This document shows positions 1 to 42,133 of a DNA stretch of 42,133 nucleotides, one piece after another. Below the pieces are notes generated by a model. It was given only the letters and a program-made list of their open reading frames with translations. It made no database searches and was not told the origin of the DNA. Both the position numbers and the translations under genes were made by a program. Position 1 is the first letter of the stretch. Every line of letters begins with the position of its first letter. Source of the stretch: Bacteroidales bacterium (GTDB lineage: Bacteria; Bacteroidota; Bacteroidia; Bacteroidales; DTGW01); contig JAOAFU010000074.1 in assembly GCA_026416115.1 (NCBI GenBank), forward strand, positions 1-42,133, read 5' to 3'.

Positions 1-15
1 TTTATCAGATATTTT

Positions 16-43
16 TTTGAATTAAAAAAAACGTATAAATTTG
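16..43 (+). promoter_or_regulatory. Bacteroidota-type promoter for L31
   Basis: TAAATTTG at 36-43 matches the Bacteroidota -7 consensus TAnnTTTG, and a TTTG at 16-19 could be the -33 element, with a slightly short 16-nt spacer. Transcription would start near 50, giving a short leader before the L31 ATG at 74. The match is seen in the sequence; its use as a promoter is inferred. Confidence 0.5.
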
Positions 44-73
44 CCAACCCAAAATGAGTAATTAATACGTAAG

Positions 74-340
74 ATGAAAAAAGATATACATCCCAAGAAT
101 TACAGGCTGGTTGCCTTTAAAGATATGTCGAACGATTTTACATTTATCTGTCGTTCTACAGCTCCTGCAAAAGATACTATCACAATCGACGGAGTGGAAT
201 ATCCACTTGTAAAGCTAGAAATTTCGAGCACATCGCATCCATTCTATACAGGTAAGATGAAACTTGTCGATACCGCTGGTAGGGTTGATAAATTTATGAA
301 TCGTTATAAAAAACATTACGACAAGCAAAAGAGTAAATAA
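74..340 (+). CDS. rpmE2: type B 50S ribosomal protein L31
   Basis: Small protein of the large ribosomal subunit, at the bridge with the small subunit. The 88-residue length, the start MKKDIHP, the internal HPFYTGK and the lysine-rich end fit the type B (YkgM-like) L31 family. Only one cysteine is present, so this is the zinc-free C-minus form; it lacks the CxxC zinc ligands of type A L31. The gene stands alone, with a promoter-like element just upstream and a strong hairpin terminator 25 bp downstream. In other bacteria the zinc-free paralog is induced in zinc starvation, but here it may be the only L31, as is common in Bacteroidota; the window cannot tell. The ATG at 74 is the only reasonable start. 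Confidence 0.95.
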
Positions 341-364
341 AAATAAAATCTGCATATCACAACC

Positions 365-399
365 AACTCCGATTGTTTAATTCAGTCGGAGTTTTTTTA
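365..399 (+). terminator. Rho-independent terminator after L31
   Basis: Perfect 8-bp inverted repeat AACTCCGA / TCGGAGTT (365-372 and 386-393) with a 13-nt loop, running directly into a T-tract. It follows the L31 stop codon and should end a monocistronic transcript. Confidence 0.85.
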
Positions 400-505
400 T
401 TTTCATCTTCGTGTTGTAACATTGCTTTTTGGGAGAATTTTTTTGTAGATTAGTTTTCTTATTTAAGAATGTCCATCATCGAAAATCTAATTTTAAAAAT
501 ATGTT

Positions 506-513
506 TAACTTTG
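506..513 (+). promoter_or_regulatory. -7 promoter element for the thioredoxin gene
   Basis: TAACTTTG is an exact match to TAnnTTTG, 20 bp before the ATG at 533. No clear TTG lies at the -33 position. The predicted transcription start (about 520) leaves a very short leader and sits just before the GTG at 527, which favours the ATG at 533 as the start. Confidence 0.4.
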
Positions 514-532
514 AGGGAATAATAAAGTGGTA

Positions 533-1081
533 ATGAAAAGAAGTAGTATTTTGGGGTTTCTTTTGTTGATTTCAACGTTAATTAATGCCCAGTCGGTTGT
601 TAAGCCAGTCCAATGGTATAGTCTCGAAGAAGCCGAGAAGTTGAATAAGTCTGTACCAAAGAAAATATTAATTGATGTATATACCGACTGGTGTGGCTGG
701 TGCAAGAAAATGGATCAGACTACTTTTTCACATCCGGTTATAGCCGATTTGCTTAATAGGTACTTTTATTCAGTTAAGTTTAATGCCGAAACAACCGATA
801 CTGTACAATTTAACGGGGCAAAATACATTAATTTAGTACGCGGGCAACGAAGTACTCATCCTCTTGCGCTCTCTTTACTTAATTGGCGGCCGTCTTATCC
901 ATCGATAGTTTATTTTACGGAGCGTTTAGAGTATTTAGGCGTAATTCCTGGTTATAAAACACCCGAACAGATGGAAGTAATTCTTAATTACATTGCTTTG
1001 GAAAAATACAAAAATATATCTCTGGAAGAATACCAGAAATCTTTTAAAAGTACAATCAATCCAAATCCAGCTGTTCAGTAA
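533..1081 (+). CDS. exported thioredoxin-family protein (WCGWC)
   Basis: Predicted periplasmic thiol-disulfide protein. An N-terminal signal peptide (about residues 1-20, hydrophobic FLLLIS then NAQ) precedes a thioredoxin fold with the active-site motif DWCGWCKKMD near residue 55. Later segments (YPSIVYFTE with the fold's cis-proline, then GYKTPEQM) fit the thioredoxin core. A CGWC centre is typical of the DUF255-like/thioredoxin_7 group, whose members reduce or fold envelope proteins; the partner here is unknown. The track starts at GTG 527; I prefer the ATG at 533 because MKRSSILGF is a normal signal-peptide start and the promoter element is very close. The stop codon directly abuts the stop of the convergent DUF3098 gene (TAA|TTA, no spacer), so neither gene has its own terminator between them. 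Confidence 0.85.
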   Translation: MKRSSILGFLLLISTLINAQSVVKPVQWYSLEEAEKLNKSVPKKILIDVYTDWCGWCKKMDQTTFSHPVIADLLNRYFYSVKFNAETTDTVQFNGAKYINLVRGQRSTHPLALSLLNWRPSYPSIVYFTERLEYLGVIPGYKTPEQMEVILNYIALEKYKNISLEEYQKSFKSTINPNPAVQ

Positions 1082-1345
1082 TTAATTCTCGGCTTTTTGT
1101 TTAGGTTTTTTCATGATTGCATAAAGAACAAAAACATAGCCTGCGAGCACCACGATAGGAGCAAGGGTGATACGTCGGAAGCTGAAAATCTCTTTTTCGT
1201 TGAAAACGTTTGGATCGGGCGATTTACCACCAGCCATAAGAAGGTAGCCAATTAAAATAATTACACAACCTATAACCATTAGTTTAAAATTCTCTTTTTC
1301 GAGAGCAAAATTTTTTGAAGGTTCTGAAGCGCCTTTTTTTTTCAT
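1082..1345 (-). CDS. DUF3098 small membrane protein
   Basis: An 87-residue protein with two transmembrane helices (about residues 22-40, VIGCVIILIGYLLMAGG, and 60-77, ITLAPIVVLAGYVFVLYAI) joined by a loop containing the GG-x-SPDPNVFNEKEIFSFRR signature of DUF3098. It has a lysine-rich cytoplasmic N-terminus. Members are largely restricted to Bacteroidota and usually lie just downstream of ftsX, as here (40-bp gap). This suggests a role tied to the division or cell-wall remodelling machinery, but the function is unknown. Confidence 0.85.
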   Translation of the reverse strand: MKKKGASEPSKNFALEKENFKLMVIGCVIILIGYLLMAGGKSPDPNVFNEKEIFSFRRITLAPIVVLAGYVFVLYAIMKKPKQKAEN

Positions 1346-1385
1346 GTTTTATTTTTTTATGTTATTTGATATCAAGTGTTTAGTT

Positions 1386-2270
1386 TTATAAAATATATAG
1401 CTTATCAGTGCTTATTCTTAGATATCTGTTTAGTGCAAAGAAAGTGCATATCCAGTTAATTACAATACCAACCACTATAATACCTGTAAAAAGGTATACC
1501 AGCAAATTATACGATATCATTAGATTGATTTCTTTAAGTTCTAAGTTTGCCATATATAAAAGGCCGATAATTAAAAGATTGGCTAAAAAACCTGCAATAA
1601 ATCCCTGTAATATGCTTTTGTATAGAAAAGGTTTTCTGATAAACCCTCTTGTGGCACCTACCAATTGCATGGTACGAATTATGAATCGTTTGGAATAAAC
1701 CAGCAGTCGCACATTATTATTGATTAACGATACAGCAATTAGAAGTAAAAGAGCTGAGAAAACTAGAATAATCAAGCTTATACTTCTAATATTTTGATTA
1801 ACTAGATGAATAAGGGACTGTTCGTAAATAATTTCTTTAACAGATGGATTTTGTCTGAGTTTAGATTCGATAAGTTGGATAAAAGGTGTATTAGCATATT
1901 GGGCGTGTAGAGTCATCTCTATGCTTGGCAGTAGGGGATTATATCCTAACAGGCTTACAAAATCTTCGCCTACTTGCTTAGTGAATTCAGCGGCTGCTTG
2001 CTCTTTGGAGATAAATCTGAGGGTCTTAATGTATTTTAACGATTTTATTTCGTCTTGCAACGTAGCCAAATCTTCGGGGCTAATGTTGTCGTGTAAAACG
2101 ACAGTGAGAACAATATTTTCTTTAACAGTATCGGAAAGCTTTTTGGAATTGAGAATTAACCACCCCACAATTCCTAGCATAAAAAGCACCAAGGTAAGGC
2201 TAATGGTTGTAAGGATGTAAGCACTGGTGATACTGCGTCTCGATATGTTGTTTTTTTTGGACATGTTCAA
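1386..2270 (-). CDS. ftsX: cell-division ABC transporter permease FtsX
   Basis: Inner-membrane partner of the FtsE ATPase; FtsEX signals to peptidoglycan hydrolases at the septum. At 294 residues it has the family layout: short cytoplasmic N-terminus, first TM helix (about 22-42, TISLTLVLFMLGIVGWLIL), a roughly 120-residue periplasmic domain (VVLHDNISPED...TLRFISKEQAAAEF), then three further TM helices with the FtsX motif MQLVGATRGFIRKPFL before TM3. ftsE is not in the window, which is common in Bacteroidota. The gene sits 27 bp downstream of ilvE and 40 bp upstream of DUF3098, so the three may share a transcript. The start could be the ATG at 2270 (MNMSKKN) or at 2264 (MSKKN). Confidence 0.92.
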   Translation of the reverse strand: MNMSKKNNISRRSITSAYILTTISLTLVLFMLGIVGWLILNSKKLSDTVKENIVLTVVLHDNISPEDLATLQDEIKSLKYIKTLRFISKEQAAAEFTKQVGEDFVSLLGYNPLLPSIEMTLHAQYANTPFIQLIESKLRQNPSVKEIIYEQSLIHLVNQNIRSISLIILVFSALLLLIAVSLINNNVRLLVYSKRFIIRTMQLVGATRGFIRKPFLYKSILQGFIAGFLANLLIIGLLYMANLELKEINLMISYNLLVYLFTGIIVVGIVINWICTFFALNRYLRISTDKLYIL

Positions 2271-2297
2271 TCATTTGTGGTATAGCAATATACCTAA

Positions 2298-3320
2298 CTA
2301 AATATCGATGATTTTAGTCCATCCAAAACGGTCGGGTATTTCACCAAATTGAATAGCGGTAAGCTGTTCGTAAAGACGGGTACATACAGGACCTGGTTTG
2401 TCGTCTTTACAATATACATATATTTTTTTTGTGTCGGGGTCGACTATCGATTTGATGGGCGAAATTACAGCAGCAGTTCCACATGCGCCTGTTTCTTCAA
2501 ATTCTTCCAGTTCTTCAAGTGGAACAGGTCGACGCTCAACCTTCATGCCAAGATCTTTAGCAAGTTCCATCAAACTTTTGTTGGTTATAGAAGGTAATAT
2601 CGATCGTGAAGCGGGAGTGATATAAGTGTTGTTTTTAATTCCAAAAAAATTGGCAGGTCCGCTTTCGTCGATATATTTTTTTTCTTTTGGGTCGAGATAA
2701 ATTGCTGCAGAAAATCCGGCTTCGTGAGCTTTTTCCATCGATAGAAGACTGGCTGCATAATTACCTCCAACTTTAACATGCCCTGTTCCCAGAGGAGCGG
2801 CGCGGTCGTACTCTCGGCAAATCATCATATTAACAGGACGAAATCCTTCTTTAAAATAGGCTCCTACCGGTGTTACAAACACCATAAAAAGGTATTCTTT
2901 GGAAGGACGAACACCAACCTCAGGACCAATTCCTATTAGCAAAGGTCTAATATAAAGAGTTGCTCCAGTACCATAAGGTGGAATATATTGTGCATTCAGT
3001 TTTACGGCTTTAACTACGGCTTCGATAAAAAGTTCTTCCGGAACTTCAGGCATTAATATATATCGGGCGGTATCTATCATCCGACGGGCATTCTCTTCAA
3101 TTCTAAATAGTCTTACTTTTCCGTCCTTGCCCGTATAAGCTTTCATCCCCTCAAACGCTTCTTGTCCGTAATGTAATGAGGTAGCTGCCATGTGCATGAT
3201 AATATATTCCGAACTGCTTACCTCCAGTTCTCCCCATTTACCATTACGCCAGTAACAACGAACATTATAATCTGTCTTAAAATAGTTAAAAGGTAAATTT
3301 TTCCAATCAATGGTGCTCAT
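2298..3320 (-). CDS. ilvE: branched-chain amino acid aminotransferase
   Basis: PLP-dependent fold-type IV transaminase for the last step of Leu, Ile and Val synthesis and the first step of their breakdown (2-oxoglutarate/glutamate as partner). At 340 residues it is the longer, eukaryote-like class II BCAT. Visible motifs are the N-terminal YNVRCYWRNGKWGE, the substrate segment GQEAFEGMKAY, the catalytic-lysine segment HVKVGGNYAASL, YIDESGPANFFGI, and the late TGACGTAAVISP that contacts the cofactor phosphate. A TAnnTTTG match lies about 33 bp upstream of the start codon. It leads the leftward block with ftsX and DUF3098. A second fold-type IV aminotransferase lies at 18012. Confidence 0.95.
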   Translation of the reverse strand: MSTIDWKNLPFNYFKTDYNVRCYWRNGKWGELEVSSSEYIIMHMAATSLHYGQEAFEGMKAYTGKDGKVRLFRIEENARRMIDTARYILMPEVPEELFIEAVVKAVKLNAQYIPPYGTGATLYIRPLLIGIGPEVGVRPSKEYLFMVFVTPVGAYFKEGFRPVNMMICREYDRAAPLGTGHVKVGGNYAASLLSMEKAHEAGFSAAIYLDPKEKKYIDESGPANFFGIKNNTYITPASRSILPSITNKSLMELAKDLGMKVERRPVPLEELEEFEETGACGTAAVISPIKSIVDPDTKKIYVYCKDDKPGPVCTRLYEQLTAIQFGEIPDRFGWTKIIDI

Positions 3321-3352
3321 TCCTAATCAATTATAATAATCTTATTTTTTTC

Positions 3353-3360
3353 CAAAAGTA
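3353..3360 (-). promoter_or_regulatory. -7 promoter element for ilvE
   Basis: On the minus strand this reads TACTTTTG, an exact TAnnTTTG match in the 71-bp gap between the cyclase gene and ilvE. The predicted transcription start is about 25 bp before the ilvE ATG. No clear -33 TTG is seen. Confidence 0.45.
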
Positions 3361-3391
3361 ATAGTTTTCGCCTTAAAAATATGATATTTTT

Positions 3392-6300
3392 TTAGCTCGA
3401 GTTATGAATATTTCTTAATAATAGTTCAATTTGTTTCTCAGGACTTACGTCGCGAAGTACGTTTGCTACGTGGGTATAGTATCGATGGTTCGATAGGATG
3501 ACCATCTGCATTTTTGCCCATTCTTCCCAAGAATTTACCTTTTGGTGTTCGTACATCTCTCGGAAGTATAATTCATTTAGAGTTTCAAAATCGGCACGTC
3601 CAAGATAGCTCATTTCGGCATCGAGAAGAATTTCTTCCATTTTATTTATTGGCTTTCTCATGCCACGGGTAACATCTATCAGATTGACAATAGCTTCAAC
3701 CTGTGTTTCACTGTATCGATACTGTGGAAGTGTTTCTCTGGCATAACGTATGCTTTCGCTTTCATGTTCGTCGTACGACCAAATATAGCCTATATTCATC
3801 AAAAGAGCTGCAGTTCGAACAAGCAAAGTTTCTTCGATTGAGATTTGTTCTGCCCGACTATACAGCTCAACAAGATGGTAAGTTTCTTCTTGCCATTTGG
3901 TCGAATGGAAGTATATGTTTGGAGGTAGATTTTGATTTAGTAAATTAAAAACATTTTCTTCCAGGTCTTGCAAGCGGAGTAGTTGAAGCTTAAGGAAAAA
4001 TTTTTCGTTGGGTACATAGGGATTTTCGGCAGCCAAGTCGGGCTGGATCCCCTTAACAAAGTACATATCTATTTCTCCTTTGTATTTGACAGGCATTTTA
4101 CCTCGATATTCGCAGATAAAGAAATCTTTTACAAATTCGTAAGTTTGTCCCGATATGTTAATTTTACCAGGTTCGCCCGACGACTCCATACGGCTGGCGG
4201 TATTTACAGTGTCTCCCCAGATGTCGTACGATAGTTTTTTATGCCCAACAACTCCGGCAATTACTGAACCTGTATGTATCCCAATGCGTAGGTCCCAGAT
4301 GTTAGCATTGTTAGCTTTTAAGTTTTCCATGTAGTGTACCATTTCCAAAGCAGCTAATACAACTTCTACCGGATTCGTACTGTTTTTATTAGGAAGTCCT
4401 CCAGCACACATGTAGGCATCACCTATTGTTTTTATTTTCTCTATGTTGTATTTTTCAATAACGCTATCGAAATGGAAAAAGAATGAGTCTAACTGGTCTA
4501 TTAAAGCTTCGGGATTCATTTGTTCGGCAATTTTTGTAAATCCCTGTATGTCAGAGAATAGGACGGTTACCATCGAAAATTTCTGAGTCGAGGCCTTCCC
4601 GGTCTGCTTTAATTCGTCGGCAGTGGTTTTAGGTAAAAGATTAGCAATAAGCTGTTCGCTCTTTTCTTTTTCACGTAAAATTTCGGCAGTTCTTTTCTGG
4701 ACCAATTCATCGAGTTCTTCTTTCTTTTTAATAAATCGCCACGTTCGATATTTTAAAAGTACAAATATGGCAAGTAAAAAGAAAAGGAAATAAAGTATGT
4801 AGGCTGGTAGCGTGCGGTAAAATGGAGGTAAAATGTAGAAACTAAGTTCGGTAATATCGGAGATGGTACCATCGAGATCGAGCGCACGTACCTGAAATGA
4901 AAAATAACCAGGCGATAAATTATTAAAAGTAAAGGTGGTTTGCTGTGTCCAATCCGACCAGTCCTCGCTTTGCCCTATTAGTCGGTACTGGTATCGAACG
5001 AATGGCTGGGACTCGAAACGTGTCGAAGAAACTTCGAATTTAATGTTTCGGTAACGATAGTTAATTTCGGGATCGACAAGCTGAATGCGAAGTACTGAAT
5101 CTTTTCCAATAACAGCTCGTTTAATTATTGTAACAAAATTTCTTTTTGCTGTAAATTCGAAGGAGGCGTCGTAACAGTATAATTTATCTTTTCCACCAAT
5201 CCAAACATAGGGAGAATCGATCAGCATTGGACTAAAAATGGTTCCCGTTCTAAAGAAGTATGATCCTGTGTTAGAACCGATATTTTTATGAAGAACGAGT
5301 ATGCCTTTATGATCTTCAAATTTACTGGCTACGCGATACCATTTGTTCCGATTGTCCGAAAACAATTCAACTGCAAAGGGAATTTCTTCGAGAGTGACCG
5401 GTAGAGCCTTAGGTTGGAGTACAAGGGTGTTGTTTTTTTCTTCGTACTGAAATATTTGATATCCCATACATACTCGAATACCTCCAGTAGAAGAGAGTAA
5501 ATAGAGTGGTTTGCTTTCAATCTGACTTGTATTGGGATACAAAATCTTACAAGATATTTCAATTTTCCCAGCTTTAGCAATAATGCTTCCTACTTGCATG
5601 TTGTTTTGCACGAACCAAAGCTGATTGTCCTTCCATTCGAGCTGGTTAATAGCTGTACCATACAAAAGCGAATCTGTAAAGTTAATATTACCGGAAGGGG
5701 TGATTTGTCCGACGAAGATCCCATTCCGACTAGCAATGTAAAGCTGATTGTTAGCGTCATTTGTGGCTACATCACGTATTTCGGTCAATACAAAGTTTGT
5801 TATTTTACCTTCACTATTGAGCCGGAAAAAACCAGTTGGAGTAAATACAAGCAAAACCTTGTTTGCTACAATAAGTTTTATGCATTTATGGGTAATTTCG
5901 TTTACTTCTCTAAAAATTAGTTTTGAAATAGGGTTTGTTATATTTTGAGAAGGTTGTTGTTCGATAAAAAGACCGTCGGTTGTAGCAACCCATAGTTTAT
6001 GATTAAATTTAACCATATCGGTTACAGTGCCCCGTAAGCCGCTCTCTCTTCCTAGCATCGAGACATTGTATTGACTTTGGATACAGCTCAAACCTTGAGG
6101 GTGTAATGTCCAAAGGTTATTACCTTGGTCGAGATGCAGTTTAAGAACAGTGTTATCAAGTAAGCCTTCGGAAACACCAATTCTTCTGATATCGCCCGAA
6201 TTTGAATCGTATAAAAATACTCCCGAAGAGGCGCTAGCAATAGCAAAAGTGTTGTCGGGAAGAAGAATCAGATCGTTGATGATAGTTTTGTTAAGGATCG

Positions 6301-7036
6301 ATTCAAATCCCAGTTTAATTGCTTGGGCTTTTTCATCGTGTAAAAATATAAACTCTTTCGTTGCGCAAAATTTAATTAGCCAACCATTTTTATAAGGAAT
6401 TACAAATTGTATCTTAGAATGGGAAGGGATATTCTTTGTGTTGATGGGGGATGATTTTCCGTTAATAAGTTTATACAGACCTATTTCGGGTTTAAAGATT
6501 AGCAAAGTATCTCCAGTTCGAAAAATCTGAATAAAGTATTTACTACTATCGACGGTTTTAATAATATTTCCATCGGTTGTAGAAAAAAGCTTTCTAAAAT
6601 TATTAAAATACAGATTGTTGTTTTGCAGCAGGACATTAAATATCTGACCAAAATCTGTTGAACTATTATCCTTTACAATCAGGGGAATTAGTTGTGGCAA
6701 GCTGTTTTTGTAAAATTTAACAATTCCTATCTGATTATAACATGAGTAAAAGACCGAATGCTGGTTAGCATTCAGAAAAATTTGTCCCTTTAATGGTAAT
6801 CCAACAAATTCGTTTCCATAAAAAAGTATTAATTGTTCTTTTGCCCCTATAAGGAAATAACCCTGAGGATCTTCGAAAACGGAAATAGTGTCGGAAGCAG
6901 GAAAAGATTCTGGAAAAGGAAAGGTTTGGATAATAGGAGTTCCTGGCACATATCGAGCAAAAAGCTGTTGAGTTTGCAACAAGCTAAGGAATAAAAAAAT
7001 AGCTAATACATAGCGTTTTTTCGTTAAAAAATACAT
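3392..7036 (-). CDS. propeller-receptor adenylate cyclase with degenerate HD tail
   Basis: A 1,214-residue membrane receptor predicted to make cAMP. Order: signal peptide (about 1-27); periplasmic two-component-regulator propeller repeats (about 40-650, with WVATTDGLFI- and LYIASRNGIFVG-like blades); Y_Y_Y domain (about 680-725); one TM helix (about 748-768); a coiled coil; a class III cyclase (about 815-990); a C-terminal region of about 190 residues. The cyclase has both metal aspartates (FSDIQGFT, TIGDAYM), the lysine and aspartate that select adenine (KTIGDAYM, YDIWGDTVN), and the transition-state Asn/Arg (VNTASRM), so it looks active. The tail resembles HD phosphohydrolases (AALL..IGYI, HESES, LDAEMSYLGRADF) but the HD pair is replaced by MN. 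In Bacteroides hybrid regulators the same sensor drives a kinase; here the output is a cyclase. The ligand is unknown. Confidence 0.88.
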   Translation of the reverse strand: MYFLTKKRYVLAIFLFLSLLQTQQLFARYVPGTPIIQTFPFPESFPASDTISVFEDPQGYFLIGAKEQLILFYGNEFVGLPLKGQIFLNANQHSVFYSCYNQIGIVKFYKNSLPQLIPLIVKDNSSTDFGQIFNVLLQNNNLYFNNFRKLFSTTDGNIIKTVDSSKYFIQIFRTGDTLLIFKPEIGLYKLINGKSSPINTKNIPSHSKIQFVIPYKNGWLIKFCATKEFIFLHDEKAQAIKLGFESILNKTIINDLILLPDNTFAIASASSGVFLYDSNSGDIRRIGVSEGLLDNTVLKLHLDQGNNLWTLHPQGLSCIQSQYNVSMLGRESGLRGTVTDMVKFNHKLWVATTDGLFIEQQPSQNITNPISKLIFREVNEITHKCIKLIVANKVLLVFTPTGFFRLNSEGKITNFVLTEIRDVATNDANNQLYIASRNGIFVGQITPSGNINFTDSLLYGTAINQLEWKDNQLWFVQNNMQVGSIIAKAGKIEISCKILYPNTSQIESKPLYLLSSTGGIRVCMGYQIFQYEEKNNTLVLQPKALPVTLEEIPFAVELFSDNRNKWYRVASKFEDHKGILVLHKNIGSNTGSYFFRTGTIFSPMLIDSPYVWIGGKDKLYCYDASFEFTAKRNFVTIIKRAVIGKDSVLRIQLVDPEINYRYRNIKFEVSSTRFESQPFVRYQYRLIGQSEDWSDWTQQTTFTFNNLSPGYFSFQVRALDLDGTISDITELSFYILPPFYRTLPAYILYFLFFLLAIFVLLKYRTWRFIKKKEELDELVQKRTAEILREKEKSEQLIANLLPKTTADELKQTGKASTQKFSMVTVLFSDIQGFTKIAEQMNPEALIDQLDSFFFHFDSVIEKYNIEKIKTIGDAYMCAGGLPNKNSTNPVEVVLAALEMVHYMENLKANNANIWDLRIGIHTGSVIAGVVGHKKLSYDIWGDTVNTASRMESSGEPGKINISGQTYEFVKDFFICEYRGKMPVKYKGEIDMYFVKGIQPDLAAENPYVPNEKFFLKLQLLRLQDLEENVFNLLNQNLPPNIYFHSTKWQEETYHLVELYSRAEQISIEETLLVRTAALLMNIGYIWSYDEHESESIRYARETLPQYRYSETQVEAIVNLIDVTRGMRKPINKMEEILLDAEMSYLGRADFETLNELYFREMYEHQKVNSWEEWAKMQMVILSNHRYYTHVANVLRDVSPEKQIELLLRNIHNSS

Positions 7037-7070
7037 AACTTAGGCCAGTATTTACGGAATATTTTTTTAT

Positions 7071-7078
7071 CAAAAATA
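7071..7078 (-). promoter_or_regulatory. -7 promoter element for the cyclase gene
   Basis: On the minus strand this reads TATTTTTG, an exact TAnnTTTG match. It gives a leader of about 30 nt before the cyclase ATG at 7036. It lies in the 92-bp divergent gap shared with the stress-protein gene at 7129. Confidence 0.4.
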
Positions 7079-7128
7079 GGTAATTTTCTTTATCAGAGAG
7101 CATAAATTGCTAATTTATTCATAATTGT

Positions 7129-7959
7129 ATGGAAAATACCAATAAAACCATTTTAGTATTGTGGGACTTTAGTCCTAAAGCCGAGTGTGCTTTCGCCCAT
7201 GCTGTGAACTTTGCCGAGGCAACCAATGTCGATATCACACTTTTGCATGTGGTAAAGACTGATAAAGAAGTAAGTGCTGTAGAGCAAAAATTATCCGAAA
7301 TAGCACAACGTTTATCCCAACAGTCGAAGCTAACAGTTAATTTTCAGGTGATAAAAGGAACCATCTTCAAAAGTATCAGCAGCTATGCTTCTCATAGTCA
7401 TGTTGAGATGGTGGTAATGGCTACACATGGGATTAGAGGGTTGCAAAGAGTAACAGGCAGCTGGGCAATTAAAGTGATAAGAGGTAGCAAGGTTCCTTTT
7501 CTGGTAGTTCAAGATATGCCGCAAGAACGAAAATATGATTGTATTCTCTTCCCCATCGATTTTAAAAAAGAGAACATTGAAAAAATCAAATGGGCACATT
7601 TTCTATATAACTTATACAAAGGGAAGATTTATATTATTCATCCACGCGTTTCGGACCAAACGTTTAAAAAACGTATTTATTCTAACATGGTGTTTACTAA
7701 AAAGTATTTCGACAATACCGATATACCATATACAATAGATACGGTAGGAAAAGATTTAGCAAAAGAAACTATTGAATATGCGAAAAAGATTAATGCAAAT
7801 CTTATTCTCATCGCTCTTTCGAAAACACTTACATTTGCCGATTATCTAATGGGGCCAGCCGAACAAGATATTATTGCCAACGATGCCAAAATTCCGGTAA
7901 TGGTAATAAGCCCAAGGCCTAAGCAGGTTTCTGGAGGATTTAGTGCTACCGGCACATAA
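7129..7959 (+). CDS. tandem universal stress protein (UspA-like)
   Basis: Cytoplasmic protein of 276 residues with two Usp domains. The N-terminal domain (about 1-140) has the beta1 segment ILVLWDFSPKAE, then ITLLHVVK, and the nucleotide-loop region VVMATHGIRGLQRVTGS followed by VPFLVVQD. The second domain (about 145-270) keeps CILFPIDF and IPVMVISPRP but lacks a clear GxxGx9G[ST] ATP motif. Such tandem proteins are common in Bacteroidota, and their molecular role is generally undefined. The gene is divergent from the cyclase and 111 bp before the OPT transporter gene, which has its own promoter-like element. A second tandem Usp lies at 11835. Confidence 0.9.
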   Translation: MENTNKTILVLWDFSPKAECAFAHAVNFAEATNVDITLLHVVKTDKEVSAVEQKLSEIAQRLSQQSKLTVNFQVIKGTIFKSISSYASHSHVEMVVMATHGIRGLQRVTGSWAIKVIRGSKVPFLVVQDMPQERKYDCILFPIDFKKENIEKIKWAHFLYNLYKGKIYIIHPRVSDQTFKKRIYSNMVFTKKYFDNTDIPYTIDTVGKDLAKETIEYAKKINANLILIALSKTLTFADYLMGPAEQDIIANDAKIPVMVISPRPKQVSGGFSATGT

Positions 7960-8001
7960 CATTTCTGCTTTATAACACAATTCATTTTCGGTAGAAAATT
8001 T

Positions 8002-8009
8002 TAGTTTTG
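8002..8009 (+). promoter_or_regulatory. -7 promoter element for the OPT transporter
   Basis: TAGTTTTG matches TAnnTTTG exactly, about 60 bp before the ATG at 8071. It makes separate transcription from the upstream stress-protein gene plausible. No good -33 element is visible. Confidence 0.4.
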
Positions 8010-8070
8010 AAGCTCGATGCTTTGGTAGCTATGTTATTGTCTGTTTATTAATTAACTAAACGTATTAATC

Positions 8071-10116
8071 ATGTCGGAAAGAAAATATGTACCATTTGTT
8101 TCGTCTGAGACCTTACTGCCCGAGATGACACTTCGGGCATTTGTAATAGGTATCATTCTCAATGTTGTATTAGGTGCAGCCAATGCATACTTAGGGCTTA
8201 AAGCCGGGATGACTATAGCCGCAACCTATCCTGCTGCAGTAATAAGTCTAGCTATTTTGAAGGCACTTCGAGGTAACATACTTGAAGAGAATTTTGCCCG
8301 AACTGTAGGCTCAATTGGCGAATCGGTAGCGGCAGGGGCCATATTTACACTACCCGCTTTTTACATAGCCGGATTATGGGTTCCTTTTTTCTCACCTACC
8401 AATTATATTACTGCAAGTATTGTACTTATAGCTGGTGGTATTCTGGGAATTCTATTTGTTGCAGTTTTGCGTCGCATTATGGTTGAAGATTCAGAGCTGC
8501 CATTTCCCGAATCGATTGCTGCAGCCGAGATTCACAAGGCTGGACGAAGCGATGCCCAGAATTCTAAATATCTTTTCTGGGCTATGGGTGTTGGTGCTAT
8601 TGTCAAATTGTTGGGAGAGCTTAAGCTATTTGCTGTATATTGGGAAAAGTTTGTAACTTTTGCTAAACAGACAATATCTGGAACCAGTTTTTCGGCTAAA
8701 GGAGGGATGCTCATTGGCTCCCCCGAAATAAGTCCTGCATACTTAGGTGTGGGGTACATAATAGGTCCTCGTTTAGGAGCCCTTAATTTCAGCGGAGGCA
8801 TTCTAGCATGGGGGATACTTGTTCCCATGATCCTATATTTTATGTTACCCTCAATCGATGTTGCTTCGCTTCAGGCTACTCTCATGGCCAATAATCCTGG
8901 AATGACTCCTGATGAAGCTGCCCATGGGGTTACGCTTTCTATTATCGGTCAAATAGCAAGGTATATTGTTAAGCCTATTGCTATCGGAGGCATGTTGGTG
9001 AGTGCATTCTATACCCTTTATCGAATGCGCAAAAATCTTTTTGCTGGCATTGGACGTTCTGTCAACGATGTTAGAAGATCAATGCAAGGGCATCAAGTAC
9101 ATATCCCTCGTACCGAGAAGGATTTGAGCCTGAGTACAATATTAATGGGTATTCTAGCAGTGGCTATATTAACTTTTTTCATATCATTTTACCTTTTTAA
9201 AACTTCTTTATTTGTTGCCATTGTCTCATCAACTGTCCTCATTATTTTAGCCTTTTTCTTTGCCGCAATATCGGGTTATTTAGTGGGTATCATGGGTTCA
9301 AGCAATAATCCGATTAGTGGACTTACGTTGACAGGTCTTGTTGTTACAGCACTGATTATGGTTTTAATGGGGGTTCATGGTAACGAAGGGGTTGCATCTG
9401 TATTGGGCGTGGCTGCTATTGTTTGTGTAGCTGCAGCAGTGGCCGGCGAGATGCTACAAGATCTGAAAGCAGGTCATATTTTAGGTGGTACTCCTTGGAA
9501 AATGCAAATTGGCGATATGGTCGGTGTTTTTACGGCATCGCTGGTAATGTTTGGTGTCCTTGTCATGCTCAACAACGGCGACATTGCACAGGGTGTACGC
9601 GACGGTTATCAGGGAGGCTTTGGCAGTAAAAATCTTCCTGCTCCCCAAGCAGGATTGATGGCCCTTTTATCGAAAGGCATTGTGGGAGGCGATATGGCTT
9701 GGCCTCTTATCGTTGCGGGTATGCTTATGGCAACTGCTCTAATTCTTATGCAAGTTAAAAGTCCTATGCTTATTTGTGTAGGTATCTATCTTCCATTACA
9801 AACTACTTTCGCTATTTTTATTGGTGGCTTGCTAAAAGGGGTTACCGATTGGTGGATTAATAAAAAAGGTTATTCCGAAACTCAGAAAAACAGAGTCGAA
9901 AATATCGGAATACTCGTTGCCTCGGGACTAATAGCTGGAGAAGCTCTGATGGGTCTGGTACTGGCTGGTTTCAGAGGTTTCAATATTTTCCTTACCGATT
10001 ATTTCTTCTTTTTCCAAAATCCAAGCTTTGTTCTTAGTCTCGTTGTGCTTGCCTTGTTGGCACTGATAATGATTTGGTGGCCAGCTGTACTTGGAAAAAG
10101 GGAAAGTAATGTATAG
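8071..10116 (+). CDS. OPT-family oligopeptide transporter
   Basis: A 681-residue polytopic inner-membrane protein with roughly 15 hydrophobic helices. The N-terminal ETLLPEMTLRAFVIGIIL and NAYLGLKAGMTIAATYPAAV blocks, and the NNPISGLTLTGLV segment, are hallmarks of the oligopeptide transporter (OPT) superfamily. Family members import short peptides or metal chelates by secondary transport; the substrate cannot be deduced. A soluble loop around residues 335-355 (RSVNDVRRSMQG) separates the two halves. It has no partner genes and ends near a shared hairpin with the convergent cardiolipin synthase gene. Confidence 0.93.
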   Translation: MSERKYVPFVSSETLLPEMTLRAFVIGIILNVVLGAANAYLGLKAGMTIAATYPAAVISLAILKALRGNILEENFARTVGSIGESVAAGAIFTLPAFYIAGLWVPFFSPTNYITASIVLIAGGILGILFVAVLRRIMVEDSELPFPESIAAAEIHKAGRSDAQNSKYLFWAMGVGAIVKLLGELKLFAVYWEKFVTFAKQTISGTSFSAKGGMLIGSPEISPAYLGVGYIIGPRLGALNFSGGILAWGILVPMILYFMLPSIDVASLQATLMANNPGMTPDEAAHGVTLSIIGQIARYIVKPIAIGGMLVSAFYTLYRMRKNLFAGIGRSVNDVRRSMQGHQVHIPRTEKDLSLSTILMGILAVAILTFFISFYLFKTSLFVAIVSSTVLIILAFFFAAISGYLVGIMGSSNNPISGLTLTGLVVTALIMVLMGVHGNEGVASVLGVAAIVCVAAAVAGEMLQDLKAGHILGGTPWKMQIGDMVGVFTASLVMFGVLVMLNNGDIAQGVRDGYQGGFGSKNLPAPQAGLMALLSKGIVGGDMAWPLIVAGMLMATALILMQVKSPMLICVGIYLPLQTTFAIFIGGLLKGVTDWWINKKGYSETQKNRVENIGILVASGLIAGEALMGLVLAGFRGFNIFLTDYFFFFQNPSFVLSLVVLALLALIMIWWPAVLGKRESNV

Positions 10117-10248
10117 GATCTTTTAAAGCTCTTTAAATTTATGGTTTAACAAGATTGCAGAATATGAAGATAGTTGGATATAGTTAATTTTCTGACAAAT
10201 TAAATTTTGAACCGCTTATTTCTGCTTTTGTTATTTGGAATATATAAG

Positions 10249-10278
10249 ATGGGGTACTTGAGGGTAGTACCCCATTTT
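10249..10278. terminator. hairpin between convergent OPT and cardiolipin synthase genes
   Basis: Perfect 10-bp inverted repeat ATGGGGTACT / AGTACCCCAT (10249-10258, 10266-10275) with a 7-nt loop and a short TTTT on the plus-strand side. It lies in the 260-bp gap between convergent genes, so it probably ends the OPT transcript and possibly both. The T-run is short, so efficiency is uncertain. The rest of the gap shows nothing else. Confidence 0.6.
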
Positions 10279-10376
10279 CATGTATGGGTTACATATTGAT
10301 ATATTTTTTGGCCATTTCCCGATTTGGTTGAGAAAACATATAAAATCTCCACTAATAATAGAGCAATTGAAAAAAA

Positions 10377-11834
10377 TTAAAATAAAGGACTCATAAGCCG
10401 TGCAAAAGATTCTCTGAAATTCAACCACCAGGGTCGATTGTTCCATTCGTCGAGGCTGTAGGTATAGCAGTCTTCAATGTCGGCGAGGAAAAGATTTTCG
10501 AGATATTGGGTTATTTCTTCATCATAAATAATAGCATTCACTTCGAAATTTTGGTCAAAGCTTCTGATATCCATATTGGCGGTTCCTACTGAAGCAAAAA
10601 TTCCATCAACGAGCATTAGTTTGGCGTGGTTAAAGCCTGCGTGGTAGAAATAAATATGAACGCCAGCTTCGAGAAGTTCACCAACAAAAGAGAGTGTACT
10701 CCAGTATACAAGTCGCGAATCGGATTGAAAGGGTAACATTATTTTAACATCAACACCTCCTAAAGCGGCTGTTTTTAATGCAGTAAGAATGCTTTCGTTG
10801 GGGATAAAATAGGGAGTTGCAATATAAATATGATCGTTTGCGGTTGTAATGGCTGCAAAATAGGCTTGCATAATGCTAGCCCAATCAGAGTCGGGCCCAC
10901 TGGTAATGATTTGTACCAAATGCACATCGTTTACTTGGGGTGCAGGAAAATATTTGTCATCGTTAAGAGCTTGGTTGGAAACAAAGTACCAGTCGGTTAG
11001 AAAAATAACCTGTAAAGAATGAACAGCTTCCCCCTCAATACGAAGTTGCATGTCTTTCCACTGCCCCATACCTTCAACTCCATCAATGTATCTGTCGGCA
11101 ATATTCATCCCGCCAACATGGGCGATTAGTCCATCTATTACAACAATTTTTCGGTGATTACGGTAGTTAATTTTATTGGTAAAATAGGGGAATCGAACGG
11201 GAAGAAATGGATAAATTTCTACGCCGGCGTTCTTAAGTGGTTCGATGTATTTCTTCGATAGCTTCCAGCTTCCTACGTCGTCGTATATCACCCTTACTTC
11301 AACCCCTTCTTTAGCTTTACTGATAAGTAAATCGCGAACTTTACGACCTATATTGTCATCTTCAATAATATAGTATTCGAGGTGTATGTGGTGACGTGCC
11401 GAGGCGATGTCGTTTAAAATATACTCAAAGGCTTCTTTTCCTGCAGAGAAGATTTGAAGTTTGTTCTTTTCCGAAAGCAACGATTTGCTATTGTTGATTA
11501 AAAGAGTAATGATATGTTGTTTACTATTGATTTTAGGGTTTTTCAAGAAACTTTTTTTTGGAAGTTCTAGGATTTGCAAATGGCTGAAGTCGCGCATTCG
11601 TTCCATATCGCTAAGCCCTTTGCGGTTGAAAATCTTCTGTCGTCTGTAATTTTGCCCGAAATAGAAGTAAAGTATTATTCCTACTATTGGAATAAGCAAA
11701 AGAACTAACGACCAGGTAATGGTTTTAAGAGGGTCGCCTTTTTGCTGGATTATGAGCACAACAATAAACAGTACGGTAATAAGATAAATTATACCAAACC
11801 AGTAATAATCGCCTGAGAATAGGGTGGTCCACAT
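10377..11834 (-). CDS. cls: cardiolipin synthase
   Basis: Membrane phospholipase-D-family enzyme that condenses two phosphatidylglycerols into cardiolipin and glycerol. Length 485 residues. Two N-terminal TM helices (about 13-30 and 36-57) precede two HKD motifs, NHRKIVVIDG near residue 225 and NHAKLMLVDG near residue 405, each followed by the expected GGMN or GTANMD segments. Intermediate motifs SKKYIEPLKNAGVE and TSGPDSDW...YIATPYFIP are typical of bacterial Cls. The ATG immediately follows the stop codon of the upstream stress-protein gene with no spacer, so the two are almost certainly co-transcribed and translationally linked. This hints at membrane-lipid adjustment under stress. Confidence 0.94.
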   Translation of the reverse strand: MWTTLFSGDYYWFGIIYLITVLFIVVLIIQQKGDPLKTITWSLVLLLIPIVGIILYFYFGQNYRRQKIFNRKGLSDMERMRDFSHLQILELPKKSFLKNPKINSKQHIITLLINNSKSLLSEKNKLQIFSAGKEAFEYILNDIASARHHIHLEYYIIEDDNIGRKVRDLLISKAKEGVEVRVIYDDVGSWKLSKKYIEPLKNAGVEIYPFLPVRFPYFTNKINYRNHRKIVVIDGLIAHVGGMNIADRYIDGVEGMGQWKDMQLRIEGEAVHSLQVIFLTDWYFVSNQALNDDKYFPAPQVNDVHLVQIITSGPDSDWASIMQAYFAAITTANDHIYIATPYFIPNESILTALKTAALGGVDVKIMLPFQSDSRLVYWSTLSFVGELLEAGVHIYFYHAGFNHAKLMLVDGIFASVGTANMDIRSFDQNFEVNAIIYDEEITQYLENLFLADIEDCYTYSLDEWNNRPWWLNFRESFARLMSPLF

Positions 11835-12695
11835 TTATTTTGAGAAATTTTCGATTCGATACGACAGCATGGGTATCTTAAGAAAATGTGTAATTTTTTC
11901 TGTTTTTGACGCCTCAAATAAAGATTTAAAGAAGCCTTCGTGTTCTTTGAGCATTAGTAAAAGGTCGGCATTCGATGTCTGTTCTAATATTTTTTGAACT
12001 ACATTTTTATGATGGGTTAATGTGAAATCGAGCTTTGAATATTGAATTTTTTCAGCAACAAGCTGTCTCATGCCAGCCATTTTTAATTCTGTATTGAAGT
12101 CTATTGGCTTTGGAGACACATGAAGAATATTTAATTCGGGTACATATTTGCCAAAAATTTGCAAAAAACGATCGAGCATATCGAGCTCTTCTTTCTGAAA
12201 ATCTGTTGCAAACACTACCTTCTGAATAGGTTTGTATCCATAGGTCGAAGGTACCACCATTACCGGGCATTGGGCTTCGGATAATATGGCTGATAAGGTA
12301 TTATGGGTAAAACGAGTAATCAGGTCCTGACTACTTGAAACGGCCAATATTAAAAGATCGACATCGGGCATTGACGACTGGACAACCATTTCGTTCACTA
12401 AGTGACCTGTAACTACTTTAGTTTTAAAAGGCACTGACGAGGGCACCTGTTGCATGATAAGGGCCATAAAATTTTCGAACGACTTTTGAGCTGTCTCTTC
12501 CATCTCCGATATATTTTCGGCTGGTAAAATGGTTGAAATAAGTTCGGCCTCGGAAGTCCCAGCAGCAAACTTATATATTTCTAAAACATGGACTAAGTGT
12601 ATTTCAGCTTCAATTTTTTCTGCTAAATGAAAACCATATTTAACTGCATTTTTTGAAATTTCCGAGAAGTCTGTTGGAATCAATATCTTTTTCAT
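11835..12695 (-). CDS. universal stress protein, tandem domain
   Basis: Cytoplasmic tandem Usp protein. The first domain opens with MKKILIPTDFSEISKNAVKYG and has IHLVHVLE and LLILAVSSSQDLITRFTHNT ending in CPVMVVPS. The second domain (VVFATDFQKEELDMLDRFLQIF onward) is shorter, lacks a recognisable ATP loop, and ends in IPMLSYR. The ORF track begins at 12728; I prefer the ATG at 12695 because Usp proteins normally begin at this beta strand, though the ATG at 12713 is also possible. The gene abuts cls (0 bp) and is read leftward from the 12.7-13.1 kb intergenic region. Confidence 0.88.
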   Translation of the reverse strand: MKKILIPTDFSEISKNAVKYGFHLAEKIEAEIHLVHVLEIYKFAAGTSEAELISTILPAENISEMEETAQKSFENFMALIMQQVPSSVPFKTKVVTGHLVNEMVVQSSMPDVDLLILAVSSSQDLITRFTHNTLSAILSEAQCPVMVVPSTYGYKPIQKVVFATDFQKEELDMLDRFLQIFGKYVPELNILHVSPKPIDFNTELKMAGMRQLVAEKIQYSKLDFTLTHHKNVVQKILEQTSNADLLLMLKEHEGFFKSLFEASKTEKITHFLKIPMLSYRIENFSK

Positions 12696-13111
12696 AGGAC
12701 TATGGTTTTTCATTATGTTTAAAATCAAGCATTTAAGCCTGCTCGTATATTTAACTAATGCATCAGACTACCCTTTTTTGAAATGACCTAAAAAAATATT
12801 GAGTATACTTATGCAATATTAACCATTTTTTAAGGCAAATAGCAACTTTAAGCCGAAGTTAGACAATTTTTTCGAAATATAGGTGAAGTGAAATTTAAAT
12901 GTTTATTCCTAAGTATCTTATATTGTGTTTTAAATTCGACAATTGGATTGTTTTTAATCACAATACGTCCTACATTTGATATGTTTTATCTACTCGATTG
13001 TTATTTTTATTAAAATATGTATTGAATTTTATCAGGTTTTAGAATTTTCTGTAAAAAAGTATTAGGCAACGCAACTTTATGGTAAAATAATTATCTTAAA
13101 AATAAAAATCT
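12696..13111. other. divergent intergenic region before the sigma factor
   Basis: About 416 bp of AT-rich DNA between the leftward stress-protein gene and the rightward sigma-factor gene. I find no coding region or RNA gene. A promoter-like element for the sigma factor lies at 12948-12980, which would give a leader of about 125 nt. No TAnnTTTG match is seen for the leftward gene. Confidence 0.6.
12948..12980 (+). promoter_or_regulatory. promoter for the ECF sigma-factor operon
   Basis: TTG at 12948-12950, a 22-nt spacer, then TACATTTG at 12973-12980, an exact TAnnTTTG match. Transcription would begin near 12987, leaving a leader of about 125 nt before the TTG start. The leader is long for this window and could hold regulation, but no clear hairpin was recognised. 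Confidence 0.45.
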
Positions 13112-13693
13112 TTGTCCGAATCGATTCAAGACATAATAAACAAATGTTTAAAGGGCGACAGAGCTTCTCAGGAGAAGCTTTATCGAGAGTATGCTGGAAA
13201 GATGTGGGTAGTATGTCGTCGTTATGCCCGTGATACCGAGCAAGCGAAAGATATTTTGCAGGAAGGGTTTGTAGTTATTTTTGAGAAAATTCACCAGTTT
13301 AAAGGTAAAGGTTCTTTTGAGGGATGGATGCGACGCATTTTTATCAATTTGGCTTTAGCAGAATATAGGAAAAAAAAATTGTTTTTTTTCGATTCCAACG
13401 AACTTCCACTTCAACATGACGAACTTGATGATGAAGTTTTTGAAGATGACGATATTCAACTTACAGGTGCGGAATTGTTAGAATTAATAGCATCACTCCC
13501 AACCCAATATAGGATGGTATTTAACCTTTATGCTATCGAAGAAATGAGTCATAAGGAAATAGCCAACATGTTAGGCATTTCAGAGGGAACTTCTAAATCA
13601 AATCTTTTTAGGGCAAGGGAGTGGCTTAGAAAGAAAATTGCAGAGAAAAGTCAATTCAAATATCGAAGTAAAGAGCGAACATTAAAAATGTAA
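13112..13693 (+). CDS. ECF-type RNA polymerase sigma factor (TTG start)
   Basis: A 193-residue alternative sigma factor. Region 2 (about 10-85) contains the Bacteroidota pattern DIINKCLKGDRASQEKLYREYAGKM, then DILQEGFVVIFEKI and GSFEGWMRRIF; region 4 (about 125-180) has LPTQYRMVFNLYAIEEMSHKEIANMLGISEGTSKSNLFRAREWLR, an intact helix-turn-helix (quoted in parts of the family pattern). The reading frame opens at TTG 13112; an in-frame TAA lies three codons upstream and the next ATG is 31 codons in, inside region 2, so TTG must be the start. A poly-A(9)/poly-T(8) pair lies in the interdomain linker. It is 20 bp upstream of a predicted trans-envelope barrel protein that is probably its regulatory partner. 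Confidence 0.9.
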   Translation: MSESIQDIINKCLKGDRASQEKLYREYAGKMWVVCRRYARDTEQAKDILQEGFVVIFEKIHQFKGKGSFEGWMRRIFINLALAEYRKKKLFFFDSNELPLQHDELDDEVFEDDDIQLTGAELLELIASLPTQYRMVFNLYAIEEMSHKEIANMLGISEGTSKSNLFRAREWLRKKIAEKSQFKYRSKERTLKM

Positions 13694-13713
13694 AAAGTCT
13701 TAACAGATATCAT

Positions 13714-15099
13714 ATGTCGAAACAAGAACAAGGGCGCTCGATCGACAAATTATTCAGAGAAGGGCTTGCAGATTATTCAGAGCAGGCTCCAGAGTATTTA
13801 TGGGAAAAAATTGAAGGTCGATTGACCCAAAAAAGGAGAGACAAATTTTTCAGATTTTATACTTCTCTTGCTGCCTCGTTGGCTCTTATTATTTCCATGA
13901 GCATTGGTTATTACCTTGGTTTCTATCAATCGAAACATACTACATCCCTAAATTTAAAGCAGAACGAACAATCTATGCCTTTGGAGAAAGAGCAAACAGA
14001 AACAAAAAATTATAAAGAATCGGCCCAATATTATTTATCTACAATTAGTAAGGGTAATACAAGTAAATCATACTCAGATTCCTCAACTAAGGATGCGGAT
14101 CATAATAAGAACTTGAAAGCTCATGAGCAAATTACAGCATCTCAAGCTAAAATCGGAATTAATAACACGAGTATGGCTTTATCGGTTATGGGCGGCAAGG
14201 AGGGTTTTTGCACGGCCTTAGCATCGAATGGTATTCGGGTGTCGAAGATTGATGGGAATGATGAGGAGCGTCAATCAGTAAGGTTTTTCGATCGGTTCTA
14301 CATAGCATTTTCTGCTGCGCCTATTTATTCCTATCGTGTTGTTGACGGGGTACAGGCTTATACGCTCGACAATATCGAAAAACCAGCAGTTACTTTTTCT
14401 ACCGGATTGCAGGCTATATTCGGCAAACAACGTTTTGAATGGGCTGTAGGCATGTATTTTACCCAGATGGCAATTCGCATAGATAATGTGATGGTTCAGC
14501 AGGCACCAAAATCAATTTATTTCGCTTCATATAGTAAAAGCTCGGAAAAGTATTCTTCACTCCTCAATTCATCGGGGAATATTGTACCCTCATCGAGCAG
14601 TATAGTAATTAGTAATTCAGAGGCGGTAATGGCATATCAATATCCCGATCGTGAATTTACCCCAAATGGAGTAGAGAAATACGATAAAGTTTCGTTAGGG
14701 GTTGATTTTTCATCCGATTCTCCTGGTGCAATCTTTTCGACGTATCTTACGCAAAGATTTAACTACCTCGAAATACCTTTAAATTTTCAATATAATATCG
14801 TTCAACGACGGTTTATTTTAGGCATTCAGGCTGGGCTAAATTCCAATTTTCTTTTGTCGAATGTTACATATGCTAGTATTGACGGTAAACAAACAAAAAT
14901 AGGTAAAACTGAAAATATTAAACGCTTCAATATTGCCAGCAATTTAGGCCTTTCAATGGCTATCCCTCTCAGTTCGAATGTCAGCTTTCTTATCGAGCCG
15001 CGTTTTCGTTATTACCTCTTGTCGATAAATAAAGGGTTAAGTGTTGAAACTCACCCTTATTCTTACGGTATATACACAGGGATAAGGCTAAGGTATTAA
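13714..15099 (+). CDS. predicted trans-envelope protein: cytoplasmic head, TM helix, outer-membrane beta-barrel
   Basis: A 461-residue protein paired with the sigma factor 20 bp upstream. Residues 1-45 are charged and cytoplasmic (SIDKLFREGLADYSEQAPEYLWEKI), a pattern recurring behind sigma factors in Bacteroidota. A TM helix follows (about 48-70). Residues 70-190 are a Ser/Thr/Asn/Lys-rich linker long enough to cross the periplasm. The C-terminal 270 residues have alternating aromatic/polar strands (FYIAFSAAPIYSY, YLEIPLNFQYNI, VSFLIEPRFRYYLLSI) and end in RLRY, as outer-membrane barrels do (OMP_b-brl_2-like). There is no signal peptide in front. I infer an anti-sigma-like head tethered to an outer-membrane sensor; this is not established. 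The stop codon overlaps the purH stop codon on the other strand. Confidence 0.75.
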   Translation: MSKQEQGRSIDKLFREGLADYSEQAPEYLWEKIEGRLTQKRRDKFFRFYTSLAASLALIISMSIGYYLGFYQSKHTTSLNLKQNEQSMPLEKEQTETKNYKESAQYYLSTISKGNTSKSYSDSSTKDADHNKNLKAHEQITASQAKIGINNTSMALSVMGGKEGFCTALASNGIRVSKIDGNDEERQSVRFFDRFYIAFSAAPIYSYRVVDGVQAYTLDNIEKPAVTFSTGLQAIFGKQRFEWAVGMYFTQMAIRIDNVMVQQAPKSIYFASYSKSSEKYSSLLNSSGNIVPSSSSIVISNSEAVMAYQYPDREFTPNGVEKYDKVSLGVDFSSDSPGAIFSTYLTQRFNYLEIPLNFQYNIVQRRFILGIQAGLNSNFLLSNVTYASIDGKQTKIGKTENIKRFNIASNLGLSMAIPLSSNVSFLIEPRFRYYLLSINKGLSVETHPYSYGIYTGIRLRY

Positions 15100-16622
15100 T
15101 GTTTGAAATGTCTTATTCCAGTAAATACCATAGCTATATTGTGTTGATTGCAGAAGGCTATTGAATCGTTATCCCGAATCGATCCACCGGGTTGAATAAC
15201 AGCTGTGATACCTGCCTGATGAGCAATTTCCACACTATCGGGGAAAGGGAAAAAGGCATCCGAAGCCATAACGGCTCCCTTGAGTCCAAAACCAAAACTA
15301 CCAGCTTTAGTGATAGCTTGCTTCAGAGCATCGACACGAGAGGTCTGACCCACACCGCTTGCTAACATTTGCTTATTTTTGGCTAGTACTATTGCATTCG
15401 ACTTAGTATGTTTAACAATTTTGTTGGCAAAAATCAGGTCTGCCACTTCATCGGCTGTTGGGGCACGTTTGGTTACCTGACGCATATCCCCTTCATCCTC
15501 TACCTTGGTATCGCGATCCTGGAAAAGTACTCCATTTAGGATGGAGCGAAATTGGGTATGTGGAAAATCAAACTTTTTCTGGCGTAAAATAATCCTATTT
15601 TTTTTCGACATTAGAATCTCCAAGGCATCTTCTTCGTAATCTGGTGCTATCACAACTTCGAAAAATATTTTATTCATTTCCTCAGCAGTGTTCTTGTCGA
15701 CAGTAGTATTGGTTACAATGATTCCGCCAAATGCTGAAACGGGATCAGCTGCCAGCGCATCTTTCCATGCCTCGACCAATGTACTTCTCGAAGCAACACC
15801 ACATGCATTGTTGTGCTTTAGAATAGCGCAAGTTGTCTCGTTGAAATCGGCAATAAGATTAACTGCCGAATCGATATCCAGTAGGTTGTTGTACGAAATT
15901 TCTTTTCCGGCTAATTGGTCAAATGTCTCTTCGAAATTTCCGAAGAAAATACCCATTTGGTGTGGATTTTCACCATATCGTAGCACTTTCGATTCCTGAA
16001 TACTATATTTGAATACAGGCGCATTAAATTCGCGATTAAAATAGTTAAATATAGCGGTATCGTAGTGCGATGATACATTAAATGCCTCTGCTGCAAACAT
16101 TTTTCGGTCGTTAAGCGTAGAGCTTCCTTCTTTATTATTAAGCAGATCGAGCAGATCTTTGTACTGATTGCGAGAAGCTACAATAAGTACATCGGCAAAG
16201 TTTTTAGCAGCAGCACGAATAAGGGAGATACCCCCTATATCAATCTTTTCTATAATCTCATCTTCCGGGGCTCCCGACGCCACGGTTTGCTCGAAAGGGT
16301 ACAAATCAACAATGACCAGATCGATCTCAGGAATTTCGTATAGCTGAAGTTGTTCTTTGTCTTTTTCTTCCGATCGTCGAGCCAATATGCCTCCAAAAAT
16401 TTTCGGATGCAAGGTTTTAACACGTCCACCCAAAATGGAAGGATATCCTGTAAGAGATTCGACTGCAGTAACGTCTACTCCTAATTTTTTTATATAATCG
16501 TAAGTGCCACCTGTTGAATATAATTTTACACCAAGACTATCAAGTTTTAGAATAATTTCATCGAGATTTTCCTTGTGATAGACAGAAATCAAGGCTGTGC
16601 TTATCTTTTTCAATCCACTCAT
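15096..16622 (-). CDS. purH: bifunctional AICAR formyltransferase/IMP cyclohydrolase
   Basis: Catalyses the last two steps of IMP synthesis: formylation of AICAR using 10-formyl-THF, then ring closure. At 508 residues the length is standard. The N-terminal MGS-like cyclohydrolase domain shows KLYSTGGTYDYIK, SILGGRVKTLHPKIFGGILARR and the DLVIVDLYPFE segment. The transformylase domain shows RYGENPHQ, CAILKHNNACGVA (catalytic Lys-His) and DAFFPFPDSVEIA, ending in the near-universal RHFKH. It is monocistronic, with a TAnnTTTG match 15 bp before its ATG, and converges on the barrel gene with four shared bases. Confidence 0.97.
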   Translation of the reverse strand: MSGLKKISTALISVYHKENLDEIILKLDSLGVKLYSTGGTYDYIKKLGVDVTAVESLTGYPSILGGRVKTLHPKIFGGILARRSEEKDKEQLQLYEIPEIDLVIVDLYPFEQTVASGAPEDEIIEKIDIGGISLIRAAAKNFADVLIVASRNQYKDLLDLLNNKEGSSTLNDRKMFAAEAFNVSSHYDTAIFNYFNREFNAPVFKYSIQESKVLRYGENPHQMGIFFGNFEETFDQLAGKEISYNNLLDIDSAVNLIADFNETTCAILKHNNACGVASRSTLVEAWKDALAADPVSAFGGIIVTNTTVDKNTAEEMNKIFFEVVIAPDYEEDALEILMSKKNRIILRQKKFDFPHTQFRSILNGVLFQDRDTKVEDEGDMRQVTKRAPTADEVADLIFANKIVKHTKSNAIVLAKNKQMLASGVGQTSRVDALKQAITKAGSFGFGLKGAVMASDAFFPFPDSVEIAHQAGITAVIQPGGSIRDNDSIAFCNQHNIAMVFTGIRHFKH

Positions 16623-16636
16623 ATTATCTTTTTTTG

Positions 16637-16644
16637 CAAAATTA
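16637..16644 (-). promoter_or_regulatory. -7 promoter element for purH
   Basis: On the minus strand this reads TAATTTTG, an exact TAnnTTTG match, giving a very short leader before the purH ATG at 16622. It lies in the 81-bp divergent gap with the ABC permease gene, which has only a near match (TAACTTTA at 16668-16675) on the plus strand. I see no purine riboswitch in this gap. Confidence 0.4.
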
Positions 16645-16703
16645 GGAAAATTATCCCAATAATCGGGTAACTTTACGCTCTATTCAAACGCTGAAAATAT
16701 GGT

Positions 16704-17975
16704 ATGAATGCTACACGAAACAAGAGCGTAGTAATTACCAATTTAATAACTGAAAGCTTATCGATGGCATGGCAATCGATAAAGGTAAATAAGCTACGGG
16801 CAGTTTTAACTCTTTTTGGTTTGAGTATTGGTATATTTTCAATAGTTGCTGTTTTTACTGCTGTAGACGCTCTTGAGAATGGAATTCGTAAGAATATAGC
16901 CAGTTTGGGTAGCGATGTTCTCTATATTCAAAAATGGCCATGGTCTTTTGAAAACGACTACAAATGGTGGGAGTATGCTAAACGTCCTGTTCCTACCCTC
17001 GACGATTATGCAGCTATTGAGAAGAAGGTGTCTTCGGCAGAATTAACGGCTTTCTCCGTAAGCACTATGAGAACAATAAAATTTGGAAGAAGGGTATATG
17101 AGCAAGGGGGTATATGGGCAAATACCTACAATTTTATTAAACTTAGAAATTTAGAAATTATTGACGGACGCTATTTTTCGCCAACCGAATATTACTCGGG
17201 AAAGAATGTGTGTATTATTGGAGCCGATGTGGCAAAAAATTTATTTGGCAAACAACGTCCTATAGATCAATATATTACTATCGAAGGAAAAAAGGTTAGG
17301 GTAGTTGGGCTCTTGAAAAAAGAAGGAGCGGGTATGATAGGTGGTAGTCTCGACGACCTAGTTTTACTCCCTATGACTTTCGCTAGGAATATTTTTGATA
17401 TTCGTAGCGACAACCTTAACCCGTTTATTATGGTTAAAGGACGTGCTGATGTACCGTTGGAGCAACTTAAAGAAGAGATTCGTAGTTTGTTGCGTAAGCG
17501 TCATGGGCTTAAACCTGGACAGAAAGATGATTTTTCTATCAATCAATCAAGTATGATTTTGGCAGGAGTGAATCAAATTTTTAAGATAATAAATCTGGCA
17601 GGATGGGTTATCGGTGGTTTTTCGCTTTTGGTTGGGGGATTTGGTATTGCTAACATTATGTTTGTAAGTGTAAAGGAAAGAACAAATCAAATTGGGATTC
17701 AAAAAGCAATTGGTGCCAAAAATATATTTATTCTTTTAGAGTTTTTGTTCGAAGGCATTATTTTGGCCCTATTAGGAGGTATTGTTGGTATAGTATTAGT
17801 TTTTATTTTAATACAGCTGGTAGGGTTTGCTTTCGATTTTCAACTTATGTTTACTATTGAAAATTTGTTATTTGGTATTACGGTTTCGACATTCGCCGGT
17901 ATTATTTCAGCTTTGTGGCCTGCATATACTGCTGCCCGATTAAATCCGGTCGAAGCCATTAACACAACATTTTGA
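16704..17975 (+). CDS. MacB-like ABC transporter permease
   Basis: A 423-residue inner-membrane permease of the MacB/FtsX type. TM1 (about 31-52, AVLTLFGLSIGIFSIVAVFTA) is followed by a large periplasmic MacB_PCD domain (about 55-285) and three C-terminal TM helices (about 295-420). The FtsX-domain motif NQIGIQKAIGAKNIFILLEFLFEG and the closing PAYTAARLNPVEAI are diagnostic. Family members work with an ATPase in mechanotransmission or export of lipoproteins, peptides or antibiotics. No ATPase gene is present nearby, so its partner is encoded elsewhere. It leads the rightward run and ends 36 bp before the aminotransferase gene. Confidence 0.92.
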   Translation: MNATRNKSVVITNLITESLSMAWQSIKVNKLRAVLTLFGLSIGIFSIVAVFTAVDALENGIRKNIASLGSDVLYIQKWPWSFENDYKWWEYAKRPVPTLDDYAAIEKKVSSAELTAFSVSTMRTIKFGRRVYEQGGIWANTYNFIKLRNLEIIDGRYFSPTEYYSGKNVCIIGADVAKNLFGKQRPIDQYITIEGKKVRVVGLLKKEGAGMIGGSLDDLVLLPMTFARNIFDIRSDNLNPFIMVKGRADVPLEQLKEEIRSLLRKRHGLKPGQKDDFSINQSSMILAGVNQIFKIINLAGWVIGGFSLLVGGFGIANIMFVSVKERTNQIGIQKAIGAKNIFILLEFLFEGIILALLGGIVGIVLVFILIQLVGFAFDFQLMFTIENLLFGITVSTFAGIISALWPAYTAARLNPVEAINTTF

Positions 17976-18011
17976 TTTAAACATTTGTTGAAATGTTAAT
18001 TTTATGCGGAT

Positions 18012-18830
18012 ATGAGCGTTCAGAGATTTTTCGTTCGAAATGGATTCATGTTTGAAAAAGCGCATTTTAATTTACCCAAGCATTTCGATACATGTATTTA
18101 TGAGGTTTTAAGAATTATAAATGGAGTGGTTCTTTTTGCTGAAGACCATTTACAGCGATTATTTGCCTCTTTAGAGGCAAAGGGTGTTATGCATACGCTT
18201 TCCTTTTCCGATGTTCTGAACGAAATAAACATGTTACTAAAATTTAATGAATTTAAAGAGGGTAACATACGCTACGATTTGTATATAACAAAAAATAATA
18301 TCGATCGGTGGGTCTATTATTTTCCACATGTTTATCCTTCGGCTGAGGATTATAAAAACGGCGTTGAAGTGGTTTCTATACGTGCTACCAGAAATGAGCC
18401 AACGGTTAAAGTATACCAAAAAGATTTGCGCAAGTTGGTTGAACAATATCTTATGCAATCAAATGCATATGAAGCAGTATTGGTTGATACGGAAGGTCAT
18501 ATTACCGAAGGTAGTAGATCGAACATTTTTTTTATCAAAGACAATACCATTTTTACCGCTCCCGATGAAATGGTTCTTGCAGGGATTACTCGTAAAAAAG
18601 TAGTGGAAATTATCCAACTTCTCGGTTTTACGTTAATTTTTCAGCCAGTAGTTTATGATCAATTAAGCGGTTATGAGTCGGTATTTCTAACAGGAACTTC
18701 ACCTAAAGTTTTACCAATTCGATCCATTGATCATCATATTTTTCGGGTTAACCATCCTTTAGTCGAGAGTATTATGAGAGCCTACGACCAAACAATTGAA
18801 TCATATATAAAGAGTAGAAAATTTGAATAG
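18012..18830 (+). CDS. fold-type IV PLP aminotransferase/lyase
   Basis: A 272-residue member of aminotransferase class IV, the group containing branched-chain and D-amino-acid transaminases and aminodeoxychorismate lyase (PabC). Visible motifs are the catalytic-lysine region KVYQKDLRKLVEQ, HITEGSRSNIFFIKD (E..SNIF is diagnostic), MVLAGITRKKVVEI and a C-terminal FLTGTSPKVLPI near the cofactor phosphate. Its length fits PabC or D-Ala transaminase better than IlvE, and a separate ilvE is present at 2298. No pabA/pabB neighbour supports the PabC reading, so the substrate is left open. It sits between the ABC permease and the AEC carrier. Confidence 0.85.
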   Translation: MSVQRFFVRNGFMFEKAHFNLPKHFDTCIYEVLRIINGVVLFAEDHLQRLFASLEAKGVMHTLSFSDVLNEINMLLKFNEFKEGNIRYDLYITKNNIDRWVYYFPHVYPSAEDYKNGVEVVSIRATRNEPTVKVYQKDLRKLVEQYLMQSNAYEAVLVDTEGHITEGSRSNIFFIKDNTIFTAPDEMVLAGITRKKVVEIIQLLGFTLIFQPVVYDQLSGYESVFLTGTSPKVLPIRSIDHHIFRVNHPLVESIMRAYDQTIESYIKSRKFE

Positions 18831-18878
18831 CTAAGGATTATTTATGCTACAAAATGTTATTAGAGAAATATTTATGAT

Positions 18879-19823
18879 ATGAGTCAGGTTCTACTTGTTC
18901 AGTTTTATATGTATTTTGTTTTGATGCTCACTGGTTTTATCGCATCTAAAGTCAAAATAATTCATCAGGGTAATGCTTCATTTTTATCTTCTTTTATACT
19001 GAAGATAACATTTCCTTTGTTATTGCTGACTACTATTCCCCATCTGCCCTTTAGTCATGAGACTTTAAAGCATTTAGGGCTAGCCTTTTTTATAAGTTAC
19101 ATAGCGCTTGCAATATTATATTTAGCCGGACGTTTTTCGAACATATTTTTTCGCCTAAATCGTTCAGAGCGAAAAGTTTATATGCTTCACTCGGTGTTTG
19201 GAAACATCGTTTTTATTGGTTTCCCATTTATTGGATCGCTTTTTCCTCAAGGGGAGGGGCTACTATATGCAGCTGTTTTTCAGATTGCATCCGATTCTCT
19301 GCTGTGGACTTTGGGTATTTCGTATTTACAAAGAAAATCCCAAAATACTCTTAAGGGATATCTTAAAGAGTTACTGAATGTTAATACGATTGCTTTTTTG
19401 GCTGCTCTGTTAATGTGGATTTTTCAGTTTCACATTCCTGTAATCATCGAAAAACCTTTTGCAGCAATCGGACACACAACGCTATCGCTTTCGCTAGTTT
19501 ATGTTGGCTTTATACTTTCACAGGTATCGATCGACAAAACCATTCGCAAATTATGCATTCATGTGTTGTCGATAAATAAACTATTATTGGTGCCAGGTAT
19601 CCTTTTACTCATCTTGTGGATTTTAATGCCGCAATTGCCGAAGCCTATGGTTTCGGCTATTGTTTTACAAGCTGGAATGCCTGCAATGGCTACAGTCGCT
19701 ATCCTGGCAAAAGAATATCTTGGCGATGATATGCTCGCATCAGAAAATATTCTTGTTTCTACCATTTTTAGTACAATTAGCTTACCTTTACTTTGGTATT
19801 TTATAAATCTGCTTTATCCGTGA
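18879..19823 (+). CDS. AEC-family transporter (auxin efflux carrier-like)
   Basis: A 314-residue inner-membrane carrier with about ten hydrophobic helices arranged as two five-helix halves (FYMYFVLMLTGFIASK ... FLSSFILKITFPLLLL; second half from LNVNTIAFLAALLMW). The ending MPAMATVAILAKEYLGDD...ENILVSTIFSTISLPL is the classic AEC/Mem_trans signature. Bacterial relatives export malate, malonate or similar organic acids; the substrate is not predictable. Its TGA stop overlaps the GTG start of rsgA (GTGA), linking the two by translation. Confidence 0.92.
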   Translation: MSQVLLVQFYMYFVLMLTGFIASKVKIIHQGNASFLSSFILKITFPLLLLTTIPHLPFSHETLKHLGLAFFISYIALAILYLAGRFSNIFFRLNRSERKVYMLHSVFGNIVFIGFPFIGSLFPQGEGLLYAAVFQIASDSLLWTLGISYLQRKSQNTLKGYLKELLNVNTIAFLAALLMWIFQFHIPVIIEKPFAAIGHTTLSLSLVYVGFILSQVSIDKTIRKLCIHVLSINKLLLVPGILLLILWILMPQLPKPMVSAIVLQAGMPAMATVAILAKEYLGDDMLASENILVSTIFSTISLPLLWYFINLLYP

Positions 19824-20755
19824 TCGAAGGTATAGTAACAAAAGTGGTTGGTAATGTCTATACCGTTCGTATAGAGAATGGTGAGTTAGTTCCTTGTTTT
19901 GCCAAGGGAAATCTTCGTATTCAGGGTCTTAAGAGTACGAATCCTATTACCGTTGGCGATAGGGTTAAGTTTACTTTTACATCAACCTATCATAAGGGAT
20001 TGATTCATAAAATTTTAGAAAGAAAAAATTACATAATCCGTAAATCTATTAATCTCTCAAAGCAATACCATATCATCGCAGCTAATGTTGATCAGGCTAT
20101 ACTGGTCGTTACTTTAATCGATCCTCCTACCAGCATAGAATTTATTGATCGATATCTGGTAGGTTGCGAAGCTTTAAGAATTCCGGCAGTTCTTGTTTTC
20201 AACAAAATCGATTCATACAACGAAGAGCAGTTAAATAAATGTCGGGAATTGGAAGAGATATATTCTCAAATAGGTTACCCCTGTTTAGAAACTTCTGTAA
20301 ATCAACGCATTAATATCGACAAGTTTAAGGACTTAATTTCTGGTAAAATATCGGTACTCAATGGACATTCGGGAGTAGGAAAGTCGTCTCTCATAAAAGC
20401 AATAGCACCTGATCTTGAAATAAAAATAGGCGATATTTCGGAATATCATCGAACTGGTAAGCATGTCACTTCTTTTTCTCAGATGTATGAGATCTTCGAG
20501 GGAGCATTTATAATAGATACACCTGGAATAAAGGGATTTGGACTAGTGGATATTGAAAAAAATGAACTTTATCATTTTTTTCCAGAAATATTTCGATATT
20601 CATCCCAATGTAAGTATCATAATTGTACGCATATTCATGAACCAGAGTGTGCAGTGGTAGAGGCGGTACGTTCAAACAAGATCTCATATTCAAGATATCA
20701 AAGCTATGTAAATATTTATTTTGATGAGAATGAAAAATATCGTAGCCCTTTTTAA
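19820..20755 (+). CDS. rsgA: ribosome small-subunit-dependent GTPase RsgA
   Basis: Late 30S-assembly GTPase that checks the decoding centre and releases RbfA. The order is an N-terminal OB fold (VIEGIVTKVVGNVYTVRIENGE in part), a circularly permuted GTPase with G4 VFNKID before G1 GHSGVGKSSLIKAI and G3 DTPGIKG, and a C-terminal zinc knuckle C-x4-C-x-H-x5-C (CKYHNCTHIHEPEC). The track start at 19793 adds nine residues (MVFYKSALS) taken from the AEC gene frame region; I prefer the GTG at 19820, which overlaps the AEC stop by four bases and begins directly at the OB-fold strand. The 3' end overlaps the histidine-kinase start by about 30 bp. Confidence 0.94.
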   Translation: MIEGIVTKVVGNVYTVRIENGELVPCFAKGNLRIQGLKSTNPITVGDRVKFTFTSTYHKGLIHKILERKNYIIRKSINLSKQYHIIAANVDQAILVVTLIDPPTSIEFIDRYLVGCEALRIPAVLVFNKIDSYNEEQLNKCRELEEIYSQIGYPCLETSVNQRINIDKFKDLISGKISVLNGHSGVGKSSLIKAIAPDLEIKIGDISEYHRTGKHVTSFSQMYEIFEGAFIIDTPGIKGFGLVDIEKNELYHFFPEIFRYSSQCKYHNCTHIHEPECAVVEAVRSNKISYSRYQSYVNIYFDENEKYRSPF

Positions 20756-23642
20756 ATCGAAGTTTCTGAAAGCAGTTACGTATACTTTTAAAAATACTCG
20801 GCTTTTTGTAGCTGGAGTTGTTTTATTAATGCTAGCTGGAAACATAGTACTATTTGTTTATATATTTATTAAACAAAAGAATTATCAGCAGTATGTGATG
20901 ATACAGCAGGCTGAAGCCTACACTTCATTTCTTGAACAGGAGGGGTTGAGATTTGTGAACGACTTTAACCATGTGGCCTATCATTATTTAATTTACATGC
21001 GGCAAAATAATTCATTTCGAGAAGTACCTCCGGCACTTCTCGAAAAAATCAAAATTTTTTATTCCAAACATCAGCCTTTAATTAATAATGTATATCTGAT
21101 TGATACAGCTTTTCATGTAGTTAATGTATATTGCGACCCCACAGGCTCTTTTCTGATCGACAGTTACGAATCCAAGCAGAATTTTTCTTTACAATTAACC
21201 GAAAAATTTATTTTTAGAAATGGAGATTATTTATACATCATACCTCTATTTAAACAAGGCAGATTAGTTGCTAATATTGTTGCTTCTCTTAATCTGAAAA
21301 ACTTTTTCAGGGCACGTCTTCAGCCTATTTATGTCGGACAATCTATTTTTCAGAGTATTTACACCCCTTTGGGTTCTTTTGTAGAACTTCCAATAGTAAA
21401 AGTTACTTATAACAGCGATTTAAATAGTTTGGCAAATCAAGTACGACTCAAGAATGCCCCAATGGCTTTTACTTCTTCGCTCACTTACAATAATAAAAAG
21501 GAGAAGTATTTATGTATTTGTTATCCTTTTAAATTATTCAATGCTACTTTTGTCTATCTGTATCATTTCCATATTCAATATGTAATTAATCAGGTTCTTG
21601 CACATAGTCTTGCATTAATAGTATTTAATCTCGTATTACTGTTTATTGTCATTTTCTACTATCTGCAAATGGTTCGAAACAAGAATTTGGAGGAAGAAAA
21701 ACTACGCGAATCAGAGGAAGCATTTAAAGAGATAATAGAGTCGATGCCGATAGGTATTATTCTAACTACCAAAAACAATCAGATAATTAGCATTAATAAA
21801 CTTGCTACACGAATACTTCAGATAAACAATACAAGCGATCTGATAGGTAAAAATATTAGTCATAAATTTTTAGCAACAAAGTCACTTGCTTTCGACGACG
21901 AAATTGCTTCGGCTTTTGACACAGACCATTTTATACAGTACGAAAGTAACGGTAATGAATTAGTTTTGTACAAAAAGGATATTCCGCTGCGTCTGAAGGG
22001 CGAAGAAATTGTTGTCCAAAGTTTTATTGATGTTACCCCTATTGAAAAGTCTCGTAAGCGAGAAATTGCAGCCAATATGGCTAAGTCGGAGTTTTTGGCC
22101 AAAATGAGTCACGAGATTCGTACCCCCATGAATGGTATAGTTGGCATGGCAGATGCTCTTTTAGCTCAGCCCTTAACAAAAGAGCAGATCGAATTTGTCA
22201 CTATTATCAAAAAATCGGCCGATACCCTCTTGAATATTTTAAACGATGTGCTCGATTTATCTAAAATAGAAGCAGGGAAGATGGTTCTTGAAGAGATTCC
22301 TTTTGAGCTTCGCAAAGAACTTGCCTTGATTACCCACCTTTTTAAGGTGCCAATAGATGAGAAAAAACTTAAGTTGCTTGTAGATGTCGACTCCAATGTT
22401 CCAGATAGACTAATTGGTGATCCTTTCAGACTTCGACAGATTTTGAGCAATCTTGTAAACAATGCCATTAAATTTACCCATGAGGGGAAAATTGTTATTT
22501 CGGTACGAAAACTCGAGGATTATAACCGTAACCTGATGTTGCAATTTAAAGTGGCCGATACTGGAATAGGTATACCTAAAGATAAAATTTCACGCGTATT
22601 TCAGTCATTTTCTCAGGTCGATAATAGTACTACTCGCAAGTATGGAGGAACAGGATTGGGTACTACTATTGCAAAACAATTGGTTGAATTAATGAATGGA
22701 GAAATCTCGGTCGAAAGCCCTTCGGGTATTTCCGAAAATCCCGAATATCCTGGTACATGCTTTACTTTTACTATCGAGCTTTTCTCTAATGAAAAGCTGA
22801 AAAAAAATATCGATACTGATAGTATTACTGCATTTGCACATATCAAAACCCTTTTGATAAGTAATCAATCGCCCGATGATAATATCATTGCCGATTCCTT
22901 CTCGCTTTTTAACGTGCCTATCGAAATCCATCGTTTTAATAAAGGGACTATCGATATGCTCAAGAAAAGCATGGTTTCTGAGTCGGACACTAAATATAAT
23001 CTGTTAGTTATCCGCGATACCCCATTTTTCGATGGTTTTAAGCTTTTGGCACGTTTACAGGAAACTCAGCTGGTAAATTCATACCATATTCTTATCATCA
23101 GTAATAACGACCGACAGGGAAATTTTCTTAGGGCCCTACGCATGGGCGCCGATCATTATATCATTATGCCTTACGAAACTTCCGAAATTTTCAACTTCCT
23201 CTGCGAAACCTATGTGAATTTGAAACTCGAAGATGAGGTAGCCAAGTTTAAGATTCAGCAGCTTAGATCCGATCTTAAAATTTTAGTTGCCGAGGATAAT
23301 CCTATAAATCAGAAGGTTGCTCTTACGCTTTTTAAAAATATTGGGTACGAAGTCGATTTTGCAAAAAATGGACTCGAAGTGCTCGAGAAGCTTGAAAAAC
23401 AACACTACGATATTATTTTTATGGATATTATGATGCCAGAAATGGACGGAATTCAGGCAACGCTCGAGATTCGAAAATCGGGCAATCGCATTCCAATTAT
23501 TGCCATGACTGCCAATATTTCAAAGGATGAACGTCGAGAAGCCCTTAATTCGGGAATGGACGATTATGTTACAAAGCCTGTGAGAATAGATACGGTAAAG
23601 AAAATTCTGATCAAATTGTTCTCTCACGAAGTAGGTCGATAA
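20724..23642 (+). CDS. hybrid sensor histidine kinase with two receiver-like domains
   Basis: About 972 residues. Order: TM1 (about 30-52); extracytoplasmic sensor (about 53-290, unassigned); TM2 (about 295-318); PAS-like domain (about 330-440); HisKA with phospho-acceptor His in KMSHEIRTPMNG (about 463); HATPase_c with N box NLVNNAIKFTHEG, G1 DTGIGIP and G2 GGTGLGT; a receiver-like domain (about 710-835); and a canonical receiver with VAEDNPINQ, acceptor Asp in FMDIMMPEMDG (about 901) and VTKPV. The first receiver-like domain lacks the acidic pair and the conserved lysine, so it is probably not phosphorylated. There is no DNA-binding output; the signal must leave through the last receiver or a phosphotransfer partner. 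Start is ATG 20724 or 20730 (MKNIVALF), inside rsgA. Confidence 0.93.
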   Translation: MRMKNIVALFKSKFLKAVTYTFKNTRLFVAGVVLLMLAGNIVLFVYIFIKQKNYQQYVMIQQAEAYTSFLEQEGLRFVNDFNHVAYHYLIYMRQNNSFREVPPALLEKIKIFYSKHQPLINNVYLIDTAFHVVNVYCDPTGSFLIDSYESKQNFSLQLTEKFIFRNGDYLYIIPLFKQGRLVANIVASLNLKNFFRARLQPIYVGQSIFQSIYTPLGSFVELPIVKVTYNSDLNSLANQVRLKNAPMAFTSSLTYNNKKEKYLCICYPFKLFNATFVYLYHFHIQYVINQVLAHSLALIVFNLVLLFIVIFYYLQMVRNKNLEEEKLRESEEAFKEIIESMPIGIILTTKNNQIISINKLATRILQINNTSDLIGKNISHKFLATKSLAFDDEIASAFDTDHFIQYESNGNELVLYKKDIPLRLKGEEIVVQSFIDVTPIEKSRKREIAANMAKSEFLAKMSHEIRTPMNGIVGMADALLAQPLTKEQIEFVTIIKKSADTLLNILNDVLDLSKIEAGKMVLEEIPFELRKELALITHLFKVPIDEKKLKLLVDVDSNVPDRLIGDPFRLRQILSNLVNNAIKFTHEGKIVISVRKLEDYNRNLMLQFKVADTGIGIPKDKISRVFQSFSQVDNSTTRKYGGTGLGTTIAKQLVELMNGEISVESPSGISENPEYPGTCFTFTIELFSNEKLKKNIDTDSITAFAHIKTLLISNQSPDDNIIADSFSLFNVPIEIHRFNKGTIDMLKKSMVSESDTKYNLLVIRDTPFFDGFKLLARLQETQLVNSYHILIISNNDRQGNFLRALRMGADHYIIMPYETSEIFNFLCETYVNLKLEDEVAKFKIQQLRSDLKILVAEDNPINQKVALTLFKNIGYEVDFAKNGLEVLEKLEKQHYDIIFMDIMMPEMDGIQATLEIRKSGNRIPIIAMTANISKDERREALNSGMDDYVTKPVRIDTVKKILIKLFSHEVGR

Positions 23643-23646
23643 AAAC

Positions 23647-23678
23647 GAAAGCGCTTAGTTTATCTACTAAGCGCTTTC
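23647..23678. terminator. bidirectional terminator hairpin
   Basis: Perfect 13-bp inverted repeat GAAAGCGCTTAGT / ACTAAGCGCTTTC (23647-23659, 23666-23678) with a 6-nt loop, 4 bp after the kinase stop codon and before the convergent barrel gene. The minus-strand exit reads GTTTTTA, a usable U-run; the plus-strand exit is weaker (ATAATTATTTT). It probably serves both genes. Confidence 0.85.
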
Positions 23679-23700
23679 ATAATTATTTTAGAGTTTCTCA

Positions 23701-24528
23701 TCAAAAGTGAAACATCAGATATAATCCACCATAAGTAGCAGGACGGAAAGTACTTAAGTTAAAACTACGGTTACCTGGTGTAAGGGGTTGATCGCGTTCG
23801 AATCGAGCACCGTTCTGGATAAGCTCCGATTTAGTATTACCCTGAGAACCCCAGTTGTATGTAAGCATTAAGCTTGCTTCGCCACCAATGCAAACCTTAG
23901 GTAGAAAATAATACTCTACGCCAAGAAAGATTCCACCGCTTAAGGCCTGATTAATTCCATTATCGGTTTCTAGGGCTCGTTCTGTAACGTTACCCCATAT
24001 AGATGAAGGAGCTGGGTTGGCAGGGGTCATTTCATTACCATATGAATAGCTAACGGAGTTTCGTCCATAAGCATACCTAATCTGTGCTCCGTAAAATCCA
24101 CGGAGTTTCTCATAACCACGGGTTTTCATAAGCCCTACAGCAAGCCCATAGCTCTGATTGTGGGTTCTTTGTTCATCTATTACCTTGTCCTGGCTAAGGG
24201 GGTTTACAAAATAAGCAGCATCATCACGAACATATGTGCGCGACTTGTTAATGTTATCCGAAATAGAAATAATAGCTCTTACTGCAAAGTCGTCGGCCAG
24301 AAAGTAGCGAACGTAGATATTGTTACTACCCAAAACCAGAGTGTTGTTTACCGTATTGTTAAAAATATTACCCAGGTAATTCAGATAAGGTAGAGCATCG
24401 ATACCAAAGGCAATATCTCCCGCCACAGGTAGCCTATCGTTGGCTTTGCTCGAAGCGGTAGCGTTTTCTTGAGCCCTTATATTAAGGGCAGTTATGGATA
24501 TAAATAGGATTAAAAGTATTCTTTTCAT
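23701..24528 (-). CDS. outer-membrane beta-barrel protein
   Basis: A 275-residue exported protein with a clear signal peptide (MKRILLILFISITALNIRAQ). The mature part alternates aromatic/polar strands (NIYVRYFLADDFAVRAIISI, GFYGAQIRYAYGR, GGIFLGVEYYFLPKVCIGGEASL) and ends in LYLMFHF with C-terminal Phe, the recognition residue for outer-membrane insertion. It resembles small OmpA/OmpW-like barrels without a peptidoglycan-binding domain; the exact family is not recognised. It lies 50 bp downstream of the two-repeat lipoprotein gene with no promoter motif between, so the two are probably co-expressed and may form a barrel-lipoprotein pair. Confidence 0.8.
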   Translation of the reverse strand: MKRILLILFISITALNIRAQENATASSKANDRLPVAGDIAFGIDALPYLNYLGNIFNNTVNNTLVLGSNNIYVRYFLADDFAVRAIISISDNINKSRTYVRDDAAYFVNPLSQDKVIDEQRTHNQSYGLAVGLMKTRGYEKLRGFYGAQIRYAYGRNSVSYSYGNEMTPANPAPSSIWGNVTERALETDNGINQALSGGIFLGVEYYFLPKVCIGGEASLMLTYNWGSQGNTKSELIQNGARFERDQPLTPGNRSFNLSTFRPATYGGLYLMFHF

Positions 24529-24578
24529 CTTTTCTTAAATTAATTAACAAACAACATTGTGGTCATTGGTAGTAGTTA

Positions 24579-25397
24579 TCAGGGTGCTGGTACACCACCG
24601 CCCAAATCGATTGTTATATCCGACTCGCTACCAAAATTACCTACATATCCCGATTTTATTTCGTATTTATAGTTTTCTTGTTTAAAACCTAAACCATCGG
24701 GAACAGTTTTAGCATATTCAAAAGAGATAGTATAATAAATGTTCTGGTTGGCAGGAACTACTGCAGTAAATTCTCCATTTTCGTCGGTAGTATACTCCTG
24801 TGCCCAATCGGAGTTATGAAGCGTGATTTTCTGATTGGCTACTAATTCGTTTCCGGCAATCGAGTTGTTTAGCTCGGCTTCAACAGTTACATTCAGTTTT
24901 ACTTTTTCCACAAAGTTAGCAGGGGTGGTTGCTGTATAGAATACTTCAACAACATTTTTTTGTGTGGTAGAAAATGCTTTGACAACAGGAGCAGCAGAAT
25001 AAAACTTTTTAATGCTGTTGCTGTTCGACCCAAAGGGTTGTATTTGATTGTATTCGAATGGTTGTGCCTCTATTGTAAGGTTTACCCCATTGTCATCAAC
25101 CGGGATTTGGATCGTGAACTGACCGTTATCGTCAACGGTGGTTGTGTCGGACCATTTACCTGTGACAGCAGTAGGGTTTAAATCGCTGTAGGGTATGCTA
25201 AAAAAGATTTTTGTTCCTGCTGGTGCATATTCCAGGCCAGCGCTTCGGTTATTCAATTCAGCATAAACATATCCTTTAACCGTAATGGTTCGGGACAGAT
25301 TCACAACAAGGGCCGTGCTATCTACTTCTTTATCGCAGGAGGTAAAACCAACTCCTGCAAGCAATAGGGTAGGCAAAATAAGCATTTTACGTTTCAT
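24579..25397 (-). CDS. lipoprotein with two tandem carboxypeptidase-regulatory-like repeats
   Basis: A 272-residue lipoprotein. The signal MKRKMLILPTLLLAGVGFTSC ends in a lipobox cysteine followed by DKE. Two homologous beta-sandwich-like repeats follow: the first has YAELNNRSAGLEY and DDNGQFTIQIPV, the second has EAELNNSIAGNEL and DENGEFTAVVPA. These resemble carboxypeptidase regulatory-like (CarboxypepD_reg) or prealbumin-like folds, often found in Bacteroidota surface proteins. It ends in a Gly-rich DLGGGVPAP tail. The track start (25451) lies upstream of a promoter element at 25429-25436 and would hide the signal peptide, so the ATG at 25397 is chosen. It is upstream of the barrel gene and is likely its partner; no enzymatic motif is seen. 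Confidence 0.82.
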   Translation of the reverse strand: MKRKMLILPTLLLAGVGFTSCDKEVDSTALVVNLSRTITVKGYVYAELNNRSAGLEYAPAGTKIFFSIPYSDLNPTAVTGKWSDTTTVDDNGQFTIQIPVDDNGVNLTIEAQPFEYNQIQPFGSNSNSIKKFYSAAPVVKAFSTTQKNVVEVFYTATTPANFVEKVKLNVTVEAELNNSIAGNELVANQKITLHNSDWAQEYTTDENGEFTAVVPANQNIYYTISFEYAKTVPDGLGFKQENYKYEIKSGYVGNFGSESDITIDLGGGVPAP

Positions 25398-25428
25398 ACT
25401 TTCTAAATTTAAGGGTTTGTTAATATTA

Positions 25429-25436
25429 CAAATATA
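25429..25436 (-). promoter_or_regulatory. -7 promoter element for the lipoprotein-barrel operon
   Basis: On the minus strand this reads TATATTTG, an exact TAnnTTTG match, giving a leader of about 25-30 nt before the ATG at 25397. It lies inside the longer ORF-track version of the gene, which argues against that version. No clear -33 TTG is seen. Confidence 0.5.
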
Positions 25437-25500
25437 AAGTTTATTTCTCATTCTTTTGTATTTTTGAAATATTAAAAGTTTTATTAAATGTTTGCGTTAT

Positions 25501-25538
25501 ACAAAAGCCGTTAATCGTTAATGATTAGCGGCTTTTGT
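25501..25538 (-). terminator. terminator of the T9SS-exported BNR protein gene
   Basis: A 16-bp inverted repeat (ACAAAAGCCGTTAATC / GATTAGCGGCTTTTGT) with one wobble pair and a 6-nt loop, about 50 bp beyond the stop of the leftward gene. The A/T runs are within the stem (AAAAG...CTTTT), as in many bidirectional terminators. It separates that gene from the lipoprotein operon. Confidence 0.8.
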
Positions 25539-25586
25539 TATTTAAGTCAAAAATTAAGTTGGAGTCGTGGTAATCATTCTTTGAAA

Positions 25587-26861
25587 CTATCTAATAACTC
25601 GTAATACAGCTTTCCCCGAATCTTTTGCACCTCTAACTCGTATGAAGTAAACCCCATTTTCCAGGTTGCTGATATTTATGTTTTTAGTATTGGTCGACGT
25701 TAAAACCAGTACCCCGTTGATGTTGTAAACCTCGATTTTATTAATTTCTTTAATATTGTTACTAATAATATTGATATAATTACTTGCCGGATTCGGATAG
25801 ATAGTAAAATTTCCTTTGAAATGGTTAATTCGTGTACCTAAAGAATCTACTGGTGGTGTAATAACAACATTAGTGTCTGAATTCAAAATGAAAAATCCAG
25901 TATTGCCTTTTGCATAAATATCGCCGGCGTTCGAATAATAGATTGTTTTAACACTACTATTACCCAGATCGCCCTGTTTGATTTTTTTCCAGGTTGCCCC
26001 TCCATCTTTGCTTATGCTCGAAAATGTGTTGCCAACACCAATTATTTGATTTCCCCCTCCATAATATAGGGCAGAAAACAAGCTGTCGGTTGGGGAAAAA
26101 CCACCTTGGTTTTTCGATAAAAATGTATTTCCGCCACTCCCGCCTATAACTATATTGCCATTTTGGGCTACTGCTATATATTTTATGTGGTTTCCAAAGT
26201 TTTCTGACACCCAAGGTTGCCATTCGTTCGAATTATTTAACTTTTTATATACAACCGGGAGATTATCAGTGTTATATCCAACGGAATATAGTGAACTATC
26301 AGGCCCTTCGGCAACATCATTAAAAGTTTGGCTCAATAAACTCCAGGTTTCTCCGTCATCGACAGAAATTGAACTTGCGGCAAATGGATGGGTATAGGCT
26401 ACTAACCCATTGTTAAAGGTATATAACTTTACAGTTCCGGTAACATACGAATCGTAAATTTTAACCCAGTTTTTTAAACTATCGGTTACGTAAAAGTTTA
26501 CGTAAACTCTACCTGCATTGCGTTCTCTCCGCGCCATAAGCACCCTGCCTGTACTGGTTACCGCAAGATTCTCAATGGTACCACCAGGATATTGATCGGC
26601 AAAGTTTTTCCATGTCAAACCTTTATCCTCCGATACCAATATCGAATCCCAGTTTTGACTGGCGCAATAAAGTTTTCCTGTTTTTTTCTCAACAGTAAAA
26701 AGCTTCTCCATAGTAGAAATAGAAGCTGGCGTATTAATCTTTACCCATTGCTGGGGAAAAGCATTGGTAGTAAACAGCAATGAAAGCATTCCTGTTAAAA
26801 GACTGTACAATCTCAACTTTTGATTGTAACATCTAAGGGTAGGATTTGTAATTTTTTTCAT
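25587..26861 (-). CDS. T9SS-exported BNR/Asp-box repeat protein
   Basis: A 424-residue secreted or cell-surface protein. A signal peptide (about 1-37, LLTGMLSLLFTTNAFPQQ) is followed by beta-propeller-like repeats carrying Asp-box motifs (SEDKGLTW, SVDDGETW, SKDGGATW), as in sialidase-like or photosystem-stability-factor-like propellers. The last 75 residues form a type A T9SS sorting domain (FTIYPNPASNYINI ... EVYNINGVLVL ... NLENGVYFIRVR). T9SS cargo is exported through SprA across the outer membrane and the tail is cleaved or anchored. No catalytic residues of a sialidase are recognisable, so a binding role is as likely. It has its own terminator and a long upstream region. Confidence 0.87.
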   Translation of the reverse strand: MKKITNPTLRCYNQKLRLYSLLTGMLSLLFTTNAFPQQWVKINTPASISTMEKLFTVEKKTGKLYCASQNWDSILVSEDKGLTWKNFADQYPGGTIENLAVTSTGRVLMARRERNAGRVYVNFYVTDSLKNWVKIYDSYVTGTVKLYTFNNGLVAYTHPFAASSISVDDGETWSLLSQTFNDVAEGPDSSLYSVGYNTDNLPVVYKKLNNSNEWQPWVSENFGNHIKYIAVAQNGNIVIGGSGGNTFLSKNQGGFSPTDSLFSALYYGGGNQIIGVGNTFSSISKDGGATWKKIKQGDLGNSSVKTIYYSNAGDIYAKGNTGFFILNSDTNVVITPPVDSLGTRINHFKGNFTIYPNPASNYINIISNNIKEINKIEVYNINGVLVLTSTNTKNINISNLENGVYFIRVRGAKDSGKAVLRVIR

Positions 26862-27450
26862 AATTATATATTTTAAGATATTAATATGTTCATATCAACA
26901 ATACGATATTAAATATGGTTTTTATCAGTACTTAAATTTTTTTGTATAGTAGTCTCAAATAATGGTAGAAAAAAATAACAAAGTGCTTATAATCAGAAAA
27001 TTATTTTGGTAACTATTTGGTAGGATTAACAAAAATTTAATATCAAAATTATCAATAGGAAAAATTTTTTATGCCTGCCGTTTGAAAAAATAAGTTTTAA
27101 AGCTCTCAAGAAAAATATTATGTTTTGTTTATGCATACTCCAAAAAAAGTTATACCAAATTGTTCATTTTTCTTTTTTAGTTCAATTTTGGAGTTTTCTG
27201 AATTAAGCCTTGTAGGGGTTTGGGTAGTCACATGAGTAAGATTTTCCAGAAACAAAACTTGCAAGTATTTGTCCCGAAGGGGCTAACTTTTGGTAGAACA
27301 GGAATATGATTACTACCCCCCCCAATTACAGATAGGACGATTTTTCCTAAATAAGGAACAATTATTATAATATCTATAATAGTAGATGTTACTTTTTAAG
27401 TTTAGTCAAATTAAGTTATTTGTTTATCAGCAAACTTACTTATTAAATAA
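26862..27450. other. 589-bp gene-free intergenic region
   Basis: AT-rich DNA between the leftward T9SS-cargo gene and the ruvC stop. No ORF or RNA gene is recognised on either strand. Visible elements are a possible minus-strand promoter motif TAATTTTG (27044-27051) about 180 bp before the cargo gene, a more GC-rich palindromic segment around GTCCCGAAGGGGC (27271-27283), an 8-C run (27316-27323), and small AT palindromes near 27351-27385. The GC-rich part looks like a worn copy of a dispersed repeat; see findings. Confidence 0.6.
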
Positions 27451-28017
27451 TTATTTTAGCCTATGGGGGTTACTTTTGATAAATTCTTCCCAAGATGAAT
27501 TATGACTTCTTTTATCAGATTTTTTTGTATTGAGAGGATTTTGAAGTTGCATGGCATGGCATACGGCTGCTGCCAGGCCGTCGGTAGCGTCGAGATAAGT
27601 AGGAATAGCCTCGAGCTTAAACATATGCAGGAGCATATAGGCAACTTGTTCCTTCGAAGCACTCCCTCGCCCAGTGATAGCTTGTTTAATTCGTAAAGGA
27701 GCATACTCGGTGATGGGGATTTTTCGAAAAAGAGCAGCCGCAATTGCAGCACCTTGTGCCCGACCTAATTTAAGCATCGACTGAACATTTTTACCAAAAA
27801 AAGGAGCCTCGATAGCAAGCTGATGTACGTTATATTCGTCGATAAGCGATAGGGTACGCTCAAATATTTTACTCAGTTTTTCGTAGTGGCTTTCGAGCTT
27901 AGAAGTTTTTAGCACTCCAATGGTTAAAAGTTCCATCGACGAGCCGTTATTTTTAATAACTCCATAACCCATTATAGTTGTACCCGGATCTATTCCTAAA
28001 ATAATTTGATCGGCCAT
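27451..28017 (-). CDS. ruvC: Holliday junction resolvase RuvC
   Basis: Crossover junction endodeoxyribonuclease that cuts Holliday junctions moved by RuvAB. The catalytic acidic residues sit in IILGIDPGTTIMGYGVI (Asp), LAIEAPFFGKNVQS (Glu) and YLDATDGLAAAVCHAM (Asp and His/Asp). The track ORF begins at 28125, but its first 36 residues overlap the S41 protease frame and lack family resemblance; the ATG at 28017 gives the standard MADQIILGIDPG start and a 188-residue protein of normal size, 10 bp after the protease stop. It is the last gene of the leftward purD-to-ruvC cluster. Confidence 0.95.
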   Translation of the reverse strand: MADQIILGIDPGTTIMGYGVIKNNGSSMELLTIGVLKTSKLESHYEKLSKIFERTLSLIDEYNVHQLAIEAPFFGKNVQSMLKLGRAQGAAIAAALFRKIPITEYAPLRIKQAITGRGSASKEQVAYMLLHMFKLEAIPTYLDATDGLAAAVCHAMQLQNPLNTKKSDKRSHNSSWEEFIKSNPHRLK

Positions 28018-28027
28018 TTGCTTTAAT

Positions 28028-29275
28028 TTAATATGCACCAAATTCTCTATCCCACCAATTTTTGGGTTCTGGACGGCTAAATCGTTTAAACATGCGCGAT
28101 GGCAGTAGGAAACTACCCTGCTCAATGTAATTTAACGCTGCTTTAAGGCATTCTTCGTTAGTGTTACCAAAGTTATGACTCATATCATCATCTACTTCAG
28201 CATCGACAGGTAAACCATTATAATAATCGCCTTCTCCATTTTTGTTTACAATTTTAAAAGATACTGGAAACAGGTAATATGCATGTTGTTTCCATGTTAG
28301 GACATCCATACCAACAGGCTTACCTTCGGTTTTTTCGCCTATAGTATATACACTTATGTAAGGACGTAAGCCGTTTATGATTATCTCACTTGTCGAAGCC
28401 GTGCTTCTTGTAGTAATAACAAAAAGTCTGCTAAGTTGAAGAGAATTGTTTTTTGTTTCGAGTCGCAAGCTGGTATCTTTTGCAGTTTTTTTATCGTTGT
28501 GTATAAAACTACACCAAACTGCATTTGGGTAATTTTTACCTGCAATATACGAGGCTAAGAGTTGTCCTATGTTGACAAAACCTCCAGTGTTGTATCGAAG
28601 ATCGATTATCAGTTCGTTTATACCTGCAGATACGAATCGATTAAATGCTTGTTCGAGTTCACTGGCAGCATCGGCAATAAAGCTGAAGAGAACCAAGTAA
28701 CCAACTTTACCTACAGAGGTATTATAAACGGTATCGAGAAGCACCATATCCATGGGAACTTCCTTCTTAGTGGAAGAAATGGTGGTATCGGTATTTTCGG
28801 GACGCCCAAAGGTGAAATTATTGACTATGCCTGCTCTATTTTCTCCCAGAAGGCTGGAAATATTTTGAGGGGTAACAGCTGTGTTGTTTATTTTTTTTAC
28901 AATCCAGCCTCTACGAACACCAGCTGGGTACAAATCGGAATTTTTGAAAACATATATTACTCTTACCTGCTCTTTATTATCAAAACCATATCCAAAACCA
29001 TGCCCGTAATATTTGCCTGCAACAAAATACTGTTGATATTCGTCGGAAGTAATAATAAAACTCCATCGGTCAAGTTTCTTATACTTTATTGCCTCCAGCA
29101 ATTCTGTAGGTGATTTATATAGCTGCGGATCGACTGTTGGGATTTGTTCGTACCACAAATACCAGTCCTTCATTGCATTATATACGGCTACGTTTACAGG
29201 CTCTGTTTCTTCTTTTGAACATGAAAAAAGCAGAACCAGAGGAATGCTCAGGGCTATGAATGTGATTTTTTTCAT
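28028..29275 (-). CDS. S41-family (tail-specific) peptidase lipoprotein
   Basis: A 415-residue predicted lipoprotein protease. A short signal ends in the lipobox LLFSC-SKEE, placing it on a membrane facing the periplasm or cell surface. An N-terminal region (WYLWYEQIPTVDP, a motif common in Bacteroidota S41 proteins) precedes a PDZ-like domain (about 90-175, GHGFGYGFDN ... LYPAGVRRGWIVKKIN) and the S41 core, with ELIIDLRYNTGG and the catalytic serine in TRSTASTSEIIINGL. The substrate is unknown. Spacing is 9 bp after the Gfo/Idh gene and 10 bp before ruvC. Confidence 0.9.
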   Translation of the reverse strand: MKKITFIALSIPLVLLFSCSKEETEPVNVAVYNAMKDWYLWYEQIPTVDPQLYKSPTELLEAIKYKKLDRWSFIITSDEYQQYFVAGKYYGHGFGYGFDNKEQVRVIYVFKNSDLYPAGVRRGWIVKKINNTAVTPQNISSLLGENRAGIVNNFTFGRPENTDTTISSTKKEVPMDMVLLDTVYNTSVGKVGYLVLFSFIADAASELEQAFNRFVSAGINELIIDLRYNTGGFVNIGQLLASYIAGKNYPNAVWCSFIHNDKKTAKDTSLRLETKNNSLQLSRLFVITTRSTASTSEIIINGLRPYISVYTIGEKTEGKPVGMDVLTWKQHAYYLFPVSFKIVNKNGEGDYYNGLPVDAEVDDDMSHNFGNTNEECLKAALNYIEQGSFLLPSRMFKRFSRPEPKNWWDREFGAY

Positions 29276-29284
29276 ACGAAAAAT

Positions 29285-30262
29285 TTAGTTATACTCAAGA
29301 TTCCATTGTTTGCGTATGGTATCGAGTAACGAAATTAGTTTTTCGCTAAAATGAAGGGGTAGCAAGGGGCTTTCCTTTAACCCTTTCAAAAGGCAATTGG
29401 TAACTTCTTGTGCTTCGTATTCATATCCATTTCCAGCGTAATTAAAGCGAATATCTTCAACTGTTCCATTATTTTTGGATATTGTAAGATAAGTAGGGGT
29501 ATGCCACATCCTGTGAATTCTAATACTTCCTTCGGTTCCGCTGATTATGGTTTCGCAGGGTGTATTGGCCATAAACGTAGAGGAAAGGGATGCAATTATG
29601 CCGTTATTATATTTAAAGATGGCAGCCATAGTTTCATCAACACCAGTTGGTCCAATAATGGCCGAAGAAAGAATTTCGTCGGGAAGCCCTAATAACAGAA
29701 GCGTAATAAAAATAGGATAAATTCCAATATCGAGCAAACTACCTCCTCCGAGTTGTTTGTTAAATAAACGCCATTGGGGATCGTAAACAGCCTTAAAACC
29801 GAAATCGCTCTGTAGCTGGATAATATTTCCAATTGCACCTGAAGAGATAAGTTCTTCGGTTTTTCGAATGGTAGGTAAAAATCTAGTCCAAAGGGCCTCC
29901 ATCAGAAAAAGATTTTTTTCTTTGGCTTTTCTTATCATTGTGGATACCTGGCTTGCATTCATGGCAAAAGGTTTTTCGCAAAGGACTGCTTTACCCGCGT
30001 CGAGGCATAAAAGGGTATGTTCGGCATGAAATACATGTGGGCTAGCAATATAAATAATGTCGATGTTCGGGTCGGCAACCAGTTCGGTATAAGAACCATA
30101 GGCCAATGGAACATTATATTTGTTGGCAAACATCTTGGCTTGCTCCATGGTTCTAGATCCAACTGCGTAAAGTTGAGCATTGTTTACATGTTGCAGATCC
30201 ATTGCAAACTTTTCGGCAATGCGTCCAGTTCCTAATATGCCCCAGTGAATTGTTGTTTTCAT
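29285..30262 (-). CDS. Gfo/Idh/MocA-family oxidoreductase
   Basis: A 325-residue NAD(P)-dependent oxidoreductase. The N-terminal Rossmann fold shows WGILGTGRIAEKFA and AVGSRTMEQAKMFA, then the catalytic-site motif VLCEKPFAMNASQ (EKP). The C-terminal alpha/beta domain has GGGSLLDIGIYPIFI, placing the family histidine/aspartate region as D-I-G-I-Y. The overall pattern (MEALWTRFLP) is that of the dihydrodiol/xylose dehydrogenase-like branch. Substrates in this family range over sugars and cyclitols, and nothing nearby specifies one. It lies inside a leftward gene run with small gaps (42 bp upstream, 9 bp downstream). Confidence 0.92.
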   Translation of the reverse strand: MKTTIHWGILGTGRIAEKFAMDLQHVNNAQLYAVGSRTMEQAKMFANKYNVPLAYGSYTELVADPNIDIIYIASPHVFHAEHTLLCLDAGKAVLCEKPFAMNASQVSTMIRKAKEKNLFLMEALWTRFLPTIRKTEELISSGAIGNIIQLQSDFGFKAVYDPQWRLFNKQLGGGSLLDIGIYPIFITLLLLGLPDEILSSAIIGPTGVDETMAAIFKYNNGIIASLSSTFMANTPCETIISGTEGSIRIHRMWHTPTYLTISKNNGTVEDIRFNYAGNGYEYEAQEVTNCLLKGLKESPLLPLHFSEKLISLLDTIRKQWNLEYN

Positions 30263-30304
30263 GTATCGATATTTTTTTAAAATTATTTAATCTTTTCGAA
30301 AATA

Positions 30305-31714
30305 TCACATATCACCTCTCGAGCGCATAATTCTAAATAAGTCGAGTTCAAAATATTCGCCAGGCGATTTTGCTGGTGAAAGCAGAAGTTTTCCATCGGG
30401 GCCTATCAGATAATACAAAGGAAATCCTCTTACATCGTACTTTTTAATTATATCAGGCTGATTCCCGTAATGAAGAAAAATCCAGTTCATTCCTGCCTTT
30501 TCGGCATAGGGTTTCATGGTGTTGCTATCATCGTCGGTAACGATGGTGATGATAAAAAAGTTTTTATTCGAATATTTCACTGAGAGATTTCGTAATAGAT
30601 CAAACTCTTTCAGACAGGCATAACTATTACACGAACAAAAATTTAGGTAAACATATTTGCCCTTAAAATCGGATAAATTAATGAGCTTTCCTTTAAAATC
30701 GTACAGAGAAAAGGAAGGGGGCTCGTATCCAGGCATCAGACGGGTAATTTTTTCTCTAATTGAAGCTGCAAATCGCTTGTGGTATGGATTATTTGTCTTA
30801 TTGGTTAGACTGTCGAGAATATTCAGCAATCCTGATCTTGAAAATCGCGAGGCATAAAACTCGTCGTGGATATTTTTTAAGATCACCATTTCGCGCAAGT
30901 CGGTGTTTAGTAATACCTGATCGGTTTGAAGCAGACTGTCGAGCTGTACGAAACTTTTACGATCATTAATTATGGAATAAATTGATTTTCCTTTTGATGT
31001 TTGACCAAAGTAAAAAAAGTATTTATCGTACACCCTGTTAAAAAGATCGAGGTAGGCTTCATTGTTGTATAGTATTGGTTTACCTTCGAAATACTGCTTA
31101 GATAAATACTTTACTCGATATTGCATGGAAATTAATTCGAGAAGACCTATTTTGTATATAACATAATCTCTGAAAAAAACATTTTGTTCCGAACCGAACA
31201 AATTCAAAAGAGAATTTCGGACAACTTCAAAACTATCCTTTTTCATTTTTCCACTTTGCACAATCTTTTTCAGATAGCTAAAGAAAATTGTATCAAATTT
31301 TAAAATGAGCTTATTGAGAGAATTTGATAAAGTGTCATTTTCGATGATAAATTGAAACTCAAAAGGTTCAAAAAATGGGTTAAGTTTTTCGGCTGGTGTA
31401 AGATCTTTCCATTCGGGTAAGGTAATAATATATTTTGATTGGGGTTCGGCATGCAAATATCCCTTATAAGCCCCTATACGCGAGTAAACTAGTTGAGTTT
31501 TCTCTAATGGAAAAACAAACTTAAAATAACCTGAAGAGTCGACCTTATACTTCGAAAGGATAGAGTCTTTGCCTGTAAACGGGTCGAAGAAAGTGGTAAA
31601 CTCTATTACTTTGCCCGAATAGCTGGCTTGTTTGCCCTCAATAATTACATCTCTGCCAATTAATTGCAGGTGGCAGGTAATCCAAAGAAGTAGGACGATA
31701 GCTTTTTTAGTCAT
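30305..31714 (-). CDS. exported TlpA-like thioredoxin-fold protein with altered cysteine motif
   Basis: A 469-residue exported protein with an N-terminal signal peptide (about 1-20). Residues 25-110 look like the DUF4369-type beta domain often found before TlpA domains in Bacteroidota, followed by a helical middle and a thioredoxin-like C-terminal domain (about 325-465: FSLYDFKGKLINLSDFKGKYVYLNF ... GFPLYYLIGPDGKLL in parts). At the active site the expected WCxxC is replaced: the segment reads NFCSCNSYACLKEF, so the first catalytic cysteine position is Ser while two extra cysteines lie just before. Redox chemistry may therefore differ or be absent. It overlaps the upstream DUF6427 gene by four bases (ATGA), so they are co-translated. 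Confidence 0.82.
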   Translation of the reverse strand: MTKKAIVLLLWITCHLQLIGRDVIIEGKQASYSGKVIEFTTFFDPFTGKDSILSKYKVDSSGYFKFVFPLEKTQLVYSRIGAYKGYLHAEPQSKYIITLPEWKDLTPAEKLNPFFEPFEFQFIIENDTLSNSLNKLILKFDTIFFSYLKKIVQSGKMKKDSFEVVRNSLLNLFGSEQNVFFRDYVIYKIGLLELISMQYRVKYLSKQYFEGKPILYNNEAYLDLFNRVYDKYFFYFGQTSKGKSIYSIINDRKSFVQLDSLLQTDQVLLNTDLREMVILKNIHDEFYASRFSRSGLLNILDSLTNKTNNPYHKRFAASIREKITRLMPGYEPPSFSLYDFKGKLINLSDFKGKYVYLNFCSCNSYACLKEFDLLRNLSVKYSNKNFFIITIVTDDDSNTMKPYAEKAGMNWIFLHYGNQPDIIKKYDVRGFPLYYLIGPDGKLLLSPAKSPGEYFELDLFRIMRSRGDM

Positions 31715-32694
31715 ATGCCATGAATATAGCGTATCAAAATAATGGCAATCACCATCATGTCGAATAAAATGATTTTAAGCCTTGTTGTTTTTCCCGATTG
31801 AAAATAAAACGCTAAAAGATAGGAGAAAGGGATAGCCATGAGCACAAAAATTTCTTTGCTCGTTTGTGGCACGAATAAGTAAAGTAACAATAGGCATATA
31901 GCAAGGAAGAAAAAAAGATAAAAGGATTTTCGTGCAAGTATTTTTATGTTTCCCATTGTTCGAATGAGGTGAAGGGATGATATAAAACTAATAAATAATA
32001 CAAAATAAAGCGTAATTGTTTCTATGGTGGAAAACTGCAGTTTTGTGCACTTAAAACGCAGCATGTCGAAATATGAAGTTATAAAAGCAGCACTTTCGGG
32101 GTAATCGAAAAAAAACAAATATGCGAAAAGAAAATAGAAGGGTAATACTAAGCCAATAAATAACAACACCCATTCTCGCCAATAAAAAGGTCTTAAAAGG
32201 AGCAAGGTTATGTAGAAAAAAACTAGTAAGAATAATGCAGGAGGATAGAAAATTGCAGAAAGGCCGGTTAATAATGCGGCATCGAACACGCGGTAGGATA
32301 GGTTTTCGTATCGGTAAGTGCTAATTATTCGGTCGATAGCAAATAGAAGTAGGATACCTACCCAAAAGATAAAGTGAAAGTTCTGTGTTTGATGAAAAAT
32401 TAAAGACAATAAAAGAAAAATAAACCCTGGCAGGTACGATCGTTGCCCAATAAAAAGATATTTTGTATTGAGCTGGATAACCAAAGATGCCATTATTATC
32501 AAAGAAAAATAACCTAATAGTCGGGCTAGGAATGCTGTACTGTTTGAAAGGTTGTTCAACCAATGAAAGGTAGAGATATGTGGGGCAATGCAATAATAGC
32601 TCGTCACAGGAACTGTAAACCATATTGTGCCCAGAATCAACGACAGTATGATTAATACATAGGGTTGTGTTGAACGGGCAAAGCGTAGAAACAT
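31711..32694 (-). CDS. DUF6427 polytopic membrane protein
   Basis: A 327-residue inner-membrane protein with about nine to ten hydrophobic helices and very short loops. The start MFLRFARSTQPYVLIILSLI and the LLLLRPFYWREWVLLFIGLVLPF segment fit DUF6427, a Bacteroidota family of unknown function that commonly neighbours purine or division genes. The gene lies 12 bp after purD and overlaps the TlpA-like gene by four bases. No catalytic or transport motif is recognisable. Confidence 0.82.
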   Translation of the reverse strand: MFLRFARSTQPYVLIILSLILGTIWFTVPVTSYYCIAPHISTFHWLNNLSNSTAFLARLLGYFSLIIMASLVIQLNTKYLFIGQRSYLPGFIFLLLSLIFHQTQNFHFIFWVGILLLFAIDRIISTYRYENLSYRVFDAALLTGLSAIFYPPALFLLVFFYITLLLLRPFYWREWVLLFIGLVLPFYFLFAYLFFFDYPESAAFITSYFDMLRFKCTKLQFSTIETITLYFVLFISFISSLHLIRTMGNIKILARKSFYLFFFLAICLLLLYLFVPQTSKEIFVLMAIPFSYLLAFYFQSGKTTRLKIILFDMMVIAIILIRYIHGI

Positions 32695-32706
32695 GTTATT
32701 TAGGTA

Positions 32707-33975
32707 TTACAGGTCAAAGCCAATATCCTTACGATAATATTTGCCGTGAAAATCAACTATTTCTGCATTTTTATATGAAGTAGCAAGTGCTTCTTGAAGA
32801 GTATTGCCAAGTGAGGTAATACTCAGTACTCTACCCCCAGCAGTTACAATTCGGCCATTACGAAAAGTTGTTCCTGCATGAAAGACAATAGAGTCTTTAA
32901 CATTAACCAAATTGTTTATTTCAAATCCCTTCTCGTACGATCCTGGATAACCTTTCGACACAAGCATTACGGTAGCTGCAGTACGGGGGTCAATTTCAAT
33001 TTGATATTTATCGAGAGTTTGAGTTGCAATGGCGTGGAAAAGTTCCAAAATATCTCCTTTGATTCGGGGGATAATAACCTCAGTTTCAGGGTCTCCTAAC
33101 CTAGCATTGTATTCAATAACGTAAGGTTCTTCTCCAACTTTCATCAGGCCAAAGAATATAAACCCCTTGTATTCGATACCTTCATTTTTTAATCCCGCTA
33201 TTGTAGGCTTGATAATTTTGTTTTCAACTTTGTCCATAAAAGCAGGTGTAGCAAACGGCACGGGAGAAACTGCACCCATACCTCCGGTATTTGGGCCTGT
33301 ATCGCCTTCGCCAACTCTTTTATAATCTTTAGCTTCGGGAAGGATGACATAGGATTTACCATCGGTGGCAATAAATACCGACAATTCAATACCCTGAAGA
33401 TATTCTTCAATAACAACTTCTTTTCCTGCTTGCCCAAATTTTCCTTGCAGCATAGCCTCAATCTCGTTTTCTGCTTCCTGAAGGGTGTTAACAATAACTA
33501 CACCTTTGCCTGCTGCTAATCCATCGGCTTTAATTACATAAGGAGGATGAAGGGTTTTTAAAAATTCTGATGCTTCTTCTCGATTGTTTGCACTGACTCT
33601 GTGAAAGCGTGCAGTAGGAATATTGTATTTTGTCATAAAATCTTTGGCAAAAGCTTTACTTCCCTCAAGCATTGCTCCAGCTCTCGAAGGTCCAATTATG
33701 GGTACACTCCTTAAACGTTCGCTCGAAGCAAAGAAATCGACTAAACCATTCACTAAAGGTTCTTCTGGTCCGACTACTACCATATCTACCTTGTTGACTA
33801 TAACAAATTTGCCTATTGATTCGAACGAATATGGAACAAATTCTATGTTGATAGCTATATTGCCAGTACCTGCGTTGCCAGGTGTTACAAACAACTGAGT
33901 TAAATGTTTACTTTGTATTATTTTCCATGCCAGAGCGTTTTCCCTGCCTCCGGAGCCTATTAATAAAATTTTCAT
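32707..33975 (-). CDS. purD: phosphoribosylamine-glycine ligase
   Basis: Second step of purine synthesis: ATP-dependent joining of glycine to phosphoribosylamine. At 422 residues it has the complete GARS architecture: N-domain (MKILLIGSGGRENALAWK), ATP-grasp domain (PPYVIKADGLAAGKGVVI, then VIEEYLQGIELSVF and DTGPNTGGMGAVSP), the metal-binding EYNARLGDPETEV, and the C-domain (AATVMLVSKGYPG). It heads a six-gene leftward run down to ruvC. The 65-bp gap to the upstream T9SS-plug gene shows no exact TAnnTTTG match. purH is 16 kb away, so the purine genes are dispersed here. Confidence 0.97.
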   Translation of the reverse strand: MKILLIGSGGRENALAWKIIQSKHLTQLFVTPGNAGTGNIAINIEFVPYSFESIGKFVIVNKVDMVVVGPEEPLVNGLVDFFASSERLRSVPIIGPSRAGAMLEGSKAFAKDFMTKYNIPTARFHRVSANNREEASEFLKTLHPPYVIKADGLAAGKGVVIVNTLQEAENEIEAMLQGKFGQAGKEVVIEEYLQGIELSVFIATDGKSYVILPEAKDYKRVGEGDTGPNTGGMGAVSPVPFATPAFMDKVENKIIKPTIAGLKNEGIEYKGFIFFGLMKVGEEPYVIEYNARLGDPETEVIIPRIKGDILELFHAIATQTLDKYQIEIDPRTAATVMLVSKGYPGSYEKGFEINNLVNVKDSIVFHAGTTFRNGRIVTAGGRVLSITSLGNTLQEALATSYKNAEIVDFHGKYYRKDIGFDL

Positions 33976-34040
33976 TGGGAACTCGTTTTTGAATTGACTG
34001 CTAAAATAGTGAATTTTTCCAACGGATTCAGAACCTGCAA

Positions 34041-35282
34041 CTATTTTTGCAAGGAATTTATCATTACATAGCCAATTAGCCTTTCATACCTGGACGTTGA
34101 CGACTGGTAGTAAACGAAAGTATAATAATCATTTTCGGTTTCAAAATGAGAACCTTCTGTATACGAAAAATCTATTTGTCCTAATGAATTGCGATAGGCA
34201 ATGTAATAGTTGTAGTATCCTTGTTTTAGCAGGAGACTGAGTACATAGGCTTTCTTTTCAATATCGTAGCGCATTTGAGATTCTGAATTGCATTCCCAGT
34301 TGTTGAAGGCTCCTACAAGGTATAATTCTCCCTCCATCAAAGGTTCTTTTGTAGGCATTTGAAAATGAACCATTACATAATCAGCATCCCTGTCTTTATC
34401 TATGCCTTGCTGATTGGCAATAATATATCTTCCATTCATGTCCATCTCGCGCGAGTAACGACTGCGATGCCGCCATTCGTCGGGGGTAAGGAATATCTCG
34501 TAAAACTGATTAAGGTAGTTTACCGACTGTATTCGTGGGGTGAGAACTTTAAAGTTTTTGGTATCAAAATATCGGAACTCGTTTAATCCTTGAAATAGGT
34601 TAGAGTCGGGATCGTCGTATACCAATAGTCTATTGTTACGAAGTTCAGAAAGATAACATTTTTTTTGTGTATGAGGATTAAGGTTTTGAATGATAACGGT
34701 ATTAATCTCGTTTCGCAAATCGTATGCATCGGGACAATTAGGTAGTACTTTAATTTTATATTGCTGATATCGCTTCATGTAGCGGGGTATTTCGGGTTGT
34801 AACAATTGAATTTCGACACTGGCTAAGGGCTCAACTACATAAAAGCTCGCAGTAAAAAGTAACTTTTCGGGATTGTTCGCTTCAAATACCTTTATACGAT
34901 AGTTGCCCGAAGCTTTAAACTTACAATTCTCGTTTGGAAAGGTCAGCTCGTAATGAATATAATTAACTACGGTACGCGAAGAAAATGTATATTTGCTAAT
35001 GGGATTTGTTTCGTAACCTTCATAAAATTCTGTGTAGGGTAGTTCATCGGTTTGCCATTCGTGATTACAATGCTCGAAAGAGTACCATAAGTCTCTTACT
35101 TGATCTGAAAAATCGTCGAACTTTAAAACAAGCTTATCATTGGTTCCTAAAAATATAACAGGTGGTGAAGTTTCCCAACCTTGCTTAAAAATCTGAACGG
35201 TACGTATTTGCTTATCGAGCACTTGAGTTATTCCAGAACTCGATATAAGACAAACTATGAATAAGATATGATACCTGAACAT
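34041..35282 (-). CDS. DUF5103 / type IX secretion system plug-like protein
   Basis: A 413-residue exported protein (signal about 1-19, HILFIVCLISSSGITQ). The family pattern is clear: FEHCNHEWQTDELPYTEFYEGYETNPIS in pieces, then HYELTFPNENCKFKASGNYRIKVFE, FQGLNEFRYFDTKNF, EWRHRSRYSREMDMNGRY, and a C-terminal immunoglobulin-like part ending LLKQGYYNYYIAYRN. From established work, a Flavobacterium protein of this family plugs the SprA translocon of the T9SS on its periplasmic side. T9SS cargo genes in the same window (25587, 41920) are consistent. It overlaps the LapA-like gene upstream by one base (TAATG). No SprA or other T9SS core gene is visible here. Confidence 0.87.
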   Translation of the reverse strand: MFRYHILFIVCLISSSGITQVLDKQIRTVQIFKQGWETSPPVIFLGTNDKLVLKFDDFSDQVRDLWYSFEHCNHEWQTDELPYTEFYEGYETNPISKYTFSSRTVVNYIHYELTFPNENCKFKASGNYRIKVFEANNPEKLLFTASFYVVEPLASVEIQLLQPEIPRYMKRYQQYKIKVLPNCPDAYDLRNEINTVIIQNLNPHTQKKCYLSELRNNRLLVYDDPDSNLFQGLNEFRYFDTKNFKVLTPRIQSVNYLNQFYEIFLTPDEWRHRSRYSREMDMNGRYIIANQQGIDKDRDADYVMVHFQMPTKEPLMEGELYLVGAFNNWECNSESQMRYDIEKKAYVLSLLLKQGYYNYYIAYRNSLGQIDFSYTEGSHFETENDYYTFVYYQSSTSRYERLIGYVMINSLQK

Positions 35283-35491
35283 TATTCTTTTTTTTTGCTT
35301 TTACCGATTAGTGGTACGAATGTCCCAACTATCCACCCCAAAGCAAAGCATATAATAAGCAAAAGCGACAGCGAAGCCTCTAACTTCCAGAAAAAAAACT
35401 GCATGAGTACTGTATGTGTATTAAGCAGGGCAAATAATATTACCAACAGCAATCCTGTGATGCCCCCAATTATTTTAATTAAACGTAGCAT
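35282..35491 (-). CDS. LapA-domain (DUF1049) small membrane protein
   Basis: A 69-residue protein with two TM helices (about 7-26, IGGITGLLLVILFALLNTH, and 40-62, SLSLLLIICFALGWIVGTFV) and a lysine-rich tail. This is the lipopolysaccharide-assembly LapA/DUF1049 hairpin, whose E. coli relative helps control LPS synthesis; no lapB is present here. It is sandwiched between xth (11 bp) and the T9SS plug gene (1-base overlap), so it is probably co-expressed with both. Confidence 0.85.
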   Translation of the reverse strand: MLRLIKIIGGITGLLLVILFALLNTHTVLMQFFFWKLEASLSLLLIICFALGWIVGTFVPLIGKSKKKE

Positions 35492-35502
35492 AATCAGTTT
35501 TA

Positions 35503-36270
35503 TTAAATGTTAAGTTTTACAACAACCGGACAATGATCCGACATGTAAACCTGGGGTAAGATGTAAGCATCTTCGAGAAATGGGCGTAAGTTTTCGGTAA
35601 TAAAATGATAATCAATACGCCACCCTAGATTTTTTTCACGTGCACCCGCTCGATAGCTCCACCACGAGTACTGATTGGCTTGTTGATTAAATACTCGAAA
35701 GGTGTCGATAAATCCTTCAGATACAAACCTATCCATCCATTCCCTTTCTTCGGGTAAAAACCCCGACATTTTAGTATGTCGTTCGGGATGATTAATGTCG
35801 ATGGGTTTATGACAGATATTGAAATCGCCTGAAATGAGAAGGCGCGGATGTTCGTGGCGTAGCTTTTTTATGTAAATAAAAAAATCATCGAGAAACGACA
35901 TTTTTACTTCCTGTCTTACATCTCCTGTAGTTCCCGATGGGAAATAAGCACATACCCACGTTAAAGAGGGGAAAATTGCAGTTAATACGCGACCTTCACT
36001 GTCGTATGGTTCTTTTCCTATACCAGCTATAACTTTTTCGGGTTTATTTCGGGTAAGTATGGCTATTCCAGAATAACCTTTTTTTTGGGCAAAATTCCAG
36101 TAATGGTGGTAACCTATGCTCTCAAAAAGCCATGGATCGACTTGTCCTGCTTGTATTTTGGTCTCTTGTAGGCATATCATATCGGGTAATTCATTTTTTA
36201 GCCATTCGAAAAAACCTTTTGAAAGAGCCGACCTAAGGCCATTTACGTTAAACGAGATAATTTTTAGCAT
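35503..36270 (-). CDS. xth: exodeoxyribonuclease III
   Basis: AP endonuclease and 3'-5' exonuclease of base-excision repair (endonuclease/exonuclease/phosphatase fold). Catalytic motifs are [15 protein letters not shown] (metal Glu), YFPSG (Tyr), [19 protein letters not shown] (Asp/Asn) and the terminal DHCPVVV (Asp-His). The [21 protein letters not shown] segment is family-typical. The track ORF starts at 36339, but those extra 23 residues ([14 protein letters not shown]...) precede the conserved start and contain the promoter element at 36290-36297; I choose [11 protein letters not shown] at 36270 (or 36276, MHMLK). It leads the leftward run with the LapA-like and plug genes. Confidence 0.94.
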
Positions 36271-36289
36271 ATGCATTTTCTTGAGATAC

Positions 36290-36297
36290 CAAAGGTA
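36290..36297 (-). promoter_or_regulatory. -7 promoter element for xth operon
   Basis: On the minus strand this reads TACCTTTG, an exact TAnnTTTG match about 20 bp before the chosen xth start at 36270. Its position inside the extended ORF supports the shorter gene model. Confidence 0.5.
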
Positions 36298-36529
36298 AAA
36301 ATATATTTTTTCTTCATGCAAAAGCTTTTTTTCGAACAAAAGAATAAGCCCTTTTTCGCTTGGTTTAAATGCTAAAAACCTTTTGTACGGCTTGAGCTAT
36401 AAGTGTGACAAATAGGATTGTATGCAATTCGGGCGCTCTTCTTTTATTTGGAACTAATCGAATAATAACGGATATAAATTTTGGATTAAATATTGTTTAA
36501 ATTAATGATAGCAAAAAAGGGTTTTGTTT

Positions 36530-36537
36530 TACTTTTG
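36530..36537 (+). promoter_or_regulatory. -7 promoter element for the MFS transporter
   Basis: TACTTTTG matches TAnnTTTG exactly, about 17 bp before the ATG at 36555. The predicted transcription start (about 36544) leaves almost no leader for the TTG at 36549, favouring the ATG. Confidence 0.45.
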
Positions 36538-36554
36538 CAGCTAAATTTTTGCGA

Positions 36555-37814
36555 ATGAGGATTCATAGGGCTGTTTTTTCTTTTTTAGCAGAACAAAAGG
36601 CTAAAATTGCTGCTTTCCCTTTCGAAACCAGAAAGTTTATTACCTCAAACTTTTTTTTCGGCCTTTTTAATCCATTTTATATCATTTTTTCAAATACGTT
36701 TATTTTTCAAGCTACAAAAGGCGATTTGAGCGAAAATATTTTGTATTGTATTTTTACCTATTTGGGTATTCTGGCAGGATTTTTTATCAGTGGTTTGGTT
36801 GCATCCCGCATCTCCTTTCGAAATCTTCTAATAGGGGGAGTATGGCTGATGTTTTTAACTATTTTTCAACTTTTTTCTATTAATCCGCATAGGGTTAATA
36901 GTCTCATCATTATTTTGGCTGGTTTTTTTACCGGTGTAGGTAGCGGGGTCTATTGGTCGGCTCGTAACTATTTAAGTCTCGAACTAACGAACGACAATAA
37001 TCGCGATTTTTTTAGCGGTATAGATTATATTCTCATAAGTGCTGGGCGTATACTCACGCCATTAATAATTGGAATATACATTGGGCTGGGTATAAAACAT
37101 CATTGGTTCAGTGCTTCTTTTGCTTATCGTTCGGTTCTTACGGTTGCATTGATTTTGGCTGTTTTGGTAACGTTGTTTACCTTACGAGTTCCCGATTATA
37201 TCTATCGCGCACATGGTTCATTGACAGTTAAAACGAATGCATTGTGGACAGCTGTAAGAAAAATGTTTTTCTATTTAGGTTTTTATCAAAGTGCTTTTTT
37301 TGTTGTCCCCACTGTTTTTATAATGAAGTTTATTGGTGGTGAGAACATGGTAGGAACGCTTAATGCTCTTTGTTACCTTTTGGCGATTTTGACTATATAT
37401 TATTTAAGTAGTCGTTTATCGATACATCACCGTACTCGAATTATGAGGGCAGGCTTTTACATATTTTTGATCGGTACAATCCTTTTTAGTACTTTTTTAC
37501 CCTTTGCTGCTGCTTTGGGTACATACTTGCTGATATTCTTGATGTTTTTTACCGAGTCTATTCTTAACTATCCCGCCCGTGCTACTATGCTTAAAGCTAC
37601 AGAGGAAATAAAAAGTAGTGTACAAGCTGATGGTTATCAGTATTTAACCGATGTTGAGCTTTTTGCCGAGCTGGGTCGGCTTTCGGGTTTAGTTATATTT
37701 TATGTGTTTTACCACCTTGCACCATATTACATATCTTTACCCGCATACATAGTATTTACTGCTGTTATTCAATGGCAGACCGTGAAAATGTCTAAAATTA
37801 TTAATGGTACATAG
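36555..37814 (+). CDS. major facilitator superfamily transporter
   Basis: About 419 residues with twelve predicted TM helices in two halves, joined by a cytoplasmic loop near residues 215-230 (YIYRAHGSLTVKTNALW). Features typical of the MFS are the short loop with basic residues between TM2 and TM3 (SRISFRNLLIGG) and the TM5-like helix YILISAGRILTPLIIG. The GVGSGVYWSARNYLSLELT segment recurs in Bacteroidota MFS proteins of unknown substrate. It is monocistronic, divergent from xth and convergent with lon. The track begins at TTG 36549; the ATG six bases on is preferred. Confidence 0.85.
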   Translation: MRIHRAVFSFLAEQKAKIAAFPFETRKFITSNFFFGLFNPFYIIFSNTFIFQATKGDLSENILYCIFTYLGILAGFFISGLVASRISFRNLLIGGVWLMFLTIFQLFSINPHRVNSLIIILAGFFTGVGSGVYWSARNYLSLELTNDNNRDFFSGIDYILISAGRILTPLIIGIYIGLGIKHHWFSASFAYRSVLTVALILAVLVTLFTLRVPDYIYRAHGSLTVKTNALWTAVRKMFFYLGFYQSAFFVVPTVFIMKFIGGENMVGTLNALCYLLAILTIYYLSSRLSIHHRTRIMRAGFYIFLIGTILFSTFLPFAAALGTYLLIFLMFFTESILNYPARATMLKATEEIKSSVQADGYQYLTDVELFAELGRLSGLVIFYVFYHLAPYYISLPAYIVFTAVIQWQTVKMSKIINGT

Positions 37815-37846
37815 TGTTTACTTTGCCAGCTTTAACATATTGTGTT

Positions 37847-40309
37847 TTATTGGCTAGCACTTTCTTCGAGTGCTAATTTCAATACTTCCATTACATTTCT
37901 AACGTAATGGAAAGTGAGACCACGATAGTATATTTCGTTGATTTCTTCGACATCCTTTTTATTGTCGATCGAAAGAATGATATCTGTAATTCCGGCTCGT
38001 TTTGCAGCCAGGATTTTTTCCTTAATACCCCCAACTGGTAATACTTTTCCTCTCAGTGTTATTTCGCCAGTCATTGCCAATTGTTTTCGAACCTTACGAT
38101 GGGTAAAAGCGCTTGCAATAGAGGTTGCTATAGTTATTCCAGCCGAAGGACCATCTTTGGGTATAGCCCCCTCGGGAACATGTACGTGAACATTCCATTC
38201 ATTGAACGACTCGGGTTTAATACCAAGTTCTTCTGCATGAGACTTAACATACTCGAGCGCTATAATTGCCGATTCTTTCATAACTTCGCCAAGATTTCCA
38301 GTAAGGGTAAGTTTCTTTTCTTGTCCCTTGCTCAAACTTGTTTCTACATAAAGAATTTCTCCTCCTGTAGCTGTCCAGGCTAATCCTGTTACGACTCCTA
38401 CATAGTCGTTGCCTTCATATTTATCTTTAAGGTAGATAGGAGCACCAAGTATTTTTTGTACATCTTCTATGCTGAGTTGTTTCTTCACGGTTTCATTGAG
38501 GGCTATTTGTCGTGCAATATAACGACAAATCTTGGCGAGTCTTTGGTCGAGTTCACGAACTCCCGATTCACGGGTATAATTTTCAATAATAAAAGCTATT
38601 ACCTCGTCGGATAAGGTAATGTGTTGTTTTTTTATACCATGATTAGCAAGTTGTTTAGGCCATAAATGACGTTTTACAATTTCAACTTTTTCTTCTACAA
38701 TGTAACCGCTTACTTCAATGAGTTCCATTCTATCGCGTAATGCGGGATGAATGGCATTGATGTTATTAGCAGTAGCAATAAACATAACCCGCGAAAGATC
38801 GAACTCGAGCTCGATGTAATTGTCGTAAAAAGCATTGTTTTGTTCTGGATCTAGCACTTCCAGCAGTGCAGACGACGGATCACCACGGAAATCATTCCCC
38901 ACTTTGTCAATTTCGTCGAGCACAAAAACAGGATTTGCCGATTTGGCTTTTTTCAAGTTTTGCAAGATACGCCCTGGTAAGGCCCCGATGTATGTTCGGC
39001 GATGCCCCCTAATTTCGGCTTCGTCGTGTAAACCGCCCAATGACATCCTGACATATTTTCTTTTAAGGGCTCGTGCAATACTTTTGCCTAATGAGGTTTT
39101 ACCTACCCCCGGCGGACCATATAAGCAAAGGATTGGCGCTTTCATGTCGCCCTTGAGCTTAAGTACTGCCAGATGCTCAAGTATACGTTCCTTAACCTTT
39201 TCTAGACCAAAATGATCTTCGTCGAGAATTTTCTGAGCTCTCTTAAGATCAAAATTATCAGTCGTATACTGGCCCCACGGAAGCTCAAGCAACGTTTGTA
39301 AATAGTTGAGCTGAACCGAAAACTCGGGAGCAGCTGGATTCATTCGTTGTAACTTATTAAGCTCTTTTTCAAAAGTATCGGCAACCTGCTTGCTCCATTT
39401 TTTATGTTTTGCTTTTTTTCTCAGCTCCTCTATTTCCTGCTCAACCGGATTACCCCCTAACTCGTCCTGAATGGTTTTCATTTGCTGCTGCAGCAAATAT
39501 TCCCTCTGCTGCTGATCTATTTCCATTTTAACTTTAGCCTGAATATGATTTTTCAGCTCAAGCATCTGAACCTCACGGCTTAAATGACCAATGAGTTTCA
39601 TCGCACGCTGCTTCAGATTATCTGTTTCGAGCAGGTGTTGCTTGTCGGGAGTATTGATACTGCTGTTGGAGCTAACAAAATTGATAAGAAATGCGGGATT
39701 TTCTATATTTTTTACTGCAAATGATGCTTCGGGTGGTACATTGTTCGATAGTTGAATTATTCGAAGCGATAAGTCTTTTATCGAGCTTACCGATGCAACA
39801 TATTCCTGGTCGTCGTTGTCGGGAAATTCGTCGGGACGTAGTTTAATTTTTGCTTTGAAATAGGGTCGCTCACTAACTAACTCTTCAATTTCGAATCGAC
39901 TACGACCTTGAATGATAACCGAGGTACCCCCATCGGGCATCTCCAAAATTTTTATTACTTGAGCTACAGTACCCACAGCATAAAGGTCTTTTAGTGATGG
40001 CTCTTCAATACTTGCATCTTTCTGGGCTACTGTACCTATAATCTTATTTCCGCGATAAGCATCGCGGATTAAGCGCATCGATTTTTGACGGCTCACAGTG
40101 ATGGGAATAAGAACCCCAGGAAACAATACGGTATTCCTTAAAGGTAAAATGGGTAGTTCTTCCGGAATGTCATCCTTATTCACCATCGAGTCGGGATCGT
40201 CCGAAATAATTGGAACAAATTCGACGTCGTCAGAAAAACTGTTATCATCGTATGCGCTTATGTATATCTGTATTTTATTCGAATTCAGTTTTTTAGAGCT
40301 CTTCTTCAT
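37847..40309 (-). CDS. lon: ATP-dependent protease Lon
   Basis: Cytoplasmic AAA+ serine protease for misfolded and short-lived regulatory proteins. At 820 residues it has the full LonA layout: N-domain (about 45-250, [20 protein letters not shown]), central coiled coil, AAA+ module with Walker [10 protein letters not shown], Walker [12 protein letters not shown] and sensor region [13 protein letters not shown], and the S16 protease with catalytic Ser in [13 protein letters not shown] and Lys in [14 protein letters not shown]. The acidic N-terminal extension ([17 protein letters not shown]) is usual in Bacteroidota. The 229-bp upstream gap shows no obvious TAnnTTTG element. The 3' end carries a 7-bp hairpin within its last codons. 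Confidence 0.98.
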
Positions 40310-40538
40310 CTTCCTACAATTTTAATATGACATTCTGTCATGAACCCACACCTACTTTGTTCTCCAAGCAAAACGCCCAATAAGTTATTGTTCAATACGT
40401 TATAATTTTTTAAAAGTTATAAACTCTCCATTTAACAAGGGTTGTGCCAGATGCATTAATTTTTTCTTTTTCTGAGCACAGATAGTATGAGGACAATAAT
40501 ATGGCTTTTCAATAACAAAAAAGTAAGAAAAATTAGAT

Positions 40539-41726
40539 TTAAAAACGGCGATATTTTTCTGTTAGAAGATATATATGTTGTAGAATTTTTTTATCGACTT
40601 CTGTTAATGATTGATTTCGACGTTGCAAAACTTTTTCAGCAGTTTCAATAGCCTTAGGTAATGGGTAAACCGACATCCCTTGGTATCCTCCCCATGAGAA
40701 AGAAGGAATAAAATTTCGTGGGTAGCCAGCTCCAAAAATATTGGCACTTACACCCACTACTGTTCCCGTATTAAACATCGTGTTGATGCCGCATTTTGAA
40801 TGGTCGCCCATAATTAGACCGCAAAATTGCAAACCTGTTGGCATAAATTTTTCGGTGGTGTAATTCCAAAGTTTAACTTCGCTGTAATTGTTTTTCAGAT
40901 TCGAATTATTACTGTCGGCACCAATATTGCACCACTCGCCCAATACTGCATTACCCAGAAAACCGTCGTGGGCCTTGTTCGAGTTTCCCCATATAACAAC
41001 GTTCTGTACTTCGCCACCCACCCTGCAGTTAGGACCAATGGTAGTTGGACCGTATATTTTTGCACCCATTTTCAGCTGAGCATTTTCGCATAGGGCTAAT
41101 GGACCCCGAATCATACAACCTTCCATTATTTCAGCATTGCGACCAATGTATACAGGGCCTGTTGTGGCATTTATTATAGCATATTCAACTCTTGCTCCCT
41201 CTTCGACAAATATATTTTCTATGCCTAAAACTCCATTGCTTTTGCTTAAAGGTTGACTTGTTCGTCCCTTTGTAATTATTTGAAAGTCTTGCTCAAGAGC
41301 TCGTCCGTTTTTTGTAAAAATATCGTATGTATATTTGATCTGAGTTACTTCTGCAGTATAGCTGACAGCTGTTTCAGCATAGGTGATGTCATTTACAAAG
41401 TTGTTTGCAGGTTCTCTTGAAAGCCGTGCAGCTAAAATCGTGTTTGCTTTTACTAGATATTCTCCATTTTGTAGCCCCCTGATTGCATTTATCAGTTCAA
41501 CATCGGGCAATACCGATCCATTGATAAAATAATTGTCCTCCTCCATGTGAATGGGAAATTTTTCCTGTAGATATGCTTCTGTCTGAAATGAGACTTTGGC
41601 CGATAGTAATTTCTCCCATTTTTCGCGAATGGTGAGTATTCCAACCCGTAAATCGCCTACAGGTCTTGTAAATGTTAAAGGAAGCAAATCCGTTCTACAG
41701 TCATCAAATAATATCACATTCATCAT
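40539..41726 (-). CDS. GlmU-like putative sugar nucleotidyltransferase
   Basis: A 395-residue protein. The N-terminal half starts MNVILFDDCRTDLLPLTFTRPVGDLR, which aligns with nucleotidyltransferase folds but lacks the usual LAAGxGTRM nucleotide-binding signature. The C-terminal half is a left-handed beta-helix of hexapeptide repeats (VYIGRNAEIMEGCMIRG, AQLKMGAKIYGPTTIGPNCRVGG), as in acyl- or acetyltransferases. This two-part, Bacteroidota-typical protein is often labelled GlmU family, but real GlmU activity is doubtful. Possible roles are sugar-1-phosphate nucleotidylyl transfer or acetyl transfer to a sugar. It has a promoter element just upstream; ATG 41726 or 41723 both serve. Confidence 0.83.
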   Translation of the reverse strand: MMNVILFDDCRTDLLPLTFTRPVGDLRVGILTIREKWEKLLSAKVSFQTEAYLQEKFPIHMEEDNYFINGSVLPDVELINAIRGLQNGEYLVKANTILAARLSREPANNFVNDITYAETAVSYTAEVTQIKYTYDIFTKNGRALEQDFQIITKGRTSQPLSKSNGVLGIENIFVEEGARVEYAIINATTGPVYIGRNAEIMEGCMIRGPLALCENAQLKMGAKIYGPTTIGPNCRVGGEVQNVVIWGNSNKAHDGFLGNAVLGEWCNIGADSNNSNLKNNYSEVKLWNYTTEKFMPTGLQFCGLIMGDHSKCGINTMFNTGTVVGVSANIFGAGYPRNFIPSFSWGGYQGMSVYPLPKAIETAEKVLQRRNQSLTEVDKKILQHIYLLTEKYRRF

Positions 41727-41754
41727 GAACGAGTGTTTTTATTCAAAATTTACA

Positions 41755-41785
41755 CAAAATTAGCCTAAACCATGTTCAAATCCAA
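41755..41785 (-). promoter_or_regulatory. promoter of the GlmU-like gene
   Basis: Minus-strand TAATTTTG (41755-41762) matches TAnnTTTG exactly, and a TTG (41783-41785) lies 20 nt upstream, a good -33 spacing. The leader before the ATG at 41726 is about 20 nt. This is the best-formed two-part promoter in the window. Confidence 0.55.
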
Positions 41786-41883
41786 TGAATAAAACAGAAA
41801 ATCTAATCCTTGGATAGAAATTAATTAATGTCTATTGGGTATTTTTATTGATTCATAATTGTTATCAGTGTATAAAAACTACA

Positions 41884-41913
41884 ACAAAAAAAGGGGGCAC
41901 TTTCGTACCCCCT
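41884..41913 (-). terminator. Rho-independent terminator of the edge T9SS-cargo gene
   Basis: On the minus strand the hairpin AGGGGGTAC-GAAA-GTGCCCCCT (one G-U pair, stable GAAA tetraloop) is followed by a run of seven T. It begins just after the TAG stop of the partial gene at 41920. Confidence 0.92.
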
Positions 41914-41919
41914 CTTTTA

Positions 41920-42133
41920 CTATTGTTTTACAATCAGGTTCTGGCTTACTATTCGCTGGTTAAATGCTGTTCGAACAATATAAGTCCCTTTAGGTAATCC
42001 TTCACCATTCCAGGTTAAGGAATATTTTCCAGTTGCTTTATAAGCTCTCACGATAGTGGTAAGCAATTTGCCATACAGATCGTAGATATTAATTTCGACT
42101 ATAGCCGGATAATCGGTTCTATACTGTATGGTT
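41920..42133 (-). CDS. partial T9SS-exported protein, C-terminal sorting domain
   Basis: The 3' end of a leftward gene cut by the window edge; not in the ORF track. Reading the minus strand from the edge gives about 70 residues including PAIVEINIYDLYGKLLTTI, YSLTWNGEGLPKGTYIVRT and the terminal QNLIVKQ before TAG. This matches the type A T9SS C-terminal sorting domain (FlgD-Ig-like fold; I-YDLYGK, W-G---G-Y). The cargo function lies outside the window. A strong terminator follows immediately. Confidence 0.85.
   Translation of the reverse strand, partial: TIQYRTDYPAIVEINIYDLYGKLLTTIVRAYKATGKYSLTWNGEGLPKGTYIVRTAFNQRIVSQNLIVKQ

Follow-up and report, generated by a model that had tools for sequence, protein, structure and literature searches.

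A gene for a membrane-bound sensor cyclase and the gene for a soluble relative of its cytoplasmic half were found to have decayed reciprocally, and this reciprocal decay is the new element of the analysis. The membrane protein is read, with confidence a little above even, as a transmembrane adenylate cyclase working in a split cAMP circuit, in which the soluble paralogue would be a probable phosphodiesterase or a heterodimer partner.

All positions refer to the window, i.e., the whole stretch of 42,133 nucleotides that was analysed, and features are collected in Table 1. The plus strand over 3392–7036 contained many stop codons, and the real open reading frame lies on the minus strand. From its N-terminus, the protein consists of a signal-peptide-like segment, a propeller, a Y_Y_Y domain, one transmembrane helix, a coiled coil, a class III cyclase domain and a degenerate HD domain. 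The initial annotation had recognised this frame as a sensor joined to a cyclase through a single transmembrane helix and a coiled coil; both observations were confirmed, the cyclase and Y_Y_Y domains by Pfam and the linking segments by reading of the sequence, with the coiled coil conserved in orthologues.

Table 1. Coordinates of the cyclase gene, its domains and its immediate neighbours in the window.
Feature	Position	Strand	Basis and remarks
Whole cyclase gene	3392..7036	-	1214 aa; ORF and full-length orthologue from the same genus, 69% identical
N-terminal signal peptide-like segment, residues ~1-27	6956..7036	-	Read from sequence: KKR, then hydrophobic stretch to LFA
Periplasmic beta-propeller region, residues ~29-665	5040..6950	-	Family profile vs 4a2l/3v9f/3ott, E 1e-48 to 3e-43; Reg_prop in 18/22 orthologues
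Y_Y_Y domain, residues 680-736	4829..4999	-	Pfam E 5.6e-11
Transmembrane helix, residues ~740-765	4742..4819	-	Read from sequence TLPAYILYFLFFLLAIFVLLKY; between Y_Y_Y and coiled coil
Coiled coil and cyclase-transducer segment, residues ~766-816	4589..4741	-	Read from sequence KKKEELDELVQKRTAEILREKEKSEQLIANLLPKTTADELK; conserved in orthologues
Class III cyclase catalytic domain, residues 817-996	4049..4588	-	Pfam Guanylate_cyc E 1.3e-57; motif columns D829, K869, D873, D938, N945, R949
Degenerate HD phosphohydrolase-like domain, residues ~1020-1206	3419..3979	-	Alignment to orthologues and paralogues matching Pfam HD
Universal stress protein, 276 aa, two Usp domains	7129..7959	+	Pfam Usp E 1.2e-25; divergent from cyclase
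Intergenic region between cyclase and Usp, 92 bp	7037..7128	.	AT-rich; short patches aside, little conserved beyond the genus
Class IV aminotransferase (branched-chain aminotransferase-like), downstream	2298..3320	-	Pfam; conserved neighbourhood, recurs in 19 genomes

The propeller assignment was settled by a profile of orthologues, and not by the single sequence. The Pfam model Reg_prop was not significant in the gene's own product (E = 0.53), but was matched individually by 18 of 22 full-length orthologues, all 22 of which contained Y_Y_Y. The alignment of these 22 sequences, used as the family profile, matched the periplasmic domains of Bacteroides hybrid regulators (4a2l, 3v9f, 3ott and 3va6; E = 1e-48 to 3e-43), and the matches spanned the propeller upstream of Y_Y_Y (e.g., profile positions 52–333 and 291–636). 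The earlier view of the N-terminal half as a propeller of hybrid two-component type with Y_Y_Y was thereby upheld. AlphaFold models made from the single sequence were of low confidence, both for residues 25–745 (pLDDT 39) and for residues 451–1214 (pLDDT 38). Like the Bacteroides hybrid regulators (HTCS; 4a2l, 3v9f, 3ott), the protein has a periplasmic propeller and Y_Y_Y domain followed by one transmembrane helix; in contrast to them, its output consists of a class III cyclase and an HD domain, and no Pfam match to a histidine kinase, receiver or AraC domain was found in it. It shares with HTCS the sensor half, but not the output half.

Glycan sensing, as known from such regulators, found no support; the neighbours of the cyclase locus that were examined included no identified genes for glycan use, the conserved ones being housekeeping and secretion genes, and the idea was dropped. 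Pfam detected neither a propeller nor Y_Y_Y in the proteins of 491–689 aa encoded at six sensor-clade loci (L089, L095, L097, L098, L104 and L140), most of which still have the divergent Usp gene; repeated loss or replacement of the sensor part seems to have occurred in this clade.

The catalytic domain scored 194.8 bits against a Pfam cut-off of 21.9 for Guanylate_cyc. Alignment with orthologues and paralogues showed that it possesses each residue of a class III adenylate cyclase, namely the two metal aspartates (Asp829 and Asp873), the adenine-type Lys869/Asp938 purine pair and the Asn945/Arg949 transition-state pair. All six were intact in 36 of 37 sensors; at the adenine positions, compared across 38 sensors, Asp was present in every sequence and Lys in 37. 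The nearest solved structures by sequence are adenylate cyclases, and the residues point to cAMP, made from ATP, as the most likely product. Since every catalytic residue is found in one chain, a homodimer with two sites is to be expected. The full set of adenylate-type residues and the coiled-coil transducer before the domain are shared with class III transmembrane adenylate cyclases (mammalian AC5/8/9 and mycobacterial enzymes), from which this protein differs through its one transmembrane helix, periplasmic propeller, C-terminal HD domain and single-chain catalytic residues. Thus, the description of a complete class III cyclase given in the initial annotation held for the catalytic domain and its adenylate-type residues, but had overlooked both the C-terminal HD domain and a soluble cyclase-HD paralogue.

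No match to Pfam HD above the cut-off was obtained for this protein. The conserved His, His and Asp of the metal site are replaced by W1048, M1080 and N1081, while H1044 and D1139 are kept, such that the H...HD...D series is broken here; it is complete in the paralogue on contig C189. Pfam HD was detected in 17 of 22 orthologues and the HD residues were intact in 27 of 37 sensors. Degeneration was also seen in a genome of the same genus (G003) and in one member of the family (G004), while another member (G001) has an intact domain. Where intact, the domain matches Pfam HD and has YHNxxHxxDV and HDxGH motifs, features in common with HD phosphohydrolases and class I cyclic-nucleotide phosphodiesterases (PDEase_I); this protein has lost the metal residues, and even intact members match PDEase_I weakly. 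With its metal site gone, the domain would have a structural role at most in this lineage.

In the genome, a single further gene for a class III cyclase was identified, on contig C189; searching the contigs with the single sensor protein produced one weak relative only. The C189 product is a soluble protein of 468 aa, comprising a coiled coil, a cyclase domain and an HD domain, and is 45% identical to sensor residues 764–1210. It has an intact HD domain (Pfam HD, E = 6.9e-8), but Asn in place of the first metal Asp of the cyclase domain. For the paralogue at locus L013, Pfam HD scored 33.2 bits against a cut-off of 22. The resemblance to phosphodiesterases was weak: PDEase_I was matched at E = 0.06 by the paralogue of this genome and at E = 8e-4 by a transmembrane-form relative, and PDE9A was hit at E = 0.7. 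No control genome gave a signal in the PDEase_I search of the genome. The soluble HD domain nevertheless displays a class I phosphodiesterase-like signature, and a cAMP phosphodiesterase is the most economical and most likely reading of the protein.

Across the soluble clade (n = 37), the first metal Asp was lost in 23 proteins and the second kept in 36, with Lys kept in 28, Asn in 35 and Arg in all 37. The retention of Arg and Asn despite loss of the first Asp means that this cyclase site still looks constrained; it may be a nucleotide-binding regulator, or an active site completed together with the sensor in the manner of C1 and C2. Four further loci (L100, L102, L105 and L141) form a third small clade of 579–631 aa proteins, in which the first cyclase Asp is changed to Asn, HD is intact and a Usp gene lies directly downstream.

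The two clades were compared using a tree of 80 sequences and the residue states of 37–38 sensors and 37 soluble paralogues. Sensor and soluble proteins were separated in the tree (SH-aLRT 96), and over the 23 genomes having both, mean pairwise identity among sensors was 70% for the cyclase versus 42% for HD, while among soluble proteins it was 53% for the cyclase versus 68% for HD. The HD site was intact in 37 of 37 soluble proteins, just 7 of which had all six cyclase residues. The state of the cyclase metal site changed nine times within the soluble part of the tree and once within the sensor part. This double dissociation of erosion suggests that the sensor owes its retention to the cyclase domain and the soluble protein to HD.

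The loss of HD from sensors was also associated with the presence of the soluble paralogue. All 10 tabulated genomes with an HD-broken sensor had a soluble paralogue with intact HD, and in the 13 genomes that had no soluble paralogue the sensor HD was intact (Fisher's exact test, p = 0.007). However, HD loss among sensors mapped to only two changes on the tree, and the association was not significant once descent was allowed for, a test on independent pairs having no power; compensation of sensor HD loss by the paralogue is therefore no more than plausible. One exception to the pairing was G002 (87% complete), where a soluble paralogue with a broken cyclase was present and no sensor was detected.

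A Usp gene was adjacent to the cyclase in 30 of 38 sensor loci, divergently in 28, and was retained at 7 loci having none of the aminotransferase, Ham1 and PorZ genes. Such adjacency is not due to chance, because the genome has few Usp genes; yet the cyclase belongs to an older conserved block, including Usp, Ham1, PorZ, aminotransferase and FtsX genes, and so the linkage to Usp counts as suggestive only. In ~15–18 genomes (e.g., at loci L068, L071, L086 and L126), the porZ (type IX secretion) and Ham1 NTP pyrophosphatase genes are located upstream of the cyclase at a distance of a few genes. Elsewhere in the window, both on the minus strand, are a gene at 34041–35282 whose product matches the type IX secretion plug domain (T9SS_plug_1st, E = 5.9e-39) and one at 11835–12728 for a second Usp of 297 aa, which is ~20% identical to the Usp beside the cyclase. 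At four loci (L095, L098, L099 and L102), Usp genes occur on both flanks of the cyclase, the upstream one divergent and the downstream one co-directional, and the latter is more diverged (28–31% identity).

The mycobacterial Usp proteins Rv1636 and MSMEG_3811 bind cAMP, and a contact through Gly10 has been described for Rv1636 (PMC11107214). The likeness to these proteins lies in the position of a Usp gene beside this cyclase in most sensor loci; the neighbouring Usp differs in being a tandem protein, with Leu or Pro apparently occupying the position of Gly10, and its sequence gives no indication of cAMP binding. Nor did the CRP/FNR family, in which the initial annotation had proposed to look for cAMP-binding proteins, provide an obvious receptor, as four such proteins were found in the genome (92% complete) and none had the canonical GE...R(S/T)A cassette. 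A 407-aa protein at L169, in genome G100, has a canonical cAMP-type cassette (GEYSLIDSSVRSA); no other cNMP-binding protein inspected in eight related genomes had such a motif.

Placed together, these observations suggest a mechanism in which the propeller and Y_Y_Y domain would sense an outside cue or the state of the envelope, and the transmembrane helix and coiled coil would relay the signal to the class III cyclase, acting as a homodimer with both active sites complete; judging from its residues, this enzyme would convert ATP to cAMP. The missing HD activity would be supplied by the C189 paralogue, with its intact HD phosphohydrolase and eroded cyclase site; this protein is most likely a cAMP phosphodiesterase controlled by its own cyclase-like domain, possibly through direct dimerisation with the sensor. 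A more elaborate version, whereby an ancestral sensor-cyclase-HD protein was divided into a cAMP-making membrane sensor and a cAMP-destroying soluble pseudo-cyclase that act in complex, with the divergently encoded Usp as effector in place of CRP, is distinctly improbable.

A simpler account is rather unlikely, namely a self-sufficient sensor cyclase in which the propeller drives cAMP synthesis and neither the soluble paralogue nor the degenerate HD domain matters for control. Many propeller-Y_Y_Y-cyclase proteins in the phylum do stop after the cyclase, and HD is visibly decaying in this lineage, but the entire coiled coil-cyclase-HD unit is common to sensor and soluble proteins, where it is under opposite constraints, and most sensors (27 of 37) have kept HD intact. 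The erosion pattern might instead reflect a C1/C2-like heterodimer, as in mammalian cyclases, with one active site formed from the metal aspartates of the sensor and the Lys/Asp and Asn/Arg residues of the soluble protein. The soluble clade's loss of the first Asp, together with its retention of Arg, Asn and, in 28 of 37, Lys, would fit such a division; we consider it doubtful, since the sensor site is complete by itself and could work as a homodimer, while the soluble protein retains the second Asp, which is superfluous for a C2-like half, in 36 of 37 cases and has lost Lys in nine.

That the cyclase domain is a receptor, or makes another nucleotide such as cGMP, is very unlikely. The Lys/Asp pair is not always predictive of specificity among bacterial class III cyclases, and the genome search turned up no CRP with the canonical cAMP-binding cassette; against this, the adenine positions are almost invariant among sensors and the closest solved relatives by sequence are adenylate cyclases. 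The split cAMP circuit remains the preferred reading.

The rarity implied for this fusion in the initial annotation proved wrong. Full-length orthologues occurred in many families of the order, and propeller-Y_Y_Y-cyclase fusions without HD were common elsewhere in the phylum, which makes the sensor-cyclase fusion a recurrent architecture. No published study of a propeller-cyclase fusion was found in the open-licence literature. The protein suggests that cAMP signalling exists in a bacterial group in which the best-known role of propeller sensors is to drive histidine kinases. With no recognisable cAMP-binding CRP, the conserved neighbouring Usp becomes a candidate receptor, and the reciprocal erosion provides a testable pair, in which one paralogue would make the messenger and the other remove it.
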